This document shows positions 1 to 60,638 of a stretch of 60,638 nt of DNA, piece after piece. Under the pieces are notes generated by a model. It saw only the letters and a program-made list of their open reading frames with translations. It was not told the origin of the DNA and searched no databases. A program made the translations under genes and the position numbers. Every line of letters starts with the position of its first letter. The stretch's first letter is position 1. This DNA comes from Candidatus Nitrosopolaris wilkensis (GTDB lineage: Archaea > Thermoproteota > Nitrososphaeria > Nitrososphaerales > Nitrososphaeraceae): the NCBI GenBank assembly GCA_003176995.1, contig QHBN01000132.1, positions 1-60,638 on the forward strand, in the 5' to 3' direction.

Positions 1-524
1 ATCTATGTAAGTACTACAGTTAGGTAAATACAAAATTCTTCCGGGTCAGAACTGGGGATATGAGATTCAAGATGCCATAGAACACAGGAGGGATATTTTC
101 CTTTTCCTCTACGTCTGTATTACCTTTATGTGCTCAATGATTCCACTACACCTCTCGGTTACAGACTAGTCATACGTTAAGCCTCATGCCTACTTGTAAT
201 CCCGTGCGCCTTTTCTGCTGATTTCCAGAATATATTATACCTGCTTCGACTGGCTTTCGAGCAGGTGATGCTCTGTTGAAGCCTCTAGTACGACCGCCAC
301 CATTACTCCTGCCTCTGCTGTACCTCAATTGTTCACCTGATTGGTTTCCATAATGCAAAATTCACTTATTCTCAACTGGTAAAGTCAACAAGAGCAAATA
401 TAGTTACAATAGAAGCGTGACTAGAAAGTTCTTATAGGTCCCAGGGGTACGTTTACAAATGAAGGACATATACCAATACTACTCCAGCAGCAATTTTATA
501 ACAGCTTGTGAGATGAGGACTTAG
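1..524. other. Left-edge stretch without a convincing gene
   Basis: No open frame here has protein-like composition, a recognisable motif or a credible start. A 62-codon minus-strand frame near 170-358 is Arg/Gly-rich and looks like chance. The last 100 bases are AT-rich and probably contain the promoter of the small zinc-ribbon gene starting at 525. Confidence 0.5.
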
Positions 525-695
525 ATGCAGAAAAATTTTATACATTTTAGAGTGTTCGAAGAGAAGACTAGTTCGAAGCCTAAGTTTTGTGTAACTTGTG
601 GCCTTAATGCCACTCAGGAGGCTTTGTTCAATGTGGGCGATGGGGTAATTTTAGTAGAAAAATATTGTGATGCATGTGCAAAGAACGTGAAGTAG
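525..695 (+). CDS. Small zinc-ribbon-like protein (56 aa)
   Basis: A 56-residue protein with two Cys pairs, C22-x2-C25 (CVTC) and C48-x2-C51 (CDAC), spaced 22 residues apart, the geometry of a one-knuckle zinc ribbon. The composition is otherwise ordinary (N-terminus MQKNFIHFRVFEEK), with no membrane segment. The ATG at 525 follows an in-frame stop and AT-rich DNA. It is too short for common ORF cutoffs but the cysteine pattern makes a chance ORF unlikely. It stands alone upstream of a decayed gene. Function unknown; small zinc-ribbon proteins are frequent in Nitrososphaeria and are thought to bind nucleic acid or partner proteins, which is inference only. Confidence 0.6.
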   Translation: MQKNFIHFRVFEEKTSSKPKFCVTCGLNATQEALFNVGDGVILVEKYCDACAKNVK

Positions 696-787
696 ACAAA
701 AAATGACATAATTCGCTCAATATCTTGGCCTACTATCTGACTTTCTGTTGTTGTAATACTTCTATTAAAGACGAGCTGGATACACAC

Positions 788-1481
788 TCACCCATAATAA
801 TTTTGTAACCTAAACAATGTCATTACTGCGTTATTTTGGCGCGCAGAAATTTCTTTCATTGTAAATACTCGCATGCTTGTGTTATACAATTCCTTTTTCA
901 TACCACCCAATTTGTTATAGTCTTGGATATCCTCCATCACACGGTAATCTCCATTGACAAATTATGCGTTTCAGCCTTTTCACTAACAGATGTATGCAAC
1001 GCGAACAGCCTATATAGTCCAATCCGAAGCCGAATGATTTGTTCAGCTAATGATAATACACTTTGACATCTAGCGTTTCACAATTATCTTGCAATCCTCT
1101 CTCTTCGTTTTAACGATTTGATTTTAGAGAATTCCTCGATTATTTTCCTAGGATCGTCGATATTGTTTGATGTTATTAAGTAGTGTTAAAAAGCCTTGTT
1201 AGTGTCTTCAGAGGTTACTTAATTCCGCCTTTAATTGCTTGTACCGGTTTACGGTTTGTATTCCACATTTGTACTTTCTAAATCGCGCGTGCTTGATTTC
1301 TTCTTTAAGTCTTTGCTCTTCATCCCCCTTTAGTTTTACATGGCCCCAAGTCTGCAAGTGGTATTGATTCAGAGATTGATACACACGCGACCTGATTTAC
1401 GACGTCGATCAGCCTTTCGGGTGCGGGTGAATTGACCAAATTGACTAGGAACGATTCGATTTTGTCTTCATTCGTGCCCAT
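788..1481 (-). pseudogene. Relic of a coiled-coil protein gene, broken into at least four frames
   Basis: Reading leftward from the ATG at 1481, protein-like stretches follow one another in changing frames: an N-terminal piece (MGTNEDKIESFLVNLVNS), then a Glu/Lys-rich coiled-coil piece (EEQRLKEEIKHARFRKYK), then a piece beginning NIDDPRKIIEEFSKIKSLKR, then EQIIRLRIGLYRLFALH, and finally MEDIQDYNKLGGMKKEL ending at a TGA at 788-790. The order and heptad-rich composition fit a single former gene. From memory it resembles a large coiled-coil family common in Nitrososphaerales; this was not checked against a database. No intact reading is possible, so it is called a pseudogene. Confidence 0.6.
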
Positions 1482-1572
1482 ATTTTTAGTATAATTATTT
1501 AGTCTGAAAGAGCAGGCAAGCTCACTTAAGCAAATCCTCGTTTTTTGAGAGATTGTTAATTCTCTTACATTA

Positions 1573-1812
1573 TCATATTCTGAATTCTCGACTCCTTTTT
1601 TCCATTATCACTAGTGAAATATTGGATTCATCAATAATAATGCATATTGAGTTGTGATATGTTATACTTCTTTTATGTTGCCATCGTGCCCATTGTTGTT
1701 TTCTATACCCCCCTTTGAAGATCAGAGTAGTATCAGGATCATCATCTATAATCAAAATTCTCTTCGACGGCTGTCTCACCTTTGCTATTTTATCAAAAAA
1801 TCGGGCAGTCAT
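1573..1812 (-). pseudogene. Truncated response-regulator receiver fragment
   Basis: The frame begins MTARFFDKIAKVRQPSKR and then gives the beta-1/acidic-pocket signature of a receiver domain (RILIIDDDPDTTLIFKGG). After about 35 residues the similarity stops and the remaining residues look random; the phosphoacceptor, Thr and Lys regions of a receiver are absent. It lies directly downstream of the intact receiver gene at 1840-2292 on the same strand, suggesting a former tandem of receiver genes of which the second has lost most of its sequence. Confidence 0.6.
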
Positions 1813-1839
1813 TCAAACGGTCATTTTACTAACACCATA

Positions 1840-2292
1840 CTATTTACTACCGAGTTGTATTGTCACATTATTGATAATTTTGTCTATACGTTTAATCAGA
1901 TCTTCATTGCCAATAGGCTTTCGAATGAAATAGTTAGCAGGTAAAGAAGAAAATATATCTGAGTATGCTCCATAATACATTTCTCCTGCTGTAAGAAAAC
2001 AGATCCTAAGATTCTTGTCTAATTTCTTAATTTCCCTGTAAAATGAAAAGCCATTCATTTCGGGCATCTTAATATGAAGAATTGCTAAATCGTAATAATA
2101 AGGCGTGAAATTCTCTAAAGCCATGAGAGGACACTCATACGAATCAACTTTGAATCCATTTTGTTCTAACGCTTTCTCTAATGTTGTGTTAATGTCTGGT
2201 TCATCATCAACTACAAGAATCCTCATTGACGTCTTATTGACTAATAGCCTCCCTTTGCTTCTGTTCTCTGCATCCCCTTCCTTCTTCTTCAT
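1840..2292 (-). CDS. Stand-alone receiver-domain protein with His in place of the phosphoacceptor Asp
   Basis: A 150-aa single receiver domain (residues about 23-145) without output domain. The acidic pair is D29-D30 (ILVVDDEPD), the switch Thr is T101 (CFLTAG) and the conserved Lys is K125 (FIRKP). At the phosphoacceptor position the sequence reads AILHIKMPEMNG: H73 (codon CAT) stands where the family has Asp (GAT), a one-base difference. Classical Asp phosphorylation should therefore not occur. The ATG at 2292 overlaps the stop of the upstream small membrane gene by ATGA, supporting this start and translational coupling; an internal ATG at the ILVVDD strand is the alternative. Either a phosphorylation-independent pseudo-receiver or an early step of decay. 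Confidence 0.8.
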   Translation of the reverse strand: MKKKEGDAENRSKGRLLVNKTSMRILVVDDEPDINTTLEKALEQNGFKVDSYECPLMALENFTPYYYDLAILHIKMPEMNGFSFYREIKKLDKNLRICFLTAGEMYYGAYSDIFSSLPANYFIRKPIGNEDLIKRIDKIINNVTIQLGSK

Positions 2293-2450
2293 CTTTCTAA
2301 GTGCCCGCTAGAGCAAGCTTTACCTCCTTGTACATACAAGGGCTTTATCGTCTTGTCGCGTATCTTGCGAGCTGTAAAGTGCCAGACTGCTTCAAGTCCT
2401 ACTAGAGTTACTACAAACCCGATTGCAGGATAGATCAGATATTCAAACAT
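2289..2450 (-). CDS. Small single-span membrane protein coupled to the receiver gene (53 aa)
   Basis: A 53-residue ORF starting MFEYLIYPAIGFVVTLVG, giving one hydrophobic segment at about residues 4-22, followed by a basic stretch (TARKIRDKTIK) expected to stay in the cytoplasm. Its stop codon TGA overlaps the ATG of the downstream receiver gene (ATGA), a strong sign that both are translated from one message. A GGAGGT-like stretch lies inside its 3' end about 45 bases before the receiver start. Function unknown; the overlap suggests a membrane partner or anchor for the receiver, which is inference. Confidence 0.55.
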   Translation of the reverse strand: MFEYLIYPAIGFVVTLVGLEAVWHFTARKIRDKTIKPLYVQGGKACSSGHLER

Positions 2451-2725
2451 ACCACACAGAGTGTCTGGCTTCTTATTTTACTTCGATAAGTAACTCTTTT
2501 GATAAATCATAAAGTTCGTTTAGTGCGGTGGCAAAGCAATAACCCCTGGTATCAACGAGTTCCTGATTTTAGTCGTGTCTATTAATATGAGGCATAAAAG
2601 AAGAAGAACCGTTCATTTGGGAGTTATCATCCCGTACTCTGTCAGTGCGAGCATCTCCAATCGCATTATTGCCAGCAAGTCTAGACGCTCATTGTTATGT
2701 GCGGATATCATACTCCAAACTATGC

Positions 2726-2735
2726 TTTATATTAC
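2726..2735 (+). promoter_or_regulatory. TATA-like box upstream of the secreted protein gene
   Basis: The element CTTTATATTA is centred about 33 bp before the ATG at 2763, a spacing that fits a short-leader or leaderless archaeal transcript. The rest of 2451-2762 shows no other feature. Confidence 0.4.
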
Positions 2736-2762
2736 TAATAACAGAAGTTACAATAAATTTTT

Positions 2763-3518
2763 ATGATGTTTAATGCTTCGTCTGTGACATTATTTCTGGT
2801 AGTAATGTTAACCCTGTTGATGCCTTCAGCAGTATTATTGGCTTTCGGCCAAAATTCACAATCTACAACAATTTTCGCCCAAAGTAAACATGAAGTAATA
2901 AAGACGATTCGTTCGCTCCGATTCGATTTTCCATATGCAGCATCAAACAATGATAGAACGCATCCACTTGTTTATACTTTTGTCAAACCTATATCTGAGA
3001 GCTGGATTCTAAATGTAGACAATAATGTATCTTATGCGACTAGACCCGATGCCAAGACAGTTATAAAGTTGCAGGAACCTGCGCCAAGCGAGAAGTTCAT
3101 TGAAATTGCAATGTATGGGGATAGTGCGTCTAATAGGTTTTGGGCAGCTGTAAATACGAGAGAAGCCGGATATATCAGACTATATGATAAAAACGGTATC
3201 GATGGCTGGTCAGCATCACAGCCGATAATTATTGGATACGATAGCAATCAAGGGTTATCAATCAGTATTGGCGCAAAGGTTCTGGTGGATAGATTATCTG
3301 TAAATGGTTTCACACTTGGTTCAATTGCGGTTTATGGAAATGATGACCCAAATTCTCCTCCCAATACATATTCTGGCAATATATCGTTTGAGGCGCTCTG
3401 GGGAAACCCTGCTGATTCTCAAATATATTATCTGCCACTTGTTATGCTAGTTGGAGTCGGTGGTGTTTTAATTGGGTTACTTGTATTTAAGAAAAGGGAC
3501 AAGATTGAAGCTAGTTGA
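2763..3518 (+). CDS. Secreted protein with N-terminal signal and C-terminal membrane anchor, function unknown
   Basis: A 251-aa protein. Residues 1-30 form a hydrophobic Sec-type signal (VTLFLVVMLTLLMPSAVLLAF) followed by a polar stretch, so the bulk lies outside the cell. Residues 45-215 are a polar beta-rich region with many Ser/Asn/Tyr, no cysteine pairs and no catalytic motif I recognise. Residues about 222-242 (PLVMLVGVGGVLIGLLVF) are a transmembrane anchor followed by a KKRDK positive tail, an arrangement like archaeal surface proteins retained by a C-terminal span. Start: the first of two consecutive ATGs, 33 bp after a TATA-like box. It is probably monocistronic. Confidence 0.75.
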   Translation: MMFNASSVTLFLVVMLTLLMPSAVLLAFGQNSQSTTIFAQSKHEVIKTIRSLRFDFPYAASNNDRTHPLVYTFVKPISESWILNVDNNVSYATRPDAKTVIKLQEPAPSEKFIEIAMYGDSASNRFWAAVNTREAGYIRLYDKNGIDGWSASQPIIIGYDSNQGLSISIGAKVLVDRLSVNGFTLGSIAVYGNDDPNSPPNTYSGNISFEALWGNPADSQIYYLPLVMLVGVGGVLIGLLVFKKRDKIEAS

Positions 3519-3907
3519 AAAGAATAACAGTTTCAGTTACTTTCGGCAACATATATAATCAGACTTTTCAGAAATAGCCGTAATAAGTCAATAGCTACTT
3601 CGATCGACACAATGAAATTGATCATGGTAAATAGGAGGTGAAAATACGTCGAGCCCCATCAGACTGGATCTGTGTGGATTCATTTACGATTTGGGTTGCT
3701 ATACTAGGAAGAGAGTGTGGAAACCCCTCTGAATTTTTTATACTCAGATATTACAATTTGTAGTATACTTTCAAATATCATCCAAGCGATTAATAAATCT
3801 AAAATGGATTATACTTACATCCCCCTTTCTTCCGTCTTTTAGGACGACAGAACTAGCTGGTTTGAATTGGGTTTCCTTCTTCCAGCAAGCAACAATTAGA
3901 CTTGCAC
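3519..3907. other. Intergenic stretch, at most one doubtful short ORF
   Basis: Between two outward-pointing gene ends. A 41-codon frame starting GTG at 3638, whose start overlaps an AGGAGG sequence, ends at 3763, but its product has no recognisable feature. T-rich runs around 3735 and 3780 could serve termination. Nothing else is visible. Confidence 0.35.
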
Positions 3908-4621
3908 CTATTCGGCGGTCTTGATGATTCTTTTCAACACATACGGGATGTCACTCAAGCTAGCGATTGTATAAGTTGGACGTTCAAGTCCGCCCATTGG
4001 TTCTTGTAATTTGAAAAGTGAGTTTGTGGTCCTGATTGTTTTCATTCCCAGTGCATTTGCTGGCAGGATATCTGTGTCTAATCTATCACCAACCATAATG
4101 CAATCCTTTGGACAATTCACCGCGGCAAGGTCCAATGCTAAGTGGAATATTCTGGGATCAGGCTTAGCAATTCCAACCTCCGATGAAATGACCTTCACCT
4201 TGAAAAATCGACTTATGTTAGAATCCTCCAATAACCTTACAATATCTTTAGTTTGATTAGCTATTATTCCAAGATCAAGCTGCCTCGAAAGAACGTTGAG
4301 GGTTTCTTCTGCGTCATCAAAAAGGCGGAGGAATTTTCTTCGTCCCTCTTCAATTTGAGGTTCTAATCTTTTTGTAATAATTTTGCCGTAACCAGGTTGA
4401 GATATTAATTTGCAAACTTCGGTTACTAACTTCCTAACACTTTCATGACCTATTTGGCGGTTTTTAATAACACTGTCTCTTACTGCCCGATAATTTCGAC
4501 TATCGATTCTTGCGCCAAACGCATTTAATATCTCTAAGAATTCCTTATCAAAGTAATTAATAAAATCCCACTCGTTTACTATAGTCTGCCCGAGATCAAA
4601 GAACATGAATGGTCTTTTCAT
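3908..4621 (-). CDS. HAD-superfamily hydrolase lacking the second motif-I Asp
   Basis: A 237-aa haloacid-dehalogenase-fold protein with an alpha-helical cap (about residues 20-105), resembling phosphoglycolate-phosphatase-type HADs. Motif I reads FFDLGQT: nucleophile D9 is present but the +2 residue, normally the general acid/base Asp, is G11. Motif II region IIANQT contains N122 rather than the usual Ser/Thr; motif III Lys is K153 (GIAKPDP); motif IV is GDRLDTD (D179, D184). HADs without the +2 Asp include dehalogenase and phosphonatase branches, so phosphatase activity cannot be assumed. The substrate is unknown. Monocistronic by context; an AT-rich repeat (TAATTAAAT) lies just upstream. 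Confidence 0.8.
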   Translation of the reverse strand: MKRPFMFFDLGQTIVNEWDFINYFDKEFLEILNAFGARIDSRNYRAVRDSVIKNRQIGHESVRKLVTEVCKLISQPGYGKIITKRLEPQIEEGRRKFLRLFDDAEETLNVLSRQLDLGIIANQTKDIVRLLEDSNISRFFKVKVISSEVGIAKPDPRIFHLALDLAAVNCPKDCIMVGDRLDTDILPANALGMKTIRTTNSLFKLQEPMGGLERPTYTIASLSDIPYVLKRIIKTAE

Positions 4622-4828
4622 ACAAATTCGTGCTTGTGGCGCATAGGAATCTGATTAAATTAATTAAATTAATGTCTATCTGTACCTCAAATTTCGGGGG
4701 AAAATAACACAGTCACTGGATGCAAAGTTTGACGTTGATAATCATTGTCATTTACTGTTGACGCTCTGGTTCGCTGGTAATTCAAGCGCAGCCATCGATC
4801 CTCTCTTTCTCCATTGTACCCTTGAACT

Positions 4829-5090
4829 TTACCTGTAGGAAGAAAGAGCACCATATCCTAGAGATGGTCCGCCCACCAATATTGGACCGGCAACATTAAA
4901 CTTCCATGGTTCTTGTCCAGTATCCTCATCCAGTGCCAAAACTGGTCCTGATCTTGTATGATGTGTCATTCTTGGCTGAACAAATTGTCTTGATGCGCTT
5001 GGCTTTGCCATGATACCGATGTACCGGAGAATACTACTCCATTAATAACCAATGGTGATACTAGGGGCGGAAACTGTTGCGCTGGTAGTA
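4829..5090 (-). pseudogene. Relic of a PQQ-type beta-propeller (quinoprotein) gene
   Basis: Two frames carry consecutive pieces of a PQQ-propeller protein. The upstream piece contains PPLVSPLVINGVVFSG; after a frameshift near 5045 the next piece contains PVLALDEDTGQEPWKFNV and GPILVGGPSLGYG, the Trp-docking repeat (A-x-D-x-x-T-G-x-x-x-W) and the Gly-rich loop typical of these blades. Only about 90 residues remain, cut off at both ends, and thymidylate kinase begins just beyond on the other strand. Such proteins are usually secreted and several hundred residues long, so this is a remnant. Confidence 0.65.
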
Positions 5091-5104
5091 TTTTATATAT
5101 AAAA
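5091..5104 (+). promoter_or_regulatory. TATA box of thymidylate kinase
   Basis: The palindromic TTTTATATATAAAA lies about 31 bp (centre) before the ATG at 5129, a good archaeal TATA element for a leaderless or short-leader message. Confidence 0.5.
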
Positions 5105-5128
5105 ATAATATAATAAAGTTCTTTCAAC

Positions 5129-5758
5129 ATGTTTTTATTGATGCAAGTTCGCAACCAATTATTGGGTAAAGGCAAGATAATTGTAATTGAGGGAGCCGAT
5201 AAAGCTGGAAAGCTGACTCAGTCTAGATTATTAATCGATTCTTTAAAACTATTTGGTCGAATATGTGTTGTTATGGATTTTCCGGATTATACTACGCCAA
5301 TTGGGATGGAAATAAGGGCCTTTTTAGACGGTAAACGCGAGTATTCCAATGAATTAAAACACATGCTTTTGTCAGCCAACCGGTGGGAAAGGAAAAGAGA
5401 AATAGAAAGTATGACAGAGACGGGCACGATAGTGGTAATAAACAGATACTACCAATCAAATCTTGTTTATGGCGTCTCAAACGGTCTTAATATTAACTGG
5501 CTAACTAACTTGGAACGGGGTTTACCCAAAGAAGATATAGTTATAGTCCTAGACGTTAGTCCTACCGTGTCGTCCCAACGGTCAGAAGCTGGAGATCTGG
5601 ACTCGTTTGAAAAAAATCAGAAATTGCTTTTAGAAGTAAATAAGAATTATCGTAAACTTGCAAAACAGTTCAAATGGAAAATAATCAATGGTGAAAAAAG
5701 GAAGGAGCAAGTCCATCAAGAAATAATGAAGATCGTTAAACTCCTGAATGTCATCTGA
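5129..5758 (+). CDS. tmk: Thymidylate kinase
   Basis: A 209-aa dTMP kinase (dTMP + ATP to dTDP + ADP), required for dTTP synthesis. The P-loop is GADKAGKLT (residues 22-30; K28), close to the eukaryote-like GxDRAGKST but with Leu at the position usually Ser/Thr before T30. FPDYTTPIG (51-59) is the conserved FP(D/R)xxTPxG nucleotide-binding segment. The motif normally DRYxxS reads NRYYQSN, Asp replaced by Asn. Length and order match the family. The start used is ATG 5129 (a second ATG at 5141 is possible). An unusual P-loop and DRY motif keep a divergent nucleoside monophosphate kinase possible. It precedes the HD phosphohydrolase and UMP kinase on the same strand. Confidence 0.85.
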   Translation: MFLLMQVRNQLLGKGKIIVIEGADKAGKLTQSRLLIDSLKLFGRICVVMDFPDYTTPIGMEIRAFLDGKREYSNELKHMLLSANRWERKREIESMTETGTIVVINRYYQSNLVYGVSNGLNINWLTNLERGLPKEDIVIVLDVSPTVSSQRSEAGDLDSFEKNQKLLLEVNKNYRKLAKQFKWKIINGEKRKEQVHQEIMKIVKLLNVI

Positions 5759-6073
5759 TTATCACCGTGATGACCGAGTATTAATTCGACTAAAAACAAA
5801 TCATTTCCGTTGTTTCGTTTGCTAAAAAAACAATCGTTAATGACTCCCTTACGAGACCTCGAGCACCGCTTCAAGCTTAGATGATCAGCTACAAGAGAAA
5901 TGATAATAAACTCGACGCATATAAGCTGATTGGAACTCACTATAAACAATAGTGAAGTCGTCGCGTTCAAAGATATGACACTTTACCGGGCGAGCCAGAA
6001 ATATAATAGTCAGTATCTTGGCATACAGTAGATTTAATTTTCTGCCTTACAAACACAACCATCAGATCGAGCT
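5759..6073. other. Intergenic stretch without visible feature
   Basis: AT-rich DNA between tmk and the HD phosphohydrolase. No credible ORF, repeat or RNA was seen; it presumably contains the promoter of the HD gene. Confidence 0.4.
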
Positions 6074-7345
6074 ATGAAGTTTGCCGGAGAAATCACTGAT
6101 CCAGTTCATCAATATATCCGGTTCACCAATGTCGAAAGAGAACTTTTGGACACTCCCGCGTTCCAACGTTTGAGGAGAATAAAGCAACTCTCTGGCGCGC
6201 ACTTGGTTTATCCCAGCGCGCAGCACTCTCGATTCGAACACTCGCTTGGGACGATGCATGTTGCAGGCTTCGCAGGGGAAACTCTTCTTGCCAAGGGATA
6301 TCTCAGTAAAGAGGAAAGTATTCAAGAGTTACGATTGGCAGCTTTGCTTCATGATATAGGACATGGACCATTTTCACACCTATTTGAGGAAATGTTAGGC
6401 GCAAAATGTGACCTGACCCACGAGGACTTGGGGAAGAAAATTATCCTCAAGACAGAGATTAGCGATATTCTAAAAAAGCACGGTTACAATTCAAATAGTA
6501 TATGTAAGTTATCATTTGGTGAATCAAAGATAAAATTCTTTAACGAAATTATCGCCGGCGCACTATCGGCAGATATTATGGATTATTTACCTCGAGATGG
6601 ATTGTTTACTGGAGCTGAATATGGTAAAATCGACTATCACAGACTAATAAGTTCGTTTGAAGTGGTCTCGAATGCCCATCTAGCCATTAATAGATCCGCC
6701 CTCTACTCATTTGAATCTATGTTGATCTCTAGGTACGAAATGTTCAAGGCAGTCTATTTCCATAAAACTGTCAGATCGGCCGAAGTCATGCTTCTTCATT
6801 CAATGAGGCTAGCAGATGAGCAGCTGAATTTAACTGACACATCCCTAGATAATTATCTAAACCTGACTGATGATTCAACTCTTGAGAAGATACACTCTCT
6901 TAATAAGAGCAATGAGGTTGCAGTCAGACTAGTAACTGATTACAGGAACAGAAAATTGCTAAAATGTGTTTATGAAAAATTCTTACACAAGCACGAGGAT
7001 ATCTGTAGAAAAATGGATAGACGGGCACTACATAATCTGGCATCACAGATAGCAGAAGGCGCAAGGGTCCAAGAAAATTCCGTTTTTGTCGATGCATCGA
7101 GGGCATCATCTATGCCGCTGACGCCCACAAAAAAAGAGATAAGTTCGATATTGCTCGTCGACAAGGAACAGGCATATGAAACGCCCATCTCAGAGATTCC
7201 GCTTATTGATTCTGTAACAGGCTTTCTCGATATGCTAAGAGTATATACAACCCTCAAAAATAGAGAAGTGGTGGAACGATCTGTTAAAAAGGTTCTTGGC
7301 GAAGAAGATTCTATGTACCAAAAGCACAGAATCAGGAAAAGGTAA
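6074..7345 (+). CDS. HD-domain phosphohydrolase (dNTPase/SAMHD1-like)
   Basis: A 423-aa HD-superfamily protein of the dGTPase/SAMHD1-like group. Metal ligands are visible as H56 (RFEHSLG), H93-D94 (LLHDIGHGPFSH) and D167 (SADIMDYL). The N-terminal segment DPVHQYIRFTNVERELLDTPAFQRLRRI, given here only for its HQYI/QRLRRI signatures near residues 10-36, is typical of this branch. Members hydrolyse dNTPs to nucleosides and triphosphate or act on other nucleotides; substrate not deducible here. The stop lies 7 nt before the UMP kinase start, so both are probably co-transcribed, and with tmk upstream the context is pyrimidine nucleotide balance. Confidence 0.85.
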   Translation: MKFAGEITDPVHQYIRFTNVERELLDTPAFQRLRRIKQLSGAHLVYPSAQHSRFEHSLGTMHVAGFAGETLLAKGYLSKEESIQELRLAALLHDIGHGPFSHLFEEMLGAKCDLTHEDLGKKIILKTEISDILKKHGYNSNSICKLSFGESKIKFFNEIIAGALSADIMDYLPRDGLFTGAEYGKIDYHRLISSFEVVSNAHLAINRSALYSFESMLISRYEMFKAVYFHKTVRSAEVMLLHSMRLADEQLNLTDTSLDNYLNLTDDSTLEKIHSLNKSNEVAVRLVTDYRNRKLLKCVYEKFLHKHEDICRKMDRRALHNLASQIAEGARVQENSVFVDASRASSMPLTPTKKEISSILLVDKEQAYETPISEIPLIDSVTGFLDMLRVYTTLKNREVVERSVKKVLGEEDSMYQKHRIRKR

Positions 7346-7352
7346 GTTTGAC

Positions 7353-8102
7353 ATGAATAATTTCAATCTGAATAAAAAAAGAAGAATAGTCATAAAATTA
7401 AGCGGCAGCATATTCAATACTACTAACGGTAAGGAGTCTATCACAAAATATGCTAAGATGTTATTAGAAATCAGTGACAAATTTCAACCAGTAGTCGTGA
7501 CAGGAGGGGGAGAAATTGCCCGCCACTACATAAATATCGCAAGGAGTCTCGGGTCAGATGAAGCAAATCTGGATATTATAGGGATTGAAGTATCACGTTT
7601 GAACGCAAAGCTGTTGCTTGTTACATTAGGAGATCAGGCCTTTTCCCAAGTTCCAAAAAATCTAGAAGAAGTAGCATTAGCAGCAGCAAGCGGTAAAATA
7701 GTAATTGCAGGCGGTTTGCATCCTGGTCAAAGTACAAATGCGACTTCAGCACTTATAGCCGAAACAGTAAAGGCTTCAAAGTTTCTAAATGCTACCGACG
7801 TGGATGGAATTTATGATTCAGATCCCAAAATAAACCGAGATGCAAAATTATTTAAAAAAATTACAGTCAAAGAATGTATGGAAATTCTAGGAAATGAAAG
7901 TTCAATGGCAGGAACGTATGAACTAATCGATATTGTTGCCCTTAAAGTGATAGAACGATCAAAAATCCCGACACATGTTTTGCGATCAAACGTCAACAAT
8001 ATCAAACATGCAATCAATAATAATAACAAATACCATGTCGGGACTGAGATAGTAATTGACCCGACGTTGACGAGAGCCGCAATGGTCAAGAAACGGTCTT
8101 AA
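7353..8102 (+). CDS. pyrH: Uridylate (UMP) kinase, archaeal type
   Basis: A 249-aa amino-acid-kinase-fold UMP kinase (UMP to UDP). Seen: N-terminal VIKLSGS, GGGEIARHYI near residue 50, IGIEVSRLNA near 75, GGLHPGQSTNATSA near 125 and the ATDVDGIYDSDP loop near 148, an order characteristic of archaeal PyrH. ATG 7353 is chosen over an upstream in-frame start (7296) because the longer form would overlap the HD gene and adds non-conserved residues; AAGGT lies about 10 nt upstream. It overlaps the convergent gene at 8086 by 17 bp. Confidence 0.92.
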   Translation: MNNFNLNKKRRIVIKLSGSIFNTTNGKESITKYAKMLLEISDKFQPVVVTGGGEIARHYINIARSLGSDEANLDIIGIEVSRLNAKLLLVTLGDQAFSQVPKNLEEVALAAASGKIVIAGGLHPGQSTNATSALIAETVKASKFLNATDVDGIYDSDPKINRDAKLFKKITVKECMEILGNESSMAGTYELIDIVALKVIERSKIPTHVLRSNVNNIKHAINNNNKYHVGTEIVIDPTLTRAAMVKKRS

Positions 8103-8403
8103 TCATACCCATAAATTCTTGAATGCCGTCTGTTATCATCTTTCTATATATTTCCTCACTTTTTTGTATAGGCAAAGGTTTTGATTGTGCCTTTGCATAC
8201 CCATCTTTATCACAGATAAATAACATTGCTTCATCTCCCCTCGCTATTTTGCCAGCAAGCATTTCCTCACCTACTGGCTCAAAACCTTTGTCGCTTTGCT
8301 TAATAGTATACGTTAGCATCGCGAATCCTGCATAATCAAATAATTTCATCTGAGCTTTTTTTGCCCTTTCTTGCCCAAGGAAAGCAGCCTTATAATATTG
8401 CAT
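8086..8403 (-). CDS. Conserved-looking hypothetical protein (105 aa)
   Basis: A soluble 105-residue protein beginning MQYYKAAFLGQERAKKAQ with an amphipathic pattern and no cysteines or transmembrane span. It ends convergently inside the last 17 bp of pyrH, an overlap that suggests a real, compactly placed gene. I do not recognise the family. A role related to nucleotide metabolism would be guesswork based on position only. Confidence 0.65.
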   Translation of the reverse strand: MQYYKAAFLGQERAKKAQMKLFDYAGFAMLTYTIKQSDKGFEPVGEEMLAGKIARGDEAMLFICDKDGYAKAQSKPLPIQKSEEIYRKMITDGIQEFMGMIKTVS

Positions 8404-8890
8404 ATATCAAATGAATTTTATTTTGCGATTATCTATAAGCTTTCCTTTCCGGGATACAAATGTTTTCGTGTTCGATATTCACCGATAATCAGTAACGTTG
8501 TATTGACACGCGCAGTTTTTTGAGCGTCGTCTGCAACATTAGTTAGAAAAAAGTGCTGACTGGTTACCATTTTCCAACTGCTGGATTAACCTTGGAAGAG
8601 ACGTAATACTTGCAGAAAGTACGTGTTTAGAACTAGCTAGACCAAACGCAATTGCAAAAGTAACCATAGAAGGTTAATGGCTTTTGAATACCAATCAACA
8701 CAGTGGCTTTGCTACCATCTGCAAGAGCCAACTAAACCACTTGTGCATGGCTAGTAAATGATGGAAGTGCAAAGTACAAGTAAGTAAATTCCAAATAATT
8801 GCTCCTGACAATCCAGCAAGATGACGGTCCTTTTCCGATACAATACAAAAGGATCAATAAAGCCGTGAGTGTATTTTCAAGGTTTTCAAG
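8404..8890. other. Intergenic stretch with possible gene debris
   Basis: A plus-strand frame at about 8551-8672 reads like protein (DWLPFSNCWINLGRDVIL, then ESTCLELARPNAIAK) but has no start codon of its own and ends at a TAA. It may be a remnant of an unidentified gene. Nothing else is evident. Confidence 0.3.
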
Positions 8891-9229
8891 TTAGGAGTAT
8901 GCAAGAGCTTTGAATAATTGGTTGAAATCGGCCTTGGCTGTTTCAACAAATACCCAAGTATTGCCGCCACCGCCAATGATTACAGTCCAGTCGCCACCAG
9001 AATATGACCATACCTTTTGGGGCACCCAAGTGGTCTTAGTAAAGCACGTAAACGCTCCAGCCAATGTATTAAAGAGCATTGAGACGGTAGCGCAGAATTG
9101 AGCAGATACTTGAGCAATTTCTTTCGCTATATCGGTGTTTGATCTATATTCTATGATTTTTCCATCTGATGCGAATTCACCAGCCGCAGCTACGCCATCA
9201 AGTGTTAACAATTCATCGAAATTAACCAT
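8891..9229 (-). CDS. DUF2173-type roadblock-like protein
   Basis: A 112-aa protein with N-terminus MVNFDELLTLDGVAAAGEF followed by DGKIIEYR, the signature of the DUF2173 family, predicted to adopt a roadblock/LC7-like fold. A Gly-rich turn (IIGGGGNTWVFVET) precedes the C-terminal helix. No catalytic residues are obvious. In other archaea and bacteria such proteins are suspected scaffolds for small GTPases or redox complexes, but no partner gene lies beside it here. Role unknown. Confidence 0.75.
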   Translation of the reverse strand: MVNFDELLTLDGVAAAGEFASDGKIIEYRSNTDIAKEIAQVSAQFCATVSMLFNTLAGAFTCFTKTTWVPQKVWSYSGGDWTVIIGGGGNTWVFVETAKADFNQLFKALAYS

Positions 9230-9261
9230 CGCCTTTAGAAAAAGAAAGTCTTATATTAAAG

Positions 9262-9459
9262 GTGCGAAGTAAAAGTACGAAGGATTTTTTTACGGATACA
9301 CGCTCACTTTATGCATCCGGCATGAGAAAGCGTATCACTTATAGAATAGCGGACGTTAGACTTAGAGGCCGAGGGAATGTAAAATTGTCTCGACATGAAC
9401 TTGAATTGGAGGATTTATTCTTGAAAACCGGAAGGAAGTTGATACGCTTCACAGATTGA
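9262..9459 (+). CDS. Doubtful small basic ORF (65 aa)
   Basis: Starts GTG 33 bp from the divergent DUF2173 start. The product is Arg/Lys-rich (GMRKRITYRIADVRLRGRG) with a C-terminal acidic helix. No recognised motif. The short divergent gap leaves little room for a separate promoter, so it may be chance. Confidence 0.3.
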   Translation: MRSKSTKDFFTDTRSLYASGMRKRITYRIADVRLRGRGNVKLSRHELELEDLFLKTGRKLIRFTD

Positions 9460-9723
9460 CCCATAAACGTACAATCAGACATTTAACTAATCTAAAATAC
9501 GATGGATGGGCTAATATCCGGTTCAAACGGTTTTCAGCACGGCCCTTATGATAGTACTTTGTTGTAATCTTACCATGTCGGTTTAATTGGTTTCTCAACA
9601 TCAGCGACGACTATTCGGCTCTCTTCGTCCATTTTTTTGGTTCTCTGTGTGCGGGAGAAAAGACAGCCACATAAGAAAACGCCGAGTTCAATTATAATCT
9701 AATACTATCCAGAGATCTCGTAG

Positions 9724-10101
9724 TTAATTGATATCCCTGGAAAAATAGACACATAAATATTTGCCTTTACTGCCAGTTAGTGGAGAAATCGCAATCTTAT
9801 TATCATCTGCAATGTGCATTAATTCGAATTGCATTTTTGTTGAGTTGTCTTGCAGATGAACGTCAGCAGTAATAATTCCTTTTTTTATAGTAGGAATTAA
9901 ATAATTCAAGTAAAATAGATTGCTAACTGGGTAATGAGTATTTACGAAAGGATCGTTTCTTCCAGTTACCATATTACCCCGTCTAGATTGACCGACAATT
10001 AGTTTCCCATCATCGTCAACTACAGCAGCAAAACTGATATCTGCATTAGATGATAATGCAATGAAACATATTTTGCGTAAATAGCCCCGTCCTTTACCCA
10101 T
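9724..10101 (-). CDS. Small roadblock/profilin-like sensor protein, DUF6659-like
   Basis: A 125-aa protein. The pattern ICFIALSSNADISFAAVVDDDGKLIVGQSRRG, quoted only by its parts (ISFAAVVDDDGKLIVG, residues 22-37), followed by a long middle helix and C-terminal strands (ISPLTGSKGKYLCVYFS), resembles the thaumarchaeal DUF6659-type proteins, which look like a roadblock/profilin fold with a 'visible-self' beta hairpin. Family identity is from memory. No operon partner; upstream lies AT-rich DNA. Function unknown. Confidence 0.6.
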   Translation of the reverse strand: MGKGRGYLRKICFIALSSNADISFAAVVDDDGKLIVGQSRRGNMVTGRNDPFVNTHYPVSNLFYLNYLIPTIKKGIITADVHLQDNSTKMQFELMHIADDNKIAISPLTGSKGKYLCVYFSRDIN

Positions 10102-10199
10102 TAAATGTTTTCATTCAATTCGCCTTCATAATCAATGTGCTAGAATATTATAGAACTGAGTCTTTGATGGATAATCAAAAAAATTTCTCTAGATAAATC

Positions 10200-11025
10200 C
10201 AAATAATATATGTTGTAGCACTATCAACACTATTATTCCCTCCTCATCTCCCATTTCCACTATTCTCGCTGTTTGCATTACCTCCATTGCCACCCTTTCC
10301 GCCAACTCCGCCATTACCTCAATTAGCAATGCCTCCATTTCCCCCATTTCCGCTGCTGCCGGCTATGCCTCCACTAGCGGATCCTCCGAGACCTCCTCGC
10401 TCTCCATTTCCACCAAAAGATGAACCATTAACGCCATTTTGGCCATTCTGACCGCTCATACCATGAGTTGCTCCTATTGCTGTGACGTTCACGCTGTAAA
10501 ATTTTGTAAAATTAGTAAAGCTTCCTTTACAAGATACTTTGGAAGTTATTTTATTTTGTCCTTGTTTAAAGCTGCATATTTAGGATTAATAGTATATTTC
10601 CATGTAGAATAATCGTTTGTTCCTCCATGTCCTGTTGCTGCTGCCTTCTGGTATGGTTTTATATCATCTAGAAGTACCAAAACTGTACAATCAGTATGTG
10701 TCTTATCTGCTGCGGGTGCAGGTGAAGATATTCCTGATACGACGATATTGCTATCAACCGGAACCTACTGACTTTTATGAGGAGAAATTATTTTTACAAA
10801 GGGTGTCGTTGCAGATGATGACGATGTAGCAAATGAACCACCAGTAATACACCAGGAGCTAAATAAAAATCCGGCTATTATTGTGAAGAAGAGACCTACC
10901 CGTACGGAGTGATTAAAATTCCATGTTCGAGAGTACTTTTCCATTTCCGATGGGTATGATATTGCCTTTAAACACAATTTATCTAATTTGTCTGCTGTTT
11001 GTCCTTGGAAAAGGCTTCTATCCAT
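10200..11025 (-). pseudogene. Decayed gene for a Gly-rich secreted protein
   Basis: From the ATG at 11025 the frame runs through a soluble N-terminus and a hydrophobic segment (VGLFFTIIAGFLFSSW) to an in-frame TAG at 10765-10767, then continues as clear protein (DSNIVVSGISSPAPAADKT, TVLVLLDDIKPYQKAAATGHGGTN). A frameshift near 10575 moves it to NKITSKVSCKGSF and then to a collagen/PGRS-like tail rich in GNGG and NGQNG repeats, interrupted by TGA at 10319-10321 and again at 10244-10246. At least three lesions make it a pseudogene of an extracellular Gly-Asn repeat protein. Confidence 0.75.
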
Positions 11026-11152
11026 TTTCTGCTTAGAATCAATTTCTCAGATTGCTTAGATTTTTTCTATGGCTACATCGAGTATAATCTGAGCAATATA
11101 CGTTTTGTAATCTAGGCAACGTTTTAATTACGATATAGCAATTTGTAATTTT

Positions 11153-11305
11153 ATGCAAGGAGTTCAAAAATCAAAGTGCACCTCTTGTGGTGTTATGTTT
11201 ATGTCGGAGACTGAGACTGGCACAACGATTTGCCCGTCATGCTCTGAGAATCAGTCACATGGTCACGAAAATATGGGCGGTTGTGGTTGCGGACACAGCC
11301 ACTGA
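11153..11305 (+). CDS. Small zinc-ribbon protein with His/Cys metal-binding tail (50 aa)
   Basis: A 50-residue protein with two CxxC knuckles, C9-C12 (CTSC) and C27-C30 (CPSC), forming a zinc ribbon of the FmdB-like size. The C-terminal 15 residues (HGHENMGGCGCGHSH) hold four His and two Cys, suggesting a second metal site or metallochaperone-like tail. ATG 11153 follows TTTTAAT/TATAGC promoter-like AT-rich DNA. It is missed by ORF cutoffs of 60 codons, but the metal-ligand pattern is very unlikely by chance. Confidence 0.7.
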   Translation: MQGVQKSKCTSCGVMFMSETETGTTICPSCSENQSHGHENMGGCGCGHSH

Positions 11306-11321
11306 ACTTTTTTTACTGGGT

Positions 11322-11550
11322 GATTCCCCAGATCAAGCTGTAAGAAACGCCTTCCCCTTCTCGTAATTCTATAATTTCGCCATTTATGTGCACCATATTC
11401 TTGCAAATCGTTTGTAAACAAAAACGGTAGGTAATCATACAACTGTTTTGAAGTTATAGATGCAGCATACCTTATGTATACCATCCCTTTGATTAGCTGC
11501 TCTTAAAATCATTGCAATTATTTCGGTCATCTCTCGTGATGATGATATTA
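11322..11550 (-). pseudogene. Frameshifted winged-helix regulator (HTH_45-like)
   Basis: The upstream frame reads MTEIIAMILRAANQRDGIHK, and after a frameshift near 11480 the next frame reads RYAASITSKQLYDYLPFL, then TNDLQEYG and YRITRRGRRFLQL. This is the order of helix 1, recognition region and wing of ArnR1/HTH_45 winged helices; compare the intact copy at 56314-56604 (RTEIITLIL, YEAFLSFSQVEEYI, YKTTEKGLRLL). The shift separates the DNA-binding helix from the N-terminus. Confidence 0.6.
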
Positions 11551-11954
11551 TCTCTATATGTATGTCTTTGTAAGAGTGAAAAAACAGTATCATCGATGGA
11601 CGTGTCGATGGACACGTGGATGTATTCAAATCAAGCACGGTAATATCCACCTGCTCATATGATCTGGTCGAAGTCAGCTGTATCCAGCCAATATACAGTA
11701 TATCACATCGTCAGATCAACTAGGTGTGTACGTTGCCACCGACTGTAATTATTGCTACACATGTACAGATTTTTATCATTACATACAACAAGAAGGCTAG
11801 ACATACTTTCACCCATACCGCGTGAATCCTGTTTATGGAGATACTGCTAAGCTGGGAAAATTCCTTTATTAGTGGAGCCAGATTACAATGAAGTTCGGAT
11901 TTTTCCATCTTTAATTAAGCAAATAAATCATAGCTTTTTTGGATCCTTATTTGA

Positions 11955-13055
11955 CTAAGTGACTATTTCTGCGAGTTTCTGTTGCTCTATCGCATTTTTA
12001 ACTTCCATAGCAATTCTTCTGCCCACCCCCAAGGTATGACCGTAATAGTATTTAGTATAAGGGCTCGTCGTTGCCATAATAGGGTTCCCTGGAACTCTGA
12101 GCGAAACATCGTAAACCACCAGATCGAGTTCTACCGTAACAATACTTTGTAGTGAGATCGGTCCGATTATTCCCGGAGGGTATTCTCTCTTCGCCGATGC
12201 AATGAAGTCATCACCCATTTTAAACACCTTTTCGAGTAGCGATTCGCGTATACTCGCAGGTGTGTGTCCTATTTCGATATTTTGTAACTCGACATCTACT
12301 TCCATTTGTTGCCTGGCCGGTACTGAAGTTGTGAAATCATTGAGATTAGTCTGCAACCTTCTTTCAATACCTAAGAACTCTGTCTCCCCTCTCATTGGTG
12401 AGTAGAAAAAGTTAAAGTTAAAGTATGTACCAATTACGTATTCCTCAATAGTGGCAGAGTCGAGATCGTCCTGGTTAATCAGACCTTGTTTGATCTTGAG
12501 GTTCGCTTTCTTCATGTAATCCTCGTAGGAGGAAACCATAAAAAATGCTCTCTCTAGTTTCCGTTTTGCTTCTTGAACCTTTACCATCGCTAGGCCATCA
12601 ATTTGTGAGGGTTTTGTGTAGATCCTTGGGTGCCTGATGCTCGCCTTTTCTAGAAGATAGTATTGGTTCCTCTCTGCAGTACGCTCCTCTGCTCGCAAGA
12701 GATGTCGGTTCCCGAATATAGGTATCTCTAAGTTATTTTCAATATTATCATAGCCAAGGTAGGCAGTAAAGGCACGATGCGCGATCACTATCGTGTTTAA
12801 ATGCACCAATTTTTCTTGAATTTCTCGATTCAACATATCAGAAAACTTGTCAAGTAAAATGATTTCATCTGTTAGCCTTTTAAATCGTTGATAAGGGAGC
12901 TCTCGACCCTTTTGGCAAATGCAAACAGTTTTTATGTTTTCATCTTTAGCCCCGTCCATGATTTCTAGAGCAGAGTGACTTCCTATTGTGCCAATGGTTA
13001 TGTTCTTCAAGTCATATTCATTGATAATGTTCGCAACCCGTTGCCGAGTGATCAT
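11955..13055 (-). CDS. purP: FAICAR synthetase PurP (purine biosynthesis)
   Basis: A 366-aa ATP-grasp enzyme converting AICAR + formate + ATP to FAICAR, the folate-independent archaeal step before IMP. Visible: N-terminal GTIGSHSALEI (the conserved GSHSAL), KGRELPYQRF, PIFGNRHLLRAEE near residue 115, the EEYVIGTYFNFNFFYSP core near 205 and GRRIAMEVKNA at the C-terminus. Length agrees with the family. It lies 86 bp downstream of tatA on the same strand and is followed by no gene, so it may be the end of a tat-purP transcript or have its own promoter in the AT-rich gap. Confidence 0.92.
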   Translation of the reverse strand: MITRQRVANIINEYDLKNITIGTIGSHSALEIMDGAKDENIKTVCICQKGRELPYQRFKRLTDEIILLDKFSDMLNREIQEKLVHLNTIVIAHRAFTAYLGYDNIENNLEIPIFGNRHLLRAEERTAERNQYYLLEKASIRHPRIYTKPSQIDGLAMVKVQEAKRKLERAFFMVSSYEDYMKKANLKIKQGLINQDDLDSATIEEYVIGTYFNFNFFYSPMRGETEFLGIERRLQTNLNDFTTSVPARQQMEVDVELQNIEIGHTPASIRESLLEKVFKMGDDFIASAKREYPPGIIGPISLQSIVTVELDLVVYDVSLRVPGNPIMATTSPYTKYYYGHTLGVGRRIAMEVKNAIEQQKLAEIVT

Positions 13056-13124
13056 GTCAACGCGTGTACCAACGAGAACGAATTGTAATAAAAGTTTCTA
13101 AATGAATATGCAACCCTTCTACTT

Positions 13125-13144
13125 TTTATTTATTTATTTATTTA
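13125..13144. repeat. Tetranucleotide microsatellite (TTTA)5 at the tatA stop codon
   Basis: Five TTTA units run into the stop codon of tatA (complement of 13142-13144), followed by TTTG. Slippage here would alter only the untranslated 3' end because the first unit met by the reading frame already supplies the stop. Confidence 0.8.
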
Positions 13145-13471
13145 TTTGTTTTTACTCTTATTAATTTCGGCTTCAATGGCAATCCTCAACTCGTTATCGT
13201 TCTTGTTCGTATAATCAATTCCAAGAGTCTCGGCAATTGCCTCTAGTTTTTCCCTTCCTACAACACTTGTGTCTTGGTTTCTAATCTGTTGAAGCTCCCT
13301 TCTTGCCTCAATTCTAGCCTTCTCGTATTCTGTTGTCGCCTTCCCAAAAGACTTAGCAAGTTCAGGGATCTTCTTGACTCCAAAAATGAGAATTACCCCA
13401 ATAAGGATGATGATTATCACCTCCACGCTGTTGACAATAGCCATCATAAGCGTCGTTAATTCGAAAAACAT
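13142..13471 (-). CDS. tatA: Sec-independent translocase subunit TatA/TatB
   Basis: A 109-aa protein with one N-terminal span (residues about 16-31, VEVIIIILIGVILIF), the hinge and amphipathic helix GVKKIPELAKSFGKA typical of TatA, and a long acidic/basic coiled C-terminus. TatA oligomers form the passage for folded proteins with twin-arginine signals. The Phe-Gly motif of the family is present (FGVKK). It follows, on the same strand, a tatC gene that is decayed, so a TatC from elsewhere in the genome would have to pair with it if it works. Confidence 0.88.
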   Translation of the reverse strand: MFFELTTLMMAIVNSVEVIIIILIGVILIFGVKKIPELAKSFGKATTEYEKARIEARRELQQIRNQDTSVVGREKLEAIAETLGIDYTNKNDNELRIAIEAEINKSKNK

Positions 13472-13519
13472 TATGTAGATTTATATTGATAACATTGATG
13501 ATTTAAGTGTTAATTCTAT

Positions 13520-14293
13520 ATGTAATTTAGAAGCATATGGACTTGGCGTTCCTATACTCCTTCTCTTCTCCTTTCTCACAGTTGCCATAATTCCAACTAT
13601 CATAGGCACTCCAACAAACCAGGTAGAGTAATTCCACTTCCATCGTGCATTATTATAGCACCGAAAATTACCAAAATAATAATAGCATAACGAAAGGTAT
13701 GTCTACAAAATTTGGCACCAATTTATGCAGTATAGAAACTGCAAACACGACAATAGGAACTCAAACGCAATTCCAAAACCCAGAAAGAATTGTAGTACAA
13801 ATGATATAAAATCATTGACTATTAAGAAATGTTTCTACGCCGATAGCCTGCCTGTACTTGTAGAGAAAATTGAGCGCGAATGGAATTACTGCAATATATG
13901 AGAAGGCAATAGCAGCCACGAACAATGAGATCGGAGGAGAAATACTCTTATTATTCCTGCGCCCTTTGGTTGTTTGTCAAATGCAGGGGAAATAAACCAT
14001 ATATCTACCTGATAATTATCTGTACTTAGGTCATTATACCAATCAAAATTGAAACATGTAGCTGAGCAAGAAAGCTTGCCTGGCGAAAGGAGCATGGCCT
14101 GCATAGATGAGGTAATTTGGATGGCAAAATTATGAAATATGTCTAGGTATCGGTAATAGAACACAAAGTGAACCTCATTAAATTCAAATGGCCGAAAGCG
14201 AAAGGTTATAGAAAAAATGGTGAGAACTGTAATCGCAATTACTATGCGAAGGATTCTGATACGAAGATCCTCGATATTCTCGCGAAAAGTCAT
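13520..14293 (-). pseudogene. tatC: Decayed twin-arginine translocase gene tatC
   Basis: From ATG 14293 the frame gives a TatC-like start (ENIEDLRIRILRIVIAI) and continues to ITSSMQAMLLSPG; a second frame then supplies SFLAQLHVSILIGIMT, the first WFISPAFDKQPKG, and later frames IAVIPFALNFLYKYRQAIG and NDFISFVLQFFLGFGIAF, matching successive TatC loops and transmembrane segments in order. At least four frame changes and several stops occur. The distal end fades near 13520. The neighbouring tatA is intact. Confidence 0.85.
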
Positions 14294-14485
14294 TTCTGCC
14301 GACCTGATGTATTAGTATGAATACCTAGTATCGTGGAGAAATATAATTGTGTGCGCCGTATTGACTGTGGAAGTGTTTTACGTATGAAAAGTATACGTTC
14401 ACAGATAATAATGAGTTATGCTGGGCAGATGACTGGAGTGCAATTCTACGTAATCTAAAAAAATAGCTTATCGATAAACTATCTC

Positions 14486-14932
14486 GTGAGTACTGTCAAT
14501 GAAATAGCATCACGTAAGGAGATTGTCACAATAACTGCAGATTCGGGAAAGACCGCTTACGAAGTTGCAGACCTGATGAGGAGGAATAGAGTGGGTTCAA
14601 TAATTGTGATAGACAAAAAAAGACAACCGATGGGAATTATCACTGAGCGGGACATGGTCAAACGTGTTTGCCTCAAAAATGTCGCGTCAAGCAGAATCAA
14701 AGTAGAAGAAATTATGTCTACCCCACTTATCACGATCATGTCTTACGACTCAATCGAGACTGCCTCAAGAGTAATGACTAAAAACAAGATAAAGAGATTA
14801 ATTATTTTAGAAGCAGATAATAGAATTGCGGGCGTGCTAAGCGCATCTGATATAACCAAGCACTTGGCAGAGATATTGCTTGATGATCATAATCAGTATA
14901 GGTCTTTACGGTTTGCGGTTGATCTTTCTTAG
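14486..14932 (+). CDS. CBS-domain-pair protein
   Basis: A 148-aa protein made of two CBS motifs (residues about 10-65 and 74-132) with the hallmarks MRRNRVGSIIVID, PMGIITERDMVKR, VEEIMSTPLITI and GVLSASDITKHL. CBS pairs bind adenosine nucleotides or SAM and act as energy sensors, here without an attached enzyme. The start is GTG 14486 about 25 bp after an AT-rich element. Partner unknown. Convergent to the DUF151 gene with inverted repeats between them. Confidence 0.88.
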   Translation: MSTVNEIASRKEIVTITADSGKTAYEVADLMRRNRVGSIIVIDKKRQPMGIITERDMVKRVCLKNVASSRIKVEEIMSTPLITIMSYDSIETASRVMTKNKIKRLIILEADNRIAGVLSASDITKHLAEILLDDHNQYRSLRFAVDLS

Positions 14933-14970
14933 CAATAGCACTTATTGTTGGCCTTGCTTGAGTGTGATGT

Positions 14971-15010
14971 AATTCTGAAGCCTGATCCTGACACAACATG
15001 CTTCAGAATT
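14971..15010. repeat. Perfect 10-bp inverted repeat with 20-nt loop
   Basis: AATTCTGAAG at 14971-14980 and its exact complement CTTCAGAATT at 15001-15010 flank a 20-nt spacer, 39 bp after the CBS gene. Possible transcript 3'-end structure or protein-binding dyad; no target-site duplication was noticed. Confidence 0.7.
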
Positions 15011-15292
15011 TAACTCTAGTAGATCGTGCCAATCACTTAATCCAACTGATCATGGTAATAAGACAATTCAAGTCATTGCACCACCTTGTCTATATCTGTG
15101 GAACTGATGCCATGATAACCCAGTACACTTAACGTAAACACCAAATATAGTAATAAGCCTATTCTCGCGATATTTTGAATCATTTTGTTCTGTACGCATA
15201 TAAAGTGTAAGAAATATTAGTTCTTTCGCCATGTTATTGAACGAATCGAATCTGTGAGTTATTAACCCGAAAATTATGAAGCCTCATCAGAC

Positions 15293-15308
15293 GTTGGTAT
15301 AAACCAAC
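15293..15308. repeat. Short hairpin GTTGGT-ATAA-ACCAAC
   Basis: A perfect 6-bp stem with a 4-nt loop 80 bp beyond the DUF151 stop codon, in the convergent interval 14933-15387. The rest of that interval contains no credible ORF. Confidence 0.5.
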
Positions 15309-15387
15309 ATGCGAAATAGTGTTACTCGGAGAGTTTAGAGAAGATTTCAAATGTGCTTTTAGTTAATCTTCGACATCTTTAGTCAAG

Positions 15388-15819
15388 TTACTGTTGTATT
15401 GCTTCTTCAAATAACTTCTTTCTTACCTTAATTGGTACATCGTAGTAAGCCGCTAAGGCGATTGAATCTGATGCACGATAATTTCTCAAGACTAAATTCT
15501 CCTTTCTACTTTTAAAGTATAGATTTGCACGTAGAACTGAACCGCTCTGATAAACTCTCACTTCCATCAGAAGTAAGTCTTGGATAACTGCTATCTCTTC
15601 AACTAGATTGTAGATTGTCGGTATGGTATTTTTATCGCCGTCTCGGAAGCGTAATATATGCCTGGCAACTTCGCCCGAAAAAGCACGCATTGGAAATTCT
15701 TTCCCCTCAAATGTCTTTAATATTACAACGCCTTCTAGTCCCCGCTCGTCTGCAAAACCGACATAGCTTATTTTTGCCAAAACATACTCTTCATCTGTGT
15801 CTGGAACTTCATCAGGCAT
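15388..15819 (-). CDS. Bifunctional-nuclease-family (DUF151) protein
   Basis: A 143-aa DUF151 protein. Recognised by VGFADERGLEGVVILKTFEGKEFPMRAFSGEVARHI taken in parts (GVVILKTFEGKEFPMRAFSG, residues 30-49), the RASDSIALAAYYDVPI motif (about 114-129) and the C-terminal LFEEAIQQ helix. Plant and bacterial members have reported DNase/RNase activity, while for archaeal ones no role is known. Length equals one domain with no UVR extension. The upstream 590 bp are otherwise empty, so it probably has its own promoter. Confidence 0.88.
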   Translation of the reverse strand: MPDEVPDTDEEYVLAKISYVGFADERGLEGVVILKTFEGKEFPMRAFSGEVARHILRFRDGDKNTIPTIYNLVEEIAVIQDLLLMEVRVYQSGSVLRANLYFKSRKENLVLRNYRASDSIALAAYYDVPIKVRKKLFEEAIQQ

Positions 15820-16410
15820 ATGTTATACAGTGAAATAGAACATTGATAACAATTAAGGGTTGTGAGTATTTGATTTCATTGCAATGGGATATGTAAATTT
15901 GGCAGTAGCCTGCGTATTACCACTGTTATAAAGAGCAAACGGGGATACTTCCAGTAATTCGATCGATTCTCTGAGTAACCCAAATAGGGATCCTGTTTTC
16001 GCGCTCTCATTTCCACAAAATTAAACTTCTTAATGACCACTACTGGGTTTTCAGTGCTGCTGACCATACGTAGAAATTTTTGACACATACACCATCCCTA
16101 AACTAATTCCAATAGTTTAATCCAAAGCTTCGAGGTATAAATACAAGCCTTCTTATTCTGTTGACCTTTAAAGTAGATATTCATTAAATAATTAGATGTT
16201 CAGAGGCTTTTGGTATTGATATGACCGTTTGTAGAGAAAAAATGGTGGCTTTGGAACTGAGAAGAAATAGAGAGCTGGAGAATGTAAATATACGTGAATT
16301 CAAGCAATTGAGGTGTGTTATTTTTGCAGCCCCAACCTGACCACAGAAAGACACGATTTATCATCATATTATATAAATTAAATAATCTAATCTAATCAGA
16401 TAGTTACGGT
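15820..16410. other. Divergent intergenic stretch
   Basis: Lies between the starts of the DUF151 gene and the phosphatase. A 70-codon minus-strand frame (15876-16088) has no recognisable feature and atypical composition. Promoters for both genes are expected; the plus-strand TATA box is listed separately. Confidence 0.4.
16369..16380 (+). promoter_or_regulatory. TATA box of the phosphatase gene
   Basis: TTATATAAATTA centred about 37 bp before ATG 16411, followed by a short CTAAT-CTAAT direct repeat. Confidence 0.45.
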
Positions 16411-16956
16411 ATGACTAGAATTGGCAATGCCTATAGACGGGTACATGCGCATATGACAACTAGACCAACCAATTACAGCTGGGTTATCAAAGATAAGCTA
16501 GCGGGTAGTGGGATACCCATGACTTATTCCCAGTTTCTATGGGTACTAGCACATGGGATCAAGACCATAATTACTGTAAGAGAAGTGCCGTTGCCAGAGC
16601 ACTGGCTTACAAATAATATTAATCATTATATTAATAATAATGGAAGTGACCTTGAGTATCTCCATTTAAAAGTAGAAGATTACGGTGCTCCCTCTCTTGA
16701 ACAATTGGATATTACGGTCGATTATATAAAAAAGCAAATAGATAGTGAAAAACCTGTTATGGTTCACTGCGCCGCAGGTAAAGGAAGAACGGGGACAATT
16801 TTAGCTGCTTATCTGCTCAAAGAAGAAGAAAATTTAGGTGCCGAAAAAGCTATCATGAGGATCAGGATGCTTCGACCTGGATCGGTTCAATCAGAAACAC
16901 AAAAAAGATGTATAGAATCATATGAACAGTACATTAAAAAACACGCAAACAGTTAG
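16411..16956 (+). CDS. Dual-specificity / tyrosine protein phosphatase
   Basis: A 181-aa cysteine phosphatase. The P-loop HCAAGKGRTGT puts the catalytic Cys at C120 and the phosphate-binding Arg at R126; a general-acid candidate is D90 in the VEDYGAPS loop. The N-terminal NYSWVIKDKLAGSGIPM segment resembles the PTPDC1/atypical DSP 'xxSWVxxGxLAGxxxP' motif. It hydrolyses phosphotyrosine or phosphoserine/threonine; the substrate is unknown. Single gene with its own TATA box. Length is usual for compact archaeal DSPs. Confidence 0.9.
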   Translation: MTRIGNAYRRVHAHMTTRPTNYSWVIKDKLAGSGIPMTYSQFLWVLAHGIKTIITVREVPLPEHWLTNNINHYINNNGSDLEYLHLKVEDYGAPSLEQLDITVDYIKKQIDSEKPVMVHCAAGKGRTGTILAAYLLKEEENLGAEKAIMRIRMLRPGSVQSETQKRCIESYEQYIKKHANS

Positions 16957-17423
16957 TAGTCTTTTCCTTCTGTCTTTTTCCTCTCATTCCCCGCATAGAA
17001 TCGCCGCCGTATTTTTCAGGGATTTGGTCAAGTCAACTGCTACCTGAGCAAAGGCCTTGTCAAATCACAGCTGAAATAGTTATTCTTCATTGGCTATATT
17101 TCTCATACCGCCGAGTTCATAACTTGAGTGCAAAAAATCAAAAGCACCAAGAGCAGATCCCTTATTGGAAGCGTAGGAGAGGCAGGTGAATTATTAATAG
17201 GATGCTTCACATGCGCAGGTAGCTCGTTTTAAACATTTCTAGATTCGTTGCATGAGCGATTTCTAGATTCGTTGCATGAGCGACTGTTTCACTACTCACA
17301 CCATTTCAAATTTTGTTATCATCTTTGATAATTACGTCTTGTCTTATTACATGTGGATTTCCAAAAGATCGACCTGCAAAATAGCCGGATCGCGTGTAGA
17401 ACCTGCAACGTGATCATTAGACA
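16957..17423. other. Intergenic stretch between convergent genes
   Basis: No credible ORF. Its only clear structure is the 24-bp tandem duplication at 17235-17282. Confidence 0.5.
17235..17282. repeat. Perfect tandem duplication of 24 bp
   Basis: The unit, starting ATTTCTAGATTCG and ending TGAGCG, occurs at 17235-17258 and immediately again at 17259-17282 without mismatch. Noncoding. A second unrelated 24-bp tandem duplication lies at 55609-55656. Confidence 0.9.
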
Positions 17424-19106
17424 TTATCTTTTATTTGGTTTTGCCAGGACGCTTTGTTCGAATGTTGGTAGTGTCTTCGAAATGCTATCGAAATACATTT
17501 GCACATGAGGTTCTGCAATCCACATTTTTTCATTTTCAAATAGATATCCATATCTTTGTGAGCTTCCTATTTTTTCACGTGCTCTAAGAACATCAAGATA
17601 CCGGTTAGAGATAGTAGACTCATCAAATCCGTGTTTTCTAGCAATTGCATCGACTACGTTATGCATTCCTGAACCGTGCTGTGCCGCTTCCTTTATACGG
17701 TATGCGATATTTCTAGGGATACCCAACCTCTGAGCTAATTTTCGATGAACATGTTTGCCAAACGTATCTTCTACGCCCTTCACATTCAATTTCAAATCCA
17801 TCTGCATTGAGAGTCTGATTACTTTCATGTCAAGAAATGGCTCGCGCATCTCTATACTATGTGCCATCGTAATTTTGTCCTCTCGTTCTAGAGTTTCTCT
17901 GTGAAGCAAGAGCAAATCTTCCGTCATGTGCTCCCGTAATTTTTGGTATCCTTCTTTTTCAAGTACTTTTGCATACCATGCATAGCCGCCAAAAAGCTCA
18001 TCTGCTCCTTGACCTGTGAGCATTACGTTGATTCCATCCTCGTGTGCAAGCTTTACGGCAGCATAGACTGGGATTGCGACCTCTATCTGTCCAGCGTTTG
18101 TATCTTCAATAGTGTCGATAATCTCTGGTATCAATTGTTCTACTTCATCGTTTGTCAGTTCATTAACTCTCAACTTAAGATCTAATTTCTTGGCTATTTG
18201 TCGAGCGAATTCAATATCGCTTGAGCCATGAACTCCGCCCGTGTAACAAATAACCTCCTTGACCATTTTCTTCGCTAACCATGCAATAATTACACTGTCA
18301 ATTCCGCCCGAGAAGATTATCCCAACTCTATTAAAATCTTGAGTGCGCTTCTTCATCGATGCGAGCAATGCTTTTTCGTATGCCTCGGCTGCCGAAGTAA
18401 GTGTTTTATAGACAATCCTCGCTGAACGTACAGGAGGATGTGATACTTGGATTTCTTTTAACTTATCATTTGGTTTAATAATTACTACGCATCCTGGCAG
18501 GACTCTGTTTGTTGGTTCCCTTATTCCTATTTTCCACAAGGCCTTACGCTCAGATGCGAAGGCAACTAGGCGATCATTTTCGCCATAATAAATCTGTCTT
18601 ACACCCATTCTATCTCTGACCAAAGCCATAGTTCCCGTTTGTTCGTCTTTGATAACAATAGCGTAAACCCCATCAAGTTCGGCAACGGTCTTCTTGATCG
18701 CACACAGGAGATCGTTATTTCTTCTAAAGTGATCTTCTAACAAATGAACAATAACTTCACTGTCTGTTTGAGTGGCAAACTTATGGTGTTTGACTAATCT
18801 CTTTCGAATTCTTTTATAATTGTATATCTCTCCATTATGCTCTATGGTTAATCTTCCATTACAACTACTAAAGGGCTGTTGTCCGCAAGTACCACCCACA
18901 ATGGCAAGTCTCACGTGGCCTAAGGCGCTATCTCCAGAAATTTTATGATATTTTAAATCTGAAAACGAGTCCGACTGTACTACACGTCGATTCGCCGCGA
19001 TTCCTGCTCCGTCCGGACCCCGATTTATCATACATGAGAGCATAGATCCGATGAGTGGCACGACGTTTTCACCCTTTTTACTCAAAATGCCTACTATTCC
19101 ACACAT
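17424..19106 (-). CDS. asnB: Asparagine synthetase (glutamine-hydrolysing)
   Basis: A 560-aa AsnB making asparagine from aspartate, glutamine and ATP. N-terminal glutaminase domain (1-210): Met is followed by catalytic C2 (MCGIVG), then NRGPDG (28-33), H64/R66, NGEIYNY (92-98) and TDSE (114-117). Synthetase domain (235-545): PPi loop SGGIDS (266-271) and GQGADELFGGY near 365, then MREPFLD. All key residues are present. The close alternative, an amidotransferase of glycan synthesis, is less likely because the whole AsnB core is conserved. A perfect 20-bp palindrome 36 bp upstream of the start suggests specific regulation. Confidence 0.92.
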   Translation of the reverse strand: MCGIVGILSKKGENVVPLIGSMLSCMINRGPDGAGIAANRRVVQSDSFSDLKYHKISGDSALGHVRLAIVGGTCGQQPFSSCNGRLTIEHNGEIYNYKRIRKRLVKHHKFATQTDSEVIVHLLEDHFRRNNDLLCAIKKTVAELDGVYAIVIKDEQTGTMALVRDRMGVRQIYYGENDRLVAFASERKALWKIGIREPTNRVLPGCVVIIKPNDKLKEIQVSHPPVRSARIVYKTLTSAAEAYEKALLASMKKRTQDFNRVGIIFSGGIDSVIIAWLAKKMVKEVICYTGGVHGSSDIEFARQIAKKLDLKLRVNELTNDEVEQLIPEIIDTIEDTNAGQIEVAIPVYAAVKLAHEDGINVMLTGQGADELFGGYAWYAKVLEKEGYQKLREHMTEDLLLLHRETLEREDKITMAHSIEMREPFLDMKVIRLSMQMDLKLNVKGVEDTFGKHVHRKLAQRLGIPRNIAYRIKEAAQHGSGMHNVVDAIARKHGFDESTISNRYLDVLRAREKIGSSQRYGYLFENEKMWIAEPHVQMYFDSISKTLPTFEQSVLAKPNKR

Positions 19107-20357
19107 GTTATTGTCATCCCCAATTTAGCGGAACAAGAACCGTTGTCTACGGATAGACAACTGACTCGGCTCCAATACAATAGATTGCTTACAACGACTT
19201 AAAAGCCTTTTTACAGAATGCTTATTTATCAGATTAGTTATTGCAAGGTTTTGCGAGTGAGAGGACTTCAGTAGAAGGATTATCAACTAGTCCAACATAT
19301 GATCGATTAATTCAACTTCCTGGAGGTCACTATCCATCAAAGGAATGTCCTTTGCTGCAGATGTTATCTGCTGGAGCTCTCGTTCACAACTAGTTATAAA
19401 TAGTATAAAATGATACCAATTTATGGCTTTTATAACTTTAGCACCATTAATCAAGTAAAAATAACATAAATGGTTACATTTAAGAATATAAAGGATATTT
19501 TTCTGGGTTGAATTTTAACACCACACTACCTATTACGTAGGTACCTGCCTATCTCTTGACAGGATGATATTGAACGAGGGTCATCGGTTCTATTCTTTTT
19601 TTGCACTTGGACTAAGCAAGAGATAAGTGCATATTATAACACAAGGCTGGGCACGTGGAAGAATACATCGTCTTCAAAGTCTGCATTGGAATAAATAGCT
19701 TTAATCTAGTTAAGGTATAACATAACTTACGATATCAACACGTGCTTTGAGCTGCGAGCTGTGAACTGTCCTGGGTGGTACATTGATGATTTTGCCCAAT
19801 GGATCAATCGGTAATAAATGGAAAATGGTAGTAGTTGTTCGAAAATATTTGATCTGAAGTGATGGAGAGGGGTATATTGAGAAAATCAAGTATGGCAGGA
19901 AATATCGTGAAACTTTACTTGAAGCCTTATTGGGCTTTACCACGACAATTTATAGAGATGTCGCTAGAAAAAAATAGGAAGTGACGGCATGCCTTTGCAA
20001 ACGAGCGCACGAGAGACATTCAGACTGCGAGAACGGAAAAGTGGTGAACCTAGTGGCAATTATATTTTTACCGAACAGGTTATACCTTAAAAAAATAAAG
20101 TCCTCTAATTGGCACCCGAATAGCAGTAACATGATGTTAACTGTCCCCTAATAAACGACAGATGTCAAACTCGCTGACCTGAAGGTTTATGCCGTATCGT
20201 GGCAAGGCTACAAATGTAATGATCCTATGTAACTATTCATCCCAAAAAGATGATAACAATTTTTTCTGAATAAAGAAGACATTGATTGTTTTGCATTTCT
20301 AGTTGTATTTTCTGCTGTGAGTTTTGTAGGATCTATTTTTATTAGTTCATTTACCTA
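19107..20357. other. 1.25-kb gene-poor stretch with possible gene debris
   Basis: Besides the asnB upstream region, two plus-strand frames look protein-like but cannot be named: 19241-19393 (TTG start, product LQGFASERTSVEGLSTSP onward, 50 codons) and 19858-19977 (no start codon; EKIKYGRKYRETLLEALLG, then FTTTIYRDVARKK). The second reads like the C-terminal end of a lost gene. Minus-strand ORFs at 19710-19943 and 19950-20132 look random. Confidence 0.35.
19142..19161 (-). promoter_or_regulatory. Perfect 8-4-8 palindrome upstream of asnB
   Basis: On the gene strand GTTGTCTA-TCCG-TAGACAAC, a perfect dyad ending 36 bp before the asnB start codon and about 20 bp downstream of a GCTTTTAAGTC TATA-like element. 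It could be a repressor/activator operator or, if transcribed, an 8-bp RNA hairpin in the leader. The position downstream of the presumed TATA box favours repression. Confidence 0.55.
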
Positions 20358-21542
20358 TTAACTAGAATGAACGAAACTTATTGCACGATCATGTAGAATT
20401 TTTGCGAACTGATGCATATCCACATTCTTGAAGGAGTTAATATTTTTTAATAAATCTGGCTCTCGTCCTTCCTGTACTATTTCTCTTCCGCGTAGCTCTT
20501 CACTGATTTTATCTCTTAATCTTGGGGGACATATCTTGCTGTGGTAGATGCTACCAAGTGATCCGTTAAACATTTCCTTCAAGTGATCCTCGCCCTTTTC
20601 CTCATGAAAATGTGGATTCCGCGTTTCTACCTGCATTACTTCTATACCTTTATCCATAGCGTCTTGATTTTCTGTTGGTAAAATTCCTCCAAACTCTTCC
20701 AGTATGTTCACCACCTCGTACGGCTCTACGGAAAAACCGGATGAATAGGTTAAAAGCTCTGCTAATTTCATAGACATGCAATGTTCCCCTGAATTTCCTG
20801 TGCGCATAACTTCAGTTTCAAAGCCGGTGTAATATGATACCAATGAATTAAGATATTGATTTGTTATTTCAGACACTCTTCCCCATTTTGAAAAATATAG
20901 TCCACTCTCAGACACTTTTGGCTTGTAAATCCATGAGATACGAACCATTGTATATGGTGTGTTAGACATTGCGATACCGGAGGCAAATATTTTTACATAT
21001 TCGTTCACAGCTCCGGGAACGTAATTATCAGCGTCGATAAATCCAACATATTCCTTTCCTGCCATCTTTGCAAGCAGCATTCCAGTAACCATTCCCTCCG
21101 CCTTACCGTTCCTCACTATATCATCTGGACCAAATATACTAGTATACCCAACCTCTTTTAGAGCATCAGATAATCCAGGATCTTTTTGATGCAGGATTAA
21201 TGTATTTTTTCCAACAAATCGATTGAATTGCTCAAGTGCCTCTTTTTCTAGTTTAAACCTGTCTACCGGTTGCCTTGGACTATTAGAAACAATAATAGTT
21301 AAACAATCATGCGGTATACCGCTCAACACCCCCTCGAGTAACTTTAAGCGTTCTCCTTTAATTGGTATCACAATAGCCATTTTCCTTTCAATTTCTGAAA
21401 TCTCTACATTTCCCACACTCCGAATGGCTTCAGATGCTGGCCTACCGTCGTTAAATCCAGAATCCAGCTCGTAAACACGCTGAACACCGTGAAGACTAAT
21501 GGCTCCAAACCTTTCCGTATACCTTGGCACGTCAAGTTTCAT
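20358..21542 (-). CDS. mpgS: Mannosyl-3-phosphoglycerate synthase
   Basis: A GT55 glycosyltransferase that joins GDP-mannose and 3-phosphoglycerate, the first step to the compatible solute mannosylglycerate. Seen: MKLDVPRYTERFGAI start, MAIVIPIKGERLKLLEGVL, IIVSNSPR, HQKDPGLSDALKEVGYT, the metal-binding VGFIDADNYVPGAVNEY, KWGRVSEITNQYLN, TGNSGEHCMSMKLAELL and NPHFHEEKGEDH. The ATG at 21542 is preferred to the one at 21554 because it matches the family N-terminus and stands 28 bp after a TATA box. The phosphatase partner (MPG phosphatase) is not in this window. 394 aa, normal length. Confidence 0.93.
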   Translation of the reverse strand: MKLDVPRYTERFGAISLHGVQRVYELDSGFNDGRPASEAIRSVGNVEISEIERKMAIVIPIKGERLKLLEGVLSGIPHDCLTIIVSNSPRQPVDRFKLEKEALEQFNRFVGKNTLILHQKDPGLSDALKEVGYTSIFGPDDIVRNGKAEGMVTGMLLAKMAGKEYVGFIDADNYVPGAVNEYVKIFASGIAMSNTPYTMVRISWIYKPKVSESGLYFSKWGRVSEITNQYLNSLVSYYTGFETEVMRTGNSGEHCMSMKLAELLTYSSGFSVEPYEVVNILEEFGGILPTENQDAMDKGIEVMQVETRNPHFHEEKGEDHLKEMFNGSLGSIYHSKICPPRLRDKISEELRGREIVQEGREPDLLKNINSFKNVDMHQFAKILHDRAISFVHSS

Positions 21543-21565
21543 ACAAGTGATCATTACCGTAATTG

Positions 21566-21575
21566 TTTATATTTA
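21566..21575 (-). promoter_or_regulatory. TATA box of mpgS
   Basis: On the gene strand TAAATATAAA, centred about 28 bp before ATG 21542. This spacing predicts a leaderless message starting at or within a few bases of that ATG and argues against the upstream ATG at 21554. Confidence 0.5.
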
Positions 21576-21858
21576 TTAAGGGTCTAGCGCCAGTAATGAA
21601 TTATCATATAACGCTAATCTTAGATCTCTATTGGAATATAGTTTTGATTTGCTTAAATAACAATAGCCAAAATCGGATCAGTAACGACAACAACCATTCT
21701 TCGATGGCTAGCCAGACCATCCGCAGAGATATGTGCTGGACTTCTGGCAATAGAAGCATATTTCGTCTTGACTTATGGCACACCGAGTTTTAGTGTCACG
21801 CTTTGTCTCGCACATTGTTTGGAGGGAGGGAGTAGAAAATAATATTATCTAGACAAGA

Positions 21859-24060
21859 TCATTCCTTGTCTATAAATTCGTCTGGACTCGGTGGTTCTGG
21901 ATTTAGACCCTTCCTCTTCCTTGTTTCTCCCACTAAGGTTCTGAATATTGATTGTGGGACGGGTTGCCATGCCTTAAAGTATGTATTCCACAATGCCTTA
22001 CCAGCCGTTCCACCCCGCATCACCTCAGATAGATCAAACGTCTCTGACGCTGGTACTTCACCCTGTATAATCGAAATTAAACCCTTTTGCTCCACATTTA
22101 GCAACTTCCCTCTTTTTCCTGATAAAATACCTGCCACTGTGCCAATCTGTTCCTGAGGACACTTAACCTCTATACCCAGAATAGGCTCGAGAAGCACAGG
22201 ATCTGCAATAAGCATCGAACCCAACATAGCTCTTCGAGTAGCGGGCATTAATTGGGCTAAACCCCTGTGCGCAGGGTCCTCGTGGGGAACAAAGTGATGT
22301 AAAACAAACTTCACACCCCTTACGGTTTCATGAGCTATTGGACCAGAATAAATTACGTCCTCAAAACCTGATTTAATTGAGTCCATAGATTCCTGGATAA
22401 ATTGGACACCCTTTGTTTCATCAAGTAATACGTTGCCACTTACATCCACTGCGGCGACATTCCGTGCTTCATCCGCATTCCAACCCTTTTCTCGAAGAAC
22501 CTTGGCCATTTCCTTCTTATCCATATCCTCTCGGATATGGTGCGTCCTAATCAATTCGACTATGTCCTCACCAAGTGGCTCCACACGCATAAAGATCTTA
22601 TTGTGCTTATTGGGCGACTTGCTCATGATTGGTCCCGCTTTTGCACGAATTGTTTCTCTATAATTGATTAATGGCTGACTAGTAGTGATATCAAGTCCCG
22701 CTTCCTGCAAAAGAGATGTCGCGATTTCTAGATGTAACACTCCCATTCCGGCCATCAGAGTCTCACCGGTTTCTTCGTTAATCTTGACAATAAGATTTGG
22801 ATCTTCCACCGTAATTCTTCTTAACGCCTCAACAAGCTTCGGCAGATCCTTTGGATGCTTTGGCTCTACTGCAATTGTAACCACCGGTTCTGAGACGTAT
22901 TTTATCGATTCAAATGCCGGAATATTTTTTACAGTAGAAATTGTTTCGCCTGCAATAGCATAATCGACACCTAACAGAGCAGGAATATTACCCGCAGGCA
23001 ATATACTTACTACCTCTCTAGTATTTCCCATGTAGATATTTACTGATTGAATTTTTCCTGGCCTTTTTGCGTCTATTAGGTAGATTTCGTCGCCATCCTT
23101 AACAGTTCCGGAAAAGAGTCTGCCTGTTGCAACTCTGCCTGCTTGAGGATCTACATTGATCGTGGTAACCATCATAACAGCAGGCCCCTTATCGTCGCAC
23201 GATACAAGAGATCTGCCAATATCGGATTCTAAATCGCCACCCCAGATCTTAGGAATTCTATATCTCTGGGCTACATGAGGTGGCGGATGGTGTTGGACAA
23301 CCATCCCTAGAACCGCATCATGTAATGGTGCTCTTTCGGCTAGCAATTTAGTAAGATTAGGATCTTCCGAAGTATATGCATCGTAGACATCCTTGAAGGT
23401 GATACCTTTTTTTTGGGCCATCGCGAAGTTAAAACCCCATCTGTCTTTCGCAGAACCAAATGCAACGCTATTTGCTTGAATGCTAACCTTCCATTTTTCT
23501 TTAAGTTCTTTTTCAGCATAAATATCAACAAGTCTATTGAATTCTGCGATTATATTCGAGAGCCATTTTTGCATTGCCGACGGGTCTAATCTTAATTCCT
23601 TTACTAACCTGTCAATTTTGTTAATGTAAAGAACAGGCCTTACTCGTTCTTCGAGGGCTTGTCTTGTTACTGTTTCTGTCTGAGTCATAATTCCTTCTAC
23701 GGAATCAGAGACCACTACTACGCCATCGATTGCTCTGAGCGCTCGGGTGACCCTACCTGTAAAGTCAATGTGGCCGGGTGTGTCAATCATATTAATTACA
23801 TATTCCTTGCCTTCACTTTCATAGAATAGTGTAACGTTTGCCCCGCGAATAGTCATTTGTCGGTTTTGTTCAAGTTTCATCGAGTCTAGTGCGAGAGCCT
23901 GACCTGCAACCGAAGGGGAAATAATACCTGAGGCAGCCAAAAGACTGTCACTCATGGTAGTCTTGCCGTGGTCAACATGAGCGATAACACCAAAGTTACG
24001 AATTTGTTCTTTATTACCGATAATTCTCAAAATATCCTGAGTAGATTTGAATTTTGGCAT
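21859..24060 (-). CDS. fusA: Translation elongation factor 2
   Basis: A 733-aa archaeal EF-2, the GTPase that moves tRNAs and mRNA on the ribosome. G1 is AHVDHGKTT (about 27-35), the switch II DTPGHIDF follows near residue 96, and NKID near 150. Domain IV ends with the HRG segment (DPAHRGLAQLMPATRRAM), whose His corresponds to the diphthamide site; the flanking sequence is shorter in Gly than in many archaea. C-terminal domain V is intact (EVKCPQEQIGTVAGILSGKRG). Single gene; no S7/S12 or EF-1A neighbours, unlike the bacterial str operon. Confidence 0.97.
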   Translation of the reverse strand: MPKFKSTQDILRIIGNKEQIRNFGVIAHVDHGKTTMSDSLLAASGIISPSVAGQALALDSMKLEQNRQMTIRGANVTLFYESEGKEYVINMIDTPGHIDFTGRVTRALRAIDGVVVVSDSVEGIMTQTETVTRQALEERVRPVLYINKIDRLVKELRLDPSAMQKWLSNIIAEFNRLVDIYAEKELKEKWKVSIQANSVAFGSAKDRWGFNFAMAQKKGITFKDVYDAYTSEDPNLTKLLAERAPLHDAVLGMVVQHHPPPHVAQRYRIPKIWGGDLESDIGRSLVSCDDKGPAVMMVTTINVDPQAGRVATGRLFSGTVKDGDEIYLIDAKRPGKIQSVNIYMGNTREVVSILPAGNIPALLGVDYAIAGETISTVKNIPAFESIKYVSEPVVTIAVEPKHPKDLPKLVEALRRITVEDPNLIVKINEETGETLMAGMGVLHLEIATSLLQEAGLDITTSQPLINYRETIRAKAGPIMSKSPNKHNKIFMRVEPLGEDIVELIRTHHIREDMDKKEMAKVLREKGWNADEARNVAAVDVSGNVLLDETKGVQFIQESMDSIKSGFEDVIYSGPIAHETVRGVKFVLHHFVPHEDPAHRGLAQLMPATRRAMLGSMLIADPVLLEPILGIEVKCPQEQIGTVAGILSGKRGKLLNVEQKGLISIIQGEVPASETFDLSEVMRGGTAGKALWNTYFKAWQPVPQSIFRTLVGETRKRKGLNPEPPSPDEFIDKE

Positions 24061-24968
24061 ATATAGTCGAAAAAAATTCGTTGGAGGACTATTAAACGTT
24101 CCCTAGTACTATGAGATAGTTGTACGGCTTTCTATTGTTACGATAAATAGCACGCATTCGCTAAGCGAGGTAAATGATTCCGAAATAGCTCGGTAAAGGA
24201 AAATTTATGACTTCAGTAGCGATGATTAGCACTGCAAAATGTGGGTTATATTACAGAAGAGGTGTTAGTGCCGCACCAATCACTCATGTATAGGACATAG
24301 AATAAACGTAGCCTCGAAAAAAAGTTGGTTGAGAAATCGCTAAAGTTAATACTGGTGTACCTTGTTACGGACCTCGATATCACAACTGGCGAAATTGTTA
24401 CAAGCCCTACCCATGTCTACAATAGTTTTGTGGGTTCATTTTTTCACAGATATCTTTGTGAACAGCTTGCGACTTTGTAGCCCCATTCAGAACCTAATGT
24501 TAAGGATTAAATATGTACCAAAACTACCTTTTTGATTAAAGTCGCGATCCCTTAGATTTATAATTCGAGAACCCATTGCGATGGAATCATAATAAATTTC
24601 GTATTATATAACATATTATGAAATATCTTTCCAAACAATATTAATATTTGAAGTAGAATTATAGAAATTGTAGTTAAGTCTAAAAATGGATATTATGAAT
24701 TGTATAAGGCTTGTAGGGCATGTGAGCATACCTCACACCTACGAATGTATGCAATGTTTTTAGAGCGCACATCTTTTGGGGCTTATTAGAAATGAACGAC
24801 GATGTTCATGCACATGTATTAAGTTTGGAGTATATCCTGCAACGATAGAAATGAATAAATGAATCCAAAGAAAGAAAGTCAGTATGATAGTTTTTATTGT
24901 AACCCATATCAGAACAGAAAAGAAAGAAAATATTGCTCTGTAAATGTATTCCAATGTTGATTTAGACT
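24061..24968. other. 0.9-kb gene-poor stretch
   Basis: Contains a stem-loop at 24713-24742 (GTAGG..TGTGAG / CTCACA..CCTAC, with a 3-nt bulge). A plus-strand 52-codon frame from TTG 24325 to 24480 (VEKSLKLILVYLVTDLD onward) looks protein-like but is unsupported. A minus-strand 64-codon hydrophobic frame (24760-24954) begins 14 bp from mqnD and may be chance. No RNA gene recognised. Confidence 0.35.
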
Positions 24969-25799
24969 ATGAGGGAGATAACGGTGGGTCACACTCCTGA
25001 TGCTGATGATGCTTTCATGTTTTACGGTATTGAAGCAGGTAAAGTAAAATCTCCGTGTTTTAGAATCAAACATGTTATAGAAGATATTGAAACTCTTAAC
25101 AAACATGCCTTAAAACATGAGCTCGACGTCACCGCAATTTCAGCTCATGCGTTCGCTTATTTGAAGGACTACACCATATTACGTAGTGGAGCAAGCTTTG
25201 GCTTTAACTACGGTCCAGTAGTGGTATCAAAAAAAGAGCTATCACTTTCTCAATTAAAGGAATGTACAATCGCAATACCAGGCAAGATGACGTCTGCCAA
25301 TTTATTACTAAATCTAGTTCTCGGAAAATTTAATGAACAGGAAATAAATTTTCAGCTAATTCCCAATGCTGTTCTGTCCGATAAAGTCGATGCAGGTTTG
25401 GTTATTCACGAAGCGCAGATTACCTATAAAAAGTCACATCTATACAACATTCTTGATCTGGGAGCCTGGTGGCATACCGAAACCAATGGGCTGCCGGTGC
25501 CCCTAGGGATCAATGTCGCAAGCATCAAATCAATGACTGTTGAAGAAATTGGAAGGTTTAACAAGCTTTTCAAAGCTTCAATCCTTTATGGACTTGAACA
25601 CAGAAATGCTGCGGTAGATTATGCTATGAGGTATAGCAGAGGGCAACCAAAACATGTTATGATGAAGTTTATCAAAATGTATGTAAATGATATCACTGTT
25701 GACATGGGAACTGACGGTGAAAAAGCTATCAAGAAAATGTTCAAAATGGGACAGGAGAAAGGAATACTTCCGCTGATTTCACAATTGAATTTCGTTTGA
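24969..25799 (+). CDS. mqnD: 1,4-dihydroxy-6-naphthoate synthase, futalosine pathway
   Basis: A 276-aa periplasmic-binding-protein-fold enzyme that turns cyclic dehypoxanthinyl futalosine into 1,4-dihydroxy-6-naphthoate for menaquinone. Diagnostic: VGHTPDADDAFMFYGI at the N-terminus, DVTAISAHAFAYL near 53, SGASFGFNYGPVVV near 76, the IPGKMTSANLLL loop near 103 and LVIHEAQITY near 148. The related MqnA has similar folds but this early HTPDADD motif is MqnD-like. It opens a group with mqnE (opposite strand) and mqnC. MqnA and MqnB are not in the window. Confidence 0.9.
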   Translation: MREITVGHTPDADDAFMFYGIEAGKVKSPCFRIKHVIEDIETLNKHALKHELDVTAISAHAFAYLKDYTILRSGASFGFNYGPVVVSKKELSLSQLKECTIAIPGKMTSANLLLNLVLGKFNEQEINFQLIPNAVLSDKVDAGLVIHEAQITYKKSHLYNILDLGAWWHTETNGLPVPLGINVASIKSMTVEEIGRFNKLFKASILYGLEHRNAAVDYAMRYSRGQPKHVMMKFIKMYVNDITVDMGTDGEKAIKKMFKMGQEKGILPLISQLNFV

Positions 25800-25897
25800 A
25801 TTCCACATACATCACATACATCCGCAAGTTCGAATCGGCATTGTATACATCATTTCTTTTCAAGGTTGTCAATATCGAATGCCTCCTCAATCAATCA

Positions 25898-27055
25898 TCA
25901 ATTAAATCTTCTAATTATATTAAAGAATGTATCTCTTTGAACAGCCTCTCTCTTAATTTCCTTAATCAAACTAGCTAACTCTTGAATAGAAGTACCTGTA
26001 TCTTTACCAGCAGCCCTGAATATTTCCTCCGAAAACGCAGTTCCCACCATATCGTTGCCTCCATATGACAACGCGACCTGAGCCAATTTTTTACCTAATG
26101 CTACCCAATACACCGACACGTTATTGAGTACATTTGCTAGCAACAGCCTCGACACCGCGATAACCCTCAAGTCATATGTTGAAGGACTTTCTGTCTTGAT
26201 TATGTTGTTCTTTTCTAGCTCAGTATTCTCTAAGCTAAACTTTAAAGGAATAAAGGTGGTAAAGCCCCGTGTCTTTTTATGAAGTTCTCTGATTTGTAAA
26301 ATATGCTCAACAATGTGCTCAGGCTTCTCTACGTGACCGAAAAGCATTGTGCAATTACTCTTCAATCCTAGCTCATGGGCTTGACGGGCAGTATCAAGCC
26401 ACTCTTCACTAGAACATTTTCCTCTTACAATTATCTCTCTCACTTCCGGATCAAAAATCTCGGCTCCTCCCCCAGGTAGTGCATCTAGGCCGGCCTCTTT
26501 CAATCTGAGCAATACTTCCTTTACTGAATTTCGAGTTAGCCTGGAGATAAAGAAAATTTCTGCCGGTGTCAATGCTTTAATTACAACACTAGGAAACTCT
26601 GCTTTTATCGCCCTCATCATATTCTCGTAGTAATCCAAACCAAGCTTTGGATGAAAGCCACCTACTATATGCAGTTCCGTGCTTCCCATTTCATTTATTG
26701 CGATTCGCGCTCTTGTCAATATCTGCTCGGTGCTCAGAGTAAATGCGTCTGCATCGTTGCCCTTTCTGTAAAATGCGCACAAAGGGCAACTGGCGGCACA
26801 AACATTGGTGTAATTTAAGTAATAGGAAGCAACAAAAGTAACACTATTTCCCTTAAGATATTTGCGAATATTGTCTGCAGCGGCGCCTAGCAAAAACAGG
26901 TTCTCTTCATTCATGAGCTGGAGTCCATCTTTAAACGATAGTTCTTGGCCTGCCATTGCCTTTTCCAATGCAGGTGTTCCTACTCCATCGCTACCTCCAA
27001 CACCTTTAAGCAAACTAGCACTATCTATGAGGTCCAGATATAATATATGTTGCAC
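25898..27055 (-). CDS. mqnE: Aminofutalosine synthase (radical SAM)
   Basis: A 385-aa radical-SAM enzyme that joins SAM's adenosyl group to the chorismate-derived enolpyruvyl-benzoate to form aminofutalosine. The Fe-S cluster ligands are C86-x3-C90-x2-C93 (NYTNVCAASCPLCAFYR). Distinguishing it from MqnC: VGGFHPKLGLDYYENMM, LPGGGAEIFDPEVRE, NCTMLFGHVEKPEH and FIPLKFSLENT. It starts 84 bp from mqnC's ATG on the opposite strand, so both share a bidirectional promoter region, and its end faces mqnD. Acts in the cytoplasm. Confidence 0.9.
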   Translation of the reverse strand: MQHILYLDLIDSASLLKGVGGSDGVGTPALEKAMAGQELSFKDGLQLMNEENLFLLGAAADNIRKYLKGNSVTFVASYYLNYTNVCAASCPLCAFYRKGNDADAFTLSTEQILTRARIAINEMGSTELHIVGGFHPKLGLDYYENMMRAIKAEFPSVVIKALTPAEIFFISRLTRNSVKEVLLRLKEAGLDALPGGGAEIFDPEVREIIVRGKCSSEEWLDTARQAHELGLKSNCTMLFGHVEKPEHIVEHILQIRELHKKTRGFTTFIPLKFSLENTELEKNNIIKTESPSTYDLRVIAVSRLLLANVLNNVSVYWVALGKKLAQVALSYGGNDMVGTAFSEEIFRAAGKDTGTSIQELASLIKEIKREAVQRDTFFNIIRRFN

Positions 27056-27139
27056 ATGCTAAACTTCGTCCAGCTATAAAGCAAAAGAGAAGAGGACAGC
27101 GCTTGTAAGGAATAAATAGCATTGATATTCCACACAGAT
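27056..27139. promoter_or_regulatory. Divergent promoter region mqnE / mqnC
   Basis: Eighty-four bp between the ATG codons of two successive futalosine-pathway enzymes on opposite strands. AT-rich elements such as GGAATAAATAGC (about 27110) face mqnC and GCTATAAAG (about 27073) faces either gene. Shared control of the two steps is inferred from the spacing. Confidence 0.45.
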
Positions 27140-28279
27140 ATGTCAATATTGCAAAATACTAGCGGCCTAGTACACGATTTAATTACGAAGTCTGATGTCG
27201 CCGACATTTTGCATAATGCACTAGACTCCCATATTCTTGGTCTAGATGAATGCATAAGGCTTTTCAAATCCAATGACATTTACCCAATTGCCATGGTAAG
27301 TAATATACTTAGACAGCGACTCTATGGAAATACTGCTACGTTTGTTAATAATATTATATTGAACTACACTAATATCTGTATAACTTATTGTAAATTTTGC
27401 GCATTTTATCGTCCAATGGGACACGAGGAAGCTTATACATTGTCTTTAGATGAAATTGTGAAGCGCGTATTAGTGTCTAGAGAGATGTTCGGTATTACCC
27501 AAGTGCTGATTCAAGGAGGACATAATCCAAATTTGAAACTGGAATATTACGAGGACGCCTTCAAAGCAATAAAGACAAGATGCCCTAAAGTCGGAATTCA
27601 TGGACTTTCTGCGTCTGAAATCGATACTATCGCAAAGGTAGAGAAAAGTAGCACCAAAGAAATCCTTTCAAGACTAAAAAGTGCAGGCTTGGATTCCCTT
27701 CCAGGTGCGGGTGCAGAAATTCTAAATGACGATGTGAAAGCAGAGATCAGTCCTCTCAAAATCAAAAGTCACGAATGGCTTCGAATAATGGAAGAGGCGC
27801 ATGAATTAGATATAAAGTCCTCCGCTACAATGATGTATGGCACGGTAGAAACCGAAGAACATAGGGCCCGACATATTATGAAAATTGCGGAGCTACAAGA
27901 AAAAACTAGAGGTTTTATGGCATTTATCCCTTGGAGTTTTGAGCCCAACAAAACTCGGATACAGGCAGATGGCCTTATAAAATATTCAGCAGGAGGATTA
28001 AATCTGTTAAAGATGATCGCCATTTCAAGAATAATCTTTAATGGTTTGATAGATCATCTTCAATCCTCTTGGCTTACAAACGGCATTGGCATGGCTCAGC
28101 TTGCACTAAATTACGGCGCTGACGATTTTGGTGGTACTCTGATCGGTGAAGAAGTAGTAACCGCTACTGGGGCCAGATCGACTGAACTAACTGCGCATAA
28201 AATTATAGATGCTATTAAACAAATTGGTTTTGAAGTCGCGGAGAGGGATAACTTCTATCAGACTATAAAAAATTATTAA
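27140..28279 (+). CDS. mqnC: Cyclic dehypoxanthinyl futalosine synthase (radical SAM)
   Basis: Radical-SAM enzyme that cyclises dehypoxanthinyl futalosine. Cluster Cys motif NYTNICITYCKFCAFYR (C80, C84, C87 counted from ATG 27140), then GHEEAYTLSLDEI, VLIQGGHNP, IHGLSASEID, GLDSLPGAGAEIL, SSATMMYGTVE and AFIPWSFEPNKT, all MqnC signatures. ATG 27140 is chosen over a TTG 18 bp upstream. It is 379 aa, the usual length. HMG-CoA synthase follows about 110 bp downstream on the same strand. Confidence 0.9.
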   Translation: MSILQNTSGLVHDLITKSDVADILHNALDSHILGLDECIRLFKSNDIYPIAMVSNILRQRLYGNTATFVNNIILNYTNICITYCKFCAFYRPMGHEEAYTLSLDEIVKRVLVSREMFGITQVLIQGGHNPNLKLEYYEDAFKAIKTRCPKVGIHGLSASEIDTIAKVEKSSTKEILSRLKSAGLDSLPGAGAEILNDDVKAEISPLKIKSHEWLRIMEEAHELDIKSSATMMYGTVETEEHRARHIMKIAELQEKTRGFMAFIPWSFEPNKTRIQADGLIKYSAGGLNLLKMIAISRIIFNGLIDHLQSSWLTNGIGMAQLALNYGADDFGGTLIGEEVVTATGARSTELTAHKIIDAIKQIGFEVAERDNFYQTIKNY

Positions 28280-28387
28280 ACTAACAGCAAAGTGTGTCAA
28301 CCAGCTTACGACAATTTGTCAAAACTAGCTAGATATAACTTTAAATTGGCTATATCTGTAGGTTCATACTATATGGTAGATGGATAA

Positions 28388-29785
28388 ATGCCAGTAGGGA
28401 TTGATGATCTGGCTATATATATCCCAAAGCTGTATATAGACTATAAGGATTTTGCTGAGGCAAGAGGAATTGACCCTCGCAAGCTAGAGTACGGTATTGG
28501 AGTAAAGAAGATGGCCCTGGTTGATACAAATCAAGATCCAGCTTCTATGGCCGCTAACGCTTGTTTGAAATTAATGCAAAAAAACCATCTGCATCCTGAA
28601 GATATAGGTAGAATGTATGTAGCTACCGAATCTGGCCTTGACGAATCTAAAGCGATGAATTCTTTTGTGATAGGAATGCTAGAACAAGTTTACGGAGAAA
28701 GTTCCTTCGAACACGCCGGCGGAATAGAGTGCAAATTTGCTTGTGTAAGCGGATCATATGCGCTTTACGATAATACAAATTGGATTAGGGCAGACGAAAA
28801 TAATGGTAAAGCTGCTATAGTGATTGTGAGTGATATTGCTAAATATGATATTGGTTCTGCCGGGGAATATACACAAGGTGCAGGTGCAGTTGCTATGCTG
28901 ATAAAGGAGAATCCCAGATTACTAGCTTTTGATCAAAAAGTTACTTCCACAATTATCAGTAATGAATATGATTTTTACAGACCATGTGGAAAGGATACGC
29001 CTGTAGTTAATGGAACCTATTCTAATTTATTATATTTAATTCAAGTAAGGAAGGCCTTTGATAGTTATAAAGAAAAAGCTATCAGAACAGGTCTGATTCG
29101 ACTGAAAGATGGGGAATCCATAACAGATCACATCGATTTATTCAGTGTTCATCTTCCTTATAGACGAATGGGTGAAAAGGCGCTGGCATATTTGTTAAGA
29201 CATGAGTGGAGGTATCTCCCACGGTGGAATGAAGTCATAAAAGAAGTGGGATTACAAGAAACAGTCCCCAAAGACCCCAGGGGCACCATTGAATCAATTT
29301 TGGCTGACACTGAATTTATGAAAGCTGACGAAAGATTCAGGCGAGCATTTATGCAAACATCTTTCTACAATGAAGTTTTTGAAAAGAAAATGGCGAGCTC
29401 ACTTGAAGCATCTACCATAATCGGCAATCTGTACACTGCGTCAATGTATATGGGTTTTAGAAGCTTATTGGAATTTGAATACAAGAAGGGTACTGATCTT
29501 GAGAGCAAGAGAGTAGGTTTTGGATCATACGGTAGTGGTAGTAGCGCGATGGTATTTACTGGTGTGATTCAGTCTGAATACAAGGAAATCGTAGAGGGAA
29601 TGAACCTCGATGAAGAAATAGGACCCAGAAAAAAGATTTCAATTAACGAATATGAAAGACTTCGTGGAAATGAACGAAATTTCGATACCTCTCTTTTGCC
29701 TGTCCACAACGAGTTCGTCCTAGTAAAAATAGGTGGCACCACTGCTGATAAGGCAGGGTTTAGAGAGTATAACTTTACCAACTAA
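28388..29785 (+). CDS. mvaS: Hydroxymethylglutaryl-CoA synthase
   Basis: A 465-aa thiolase-fold enzyme condensing acetyl-CoA and acetoacetyl-CoA to HMG-CoA, entry to the mevalonate pathway for archaeal lipids and quinone tails. Seen: PVGIDDLAIYIPKLYID, the acid ATESGLDESKAMNSFV (E82), nucleophile C119 in ECKFACVSGSYAL, and the FSVHLPYRRMGEKAL His segment near 250. The length is that of eukaryotic/bacterial enzymes, longer than the roughly 350-aa euryarchaeal type; GSYGSGSSAMVF at the C-terminus completes the fold. ATG 28388 has AT-rich ACTTTAAAT upstream. Confidence 0.93.
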   Translation: MPVGIDDLAIYIPKLYIDYKDFAEARGIDPRKLEYGIGVKKMALVDTNQDPASMAANACLKLMQKNHLHPEDIGRMYVATESGLDESKAMNSFVIGMLEQVYGESSFEHAGGIECKFACVSGSYALYDNTNWIRADENNGKAAIVIVSDIAKYDIGSAGEYTQGAGAVAMLIKENPRLLAFDQKVTSTIISNEYDFYRPCGKDTPVVNGTYSNLLYLIQVRKAFDSYKEKAIRTGLIRLKDGESITDHIDLFSVHLPYRRMGEKALAYLLRHEWRYLPRWNEVIKEVGLQETVPKDPRGTIESILADTEFMKADERFRRAFMQTSFYNEVFEKKMASSLEASTIIGNLYTASMYMGFRSLLEFEYKKGTDLESKRVGFGSYGSGSSAMVFTGVIQSEYKEIVEGMNLDEEIGPRKKISINEYERLRGNERNFDTSLLPVHNEFVLVKIGGTTADKAGFREYNFTN

Positions 29786-29886
29786 AGGTGTCATCATGGT
29801 AGGTATGCATGCGTGATATATAGCACATATACGAGTCCCTAAATACTTGGCTGTTGCTTTCTGTGAGCTTGCTATTAGGAATTATG

Positions 29887-31137
29887 TCAACTAACGATTC
29901 TGAATTCGACTCCTTTTGCCTCTAGAAAGTCGATTAAGCGTTTTGCATGATTTGCATTTTCCATTTCAAGACTTAAGTATACACCCGCAGTTCCAGCAGA
30001 AATATTGGGACTCAATCTATCATGGTCGACTTCGACAATATTAACACTTAGTTCTGCAATACTATCCACTATCGTCTTCAATGCTCCGGGTCTGTCTGGT
30101 AACTGGATAAAAATTTTAAGCATCCTTCCCATATGCATAAGACCCTTTGCTACTACTTGTCCAAGCAGATACATATCCACGTTACCCCCAGATAGCAAGG
30201 CTATAACATTCTTATCTTTGTTTGGGTGACCGTTTGAAATTAAATAAGCGAGGCTTGCTGCCCCCGCAGGTTCTACAACCAGTTTTGCTCTTTCCATGAG
30301 CAAAAACATCGTTTCAACTATCGATGAATCCTCGACTAATCTTAGATCGTCTAGGTATTTGCTTACTATTTCGTAAGTGAGTTTGCCAGGTGATTTTACG
30401 GAGATGCCATCTGCTATGGTATATCCTGCTTTTACATGTTGCAAAGAGCCTTTGGCTAGAGATTCTTTCATAGCGGGAAATGCTTTGGACTCTATCCCAA
30501 CAATCTTTACATTGGGATTTTTTGCCTTTATTGCTATTGCGACACCCGCAGCAAGCCCTCCACCACCCACAGGCAAATAAACTTCGTCAATTTCACGGAG
30601 ATCCTCCAACAATTCCAGACCGATTGTTCCCTGACCAGAAATTATTTGAGCGTCATCAAAAGCATGAATGACCGTGCGTCCCTCCTCCTTTGCTATTTCC
30701 TGTGCTGCAAGCCAGGATTCCTCATAATCTAACCCACGTAGAGTTACCTTCGCTCCATATGATTTTGTAGCAGCTACCTTCGCCGGAGACGCATTCTTCG
30801 GCATCACTATAGTACATGAAATATTCTTTTTCAATGCAGCATATGCAACTCCCTGGGCATGATTGCCTGCCGAAGCAGCAATGACGCCGTATTTGCGCTC
30901 TTCATTCGATAACATGTCGAGTTTAACGAATGCTCCACGCACCTTAAACGAACCCGTTTTTTGCAAAGATTCAAGCTTAAGAAAGATGTTTGTACCTGTT
31001 AATTTAGAAAACGTGTCAGATCTTTGCAATGGTGTTTTTCTGACAGCTTTGTGTAGCAAATCCCTTGCTTTGAATATATCTTCAATAGTAGGGAATCCGT
31101 GCTTCTCATCTGCACCCCGTATATACCCGGCGTTCAT
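29887..31137 (-). CDS. ilvA: Threonine dehydratase with ACT domain
   Basis: A 416-aa PLP enzyme deaminating threonine (or serine) to 2-oxobutyrate, first step of isoleucine synthesis. Schiff-base Lys is K65 (TGSFKVRGAF); SAGNHAQG, the LPVGGGGLAAG phosphate loop near 190 and LLSGGNVD near 315 follow. Residues about 335-416 (MLKIFIQLPDRPGALKTIV) form one ACT domain, which in the family mediates feedback or substrate control; single-ACT proteins are near the TdcB/short IlvA type. The gene stands alone. Confidence 0.92.
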   Translation of the reverse strand: MNAGYIRGADEKHGFPTIEDIFKARDLLHKAVRKTPLQRSDTFSKLTGTNIFLKLESLQKTGSFKVRGAFVKLDMLSNEERKYGVIAASAGNHAQGVAYAALKKNISCTIVMPKNASPAKVAATKSYGAKVTLRGLDYEESWLAAQEIAKEEGRTVIHAFDDAQIISGQGTIGLELLEDLREIDEVYLPVGGGGLAAGVAIAIKAKNPNVKIVGIESKAFPAMKESLAKGSLQHVKAGYTIADGISVKSPGKLTYEIVSKYLDDLRLVEDSSIVETMFLLMERAKLVVEPAGAASLAYLISNGHPNKDKNVIALLSGGNVDMYLLGQVVAKGLMHMGRMLKIFIQLPDRPGALKTIVDSIAELSVNIVEVDHDRLSPNISAGTAGVYLSLEMENANHAKRLIDFLEAKGVEFRIVS

Positions 31138-31250
31138 CTAGGATCTGACAATGGAATCCACTTAAGTGCCATAATTATAATATTGTGATTGGTTTAACTG
31201 ACAAAAAATGATATTAGTGCCTCTCAGGTGTGAAAGGAGGTACAGATACA

Positions 31251-31463
31251 TTGTCATCATCTTCGAAGAGGAAAATTCAGATGCCCGCAGCGGCTCGATC
31301 AGGATTAGCCTTGTTAATAGTAGGAGCAATATTTGTGGGAGTGGGAAGCTATACGCATAGAGGCGGATTTTCGCTTTATGGACTCCCGATGGTCATGCTA
31401 GGGTTTTCGTTATATTTAGTTTCATCTATTATAACTGCGAGGAAAAGGCAAAAGGTCAAGTAG
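31251..31463 (+). CDS. Small two-span membrane protein (70 aa)
   Basis: Two hydrophobic segments (ARSGLALLIVGAIFVGVGS and GFSLYGLPMVMLGFSLYLV) and basic ends (SSSKRKIQ, ARKRQKVK). An AAAGGAGGT ribosome-binding site at 31233-31241 lies 9 nt before TTG 31251, so this TTG is chosen rather than the upstream in-frame GTG at 31230, which the site would fall inside. Function unknown; no similarity I can name. Divergent from threonine dehydratase. Confidence 0.65.
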   Translation: MSSSSKRKIQMPAAARSGLALLIVGAIFVGVGSYTHRGGFSLYGLPMVMLGFSLYLVSSIITARKRQKVK

Positions 31464-31512
31464 TAACAGGGATAACGCGGTGAGTGATATGAGTAACAAT
31501 CAATAATATTTG

Positions 31513-34500
31513 TTATTGATCGATCAAGTAAATTGCCGGTTTGAAGGGTCTAGCAAATTTTGCTTTGTGCTTTGGATCGTATTCTGACTGATCAGAATCA
31601 TCTTCTGAATATACCAATATCTCAGCATGCTCGTTTCCACTTTCTAAAGATAATAAGTTCCTAGCATCCTCTATAGGAAGTCTTTCATCGAAATTCTCGA
31701 ATCGTAGTCGCCTGTTTCTTGCCTCAATTGGATCGGATAGAATATCTTCGATCATTTTTCTCACCATATTGGAATCATTTTTTGCCTTTGTTGTTTCCGG
31801 ATCTTTAATCAGCTGTTTCATGATATCTCCAAAGTTAGGATTACTCTCCAAAAATACGCTCGAGAGAATCTTATTATATACTTTTAATTTCCAGCGTGCT
31901 GCAGTATAAAAAATTATTTTTTTTGGATTAATCCTCGTTACTTTGACAATCTTCTGAAGATCAAAAATCAAATTCATAATTAGTTGCTCCGATTCTTCAG
32001 CGACGATATCTACCTTATCTTCGTCAGCTGATGGCCAACCGGCAAAAATGATGGAAGTAGATGAATTATCAATTTTCTCCCAAACTTCTTCACTTATAAA
32101 TGGGGCAAACGGTGCCAGCATCCTAATACGGGTATCAAGAAACGTTGAAAGAGCATATTGAACGGAAGAGCTTTCGCAACTCTTGGCTTTTACTCTCTTC
32201 TGATACCATTGTAGATCATGATCTAGAGAGTATATGATGTTATGGGCCGCTTCTCTCACACGTAACTTATCCATTGACATCGTAGTATCTGCAACGGTGC
32301 GCTGTAACCTGCTGAGTAGCCACCGATCTACTTGTTCTTCATTTATTTTTGCTCTTTTTATTTGTGATTGTGAGGAGTTTGTAAAAAATTCTATTCCCAT
32401 GTCATATATATCTTGTAACTTGGACCGAATTCCTTTTACCGTATCGAATGAAAAATCGGCATCTTGTAAGAGTTCTGCAGAAATAAGCATTGCTATACGG
32501 ATTGCATCTGCACTATGTTCTTTGATGGCATCACGAAGTGGAATAATATTTCCAAGCGATTTTGACATCTTCTTGCCGTCCATCAAAACGGAGCCATTTA
32601 CAACAATCTGCTTTGGCCAATTCTCTCTGTCAAAAATTGCTACGTGACTGAAAACAAAAAATGACAGATGGTTTGGAACTAGATCCCTTCCAGAATGTCT
32701 TGAATCCACGGGATAAAAGTAGGTAAATTCTTGCCTTATCTGCTCAAGTAATGCTGTAGAGATATTGCACTCTGAAGCAACCTCCACTATGTTGCCTCTC
32801 CCTAGTAAGACATAATCAAACACTGAATCCTTTAGATTATTAACATCAATGATTGATTTATCATTAACATACTTTGCCAATATGTAGTATGCCATATAGA
32901 TAACAGAATCTGAGAGGCTTTCAATAATCCAGTCCTGATCCCAGGGTAACTTAGTACCCAACCCGGTTTTTCGTGCACAAGCCCTCTCTCTTAACCAATC
33001 TAGTACGTAGTTAAATTCCTGCCTAATCTCTTCTGGAACTATTTCCATGTTGTCAACGCATTCATGTGCTAAATGCTTCCATTTCGTATCCCCATAATTC
33101 AGGAACCATTGATCATTTAAAAGTTTAACAACACATCGTCTACCGCACCTGCATCTGACAGGTTTATTTATCAATTCGAACATTATATCCGCATCACCAC
33201 TCATGAGAATTTCACTTTTTACCTTTTCCTTTGCTTCAGAAACAGGCATACCACCATACTTTCCCGTATTTTCAAGCATCTTTCCTTTGTAAAATTCATG
33301 TGAGTAGAGTTCGTTAGTAGCTTTTTCGATTTCAGTATCTGTCTGATCCTGTATGTTGAATTTGTTTATGATCTGCTTAGAAGGTATTACGTCTATACCA
33401 GAGTAGTCATCGGATTCAATTACTGCAATAGGTTTTACTTCAACAGATCTTAATCCAAATTCCTTTTGAAGTGAAACATTATTTTTCAGATCTTCAAGTG
33501 CCCGATAATCATATGGTGCATGAGCTGGAACAGACATTACGAACCCTGTTCCGTTATCGGCTTCAACAAATAGGGCAGGATAGAGTGGTAACGAAACGTG
33601 AGTAACTGGGCTTTTAGCCAATGTCCCGACTAGTTCTTTTCCTAACACGTAAGACTCGATTGTGACTTTATGATTTAGAAATTCTAATTTTTTAGCTGCT
33701 TCCTTGCTTACGATCCATCTTTCGTCCTTGTCTGTGAGACATATTTTGACGTATTCTATATTGGGGTTAACCCATAGATTAGTAGCGCCATAGATAGTTT
33801 CTGGTCTCAAAGTTGCCGTCGGAATTATGTACCCATCACCCAGCCTGAACTTTATCAGAGTATATTCATTGAAGGCAGGTTCAACATCGCCTATCGTATC
33901 GTGTTGACTAACAGGATTTTGATCGTTTGGGCACCAACCGACAGGATGCGAGCCTTGTACTATTAGTCCCTTTTTCCGCAATGTCCTAAACTGCCAAGAG
34001 ATAAACTTTGAATATATCATGTCTACGGTACTAAACTCGCGCCTCCAATCTATCGAAAATCCCAACTCTTTCATTCCTAGTCTGATCTCATTGTGAAAGT
34101 AGCTCGCGATTTTTATAGGTTCGACAAAACTTGTAATTGTGTCGTTTGGAACGTGGTAAACCTTATCGAAGGTTTCCAACAGGTCTTTATCCCGAGATGC
34201 AACTCTACGCGACATGGCAAGAATAGGCGTACCTGTGTAATGGAAACCCATTGGGAACAAGACATTGTAACCTTTCATCCTCATGTAACGGGCATGTACG
34301 TCAGCAAGAGTGTATGTTCTTCCATGCCCAATATGTTGAGGAGAGTTTGGATAGGGATATGCTACGGTTATGAAATATTTCTTCTTTCCAAAATCCGGAT
34401 CTGCTTGGAAGATCCTTTGCTCTTCCCACCTGTCTCGCCACTTTTCTTCAACTGACTTCCAATCTATTCTGATCCTCTCTCCCTTCTTCTTATTGTCCAC

Positions 34501-34527
34501 ATTATTTTTATTATCGATACTGGTCAT
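31513..34527 (-). CDS. leuS: Leucyl-tRNA synthetase
   Basis: A 1004-aa class I synthetase of the archaeal/eukaryotic LeuRS type, charging tRNA-Leu in the cytoplasm. The HIGH motif is QHIGHGR (65-71) after VAYPYPNSPQ; a CP1 editing domain of about 300 residues follows; KMSKS is present as KKMSKSLGN near residue 655. The Zn-site pattern CRCGRRC lies near 465. Anticodon-binding helices fill the C-terminus, with about 130 extra residues at the end. It starts 24 bp after alaS on the same strand, forming an alaS-leuS operon. Confidence 0.96.
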   Translation of the reverse strand: MTSIDNKNNVDNKKKGERIRIDWKSVEEKWRDRWEEQRIFQADPDFGKKKYFITVAYPYPNSPQHIGHGRTYTLADVHARYMRMKGYNVLFPMGFHYTGTPILAMSRRVASRDKDLLETFDKVYHVPNDTITSFVEPIKIASYFHNEIRLGMKELGFSIDWRREFSTVDMIYSKFISWQFRTLRKKGLIVQGSHPVGWCPNDQNPVSQHDTIGDVEPAFNEYTLIKFRLGDGYIIPTATLRPETIYGATNLWVNPNIEYVKICLTDKDERWIVSKEAAKKLEFLNHKVTIESYVLGKELVGTLAKSPVTHVSLPLYPALFVEADNGTGFVMSVPAHAPYDYRALEDLKNNVSLQKEFGLRSVEVKPIAVIESDDYSGIDVIPSKQIINKFNIQDQTDTEIEKATNELYSHEFYKGKMLENTGKYGGMPVSEAKEKVKSEILMSGDADIMFELINKPVRCRCGRRCVVKLLNDQWFLNYGDTKWKHLAHECVDNMEIVPEEIRQEFNYVLDWLRERACARKTGLGTKLPWDQDWIIESLSDSVIYMAYYILAKYVNDKSIIDVNNLKDSVFDYVLLGRGNIVEVASECNISTALLEQIRQEFTYFYPVDSRHSGRDLVPNHLSFFVFSHVAIFDRENWPKQIVVNGSVLMDGKKMSKSLGNIIPLRDAIKEHSADAIRIAMLISAELLQDADFSFDTVKGIRSKLQDIYDMGIEFFTNSSQSQIKRAKINEEQVDRWLLSRLQRTVADTTMSMDKLRVREAAHNIIYSLDHDLQWYQKRVKAKSCESSSVQYALSTFLDTRIRMLAPFAPFISEEVWEKIDNSSTSIIFAGWPSADEDKVDIVAEESEQLIMNLIFDLQKIVKVTRINPKKIIFYTAARWKLKVYNKILSSVFLESNPNFGDIMKQLIKDPETTKAKNDSNMVRKMIEDILSDPIEARNRRLRFENFDERLPIEDARNLLSLESGNEHAEILVYSEDDSDQSEYDPKHKAKFARPFKPAIYLIDQ

Positions 34528-34551
34528 GGCTCGATTACTTTTATTATTATC

Positions 34552-37278
34552 CTACATACTACTTCTCAGGACTAATTCTTCTACTGAAACCAAAGCAGTG
34601 CTTATCTTGTCCTTAAATCTACCTCCGCCCTGTCCAAATCTACCATCGCCACCACCTGAACCTCCTAATTGAACAGAAATTTGCCTTGCGATGCTGGCAG
34701 CTTTTATTTTGTTCTGTGCTTGTTCGCCAACAAATACAATTACACGGATTCCTTCACCTTTTGATATAAACGCCACATAGATCAGAGATGGATCAGTTTC
34801 AATAGATTTCTCTCCTACAGAAATATGATATTCCTCATCCATTTCATTATCACGTACATGATAAAACTTGATGCCATCTGAAGATAATTGCTTTGCCTCC
34901 TCAGAGACAGATTTTGCTATTGAGGGAGTAATTTTTCGAAGCATAGTTTTTATCTTCCTTTTTGCTGCCTCAGCCTCATCTATACTCTTTTGAAGAGACT
35001 CGACAACCTTTTCCTTACTGGAGCCTAAAGACTGAGCGATCATCGTAAGCTGGTTTTCTTGCTTTTGGATATAGTTCATAGCGGCCTCCCCAGCAACAAA
35101 CTCTAATCTGACAACTCCATCCTGAATCCTTTCAGATTTGGTAATTTTGATAAGTCCTATTTCACCAGTTGTACTGACATGCGTTCCACCACAGGCTTCG
35201 ATATCCCAGTTTTCTATATTTACAATTCTGATATTGCTGGTTGGGACAACACCACCCTGATATATTCTAAAACTGTAGTCCTGCTCTGCATCAACACGGT
35301 CATAGATCTTGATCTTAACTGGTAAATTTTGTCTAATTACATTGTTTGCAGTCTTTTCAATTCTTTCAACCTCCTCCCTGTTGAGAGAGGAATGATGAGT
35401 AACATCAAGTCTGGCATAATTTTCCTCTTTGAATGCAGAATTCTGCCATACCCACGATCCAAGGTTAAATCTCGCCGAGGTATTAAGCACATGAGTCGCA
35501 GTATGATGTTTAGTGATTAATTCGCGTCTTCGGTCATTTACTGTTCCATGCACGGTTTTGCCGTCTGTAAAATCTAAGGGACCGTGTAGTTTATGAACTA
35601 CGATATCCGCTTGTTTTATAACTTCAAGTACTTTTACGCCGTCAATCTCTCCCGTGTCTGGTTCTTGTCCACCACCCCGCGGATAAAACGCAGTCTGGTC
35701 TAGTATGATAAATTTTTTATCGATCACTTTAAGAATCTTGGCACTGAATTCACGGATTGACTTGTCTTCGTAGTATAATAGCCTGGTCGGCGCAACACCA
35801 TCTAAGCCGTAGATTGGCTTTTGAGCTTGAGCTGTTGCTTGGCTAGTATGAAGTTCAGCGAGCTTTGTGTAAAAAGTAGGCGGGATACTGTCTATTGCTT
35901 CCAAATCGACCAAAAAGTCTGGAGTAACACCGTCAGATTCGTACATTCTAATAAGATCATCCACCATCAGCTTCTTCTCAGTACTTTTTACAGAATTAGC
36001 AATCGCTTCCATCCTTTCCCTAGATCCTATATACCTACCAGATTCAATCTGAAGAATTGTCCTGACATCTTCTCTGTGTTCCTCAAGTTCTGGATACATC
36101 TGCTTGACATAATCAATATGCATATCAGCAATATCTTCGAGTTTCATGCTCCAACCTAATCTTTCCAAAATCGAAAGTGCCCTACGTAGAATCACTCTTA
36201 GATTATAGCCTCCTCCCACGTTTGATGGGAGTGCACCATCAGAGATCGCGAACACCAGTGTACGAGTGTGATCTGCGATAGTATAAATTGCCTCGTAGGG
36301 GGTAGTCATTTTCGTAAGTAGGTCATCGGAGATTTTTAGTTCCTTAGCAATGAGTGACTTTAGTGCGTGGATGTCTCCACTCATATAGTCAAGTTTAGTA
36401 GAAACTGCTGTAAAATATTTGGATAGAATTTCTGGACTTTCAGAGGTGCCAGAATTGTCTACTAATTTTCGCACCACGGGACCAAAAGAACAATCGTAAC
36501 TTGTCGGTGTTCCCATTGTTATCCATGAGAGTCGCTCAAGTCCAGCTCCCATATCGATAATCTTATTGGTCATTACTCTATAGTCGTTCTCGTTCCCCTC
36601 AAATTCGGTAAAAACAGCATTGCCTAGTTCAAGTCCACTCACAAAATATTCCAGAGAGTAACCAAAGGCACCCGCACCCATCCATACATCTTCTACAAAA
36701 GTGATCTCTTCTTTTCTTATCCCCAGGGCGTTTGTAAGCATTCTATAATCAAGCTCAATGCACCTATCTTTCCAATAGCCACCCTGTGCGTCCGCATTGC
36801 AAACCTGACCGATCATACAGAAGCTTGTGTAATGTCTGCCACTCAAACCCACATTTTCTACATCGTTAAAGCGCAAACACATTTGCGGAACAATAAGTGG
36901 ATTTGTAGGCAGCTCAAAAATAACCTTGTCCCCGATTACTCTTTGGAAATCGACAATGGATGCTATTGTAAAATAGAGATCATCGCGCCACCTGCAGACT
37001 ACAGGATATCGTCTGATTATCGAGTGTGCGTTGGATTGAAAGTATTCTTCTATTTCTTTCCAAGCGTTGATGTAATCAAGTCTTTTATTTGTAGGAGGGT
37101 CACCTATAAAACCGTAGTACTGGTGGTCTGGACAAACCTGCTTCTCATTCAGAGACCAAAAAAATTTACCGCAATTATTGCATCGTTGACGCTTGAAGCC
37201 TAATCTGTCAAATAACGAAACCTTGTAATATCTATCTGGGTCTGATGAAAAGATAGCAGTAAGTTCTTTTTTTCCCAA
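34552..37278 (-). CDS. alaS: Alanyl-tRNA synthetase
   Basis: A 908-aa archaeal AlaRS. An N-terminal Cys-rich segment typical of archaeal AlaRS (CNNCGKFFWSL) precedes the class II core, with the editing-site HHTATH near residue 594 and CGGTH near 700, and a DHHA1/C-Ala domain ending in a GGSGGGDGRFGQGGG loop. The start is TTG 37276-37278; the following residues (GKKELTAIFSSDPDRYYKV) match the expected N-terminus, so an overlapping upstream frame is not part of it. First gene of the alaS-leuS pair. Both activities are in the cytoplasm. Confidence 0.95.
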   Translation of the reverse strand: MGKKELTAIFSSDPDRYYKVSLFDRLGFKRQRCNNCGKFFWSLNEKQVCPDHQYYGFIGDPPTNKRLDYINAWKEIEEYFQSNAHSIIRRYPVVCRWRDDLYFTIASIVDFQRVIGDKVIFELPTNPLIVPQMCLRFNDVENVGLSGRHYTSFCMIGQVCNADAQGGYWKDRCIELDYRMLTNALGIRKEEITFVEDVWMGAGAFGYSLEYFVSGLELGNAVFTEFEGNENDYRVMTNKIIDMGAGLERLSWITMGTPTSYDCSFGPVVRKLVDNSGTSESPEILSKYFTAVSTKLDYMSGDIHALKSLIAKELKISDDLLTKMTTPYEAIYTIADHTRTLVFAISDGALPSNVGGGYNLRVILRRALSILERLGWSMKLEDIADMHIDYVKQMYPELEEHREDVRTILQIESGRYIGSRERMEAIANSVKSTEKKLMVDDLIRMYESDGVTPDFLVDLEAIDSIPPTFYTKLAELHTSQATAQAQKPIYGLDGVAPTRLLYYEDKSIREFSAKILKVIDKKFIILDQTAFYPRGGGQEPDTGEIDGVKVLEVIKQADIVVHKLHGPLDFTDGKTVHGTVNDRRRELITKHHTATHVLNTSARFNLGSWVWQNSAFKEENYARLDVTHHSSLNREEVERIEKTANNVIRQNLPVKIKIYDRVDAEQDYSFRIYQGGVVPTSNIRIVNIENWDIEACGGTHVSTTGEIGLIKITKSERIQDGVVRLEFVAGEAAMNYIQKQENQLTMIAQSLGSSKEKVVESLQKSIDEAEAAKRKIKTMLRKITPSIAKSVSEEAKQLSSDGIKFYHVRDNEMDEEYHISVGEKSIETDPSLIYVAFISKGEGIRVIVFVGEQAQNKIKAASIARQISVQLGGSGGGDGRFGQGGGRFKDKISTALVSVEELVLRSSM

Positions 37279-37630
37279 TGCTTGCTATCCCTAGTGAAAT
37301 ACGCTATTAATGCTTTTATTTTATTAGCATTCTCAGTATTGAAAAATCTAAATTTCTTCTCCATTTTTGGGGCTACAACCACCGACTTGTTATCCACGCC
37401 TTTGAACAATATAAGTGAAGGCACTACCCTGCCGAAGTTCATGTAAATCTGTTCAAATTCTTCTTTTCATCTATTAAACTACACTAAGAGCTTGCAATCT
37501 CATAGGCATTACTAGAACATAATTTCACTTGTCAGTATTCTTGGGGTAACTGGTGATGAGGACAATAATATCGTCGTCATGGTCCTCACTGTGAAAGACT
37601 TAAAGCACTTGCCTTAGAATAAAGGATAAA

Positions 37631-38893
37631 TTGAAAGTATTAGTCTTGGGCGCTGCCAAAGAGGTCGGCCGTTCAGCGTTCCTTGTAAATGCGAATAGTA
37701 CAGGCATTTTAATGGATTATGGTGTACTCTTGAAAAGAGAACCAATCTTCCCTATGCATGTCAGGCCGAAAGATGTTGATGCTGTAGTGATTACTCATGC
37801 TCATCTAGATCATTCCGGATTTGTCCCATCCCTGTTCTTGTCTGAATCAGCATCAGTACCAGCACTGGGTACGCCTCCTACATTTGAGCTGTCAAGATTA
37901 TTAATCGAGGACATGATAAAAATATCAGGGTTCTACCTACCTTTTGAATATATTGACCTAATAACAATGATGAAAAATTCCAAGAATTTGCAATACAAGG
38001 AAACATATATGGTAAACGATGTCAAAGTAACTCTGCACGAGTCTGGCCACGTGTTGGGCGGTGCTTCGGTTATTTTAGAACATAATGGTAAACGGATATT
38101 CTATACTGGAGATATTAATACAAGAGGCTCAAAATTACTCAGACCTGCCGATTTGGACTTTGGTGAGATTGATTTAATGATCATAGAGAGTACTTATTCT
38201 CAGAGTGAGCAGATGCCACGAGATCAGGCTGAAAAAGAGTTACTGGAGTTCGCCTACGATGTACTTGAGAGAGGTGGAACACTGTTTATCCCCGCGTTTT
38301 CTGTAGAAAGAGCTCAGGAAATTGCAACCGTTCTAAAATCTAACAATTTTCGACACAAAGTTGTAATGGATGGAATGGCTCTTAAAGCAAATCAAATTAT
38401 GATGAAACATCCAACCTTCCTCAAGGATGCCGAAATATTCAAGCGAGCAATCAATGAAGCAGAATGGATAAGTGGGTGGAATAGAAGAAGGAGTGTTGTT
38501 AAGGAGCCCTGCGTTATCATCTCTCCTGCTGGGATGTTGGTTGGAGGCTCTGCAGTGTTCTATCTGCAAGAAATTGCCAAGAGTGATAAAAATGGTGTTG
38601 CAATGGTATCATATCAGGGCGAAGGCACCCCTGGTCGAACACTTCTCGATCGGAGAGTGGTAAGTTTTGATGGTAGAGAAAGAAAATGTCTTGCTGATGT
38701 GAAACGGTTCGAATTTTCCGGACATAATAGTAGGAGCGAATTATTCGAAATTCTTGAACATATAAAAGGTAACCCAAAGGTGCTTACCGTCCATGGCGAT
38801 GGACCTTCATGTACTAAGTTTGCAGAAGAAATCAAAATCAAATATGGATTTGAATCAAAAGCTCCGGATACAGGAGAATCAATTGAAATATGA
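37631..38893 (+). CDS. Beta-CASP metallo-beta-lactamase ribonuclease, aCPSF2-like
   Basis: A 420-aa RNA-processing nuclease. Metal motif HAHLDH (56-61), GHVLGG near 142, the catalytic-region SGDIN-like FYTGDINTRG near 155, and a beta-CASP insert about 195-350 (LFIPAFSVERAQEI, ISPAGMLVGGSA, SYQGEGTPGRTL) followed by FSGHNSR and VHGD. It lacks the N-terminal KH domains of aCPSF1, so it is the KH-less archaeal CPSF homologue. aCPSF1 is the known archaeal termination factor; the role of this short paralogue is less clear. The start is TTG 37631. Confidence 0.88.
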   Translation: MKVLVLGAAKEVGRSAFLVNANSTGILMDYGVLLKREPIFPMHVRPKDVDAVVITHAHLDHSGFVPSLFLSESASVPALGTPPTFELSRLLIEDMIKISGFYLPFEYIDLITMMKNSKNLQYKETYMVNDVKVTLHESGHVLGGASVILEHNGKRIFYTGDINTRGSKLLRPADLDFGEIDLMIIESTYSQSEQMPRDQAEKELLEFAYDVLERGGTLFIPAFSVERAQEIATVLKSNNFRHKVVMDGMALKANQIMMKHPTFLKDAEIFKRAINEAEWISGWNRRRSVVKEPCVIISPAGMLVGGSAVFYLQEIAKSDKNGVAMVSYQGEGTPGRTLLDRRVVSFDGRERKCLADVKRFEFSGHNSRSELFEILEHIKGNPKVLTVHGDGPSCTKFAEEIKIKYGFESKAPDTGESIEI

Positions 38894-39200
38894 GTTGGTA
38901 CTAGGCCGTGCCGGTGTTATTTCATTACTCTGCTTTTTTAACATCGTCTGTCGATATAATGAAGTAACTCTCCATTCCAAACTATGCTGCATTATTCTCC
39001 CAAAAGTTTTCTTACTTTTTTGCAAACACTAAAATTATTATTATTCCTTCCATGGTGAGGTGGTAATGCGAACAGATTCTTCCAATTCAACTTGCTGGCG
39101 GCGATATGCTACTCTTAATAAGCAGATTTTAGGATCATATTTATAAATTACCCGATTTTTTTTATCACAATTGATAATCAAAAATACAGATCCGTACAAG

Positions 39201-39380
39201 ATGAAGAAATGTGTATCATGTAAGAATGATATCCCACTAAATACAAAGTACTTTACATATCCCTTATCTTTACAGCAGATCTGTCTTCTCTGTGCTGAAA
39301 ACGAGATCCCAAAGACGCTTGAAATCTTACAGAAGGACTTAAAAAAAATAAAAGACGAAGAAAGTAACAAAGTTCAATAA
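39201..39380 (+). CDS. Small zinc-knuckle protein (59 aa)
   Basis: Starts MKKCVSCKNDIPLNTKYF and has a second pair CLLC about 25 residues later, so two CxxC knuckles, followed by a Lys/Glu-rich helix (ILQKDLKKIKDEES). The ATG at 39201 is preferred to an in-frame one 30 bp upstream because it begins at the first knuckle. It ends 19 bp before the OGG1-type glycosylase, probably in one transcript. Function unknown; a helper of DNA repair is possible from position only. Confidence 0.65.
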   Translation: MKKCVSCKNDIPLNTKYFTYPLSLQQICLLCAENEIPKTLEILQKDLKKIKDEESNKVQ

Positions 39381-39399
39381 GGTTGACAATACATTAATC

Positions 39400-40305
39400 T
39401 TGACCATACCTTTTAACCCAGAGATCAGCATTAACAGCGGCCAAATGTTTCTCTGGGAGCAAATAGGTAATTCTTGGTATGGCACATATGGAGATCACAT
39501 CATTAAATTTTCTACCTCATGGACAAGCAAGAGTAGCTGTATTAATAATAACAAAAATAACGGGATCCAATTCTATTCCTATCCTGAGGTCAAGGGATGG
39601 GAGAGAAAAGTCTTTAGACTCGACGACGACATTGAGAAAATATTATCGACTCTTTCAAATGATACTCTGGTCTCTAAGACAATAAGAAAATATCCTGGCC
39701 TCCGTTTGATGCGTCAAGAACCTTATCAATGCATTTTTTCCTTTGTGTGTGCCAGTAATACTAACATTTTGATGATCCGTAAAATGCTCAAGAACCTTTC
39801 AAAAAAATTTGGTTGTAAAGTAATATTTGACGGAAAAGAATTTTACACGTTTCCTTCTGTCAACAGTCTAAATAAAGCAACCATTAACGAGTTGCATTCA
39901 TGCGGTGTGGGATATAGAGCCAAGGCGATTAAAGCACTCGCAAACCATATCATCTCAGGCAATCTCGATGTAGATTACTTGGTTCGTATTAGGTATCATG
40001 ACGCAAAAGAAGAACTCTTAAAAGTATATGGCATCGGCAACAAAATTGCTGATTGTATCCTATTATTCTCGCTGGAGAAACTCGATGCCTTCCCTATTGA
40101 CGTCTGGATTTTGAGGGCGCTCTCTCGATATTATAATTGGCTCTTCAATGAAAATGAAAACAAGTTCAAAATGACCGAAAGAATAACTATAAATCAATAT
40201 AAAGTCCTTTCAGCGACTATCAGGAATTATTTTGGCAAATATTCTGGATATGCACAGCAATATATCTTCTACTACATGCGTGAAATTGCGGGTAAAAAAT
40301 GGTAA
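39400..40305 (+). CDS. ogg: 8-oxoguanine DNA glycosylase/AP lyase (OGG1-type)
   Basis: A 301-aa HhH-GPD enzyme that removes 8-oxoguanine and nicks the strand. The helix-hairpin-helix YGIGNKIADCILLF carries the catalytic Lys K215, and FPIDVWILRAL carries the conserved Asp D234. The N-terminal half (SGQMFLWEQIGNSWYG, RLMRQEPYQCIFSFVCASN) matches OGG1-like proteins more than AlkA or Nth, and no Fe-S cluster loop is present. The start used is TTG 39400; an ATG at 39445 would be shorter. Ends 420 bp before the next gene. Confidence 0.9.
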   Translation: MTIPFNPEISINSGQMFLWEQIGNSWYGTYGDHIIKFSTSWTSKSSCINNNKNNGIQFYSYPEVKGWERKVFRLDDDIEKILSTLSNDTLVSKTIRKYPGLRLMRQEPYQCIFSFVCASNTNILMIRKMLKNLSKKFGCKVIFDGKEFYTFPSVNSLNKATINELHSCGVGYRAKAIKALANHIISGNLDVDYLVRIRYHDAKEELLKVYGIGNKIADCILLFSLEKLDAFPIDVWILRALSRYYNWLFNENENKFKMTERITINQYKVLSATIRNYFGKYSGYAQQYIFYYMREIAGKKW

Positions 40306-40724
40306 GAATCGTGTTAAAAAAACAGGTCGTCCCTTCATCCAAGATAGATTCCCTTTATTATCGTACTATTCTATTAAATTTTTATATTTATTAAAACAGA
40401 GCAAACTACTGATCTGCGATTACAGAGAAAAGAAAAAATAGAATATTGATTAAACAAGACAGTACTTGACTTTCAGCTGGACTATTTAATGGGATGGCAG
40501 TTTGTTAAGCAATACAATAATAATATTAAAAAGCGTACCGCTATGAACCGATCTCCGCTTAGCCCTTGTTTACCGATTACCTCATCTCCTATTTAACTTA
40601 CTTCGATACTTCGGTTAATACTAAGTGATTCTACAATAAAAAATAGATTAATAATATGACGTGACTTCAAAGATACTAACAGCTTTAATTCATATACTTA
40701 AAACGAATTATATTATATTATTAT
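40306..40724. other. Intergenic stretch with promoter-like AT-rich end
   Basis: No ORF. The distal 40 bp contain ACTTAAAAC centred about 27 bp before ATG 40725 followed by a TTATATTATATTATTATA run, a likely leaderless promoter of the unknown gene. T-rich blocks just after the glycosylase may serve termination. Confidence 0.4.
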
Positions 40725-42302
40725 ATGACAATAGGTATTGACAGAGAGGATATTTGCAATCCTCATTATATTTTTAACGAAAAAGAGGGAAGGTACCTTT
40801 TTGGCGATTACTCGCCCTTTGACGAAAACAAGAATTTTATTAATATGCTTAAAGACTTCGTGTCTGTCTCGAGCAATATTATTCATATTCATAATAATGT
40901 TGCAAGGCTACACCTTGTGTTTAGAAATTACGAACTCTTACAGAAAGAGATGATGACAAACATTGAGCGGCTTAAAACCTCAACTGAAACATTGTTGGAT
41001 GGTTTTCAAAAGAAATATCATGAAGACATAATAACCACTATGTTTCCAACCCATGCAGATGCAGATCTTTTTTTCCAATCAAAGAATGCGTTAATGCGCC
41101 CTCTTGCAAATACCAAAACCGAATACTCTGGATACTTTGAGAAGTATAAGCATTATATTCAATCAAAGATAATAGGTTCTTACAAAAATGCAATTATTCT
41201 TTTACAAACATGGTTATCAAAGGATCTCGATAATTTACCTTACACGCTAATTTCAGACGCCCTGAATGTCTTAATGATTTCAATTGATAATGAAGACGAA
41301 AGCCCGTACAACACTTCCCGCACGACCACACTTAGAGTCCTATCGCATGGAGACATTCCTAACAGCGCCGCTGTTTTTCGCTCTTGCGTCTCATATTCTT
41401 TCTTAATTGATTGCTCCGCTATAGAATTTTGGAGTCATAGGCGAAAAGTTTCAGATCTAGGAATAGATAATCTGCTCATACCAGTTGGTTTCAAGACTCC
41501 TATCTCTGAAAAATTTAAGAGGTCGTTTAGGTTTGTTTCTGGAAATAGTAGTAGTGGCGGTAGTAAGAATGCGTATAACGGGGCTCGTACCGATAGAGAA
41601 CCTGAATACATTTCGTGCGACAATTATTACCTCGTCCAGGCAAAGTTAGAGGGCGAGAATATATTATCGATAACGCTTGCTGCTGATCCTACAAAACTAA
41701 GTACCAAAGTGGTAAGGATCGATTATGGCTTGTCTTATTTTGAATATGAGGATTTTGTCACAAATGCTGAATTCTATAACAAGCTAATATCTGAAGGCAA
41801 ACTACCAACCGTCGTATATGTTGAGAACGAAGAAAGAAGTACATTAAATCTCCTTCAAAAAGAAATTCAACAAATTACGGATATTTCAAAAATCCTTTTT
41901 CTTGGTAAGCTGTTAGCAGACAAAATAAGGAATCTTTCGGATCCTAAATTAGCCACGTCTAAGCTTAATACTATTAGAGTAGATGACAGAAATGCGATAT
42001 CGGTTAACTCTATTACCGCCTTGCCATTATCATCTCTATCGTCATCTTCTCCGTTGTTAGTTTATGATGAGGAGCTAGTAATCTCCTTTTTGGAATCACT
42101 CGCAACAGGCTTCGCCCCATTACTAATAAAGTTGAGAGAAAAAAGTCCAATTAAGGGTGAGTTAATTCTTAGACATGAAATGGATAACAAACTGGGAGAG
42201 GAATATGTAATCAGACCAGAGGAATTGTATGTTCAGTTATCTACTACAGATGAAGCCAAAAAGGTAGCTGCTATACTCGGAGTATCAACCGACTCGTCCT
42301 AA
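40725..42302 (+). CDS. Unrecognised 525-aa soluble protein
   Basis: A long, clearly coding frame with no family I recognise. No signal peptide, transmembrane segment or cysteine cluster. Residues about 45-140 are helical and may coil (LHLVFRNYELLQKEMMTNIERL). Residues about 195-262 hold a beta-rich core with charged residues (SHGDIPNS, IDCSAIEFWSHRRKV). A Ser/Gly-rich linker (SGNSSSGGSKN) sits near 275-287, followed by another domain (YYLVQAKLEGENILSITLAA) and a C-terminal segment ELILRHEMDNKLGEEYVIRPEE. DGS- or PD-(D/E)xK-like motifs of NurA-type nucleases were looked for and not convincingly found. Monocistronic with a good TATA region. Confidence 0.75.
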   Translation: MTIGIDREDICNPHYIFNEKEGRYLFGDYSPFDENKNFINMLKDFVSVSSNIIHIHNNVARLHLVFRNYELLQKEMMTNIERLKTSTETLLDGFQKKYHEDIITTMFPTHADADLFFQSKNALMRPLANTKTEYSGYFEKYKHYIQSKIIGSYKNAIILLQTWLSKDLDNLPYTLISDALNVLMISIDNEDESPYNTSRTTTLRVLSHGDIPNSAAVFRSCVSYSFLIDCSAIEFWSHRRKVSDLGIDNLLIPVGFKTPISEKFKRSFRFVSGNSSSGGSKNAYNGARTDREPEYISCDNYYLVQAKLEGENILSITLAADPTKLSTKVVRIDYGLSYFEYEDFVTNAEFYNKLISEGKLPTVVYVENEERSTLNLLQKEIQQITDISKILFLGKLLADKIRNLSDPKLATSKLNTIRVDDRNAISVNSITALPLSSLSSSSPLLVYDEELVISFLESLATGFAPLLIKLREKSPIKGELILRHEMDNKLGEEYVIRPEELYVQLSTTDEAKKVAAILGVSTDSS

Positions 42303-42561
42303 AATGCAACTACTAACGCTACAGCAAACTACCAGTGACCACCTATTACTAGGATGAGAGAACACCTAATTGAAGTTTCTTGGATTTTCATATTGCACGT
42401 TATTACGTGATCTGACATAGCCGACCAATATCAGATGTGGCTAACCCTACTTCTTCCACAGCTAAGGAAAAGATAATATTTTTTCCTTTCGTATCCTAAT
42501 TTAAATTAAGCCTCGGTTTTTAATATCGTAACCATCAAATTTTGCATAAAGCCGCCTGAGA

Positions 42562-43911
42562 TCATTTTATTTCCTTCGCAAAAGTTCTGTATATAAACAA
42601 TGCATCCTCTTCGTCTTTGGCCCCGACTATTGTAGCAGCGCCGCTTGTGAGAAAACTGATTGATAATTTGTTAGGATTTGTACTTATTGCAGTTATCCCC
42701 AAATTACCTCTCATTTTAACATCATAACCCAGTGATTCGGCATTCTTCACTATTCCAGTCAGATTGATTGATGCAGGAAGTGTTGACGATGGACTAACAG
42801 TATATGTTCTCTTGCCTCTATCTCTACCACAGAGCTCTTCAATTAGCAGTTCTTCTTGTTGTAAAACAACTTTCTTACTCTCTTTTTTTGGTCCACATGA
42901 AGAGCATTCCTCATGTCTAAACATCTGGATCTTGTCAAATGACAGTTCGTTCAAGTCTATATAAAGCAACTTGTTTACAAGTGTAGGATGTTGGCCTGTA
43001 ACAATCTTGACTGCCTCCGACACTTGAACGCCGGCCACCAAATAAAGTATCGAAGGATGTACTCCTTCGGTACTACATGTAGGCATGTCTTCCTCAGCTA
43101 ATGCGGGGAACATACACCGTAAACATGCAGATTTATTCGGTAAAATAGTACAGACTGAACCTAACATTCCCAGTGCTCCGGCGTAGATAAACGGGATATT
43201 GTGCTTGATACATGCATCATTAAGAGCATATCTCGCATCAACACTATCAAGTGCATCAATTATGACATCCATTCCTTTGACGATGCTTTCTGCCGTGTAT
43301 TTGGTAATGGAAAGAGGAATCGCCTCGATTTCAACATGAGGATTTATTTTTTTCAGACGCTCTGTGGCGACTTCAACCTTGACTTGACCTATGTCGTCTT
43401 CATTGTAAAGATGTTGTCGATGTAAGTTTGAAATTTCAACAACATCTCTATCAACTATTTTCAGTTTGCCAATACCCATTGCTGCTAATTGAGTTACGAC
43501 AGGGTTTCCGATCCCTCCGATCCCGACCACACAAACTTTAGCATCGCGCAGCTTTTCCATTCCAACTAATCCTATCTCTTCGAGCATTATCTGCCTGGAA
43601 TAGCGTTGCATATCTTCGTTCGTCAGCTCTGCTCCCCCGGCCACTGCTGGCAATATATACAAGGAATCCCCGTCTTTGAGTAGTGTTGACATGCCATCAT
43701 TGCTAAAGCGCATATTCCTGCCGTTAATGTAAATATTGATCAGGGCACGTGGCTTACCATTCAGATCAAATACCCTACGTTTAAAATCGTCTCCCAAAAT
43801 ATCAGTGACCTTGGCAAATGCTTCATGTAGGTCATGAGCTTCTACTGAAATTTTTTTCTCCCCCGTTCCTTTATTGAGGACTGATGGAATGATGAATTCG
43901 ATATTAGCCAT
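42562..43911 (-). CDS. MoaD/ThiS-like domain fused to ThiF/MoeB-type E1 enzyme
   Basis: A 449-aa fusion. Residues 1-93 are a ubiquitin-like MoaD/ThiS fold ending in the diglycine A91-G92-G93. The E1 domain follows: YSRQI, the nucleotide loop GIGGIG (130-135), DRD (154-156), R165, catalytic-Cys candidate C279 (PTCSTEG) and the Zn ligands C263/C266 and C336/C339. Residues about 345-449 form an extra C-terminal domain, not a rhodanese. E1s of this family adenylate the sulfur carrier's C-terminal Gly; here that Gly is internal. Possible roles are molybdopterin, thiamine or tRNA thiolation, or archaeal SAMP modification. Its start is close to threonine synthase on the same strand (40 bp). Confidence 0.9.
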   Translation of the reverse strand: MANIEFIIPSVLNKGTGEKKISVEAHDLHEAFAKVTDILGDDFKRRVFDLNGKPRALINIYINGRNMRFSNDGMSTLLKDGDSLYILPAVAGGAELTNEDMQRYSRQIMLEEIGLVGMEKLRDAKVCVVGIGGIGNPVVTQLAAMGIGKLKIVDRDVVEISNLHRQHLYNEDDIGQVKVEVATERLKKINPHVEIEAIPLSITKYTAESIVKGMDVIIDALDSVDARYALNDACIKHNIPFIYAGALGMLGSVCTILPNKSACLRCMFPALAEEDMPTCSTEGVHPSILYLVAGVQVSEAVKIVTGQHPTLVNKLLYIDLNELSFDKIQMFRHEECSSCGPKKESKKVVLQQEELLIEELCGRDRGKRTYTVSPSSTLPASINLTGIVKNAESLGYDVKMRGNLGITAISTNPNKLSISFLTSGAATIVGAKDEEDALFIYRTFAKEIK

Positions 43912-43951
43912 TTTGAATGTTTATGTCAACCAATGCAGATTCATCATGTAA

Positions 43952-45226
43952 TTATCTAATCATTGCTAAAACTGTTTGCACGTCCGGCTTTACAGCGCTA
44001 AGTTTTGGAAGCACAGCTGTTATCGCTTCTGTTGCTTTTAACCCACTTCCTGTAATATAGCAAACTACTTTTTCATCCTTGTCGATTTTACCTTCTTCAA
44101 CCATCTTTTGAAGTACCGCTACCGCTACTCCACCAGCAGGTTCTGTAAACACGCCTTCTGTCTTGGCCAACATTAGTATCCCATCAATAATTTCGTCATT
44201 AGTAGCCTCTTCTGCAATTCCGTTATACTGCCTTAATCTTCTGAGTACATACAATCCATCTCCGGGATCGCCTATCGCAAGACTTTTTGCAATGGTGTCA
44301 GGTCTTTCAACTGGTATAACTTCGTCACTTTTTTTCTTGAAGGCATCGACTATTGGAGCGCAGCCATGTGGTTGGGCAGCCGTGATCTTTAGATTTGCTA
44401 TGCTATCAATTAATCCGAGGTTGTGCAACTCTTCAAATCCCTTGCAAATCGAATTTAACATTGCTCCACTTCCAACAGGAATGATAAGATTATCTGGAAC
44501 CTGCCAATTCAGCTGTTCAGCAACCTCATAGGCGAGAGTCTTTGAACCTTCCACGTAATATGGCCTCATATTTATATTGACTATTCCGATGCCTTTCGAG
44601 TCGCCGATTACGGAGGCAACCCTGTTAGCATCGTCATAAGTTCCATCCACTGCTACATATTCAGCTCCATATGATAATGCTTGTGCGATCTTTATATTTT
44701 CAATATCGGATGGGGCAAAAACGTAGCACGGCAATGCTGCCTTAGCAGCGTGGGCAGCAGTCGCAGAAGCTAGGTTACCAGTAGACGCACAGCCTACTGC
44801 TTTTAATTTAGTTTCTTTGGCCCTAGAAACGGCTACTCCTGCTGGCCTATCCTTAAATGAAAATGTTGGATTTACGGAATCATTTTTAATAAATAAATTC
44901 TTCATTCCTCCCAGATGTGTGCCAAGCCTATCGGCTTGTTGTAACGGAGTAAAACCTGCATTTAGACTCACAATATTGTTTTTATCAGCGATAGGCAGGA
45001 GTTCGAAATAACGCCAGTAATTTTTCTCTCGTGATTCGAAGGTGTTCTTTTTTATACTAGAAGGAAACTTGTAGATAACATCAAGTGGACCAAAGCACTC
45101 TTCACATACATATCTAAATTGAGGTTCATATTCTTTTCTGCACTCTCTACATTGTAGCGACTGTATAATGCCCATGTTTTGATTATCAACCCTCTCCAAA
45201 TGTAGTAGATAAGGTTGGCTAATCAC
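43952..45226 (-). CDS. thrC: Threonine synthase
   Basis: A 424-aa PLP enzyme making threonine from O-phosphohomoserine. An N-terminal zinc-ribbon is visible (C26/C29 and C41/C44). Schiff-base Lys K125 lies in PTFSFKDRPAG; further ASTGNLASATAAHAA near 147, and IIPVGSGAMLNSI near 248. The length and Zn-ribbon match the archaeal class. It ends 40 bp before the MoaD-ThiF gene, so the two are likely one transcript, which could tie sulfur transfer to amino-acid metabolism only by position. Confidence 0.93.
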   Translation of the reverse strand: MISQPYLLHLERVDNQNMGIIQSLQCRECRKEYEPQFRYVCEECFGPLDVIYKFPSSIKKNTFESREKNYWRYFELLPIADKNNIVSLNAGFTPLQQADRLGTHLGGMKNLFIKNDSVNPTFSFKDRPAGVAVSRAKETKLKAVGCASTGNLASATAAHAAKAALPCYVFAPSDIENIKIAQALSYGAEYVAVDGTYDDANRVASVIGDSKGIGIVNINMRPYYVEGSKTLAYEVAEQLNWQVPDNLIIPVGSGAMLNSICKGFEELHNLGLIDSIANLKITAAQPHGCAPIVDAFKKKSDEVIPVERPDTIAKSLAIGDPGDGLYVLRRLRQYNGIAEEATNDEIIDGILMLAKTEGVFTEPAGGVAVAVLQKMVEEGKIDKDEKVVCYITGSGLKATEAITAVLPKLSAVKPDVQTVLAMIR

Positions 45227-45347
45227 AATTTTAGTAATACTGAATTTTCAAAAAAAATAATCATTATCAATATATTTTCATTTTGTACGTAATAATTGTC
45301 ATTAGCCGATTTTATATAAAAATTTTAATAACTTTGTGTAAGTTCAC

Positions 45348-45686
45348 TCAATTTTTTTCATCAATTAGTTTGTTATGGAAGCACGAGCGGTTGCCAGTAT
45401 GGCACACAGAGGCCTCTGAATCTACCACATATAGCAAAGCATCAGCGTCACAATCCACGCGTATTTCCTTAACAGGCTGGATATTTCCAGACTCTTCGCC
45501 TTTCATCCATAATTTACTGCGGGAGGTGCTCCAAAACCAAGCGTTTCCTGTTTTTAAGGTATTATCAAGGGCTTCTCTATTAGTATAGGCAAGCATTAGG
45601 ATATCCTTTGTTTTTCTATCCTGAAGTACCACAGGGATTAGACCATTTCGTTTCATGAAGTCTATATCCGCTATTGACTTTTTCAC
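45348..45686 (-). CDS. hisI: Phosphoribosyl-AMP cyclohydrolase
   Basis: A 112-aa HisI opening the purine ring of PR-AMP, third step of histidine synthesis. Recognised by PVVLQDRKTKDILMLAYTN, TGNAWFWSTSRSKLWMKGE, the metal-site DCDADALLY (about 80-88) and the Zn Cys in SVCHTGNRSCF. It lacks the HisE pyrophosphohydrolase domain. It lies outside any visible his operon, 120 bp upstream of thrC's start on the same strand. Confidence 0.92.
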   Translation of the reverse strand: MKKSIADIDFMKRNGLIPVVLQDRKTKDILMLAYTNREALDNTLKTGNAWFWSTSRSKLWMKGEESGNIQPVKEIRVDCDADALLYVVDSEASVCHTGNRSCFHNKLIDEKN

Positions 45687-46407
45687 ATGAATACAATCTC
45701 TAGTCCATTATTAAAAATGATTCGGAATAAACTAATTGTTTAGTAATAGTGTCAGAGCAATTCGATGGCATTAGGATCGGGATTCTCTCTCAACAATCTA
45801 ACCTAGCATCTAATGCCACGTACACTTCCAATCCAAGAAAAACATCTGAGGCAACGTGACTCGATTCTCCGTTCAGTTGAGGAATGGCCTTAGATGAAAG
45901 GCATATGTACGTAGGTCAGACCGACCCTAGCTACATCACGAAATAACAATTATGAATGAATGAATGAATGAATGAACTAAATTTAGTTACTAGTAAGGAT
46001 CTAACCCAGGCCAATAGGTCGCTGACGTTACTCATCTTCCAATTTATTCCTTATCCTGTTCTCTTGTAAATGTTATACCAAATGCCTCGCACTTGAAGCT
46101 CGTGGAGTCGGCGGTCCTGCTCCTACTTTCTGTTGACATTGTATGCTTATCAAACAATCAGGTTTTCAGAACAGGCGTTTCCAAAAGATAAGGAGAGGGC
46201 ATGGAATAGAATGGCTACTAATGTACAGGCTCTTTTTAGGATATTAGGACTTTATACAGACATGTAAACGACAAAAACATAGATATATTCTTGGTGATTC
46301 TATACGCACGAGTTTTCGGTTTATCTTCGTGGTTCGGTATATTAACCTGAAACTTAGTAGTTACAATTAATATTTGGACTTCATTCCTTATTTCATATAG
46401 TAGCAAC
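45687..46407. other. 0.7-kb gene-poor stretch with microsatellite
   Basis: Contains (TGAA)6 at 45953-45976. A short frame near 45772-45860 (RIGILSQQSNLASNATYT) looks protein-like without support. No RNA gene seen. The last 80 bp should carry the tiaS promoter. Confidence 0.4.
45953..45976. repeat. Tetranucleotide microsatellite (TGAA)6
   Basis: Six perfect TGAA units in intergenic DNA; likely subject to slippage, no gene affected. Confidence 0.85.
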
Positions 46408-47820
46408 ATGATCGATATGGCGAAGGCCGGTGCAACTACTACAACAGCAACGCCCGATCTTTGCACTTTAAGCCAGGATACGATTCTTCATATCGGATTT
46501 GATGACACGGACTCAACATGTGGAAAATGCACGACGCATCTAGCATTTAAGATTACGGGATATTTACTAAAGAATCCAGATACAAAGTTCCTCGACTATC
46601 CGTTATTGGTTAGGTTAAATCCCAATATCCCAATGAAGACACGTGGGAATGGAGCAGTATGCTTAAGAGTTATGGCAAGAAACCACGAAAGAATAATTCA
46701 AGATATAAGACAACTTATCGAAAAAGAATCAGCCATAGGGATGGGTGCAAATCCTGGTGTAGCATTTTTAAATGGAGGACTAGTCCCGGAAGCGCTCAAG
46801 GAATTTGGTAGGTTTGCAATGTTTGATATTCTAAGTAAGCAAAAGGCGGAAAAAATAGCAAAAGAAAATTGCGTTCGCCATTTCACTTTTGGAAACGGTC
46901 AAGGCTTAGTAGGCTCGCTAGCTGCAATTGGTAGTTTGGAAGATGGAGATCACACGTTTGAGGCTATAGCATACAGAAAGTGTAAGAACTATGGGACAAC
47001 GAGACAAATAAATGCGACTAGAGTAATTCAGTATGATAAGAGAACTTTTCCAAATACCTTCAGTAACTATGATCAAAACCACAGACGTGTGTTGATTGCT
47101 CCACACGGTCCAGATCCCGTTTTTTGCGGTATAAGAGGTGAAAGTCCAGAAGTTGTGGTTTCATCGTTAGAATGGTTACAGCCGGAAGAGATCTTGGAAG
47201 GATATATGGTCTTTCGCTCAAATCAAGGAACTAATATGCATCTGCAGAATGAATTGAAGTTATCAGCAATCAGAGTTTACATGGCTGGTTACGTACGCGG
47301 TAAGGTTATCACAAAACCGCAAACCATACAAGGAGGACATGTAATCTTCGGAATTAAGGATTCTGGCGGCGTTACAGGTTCGGCCGCAGTATATGAACCA
47401 ACTGGTCTGACAAAGATCGCTTCTCAAATGGAAATAGGAGATGTGATCGAGATAGGATGTGGTGTCCGAAAAGCAACATGTAATCGTTCTCCAATATTAA
47501 ATGTGGAATACATTTCTATCTTGAAAATTGTACAGATATGGGATCTGACTAATCCGCCCTGCAAATATTGTACGAAGAAAATGAAATCGGAAGGAAAGAA
47601 CAAGGGATTTCAATGCGACAGGTGTCGCTACAAGGACGGCAATGCCAAGAAAATCCCAGTGCTTCGGGATAGAGATGTCCTGACCGGGCTCTATGTTCCG
47701 ACGCCGAAATCTCATAGGCATTTAACCAAGCCCCTCCACAGATATGGTATGGAAAAGAAGTCATTAGGCTTTAATCCAAGATCGAAATTAATAGCAAGAT
47801 GGTTTTTTACCTCGTCTTGA
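46408..47820 (+). CDS. tiaS: tRNA(Ile2) agmatinylcytidine synthetase
   Basis: A 470-aa TiaS, which uses ATP and agmatine to modify C34 of the CAU-anticodon tRNA-Ile so that it reads AUA. Signatures: HIGFDDTDSTCGKCTTHLA at about 28-46, MKTRGNGAVCLRV, MGANPGVAFLNG, an OB-fold region (VYMAGYVRGKVITKP) and a C-terminal zinc ribbon (CKYCTKKM..CDRCRY). All domains are present, full length. The start is ATG 46408; ATG 46417 is possible. The initiator tRNA lies 9 bp beyond its stop on the opposite strand. Confidence 0.95.
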   Translation: MIDMAKAGATTTTATPDLCTLSQDTILHIGFDDTDSTCGKCTTHLAFKITGYLLKNPDTKFLDYPLLVRLNPNIPMKTRGNGAVCLRVMARNHERIIQDIRQLIEKESAIGMGANPGVAFLNGGLVPEALKEFGRFAMFDILSKQKAEKIAKENCVRHFTFGNGQGLVGSLAAIGSLEDGDHTFEAIAYRKCKNYGTTRQINATRVIQYDKRTFPNTFSNYDQNHRRVLIAPHGPDPVFCGIRGESPEVVVSSLEWLQPEEILEGYMVFRSNQGTNMHLQNELKLSAIRVYMAGYVRGKVITKPQTIQGGHVIFGIKDSGGVTGSAAVYEPTGLTKIASQMEIGDVIEIGCGVRKATCNRSPILNVEYISILKIVQIWDLTNPPCKYCTKKMKSEGKNKGFQCDRCRYKDGNAKKIPVLRDRDVLTGLYVPTPKSHRHLTKPLHRYGMEKKSLGFNPRSKLIARWFFTSS

Positions 47821-47828
47821 AAAATTAG

Positions 47829-47955
47829 TAGCGGGGGGTTGATTTGAACCTGCGGCCACCTGCGAAACGCAAAAGTGGAAACCGCTCTGCGGGTTATGAG
47901 CCCGCCGGGATCACCTAGCCTCACTTTTATAAGGATCTGGCTTCCCCACCCCGCT
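47829..47955 (-). tRNA. Initiator tRNA-Met (CAU) with two apparent introns
   Basis: Read leftward the gene gives acceptor AGCGGGG/CCCCGCT, D-stem GGGA/TCCC, anticodon stem GCGGG/CCCGC with loop CTCATAA, and a T arm GGTTG-TTCAAAT-CAACC. A1-U72 and the GGG/CCC anticodon stem are initiator hallmarks. The arms only form if two inserts are removed: about 22 nt in the D loop (near 47915-47936) and about 30 nt in the T-stem (near 47850-47879). Removal leaves a normal 75-nt tRNA. The second insert itself folds (CCAC/GTGG, TGCG/CGCA). No intron at the canonical 37/38 site; CCA is not encoded. Splice points are accurate only to a few bases. Confidence 0.85.
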
Positions 47956-47975
47956 GACAAACATCCTCTGCAAAG

Positions 47976-47987
47976 GTATAATATATC
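47976..47987 (-). promoter_or_regulatory. TATA box of the initiator tRNA gene
   Basis: On the gene strand ATATATTATACC, centred 26 bp before the tRNA 5' end at 47955, the classical archaeal spacing. Confidence 0.6.
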
Positions 47988-48212
47988 TCTGTTTCCTTTT
48001 GCATTCTCTGATAGGTACTTCCTTGTAAGTTGCGATTAACCACTATAGATACAACCAAGGGTTTAGTCAAATATTGCAGAGTAGAGCTGCCTCTAATCGA
48101 TTAATGCAATAACTTTAATTGATAATTATGTTAGCTAATATGAGTAATCATTAGTCAGCAACGCCTCGATATGTTTACATTCATATGACCTACTGGTACA
48201 GATAATAGAAAA

Positions 48213-49523
48213 ATGTTTCCAATAAGGAGGCTACCGGAGTGGGGTATAGAACCCATTCCGCCAAAAGATAGATCGCTTAGAGGAATCGAGTACTTTGTGC
48301 TCTGGTCAAGCCTAGGCGTGGGACTACTAGTTTTCTCTGCGGGATCTCTTCTAACAGCCGCTCGGTTTATTGATGCGATACCTGCAATTATAGTCGGTTC
48401 TATTGCAGGCTCTTTGCTTCTCGCCCTTGCAGGAAAGATTGGGAGCGATCATGCAGTTCCATCTCTCATAAGCACCCGACCGTCTTTTGGTATTCATGGT
48501 GCTTCTATTCCTGCCATATTAAACGTAATGCAGCTGATCGGATGGACTGTATTTGAAATTATGATAATGTCAAAAGCTACTGAAATCCTAACAGGGGATC
48601 GAATCCCATATTATCTTTGCACTATTCTATTCGGAGCTTTCGTTATTCTGCTTGGTATTGTGGGCCCACTTACGGTCGTAAGACAGTGGTTGGAAAAATT
48701 TGCGATCTGGGTGGTATATGCCGCATCGTTTCTGATAATTATCAATCTTTTGATGTCAGGACATCTTTCGAAACTGCTATCAGCATCTGGAGGAGCTGGA
48801 ATGTCCTTCTTCTCTGCCCTCGATATTGTAATAGCTTTACCCGTATCATGGATGCCGCTTGTAGCTGATTATAACAGGTTTGCAAAAGATAGCAAGGGCG
48901 CCTTTAGGGGCACATTTATGGGTTTTGCAATTACTAACATCTTGTTTTATTTTGGAGGCGTACTAGTTGGCAATTCTGATGTTGTTGCGATAATTCTTGC
49001 AATACAATCAATATTTTTCGGGTTTCTTTTGTTTATGTTTATTTTACACGAGACTACTAATGCATTTGCAGATGTTTATTCTTCATCAGTTTCTACTCAA
49101 AGTATATTTCACAAAATTAAACAGCGGCATTTGATAACTGGTTTTACAGCCCTTAGTACTGTTCTTGCCATGATGATTCCTATCTCCCAGTATGAGACCT
49201 TTATTCTTTTGATAGGATCTGTTTTCGTACCATTATTTGGGGTTGTTCTGTCAGACTACTATATTGTCAAGCGGCGGCAATATACACAGGATATGATGTA
49301 CGGAAAAAATGTCCTAAAAATTGGATTTCCGGCAATTGTTGCATGGTCGTTTGGTGTATTGCTGTATTATCTTTTATCCTCGCTGTCTCCAATTTACATT
49401 CTTCAATGGTCTCAGATTGGTGCAACAATTCCAAGCTTTATTGGATCTTCTTTACTTTATTTAGGAATAGTACAAAGAATTAAGTGGATAGGAGTGTTAG
49501 AAGGATTAAGGTATTGGAGATAA
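48213..49523 (+). CDS. NCS1-family nucleobase/cytosine permease
   Basis: A 436-aa membrane transporter with about 12 hydrophobic spans. N-terminal GIEPIPPKDRSLRG and RP-SFGIHGASIPAILN (about 85-101) are the NCS1 signatures (cytosine/purine/allantoin/thiamine permeases). The substrate cannot be fixed: candidates are cytosine, hydantoin/allantoin or thiamine precursors, moved by cation symport. It is followed by a second transporter on the same strand after 147 bp, likely with its own promoter. Located in the cell membrane. Confidence 0.88.
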   Translation: MFPIRRLPEWGIEPIPPKDRSLRGIEYFVLWSSLGVGLLVFSAGSLLTAARFIDAIPAIIVGSIAGSLLLALAGKIGSDHAVPSLISTRPSFGIHGASIPAILNVMQLIGWTVFEIMIMSKATEILTGDRIPYYLCTILFGAFVILLGIVGPLTVVRQWLEKFAIWVVYAASFLIIINLLMSGHLSKLLSASGGAGMSFFSALDIVIALPVSWMPLVADYNRFAKDSKGAFRGTFMGFAITNILFYFGGVLVGNSDVVAIILAIQSIFFGFLLFMFILHETTNAFADVYSSSVSTQSIFHKIKQRHLITGFTALSTVLAMMIPISQYETFILLIGSVFVPLFGVVLSDYYIVKRRQYTQDMMYGKNVLKIGFPAIVAWSFGVLLYYLLSSLSPIYILQWSQIGATIPSFIGSSLLYLGIVQRIKWIGVLEGLRYWR

Positions 49524-49670
49524 CGATCTATTCTGTTGGATAATATCCTCCAATATTCATATGAACGAACATGAGAAACTCTTTTTCATAAAACATTGTG
49601 AAATCCGACTTTACAAATTTCTAAACCTTTAATTACTATTGGACATATCAGGGCGAGAGTAGATAGAATA

Positions 49671-52037
49671 TTGTCTACCCGCTACAACGATGACACGCCG
49701 TCACAAGAACACTTAGTCCGTTCATTGGGTTTTGTGGACGTCATGATGATCGGTATAGCGGGGCTAGTTGGAGGAGCTATATTTGTCCTCACTGGTCCAG
49801 CAATTGGTCTCGCAGGGGGTTCTGTTATTGTTGCCTTTATAATTAATGCAATAATCACTCTTTTTACGGCCATGGGATATGCAGAGCTTGGCTCCGCTAT
49901 ACCAGAAGCTGGCGGCGGTTACCTGTGGGTTAGGGAAGGATTACCAAGGCCAAATGCTTTCATAAGTGGCTGGATGGCGTGGTTTGCACATATCGTTGCT
50001 GGAAGCTTGTACGCTGTAGGATTTGGGTCATTTCTTTTTAGTCTATTGAAAATGGTAAATATTCTTGGAGACCATCCCCTGTTAGGAATTATTCCTTTTG
50101 ATAAGTTAATAGCAGTAGCCTCGATTGCTGCTTTTACATACATCAATGTTAAAGGAGTTTCAGAGACAGGCAAAGCTGGAACAATAGTCACAGTAGTTCA
50201 GCTCGGAGCCATCGCCGCTTTGATAGGTGCAGGTTGTTGGACGATTCATACTCATCCAAACTGGAAAGCAAATTTTGCTGATTTTCTGCCAAATGGCATA
50301 GGCGGGATTGTTGCTGCTATGGGTTTGACATTCATCGCGTTTGAGGGCTACGAGATAATAGTACAAACAGGAGAAGAGGTAAAGAATCCAAAGAAAAATA
50401 TTCCAAGGGCCATTTTTACCTCTCTAGCAATCGTAGTTGTTCTGTACTGTCTTGTTGCCTTTGTTTCCATAGGCGCGATATTTCCTCCAGGTGTTCCAGC
50501 ATGGAAATACATAGGTCATTACGGTGATCTGGGTATCACGAAAGCTGCTGCACTCTTTCTTCCATATGGGGCGTTTATAGTGCTGGGGGGAGGTATTGTC
50601 TCCAGCTTAGCAGCATTAAATGCCACTACATTTTCCTCTTCTAGGGTTTCGTTTGCTATGGGCAGACACTACAATCTGCCACACCGGCTAAGCGCTATAC
50701 ATCCCAGACATAAAACACCCCATGTTGCCATCGGAATATCGGGTGTAATAATGGCGGTTATGGCTTATGCACTTCCTCTTGATCAGATAGCAGTTGCCGC
50801 TGGAGTAATTTTCTTGCTGCTGTTTACTCAGGTAAATATCGCCGTTATCAATATAAGAAGAATGTATGGCGATAAACTAAACTATGGATTTAAGATTCCT
50901 TTTTTTCCAATAATTCCAATTATAGGTGTCTTCCTTAAACTCGGTCTTGCGTTATATTTGTTAGTCACACAGCCTTTAAGTTGGGTTATCTCAGCTCTCT
51001 GGATATTAGTCGGATTTGCACTTTATCGTATGTATACTTTCAAAAAAGAAATTGAGCATTATGCCCCTCTGGTAACAAGCGAAGGGCATTTAACCAGAAA
51101 GGAATACAGAATCCTGATTCCATATACTCCAGAAAATCCTGACAGGTTGATAAAGTATGCAATAAGGGTTGCCAAAGACAATGACGGTGAAGTCAATGTA
51201 TTAAGAGTAATTACAGTGCCAAATCAAACACCACTATCTGCAGGAACCGCGTTCGCAGATGCTGCCAGAAAATCATTTGAACCGTTGGAAAAAATGCTAG
51301 AACAAGAGAAGATTTTGAATCACTATTTGGTTAGGATTTCTCATGATACAAGCGAGGCAGTATTGGCAACGATTGAAGAACAAAAAATTGATTTGCTAAT
51401 TACTGACTTTGAAACATACAGAAATAATAAGAAACTTCAAACGCTAAGCACCTGTAACGTGCTTGCTATTAGAACAACCGGAGATGACCTTACTTTATTT
51501 GAATCCTCAGTTGAAGGTAGTGAGGATTTGACACCTGTTGCACAAACGGCTGAACGGCGTCTGAAAAAGAATATGGTTGTTTTATATGATGGCGGATATC
51601 ATTCAGACCTCGTACTAAAAGCAACGAGCTGGATAGAACACTCCGGAAAGTTCAATGTGAGTGTATTAGCGGTAAATAAAAGACGTGAAGACCAACCTTT
51701 AGAGGACGGAAAGGAATTCGAGGATCATGTTGCTCAAGATAACAAGCGTAAAGAGTACCTCGAACAAGTCGGAGTTGAATTTAATGAAATTTATTTGTCA
51801 GAGGAAACAGGAAAGAATAGTGAAAAATTTGCCGATTTGATTCTATCTGCTGTTAACGCATCTCAACCTGATTTAGTAGTGACTGGCGCAACTATTGGAA
51901 AATTTAGCTTCTTCAATAACAGCCACTTGTTGTCTCTACTAGATCAGTTAAACTGTCCTGTCGTAATTGCAAGGGAATTCACGATTCCCGGTGTCCATCG
52001 TGCAAAGGCTTGGTTTCTGAAAGTCATCAGGTGGTGA
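49671..52037 (+). CDS. APC amino-acid permease fused to two UspA-like domains
   Basis: A 788-aa protein. Residues about 15-450 form 12 spans of the APC superfamily (LGFVDVMMIGIAGLVGGAIF, GYAELGSAIPEAGGGYLW, FIAFEGYEIIVQTGEEVKNPKKNIPRAI given in parts). Two universal-stress-protein-like cytosolic domains follow, about 470-600 (YRILIPYTPENPDRLIKYA) and 620-775 (NMVVLYDGGYHSDLVLKA). Such fusions occur in archaea and bacteria and may let nucleotide binding control uptake; substrate unknown. The start is TTG 49671. Confidence 0.9.
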   Translation: MSTRYNDDTPSQEHLVRSLGFVDVMMIGIAGLVGGAIFVLTGPAIGLAGGSVIVAFIINAIITLFTAMGYAELGSAIPEAGGGYLWVREGLPRPNAFISGWMAWFAHIVAGSLYAVGFGSFLFSLLKMVNILGDHPLLGIIPFDKLIAVASIAAFTYINVKGVSETGKAGTIVTVVQLGAIAALIGAGCWTIHTHPNWKANFADFLPNGIGGIVAAMGLTFIAFEGYEIIVQTGEEVKNPKKNIPRAIFTSLAIVVVLYCLVAFVSIGAIFPPGVPAWKYIGHYGDLGITKAAALFLPYGAFIVLGGGIVSSLAALNATTFSSSRVSFAMGRHYNLPHRLSAIHPRHKTPHVAIGISGVIMAVMAYALPLDQIAVAAGVIFLLLFTQVNIAVINIRRMYGDKLNYGFKIPFFPIIPIIGVFLKLGLALYLLVTQPLSWVISALWILVGFALYRMYTFKKEIEHYAPLVTSEGHLTRKEYRILIPYTPENPDRLIKYAIRVAKDNDGEVNVLRVITVPNQTPLSAGTAFADAARKSFEPLEKMLEQEKILNHYLVRISHDTSEAVLATIEEQKIDLLITDFETYRNNKKLQTLSTCNVLAIRTTGDDLTLFESSVEGSEDLTPVAQTAERRLKKNMVVLYDGGYHSDLVLKATSWIEHSGKFNVSVLAVNKRREDQPLEDGKEFEDHVAQDNKRKEYLEQVGVEFNEIYLSEETGKNSEKFADLILSAVNASQPDLVVTGATIGKFSFFNNSHLLSLLDQLNCPVVIAREFTIPGVHRAKAWFLKVIRW

Positions 52038-52763
52038 TGTTCTTATTGTCCTAGAGTTGATATTTCTATATGCAAAATGCCTTCCATAGTTGTTATTTGA
52101 ATGCAAAGTACGGCGTACCCTCCAGGGAGGAAGACCATGAAAACCACATCATTCCTCTCAAGTTCCTCGGTTAGAAATATTAGAATCCGACACACTGACT
52201 TAAAGTCTCTAGACGAAGGTGACAATATAATAGGGGATTATTTTTTCATTATTTTTACACAAAATCTCAAAAACAAAGGTTACGAATGAGCGTGCGAATT
52301 GCCCTTTTTAAAATTCGTCATGAATGTCTGTATAATTACCCAAAATCGGCAGGATAGGCCCAAAATTTTGGCAACTGAACCTAACCTCGACACAATTATA
52401 CTGGAAATAATTGGCACATACAACGGATATACGCTACACTTTAGATCCGATTACTACTGCCTGAAATCTCTAATTTAGCTGTATTGAAAGGCAGGACTGC
52501 TATTCTAAAAATGGATGTAATAAAAGATGCAAGCTAGAAAATCTGTATGAAATCAGAATAAATGAAGAGGCTCAATGCGCCCGATATGTTTCGCAGTGAT
52601 CTCTTCCTTGAATTGCAGGAACCCAGATCCAGAAACCTGATATGCTACGTTCAGAATATACTGCGACAAGATTATCACCTCCAAAGTTTGAAAGTGTATC
52701 GGTACTGCAACAACCACTTTGTGCAGACCATCGAGACAGGATGGTGCTACAATCTACGGAGAA
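52038..52763. other. 0.7-kb gene-poor stretch
   Basis: A minus-strand 60-codon frame (52043-52225, containing RNDVVFMVFLPGGYAVLC) and a plus-strand 75-codon frame (52562-52789) have no recognisable features and remain unproven. No repeats or RNAs seen. Confidence 0.35.
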
Positions 52764-52976
52764 CTATCCTGATGCATATTCCTTATTGAACGTCTCTGCA
52801 AGCCTATTAATGACCTCTTTTGCCTCAGCAACCTTCTTCAACGCGACAAAGTATTCATCTTTCACGTTTTGGTTAGCGCCAATATGTCCTTTGTAGTCGT
52901 CTAATTTTCTTTCAAGTTTGTTTATGCCATCTATTAGATCTTGCTGCCAACTGACCGGGCTTTCATTATTCGACAT
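52764..52976 (-). CDS. Small helical protein (70 aa)
   Basis: A 70-residue acidic, probably two-helix protein (QQDLIDGINKLERKLDDYK and KDEYFVALKKVAEAKEVIN), lacking Cys and membrane spans; heptad spacing suggests a short coiled coil. Starts MSNNESPVSW after an AT-rich leader. Composition is strongly protein-like. Function unknown and no clear neighbour. Confidence 0.65.
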   Translation of the reverse strand: MSNNESPVSWQQDLIDGINKLERKLDDYKGHIGANQNVKDEYFVALKKVAEAKEVINRLAETFNKEYASG

Positions 52977-53488
52977 ATCTCTATTAATTTCAGTTCGGTC
53001 ATATGTCCGTTTGTCTCACCGAGATATTACTATACCGCGGTGAGAAATTAGACATAAACCCCTTGTCTATCTGGTTGGTCAATTCCGCCCAGACTTTCGT
53101 CTAGAACGATGTTCCGGAGCTATCGTTAGATCTCTCAAGAGCATTTTTTTGTCCCTGCTGTGGGACGCAACTAAGAGGTTCACCCTACCAATAGGAAAAC
53201 TGAGAAAAAATCAACAATCAAAACTGCTAGTACAAAGTTTAACAAATGAATGTTGAAAAGCTGCACCTCCAAATAATTTTAATTGTGATCGTCTTGGATC
53301 TTCCAGTTGGGATCGACGCAACGCCTTACACTCGTGCTTCCAAGATTAGATTGAAAGAATCCAGACATTCAAGGATCATTTGGCACGAATATGGAAGTAA
53401 TACACCTGTTGGCTCTTCGACTCCTGGTGTCCTTGGATCAAAGCAAGTCAATACCTTAATTCTATTATGACACTATCATGATGAAGTT
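52977..53488. other. Gene-poor stretch
   Basis: A plus-strand 74-codon frame (53246-53470, containing GSSTPGVLGSKQV) cannot be supported. A near-palindrome ACCGCGGTGAG occurs near 53035. Otherwise nothing visible. Confidence 0.3.
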
Positions 53489-53845
53489 CTAAACTGTGCC
53501 CAAAGCATCTATTGGAAATCTAAGAGTAGACTTGATTAATCTAACGATAGGAATGTAAATGGAATGAGGATTGGTACCAACACCATTTAGGAAGTTAAAC
53601 TCACCGGTCATCTTATCCAATTCCACAAATTTCTTGTTTGGTTTTTCGTTAAGGATATGATAATGGGCAACAATAGCACCGACCATACCAGTATGAATGA
53701 AAAGTATTTCTTTATCACGATAAGTTATGTAATAAAGTAGTGGTGTAATAGTCATAAAGGATTGTGATGTATAAAGCATAACATTTAGCATATCCTTCAA
53801 ATTCTCGTATTCTAAATAGGTAGTAAACCATTCATTTTGCGACAT
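53489..53845 (-). CDS. Hypothetical protein (118 aa)
   Basis: A 118-aa protein, MSQNEWFTTYLEYENLKDML then ITPLLYYITYRDKEILFI, alternating strands and helices like a small sensor fold, and C-terminal SIYIPIVRLIKSTLRFPID. No membrane span long enough, no metal ligands. A TATAATAAAC element about 25 bp upstream on its strand supports expression. Family not recognised. Confidence 0.65.
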   Translation of the reverse strand: MSQNEWFTTYLEYENLKDMLNVMLYTSQSFMTITPLLYYITYRDKEILFIHTGMVGAIVAHYHILNEKPNKKFVELDKMTGEFNFLNGVGTNPHSIYIPIVRLIKSTLRFPIDALGTV

Positions 53846-54262
53846 AAGTTGAAACGTTTTTTATTGTTTATTATACCTTTATGCTATCAGTCGGAGTAAT
53901 GAACAGGTACAGGACTTGGACGTTCAAAGTTCTAGCAAAAATAGGAGGAGTCAATTAGTTTTTACGCAGGTTTAACTAAAGGAGTGGTGTGCATACAGGT
54001 TTACAAAGAGCTCGGAAAGAAAAAATGCATCATTGCATCATCCGTATATTGCTTTATTAAAAACATTCTATGACACACGCTCCGTTATGTTGAACCACCG
54101 ACAATAGAATATTGGTTAAACAATGTTGGCTAGACGCAAGTATCACGCGTTCACAGTTGCTTAAAGTAGAGTTTGTGTGTAAGAAGGATTGGGCCTTCGC
54201 TGCATCTATCCATCTAAACTGTGAAATTGACATGCTAATAACTTTTTCTGACGCAGAATCTT
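53846..54262. other. Gene-poor stretch with relics possible
   Basis: Promoter of the minus-strand gene at its left end. A plus-strand 74-codon frame (54112-54336) overlaps the lipase start in another frame and looks like chance. No other feature. Confidence 0.3.
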
Positions 54263-55077
54263 TTGATGAAAACTATTGGGATTGTATCCGTAATTGCTTC
54301 AGTGATAATAGTGATGATAATAACCAGTATTGGTAGTGGACCATTCCTTTCTATCGTGGTGATAGCCTATGGCCAACGATCTAATACCAATAGTAGTGCT
54401 GCAATAGGCTATACTGCACCAAAAAAACTACTTCCTGTACTCTTGATACATGGTTATCTATCAGACGCAGCGGTATGGAATAAATGGCAGCATTTGCTTA
54501 AAAAAGATGGTATCCCTGCATTTCCTATAACTTTTCAACAATAAGATGACAAATGTGGATCCGCTGCAGACCATGCAAACGAATTATCAAAGAAAATTGG
54601 AGAGATTAAGAGTGAAACAGGACAGGACCGAGTGAATATAGTTGGTCATAGTAAAGGGGGATTGGATGCAAGAGTATACTTAGCTAACCGTACCTATAAT
54701 GTTGCCAATCTTATAATGATTGGAACCCCAAACGCAGGTTCACCTTTAGCTCAATCAAGCATCATATGCGCACCGGCCGTATATGATTTGAAACCCGGAG
54801 CAGTAGATAATCTAGTAAAATGAATTCAAATACCAAATACTACACTATTGCTGGCAACTGGAATCCTAGCGTAGGAAACTGTCCTCTGTATTTATTCTGG
54901 CCCATGGAACAGACTGGGTACAATAATCTTCCCAAACCTAATGATGGATTAGTACCTGTATCAAGTGTTGAGTCTCAGGGATATTTTCATAGTCTCGGAC
55001 ATACTAATAGTTGTCATACTAATTTGCTAGGCGAATATGAATATGGTTTATCAAGAGACATACTGTTTGGAAAGTAA
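54263..55077 (+). pseudogene. Secreted lipase/esterase gene with a nonsense codon and a frameshift
   Basis: An alpha/beta-hydrolase of the small bacterial lipase type. Signal segment VIASVIIVMIITSIG, oxyanion region VLLIHGYLSDAAVW, then an in-frame TAA at 54542-54544; the same frame continues with NIVGHSKGGLDARVYLA (nucleophile Ser in GHSKG) to a TGA at 54821-54823. The next frame resumes at once with MNSNTKYYTIAGNWNP and ends after NDGLVPVSSVES and SLGHTNSCH, carrying the acid and His regions. The shift falls in an AAAA run (four A where five would keep frame). Two lesions suggest real decay rather than one sequencing error. Confidence 0.8.
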
Positions 55078-55315
55078 TACTATATGTGGAAGCTCTTGCA
55101 TTAGACCTAATTTGTTGTGTGACAAAAGTTCTCACTGCTTGGACATCGGTTACCACGTCCGATATCTCATGTCATAAAATGCATTTAAGTCGTCCATAGA
55201 AGATATATGTGTTATAGATGGCATGAAGGGTAGACTAGCAACAATTTGTTTCTAATATGCCAGACAATAATCGTGCTTGATACTTTAAAGAATAAAGCTG
55301 TCCATATGGTGCAAC

Positions 55316-55990
55316 ATGAGTCAAATTTCTACCGACAAACCGACGCAAGAAACCTCAAATCAGTTGGCTGAAATAGCTGGACAAATTATCGATAAATCGA
55401 TAGGCAAGAATATGTCGATGAATTATGATTTCCAGAAGCTCACAATCGAGATCCCAAAAGCCGAAGGGCCTGGGGTAAGCATATGGACAGTGTCCCATGG
55501 ACAATAACCGGCAAGATAATAATTACGAGCGAAGCTTATGATAAAAACAACCGGGTTAAGAAACGAGATGTTCTGTATGATAGTACTTGATGATAACCAC
55601 CTTCACATAGATGAGCAAATCCTATAGCAGATAGATGAGCAAATCCTATAGCAGATTGGTTAGTCAGACCCATGAGGACAGCACAAACAGGTTCAATCAA
55701 GCTCGATAGAAGGCCAGCCTGCCGTAAAAATAGACATAATTGATTATGGAAATAAAATAATTGTAGAACTTGTGCAGCCAGTATTTTTCAGGACAACTGA
55801 TGACGAAGCAGGCTTATTTGATAAACTAAAAAACCGCAAAAGAATTTGCCAAGAAACCTACTGATATTGGTATGACAATTTCATCCCTCAGAGGAGGCAA
55901 GGAAGCAATAACCCTAGGAAAAGATGCCAAACCAACACTTTCAAAAAGAATAACTAGAAGTGACGATGTACAAATAAATAGCGTGATTTA
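55316..55990 (+). pseudogene. Broken gene of unknown function
   Basis: The first frame (MSQISTDKPTQETSNQLAEI to IEIPKAEGPGG) is followed after a shift near 55475 by DSVPWTITGKIIITSEAYDK, a TGA, a 24-bp tandem duplication, then DYGNKIIVELVQPVFFR and, after a shift in a run of A near 55837, TAKEFAKKPTDIGMTISSL. The pieces are colinear and protein-like, so a single gene was lost by several indels. Family not recognised. Confidence 0.65.
55609..55656. repeat. Perfect tandem duplication of 24 bp
   Basis: The unit, starting AGATGAGCAAAT and ending AGCAGAT, occupies 55609-55632 and 55633-55656 with no mismatch, inside a decayed gene. Its length equals that of the tandem duplication at 17235-17282, with a different sequence. 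Confidence 0.9.
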
Positions 55991-56026
55991 AAAAGCAGGC
56001 AAGCATGCAACTAATTGCAAGAGACA

Positions 56027-56290
56027 CGATCGATAGAAGCTCTTTCAGATCCGGGATCTCGTAGTTGCTCAAGCCAATCGCCCGGGGTTTCTCGTCGTAC
56101 AGCCACACCATTACCCCACAGGTCTCATCGCACATCTCTGGGACTGGCCAGTGGATGAGGTAGAGGTCCATGTAGGTCAGCTCGAGCGGGAGCAAGATAG
56201 CCTCCCACGCTCGCAAGGTCGAGTCGTATACTCTGTAGCTGTTGCAAACCTTGGTGGTGATGAAAACTTCCTTCCTCCGGGCTCAGCGCT
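56027..56290 (-). pseudogene. Fragment of an aldo/keto reductase, GC-richer than surroundings
   Basis: Reading leftward: REEVFITTK-like RKEVFITTKVCNSY, then DSTLRAWEAIL, TYMDLYLIHWPVPE and DEKPRAIGLSNYEIPDLKELL, the consecutive catalytic-His strand and substrate-loop motifs of aldo/keto reductases. About 85 of some 280 residues remain; the N-terminal Asp/Tyr region and the C-terminal cofactor motif are missing, and the middle (WPVPE to VMVWLYDEK) is shortened. GC by eye is well above the flanks, suggesting transfer from another genome. Confidence 0.75.
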
Positions 56291-56313
56291 CCGAAAATAT
56301 CAGGAATTATGTC

Positions 56314-56604
56314 TTATACTGTTACGCTATTTTTCTCGTCTTTTTTCGCTTTTTTGGTGTCAACTATCTCGTTAATGCTATTGCATAATTCTAATAAGCG
56401 CAATCCCTTTTCTGTAGTTTTATAGGTTTTCTTAAGATCATCATGCTCTAACAAGCTATTTCGCAACAGAAGCGCAATATATTCTTCTACTTGGGAAAAT
56501 GATAGAAATGCCTCGTACATTATTCTTGTTTTAAGAACACCATTCATTCTACTAGCAGACGCTAAAATAAGCGTAATTATTTCTGTCCTATCTCTGTATT
56601 TCAT
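56314..56604 (-). CDS. Winged-helix transcriptional regulator (HTH_45/ArnR1-like)
   Basis: A 96-aa DNA-binding protein. MKYRDRTEIITLILASAS is helix 1; KTRIMYEAFLSFSQVEEYIALL holds the helix-turn-helix (residues 25-46); LLEHDDLKKTYKTTEKGLRLL forms the wing and last helix. The tail is Lys/Asp-rich (DTKKAKKDEKN). Such single-domain winged helices are numerous in Nitrososphaeria; target genes unknown. A decayed relative lies at 11322-11550. Next to a transferred AKR fragment. Confidence 0.82.
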   Translation of the reverse strand: MKYRDRTEIITLILASASRMNGVLKTRIMYEAFLSFSQVEEYIALLLRNSLLEHDDLKKTYKTTEKGLRLLELCNSINEIVDTKKAKKDEKNSVTV

Positions 56605-57011
56605 ATGTCCTCATTACATAGTCTGACTGACTATCTCCTCTTTTTTCACCTCTAGATCATATTCGCACTATGGAAATAAAAATCAAGCCCTTGTTGTTTG
56701 CAAAAAGTTTAGGAATTTGCGAACTGAAGCCGAAGGTACGAGGAGTATGTATAAAACAGATGCGGCACCACTTAGCCTATAATAGATGGTTTCTAGCCGG
56801 ATCACACTCTTGCGTTACGTGCTTCTAGAGCTCAGCCAGAATCCTAATAGCTATTCTCAAGCTTTATGTCGAGTCCAGTGCATCACTTTTGAGCATTCCG
56901 ATTGATATTCGACACGCAGAATGCCAATAGTAGAATGTGGAAGCCAATAAGGTGGGTCTTTGGCACTCACAGAACACTGAAACTGAGACCTTAAAGCCGG
57001 CTTGTTCTATG
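56605..57011. other. Gene-poor stretch
   Basis: Upstream of the winged-helix gene. No ORF, repeat or RNA of note; promoter elements are expected at its left end. Confidence 0.35.
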
Positions 57012-57164
57012 TTAACTTTTTAGTAAATATGCATCGCAAATGGAGCATCTACCATCCAAAAAAGGCGCTGCACATCTATCAGTATCTTTACAGTTATACA
57101 ATATCCCGCATTTAGTACATTGATGACCACATCCCCGTATATCTTTTACGTCCAATCTTAACAT
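57012..57164 (-). CDS. Small Cys-rich protein (50 aa, seven Cys)
   Basis: A 50-residue ORF, start MLRLDVKDIRG, with C12, C16, C19, C25, C31, C40 and C43 plus H14: pattern CxxxCxxC-x5-C-x5-C-x8-C-x2-C. This density strongly suggests one or two Zn or Fe-S sites. It is below usual ORF cutoffs. An upstream frame fragment (57204-57404) also Cys-containing precedes it by 40 bp on the same strand. Function unknown. Confidence 0.6.
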   Translation of the reverse strand: MLRLDVKDIRGCGHQCTKCGILYNCKDTDRCAAPFLDGRCSICDAYLLKS

Positions 57165-57203
57165 GAGTCTTGGTTGACCTCAATGTAAAAAGCGACTCTT
57201 CCC

Positions 57204-57404
57204 TTATTCTGGTAAATATGCGAAACCTTCCTCTTGCAATTTCCTACAGCCTGTCTTACGTTTAAATCTCAATTGCTCCAGATCATATTTTGCTTCTTCC
57301 TCATTGGTTACGCATTCTATCTTTGCTTGTATAGCTCCATCTTTATCTACAGAAGTAGGATAGTCGCAACAATTAGCAGCTATCCGGTTTTCACGAAGAC
57401 TCGT
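57204..57404 (-). pseudogene. Start-less gene fragment
   Basis: An open frame of 66 codons with no ATG, GTG or TTG near its beginning, reading NRIAANCCDYPTSVDKDGA, then IECVTNEEEAKYDLEQLRFK and ending GFAYLPE. Composition is convincingly protein-like, and an upstream frame (VNERVFVKTG) may be its displaced N-terminus. It is interpreted as a truncated or frameshifted gene. Confidence 0.4.
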
Positions 57405-57925
57405 TCATTTACTTTGGTAAGCAGCAGTTATGATTTATAACAAACGTTTTTTACTAAATTAAGACACCAACCACCATGTCTATCCGATATTTTGATTCGG
57501 CGACCCTACCTAGATTTAGGCAGGTAAAGATAGGTCATTCGAGTCGGCATCGAGTATCACAGCTAAAAACTCAAGACGCTAGTGGTACAAGTGCCATGTA
57601 ATATCAAAGGGTTAGAGAGTGCCTTGTTTACAGAAGAGAAATGATTTTTTCACCCTTGCTTATCGAATCACCGTCCATTCAGCATTTTTTTCAGAGGCCT
57701 ATGAAGTTGTTATAAAAATCTTGGGCTAGGTATTTGGCGAAGGTTTCTTCAACGGAATATGTATTCTTTGACAACTGCTCGTTTGGCTATACGGTATTCT
57801 ATAATTCTCGCCTCTTAGTACTAGTGAAGCTACTATGACTATTTTCAATCATTAGCTAAACTAATCATTCAGAAAAGAAAAAGAAAATGAAATGAATACT
57901 ACTATATGGTACTCGTCCTCAGGAA
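57405..57925. other. Gene-poor stretch
   Basis: No convincing frame on either strand and no strong repeat. It separates the Cys-rich pair from the secreted Ser-rich gene. Confidence 0.35.
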
Positions 57926-58462
57926 TCAGCCACTTGAAGTAGTACTACCTCTTAAGCCACTTGGATTAGTTCCGCTGTGGTGATGACTATTCGTGTGTGT
58001 GGTCGAAGATCCTGCATGATGTGTTGTTGAAGTCGAGCCTGACCCACTACCACTGCCAGCATTGCCTGGTAAATTATTTGCATTCCCGATGATGGAAAGT
58101 GAACTAGCGGAACCGCTGGAGAATTGCAAATAGCAATTCATGACTTCGGCCTTAGTGAGCTGTCCAGAGCCATGGCCTGCAGCCGACTCGCATGCTAAGA
58201 GATTGTCCATGTTTGGATTGGCGTTATTTATTGTCGATGGTGTACTATTATTGGTGCTGTCAGTAGCGCTGATGCTATTACTACTGTTTCCATTACCAGT
58301 GCTGCTAGTTTTGCCATTGCTTTTGCCGCTGTGATGGGATATACTTTTTTTTGCAGCGAATACTGAACCTGTGATTGTGTTTGATGTTAGGAGCATTAGT
58401 GTTGTTGCTGCTACTACCATGATGACGAATATAGTCGATGTTCCTCTTGTACTTATGTACAT
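57926..58462 (-). CDS. Secreted Ser/Gly/His-rich protein
   Basis: A 178-aa exported protein. A signal segment (IFVIMVVAATTLMLLTSN) is followed by a long Ser/Thr/Asn-rich low-complexity region (residues about 40-85), a short ordered core with two Cys (LLACESAAGHGSGQLTK, EVMNCYLQF; about 88-113) and a second low-complexity tail with GSGSGS and HHAGSSTTHTNSHHH. Likely a cell-surface or extracellular protein, heavily O-glycosylatable by composition; the two Cys could form a disulfide. Function unknown. Confidence 0.75.
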   Translation of the reverse strand: MYISTRGTSTIFVIMVVAATTLMLLTSNTITGSVFAAKKSISHHSGKSNGKTSSTGNGNSSNSISATDSTNNSTPSTINNANPNMDNLLACESAAGHGSGQLTKAEVMNCYLQFSSGSASSLSIIGNANNLPGNAGSGSGSGSTSTTHHAGSSTTHTNSHHHSGTNPSGLRGSTTSSG

Positions 58463-58643
58463 GTACTCGTCATACCAGAGATATCCTTTATACGAACTTA
58501 GAATAACTTCATTATAACTAAGTCTATAACTATTCTTTATTTGATTTTTGACGGATAACTGTATTATTAGATGGTGTAATTATGTCTGGATATTCTATTC
58601 AGGAAGGAGACGTATTTTATGTACGTGAGAGTGTATTATATGA

Positions 58644-59269
58644 CAATATGCTAGAGTTGCAACTTATGACTATTTGCTGCCGTTTAGGCAGAGAAGTGGA
58701 GAAATATTAACTCTAAAGAGTCCACGATGGAGACTCGATTTTGACCCTAGGGATAAGGCTCAGGTTAAGAACTCTACAGCCCTTTCATATGATGCTATTA
58801 GATCAAAAATCAGACATCTGTTGTTAAGGAGTAATGTAGCAATATCCAAGTCAATAACAGATGAAAATAAGATAGGTAGACGTAGGAATGAGATAAAAGC
58901 CAATCACGGCTTTAGGAAGTTTGCTATAACCCAAATGGGTAAATCAAGAATGGATCCAGAAATAAGGGAATATCTCGTTGGGCATAATTGGGTGTTAGAG
59001 GATTATATTCAAAATATTCTGAAGAAGACCGCTTGAATGAATATCTCAGAGCAGTTGATAACTTGACACTAAATGCAGAGAACAGGCTGTTAGGAAAAGT
59101 AGACGATTTCAGGAAACAGGAGCAAGAAATTCATGAATTGAAAAGAGAGAAAGATAAAGAGATCCAGATATTAAAAGAGATGATGCAATTGATATTTGAG
59201 AAACAGGACAGAGAAGATAAGATATGGGAGGAGTTTAATTCAGATGTAGATAAAAATCTGGGTAGTTAA
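58644..59269 (+). pseudogene. Relic of a tyrosine recombinase (integrase), C-terminal half
   Basis: A 5'-truncated frame reads YDYLLPFRQRSGEILTL, then KSITDENKIGRRRNEI and the catalytic block NHGFRKFAITQMGKSR with H-x-x-R, and IREYLVGH. Just after GH the nucleophile-Tyr region shifts frame: the other frame gives YSKYSEEDRLNEYLRAVDNL and a coiled-coil tail (ELKREKDKEIQILKEMMQL). The first Arg half is missing, and the Tyr lies across the shift (near 59010). An archaeal integrase relic; no matching attachment site was found. Confidence 0.7.
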
Positions 59270-59325
59270 AGGCTTCTGATAAAGCCAGAAAATCATTCAT
59301 TAAAGAGTCTAAAGCGAATAAAGAG

Positions 59326-59616
59326 ATGGACAAACGCCTTAAGGAAGCAAGTGCTGCAATTTTGAAAGATAGTAAAAAGGCTGTGAAAAAACGGTGGATC
59401 ATTAAGCTAATATATCTTATTTGGCAATTGGTATTACATGGATTACACAATAGACATTTGTTGCCAGAGCATGGAGCAATGGTAAATGACGACGGTACTT
59501 TGACTCCTTTAATTGCAGTAGGACAAGAAACTGGACAGATGAATGTAAAGGGAACGAAGGGAGATATGATTAATTATAATAATGTAAGATATTGTCAATT
59601 TGCGGTCGGGAATTAA
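59326..59616 (+). CDS. Doubtful ORF of unknown function (96 aa)
   Basis: Starts ATG 59326 but the same frame is open further upstream (from 59266). The N-terminus is Lys-rich and helical (KEASAAILKDSKKAVKKR) with a short hydrophobic stretch (LIYLIWQLVLHGL), the rest polar. It follows the integrase relic in another frame and may be part of the former element. No family recognised. Confidence 0.35.
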   Translation: MDKRLKEASAAILKDSKKAVKKRWIIKLIYLIWQLVLHGLHNRHLLPEHGAMVNDDGTLTPLIAVGQETGQMNVKGTKGDMINYNNVRYCQFAVGN

Positions 59617-60127
59617 GCCTTATAAAACAATAAGTTTTTGAGGTTGGTAGGTCGAAATAGTTAATATTTCAATTTCCCACCGGAAGGCCAAAACCTTCAA
59701 AATATAAAGGTAGTGAGAAGTATTTAATTTTATCGACGGGAGCTGAAGCAACCACTTCTGTAAACTTCAGCTGCCGAATGACATGTCGGACACAGGAAGG
59801 TAGGATATGCGCTTATCCCAATTATTTTCAATCGGGTCGCTAGATTTGTAGTATCTTCTCTATAGAATTAATTAACTATCATTCCTAATCAACTGTTCAA
59901 TCACACAATTGTGCTGTCTCTTTTTACCTCTTTGTGAATCTAGATTTATGGCGTTTCATGTAACAAGACCAGTAATAATCATAAGTGATTGTTTTCTGAT
60001 CACAGCCATTTTCGCTGGTTGAAGGTGTGTCTCATTGCTTTTCATTGTATAATTCCTTGAAAGTATCCCTGCAGTTATCAAAACATCGACGAATGGCTTT
60101 TAGTGGAATTCACTTATATTTGCACTC
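59617..60127. other. Gene-poor stretch
   Basis: A short hairpin GAAGG-CCAAAA-CCTTC near 59683-59698 is the only structure noticed. No ORF. Confidence 0.35.
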
Positions 60128-60295
60128 TCAATGAGTAGCCTTCTGATCTCTAGAAATAGGTAGAAGACGCATATACTTTTGACATTGCTGATAGCAAAAC
60201 AAGCCGTGCTCGTATTGTTCCTGAAATACAGCGTTGATAATATGTGAAGTCTCTACGATTTCACCGTCTTCGTTCCTGTCGTCTTGCCTTGTCAT
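60128..60295 (-). CDS. Small hypothetical protein (55 aa), second of a pair
   Basis: Starts MTRQDDRNEDGEIVETS and contains FQEQYEHGLFCYQQCQKYM with two Cys. The start lies 2 bp after the stop of the preceding small gene (60298-60453), an arrangement typical of co-translated genes. Too short to trust fully, but composition and tandem placement support it. Function unknown. Confidence 0.4.
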   Translation of the reverse strand: MTRQDDRNEDGEIVETSHIINAVFQEQYEHGLFCYQQCQKYMRLLPISRDQKATH

Positions 60296-60297
60296 TA

Positions 60298-60453
60298 TTA
60301 CTGGTCGTCCATTATATCTAATACTTCAACGCTTACCATTTGATCGGGAACGAAAAACAAGTCAGCCGACATCATATCGGCAAGACGAAATATACCACAT
60401 GTTTTGTCTTTGGGACCACATGGGCATTTTTGTCCAGTTGCTATATAGGCCAT
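60298..60453 (-). CDS. Small Cys-containing hypothetical protein (51 aa), first of a pair
   Basis: Starts MAYIATGQKCPCGPKDKTCG with C10, C12 and C19, followed by a polar segment rich in Asp and Val (VSVEVLDIMDDQ). It ends 2 bp before the start of the next small gene on the same strand. The N-terminal Cys cluster suggests metal binding. A larger plus-strand frame on the same DNA (60234-60554) has no features and is considered a shadow. Confidence 0.42.
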   Translation of the reverse strand: MAYIATGQKCPCGPKDKTCGIFRLADMMSADLFFVPDQMVSVEVLDIMDDQ

Positions 60454-60638
60454 ACAAACCTTGTTTTGTGAAGGCTTTTAGGATGAGGGCACGACAGAAG
60501 CGCTACTTTGTGTTGTATTATCGATTACCTAAAAGGTCAGCCTTAATCTTCTAATGCCGTTGTTCGTTGTTCCAAATATGATATATAATGAACTATTTTG
60601 GCGTTACCATCAAACATAGCTTGTAGCACAATAGATAT

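Follow-up and report, generated by a model that had tools for sequence, protein, structure and literature searches.

Two non-canonical introns predicted in the only initiator tRNA-Met gene found in Candidatus Nitrosopolaris wilkensis

Introduction

How does an archaeon obtain its initiator tRNA when the gene is interrupted in both the D loop and the T stem? The question is raised by a locus in a 60,638-nt stretch of DNA (hereafter the window) from Candidatus Nitrosopolaris wilkensis, a soil thaumarchaeon of the ammonia-oxidiser lineage. An initial annotation, made from the sequence alone, had placed there an initiator tRNA-Met whose arms could be drawn only after removal of about 22 nt from the D loop and about 30 nt from the T stem, leaving a 75-nt tRNA. 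It had read both inserts as introns that imply a splicing endonuclease of relaxed specificity, and had called such a double interruption unusual for a thaumarchaeon. The coordinates, 47829-47955, are right, and the gene lies on the minus strand. Our analysis supports the reading of two non-canonical introns of the bulge-helix-bulge (BHB) type in the sole initiator gene found; excision is inferred. We are confident that this is a functional, single-copy archaeal initiator tRNA gene spliced by an α2β2 EndA and RtcB.

Gene structure and tRNA identity

The 127-nt precursor region (47829..47955, minus strand) comprises 75 exon nucleotides and two inserts. Read 5′ to 3′, exon 1 (AGCGGGGTGGGGAAGCCAG; 19 nt, 47937..47955, mature nucleotides 1-19) contains the 5′ strands of the acceptor and D stems and the D loop up to G18. 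It is followed by intron 1 (ATCCTTATAAAAGTGAGGCTAG; 22 nt, 47915..47936), inserted in the D loop at 18/19, and by exon 2 (GTGATCCCGGCGGGCTCATAACCCGCAGAGCGGTT; 35 nt, 47880..47914), which extends from G19 to U52 and carries the anticodon arm with CAU. Intron 2 (TCCACTTTTGCGTTTCGCAGGTGGCCGCAG; 30 nt, 47850..47879) interrupts the T stem at 52/53, and exon 3 (GTTCAAATCAACCCCCCGCTA; 21 nt, 47829..47849) provides G53 to A73, including the T loop and the 3′ strands of the T and acceptor stems. The Sprinzl numbers of the insertion sites (G18/G19 and U52/G53) are our own assignment. Splicing is predicted to join CCAG to GTTATCCC between exons 1 and 2, and GGTT to GTTCAAATC between exons 2 and 3.

The spliced 75-mer (19 + 35 + 21) is called tRNA-Met(cat) by ARAGORN with all four arms drawn, so that the cloverleaf is complete once both inserts are removed. 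On the other hand, no tRNA was called by ARAGORN in the unspliced gene, its run over the whole window, also with the intron options, gave spurious calls only, and the Rfam tRNA model aligned wrongly to the unspliced locus with 15.6 bits (cut-off 29). The two introns thus explain why both tools overlook an essential gene here. Archaeal initiator tRNAs are marked by an A1-U72 pair and by successive G-C pairs in the anticodon stem. Indeed, the 75-mer has the CAU anticodon and A1-U72, and its anticodon stem contains three G-C pairs in a row, the latter two features as initially described.

The tRNA 5′ end is preceded, at 25-34 nt, by a TATA-box-like element (GAGATATATT; 47980..47989, minus strand), and a TATA-like hexamer starts 28-39 nt upstream of the tRNA in all 57 family loci described below. 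Just downstream, a T-rich stretch (CTAATTTTT; 47820..47828, minus strand) is a possible terminator. The neighbouring TiaS-like gene (tRNA-Ile2 agmatinylcytidine synthetase; 46408-47820, plus strand) is convergent with the tRNA gene; its Pfam domains score above their cut-offs, and its NCBIfam match falls under the curated cut-off of that model. Further along, a gene at 49671-52037 (plus strand) fuses universal stress protein domains to an amino-acid permease. An 82-aa minus-strand open reading frame across the tRNA gene (47712-47960) was taken as spurious, because the tRNA accounts for the conservation there.

Predicted splice motifs and folding

In the standard BHB motif, cleavage occurs after the second nucleotide of each bulge. 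We read the motif as 5′ exon, H strand, 3-nt bulge, intronic helix, H strand and 3-nt bulge, H being the central helix. BHB modelling, which had been proposed as a check, allows both inserts to be drawn in this form, with 3-nt bulges separated by a 4-bp helix, and the standard cuts yield exactly the 75-mer. In intron 1, the helix pairs AGCC (exon) with GGCU (intron) and the bulges are AG^A and AG^G; in intron 2, GCGG (exon) pairs with CCGC (intron) and the bulges are UU^U and AG^G.

The pairing was then scored over the distinct introns of relatives. Standard pairs fill 103 of 112 central-helix positions for intron 1 and 165 of 168 for intron 2, while the first pairs of the intronic helix are standard in 51/56 and 123/126 cases, respectively, with several pair types at each position, i.e., with covariation. 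None of 2000 random re-pairings reached the observed pairing of the first intronic-helix positions, in a shuffle that ignores relatedness. Sliding the register is the better control: a displacement of 1-2 nt lowers the pairing of intron 2 to 4-43 of 126, and that of intron 1 to 22-45 of 56, the 2-nt slide remaining fairly high (45/56 vs 51/56). The case for intron 2 is therefore the stronger one. For intron 1, C-A or A-A mismatches occur in the central helix of some relatives, and the intronic helix is imperfect in the window.

Folding in isolation points the same way. The T-stem central helix has a probability of about 0.99, while a fold other than the D-loop BHB has the lowest energy: this BHB can be imposed only at a cost of 5.3 kcal/mol, and the probability of its pairs is close to zero both in isolation and after removal of intron 2. 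It is therefore the exact boundaries, the empty sites (see below) and the conserved GGCU at the intron end that speak for the proposed D-loop motif, and not its predicted stability. The plain minimum free energy (MFE) fold of intron 1 suggests another BHB-like motif, whose bulges lie on the opposite side of the helix; this was rejected, as it does not yield the mature tRNA, and the relatives favour AGCC/GGCU.

Conservation in Nitrososphaeraceae

The 127-nt query matched a locus in 57 of 61 Nitrososphaeraceae genomes, so the locus is not a chance arrangement. All 57 loci were read individually. Both introns are present at the same two positions in 45 of them. Five others, all from genus g12 (L029, L033, L041, L042, and L045), lack the D-loop intron and keep the T-stem one; their D loop reads CAGGTTATCCC, which is exactly the predicted junction. 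Five more, also from g12, are likewise without the D-loop intron, and here an intron of the T loop, near 58/59, takes the place of the T-stem one. One locus (G003) combines the D-loop intron with a T-loop intron, and the last is truncated by a contig end. In the relatives with a T-loop intron near 58/59 rather than in the T stem (L064-L068 and L056), the central helix seems shorter than 4 bp.

Across the 50 genomes with the T-stem intron, only 7 of the 75 exon positions vary, and two of these compensate each other in a G-C to A-U change of the acceptor stem. Among the same genomes, the D-loop intron occurs in 28 distinct sequences of 14-25 nt (29 states if absence is counted) and the T-stem intron in 42, which range from 24 to 37 nt. 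The two-intron gene is therefore the usual state in this family (45/57 loci), and "unusual" for a thaumarchaeon is too strong a word: both sites are also found in further families of the order, and thaumarchaeal tRNAs that carry several non-canonical introns are already documented (PMC8450103).

Copy number and alternative readings

When the spliced sequence was searched against the whole assembly, this locus alone matched; the other, intact initiator tRNA that would have spoken for a non-functional copy was not found in these 278 contigs. Likewise, the family genomes with a match have one such locus apiece. The assembly is a draft, 97% complete with about 5% contamination, and a second initiator gene could be missing from it, so that the negative result is strong evidence rather than proof. 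This draft state, together with a gene that in its unspliced form is invisible to ARAGORN and scores poorly in Rfam, is what would favour a decayed copy, the functional initiator tRNA being encoded elsewhere. Against this stand the single locus per relative and the lack of a further copy in the searched genome, the constant spacing of the TATA-like element in every relative, and exons that are near-invariant across 50 genomes while the introns drift; constrained exons with drifting inserts indicate introns and not a pseudogene, which we judge very improbable. An error of assembly or binning might be suspected from the same 278 contigs and their contamination, but independent assemblies contradict this: two further genomes of the genus carry the 127-nt arrangement with 98% identity, and other genera have it in diverged form, leaving this explanation with practically no weight.

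The inserts might instead remain in the mature RNA as expansion segments, as the stable hairpin formed by the T-stem insert in MFE folds could suggest. Yet the T stem is broken by this insert, both inserts differ freely in length (0-25 nt in the D loop and 24-37 nt in the T stem), and relatives without one or both inserts show exact empty sites, for instance the uninterrupted T stem of the intronless relatives L175-L185. Retention is hence highly unlikely, and excision of both introns remains our preferred reading.

Splicing machinery and proposed pathway

The genome has two EndA genes, for a predicted catalytic α (contig C42) and a degenerate β without the catalytic His (C152), and an RtcB ligase (C50). 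The 183-aa α subunit aligns end to end with the solved chains 3p1z and 3ajv; the positions of the Tyr/His/Lys triad are present, and K38 is aligned opposite K44 of the Aeropyrum pernix crenarchaea-specific loop, a residue reported to matter for broad specificity (PMC6379350). Thaumarchaea have α2β2 EndA, and archaea of this type hold most multi-intron tRNAs (PMC4090602). Judged by sequence, the EndA pair matches this published pattern, in line with the relaxed specificity initially postulated: a predicted catalytic α with the loop lysine and a degenerate β.

Both introns are very probably removed by the ordinary tRNA-splicing enzymes of the cell. The transcript would form a BHB at each intron site, and α2β2 EndA, permissive through the lysine of the crenarchaea-specific loop, would cleave each 3-nt bulge behind its second nucleotide. 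RtcB would then ligate the exons and thereby rebuild the GGUUG T stem as well as G18-G19 of the D loop, and the 75-nt product would initiate translation. Obligatory double splicing of the sole initiator tRNA might even have been selected for in Nitrososphaeraceae, e.g., if processing served as a checkpoint for translation initiation or if it protected the T arm from integrating elements; introns would then not be lost but replaced by others at neighbouring T-arm sites (52/53 or 58/59). We consider this very unlikely.

Distribution of introns in the class

The wider picture comes from a class-wide search and hand-picked loci, a biased sample. In this sample, the initiator gene is intact and intronless in several families, some marine relatives carry the 18/19 D-loop intron and no other, and other loci of the class have introns by the anticodon. 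One further family of the order (L208) also has the T-stem intron at 52/53, with pairing of the GCGG/CCGC type, and two more have comparable T-stem inserts (L209 and L210-L211). Both intron sites are thus found beyond Nitrososphaeraceae in these loci. The initiator tRNA of L210 (G288) apparently has two T-arm introns, at 52/53 and further 3′. At L205-L207 (family f3), an insert lies by the anticodon stem and the 5′ acceptor strand is not directly AGCGGGG, possibly owing to an acceptor-stem intron.

In the genome under study (L225-L241), ARAGORN recognises several other tRNA genes only as intron-containing (e.g., His, Leu-CAA, Ala, Cys, Arg, and Lys-UUU), and L231, L232, L233, L235, and L236 give no ARAGORN call. 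These results suggest further non-canonical introns.

One essential tRNA thus offers a well-sampled intron series, from intact genes in several families, through a D-loop intron alone in some marine relatives, to D-loop and T-stem introns together in Nitrososphaeraceae and T-loop introns in others, which could serve to study the gain, loss and movement of archaeal tRNA introns.

Comparison with known systems

Non-canonical introns are known in thaumarchaeal tRNAs: 107 were counted in Thaumarchaeota genomes, some crenarchaeal and thaumarchaeal tRNA genes carry several of them, and tRNAscan-SE 2.0 has a BHB model for which thaumarchaeal introns served as training set (PMC8450103). Genome-wide results of that program may list the present double-intron initiator tRNA; our literature searches, of partial coverage, found no report naming it. 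What is added here is the double-intron initiator tRNA and its family-wide presence. The two introns are of the same kind as the BHB introns of Crenarchaeota and Thaumarchaeota (PMC8450103, PMC4090602), being short, located elsewhere than at 37/38, having a 4-bp helix between 3-nt bulges, and occurring in hosts with α2β2 EndA. The known examples reach three per gene; the present two share the sole initiator tRNA found, as a pair that is usual in one family. Initiator tRNAs requiring EndA-type processing have been described in Thermofilum pendens, where tRNA-Met is permuted, and in Nanoarchaeum equitans, where tRNA-iMet is split between two genes (PMC3218864), whereas the present gene is continuous with two cis introns. 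Finally, the α subunit resembles the A. pernix type of EndA with its crenarchaea-specific loop (3p1z, 3ajv; PMC6379350) over its full length, in the triad positions and in the loop lysine; unlike that enzyme, it is a thaumarchaeal protein, of predicted activity.
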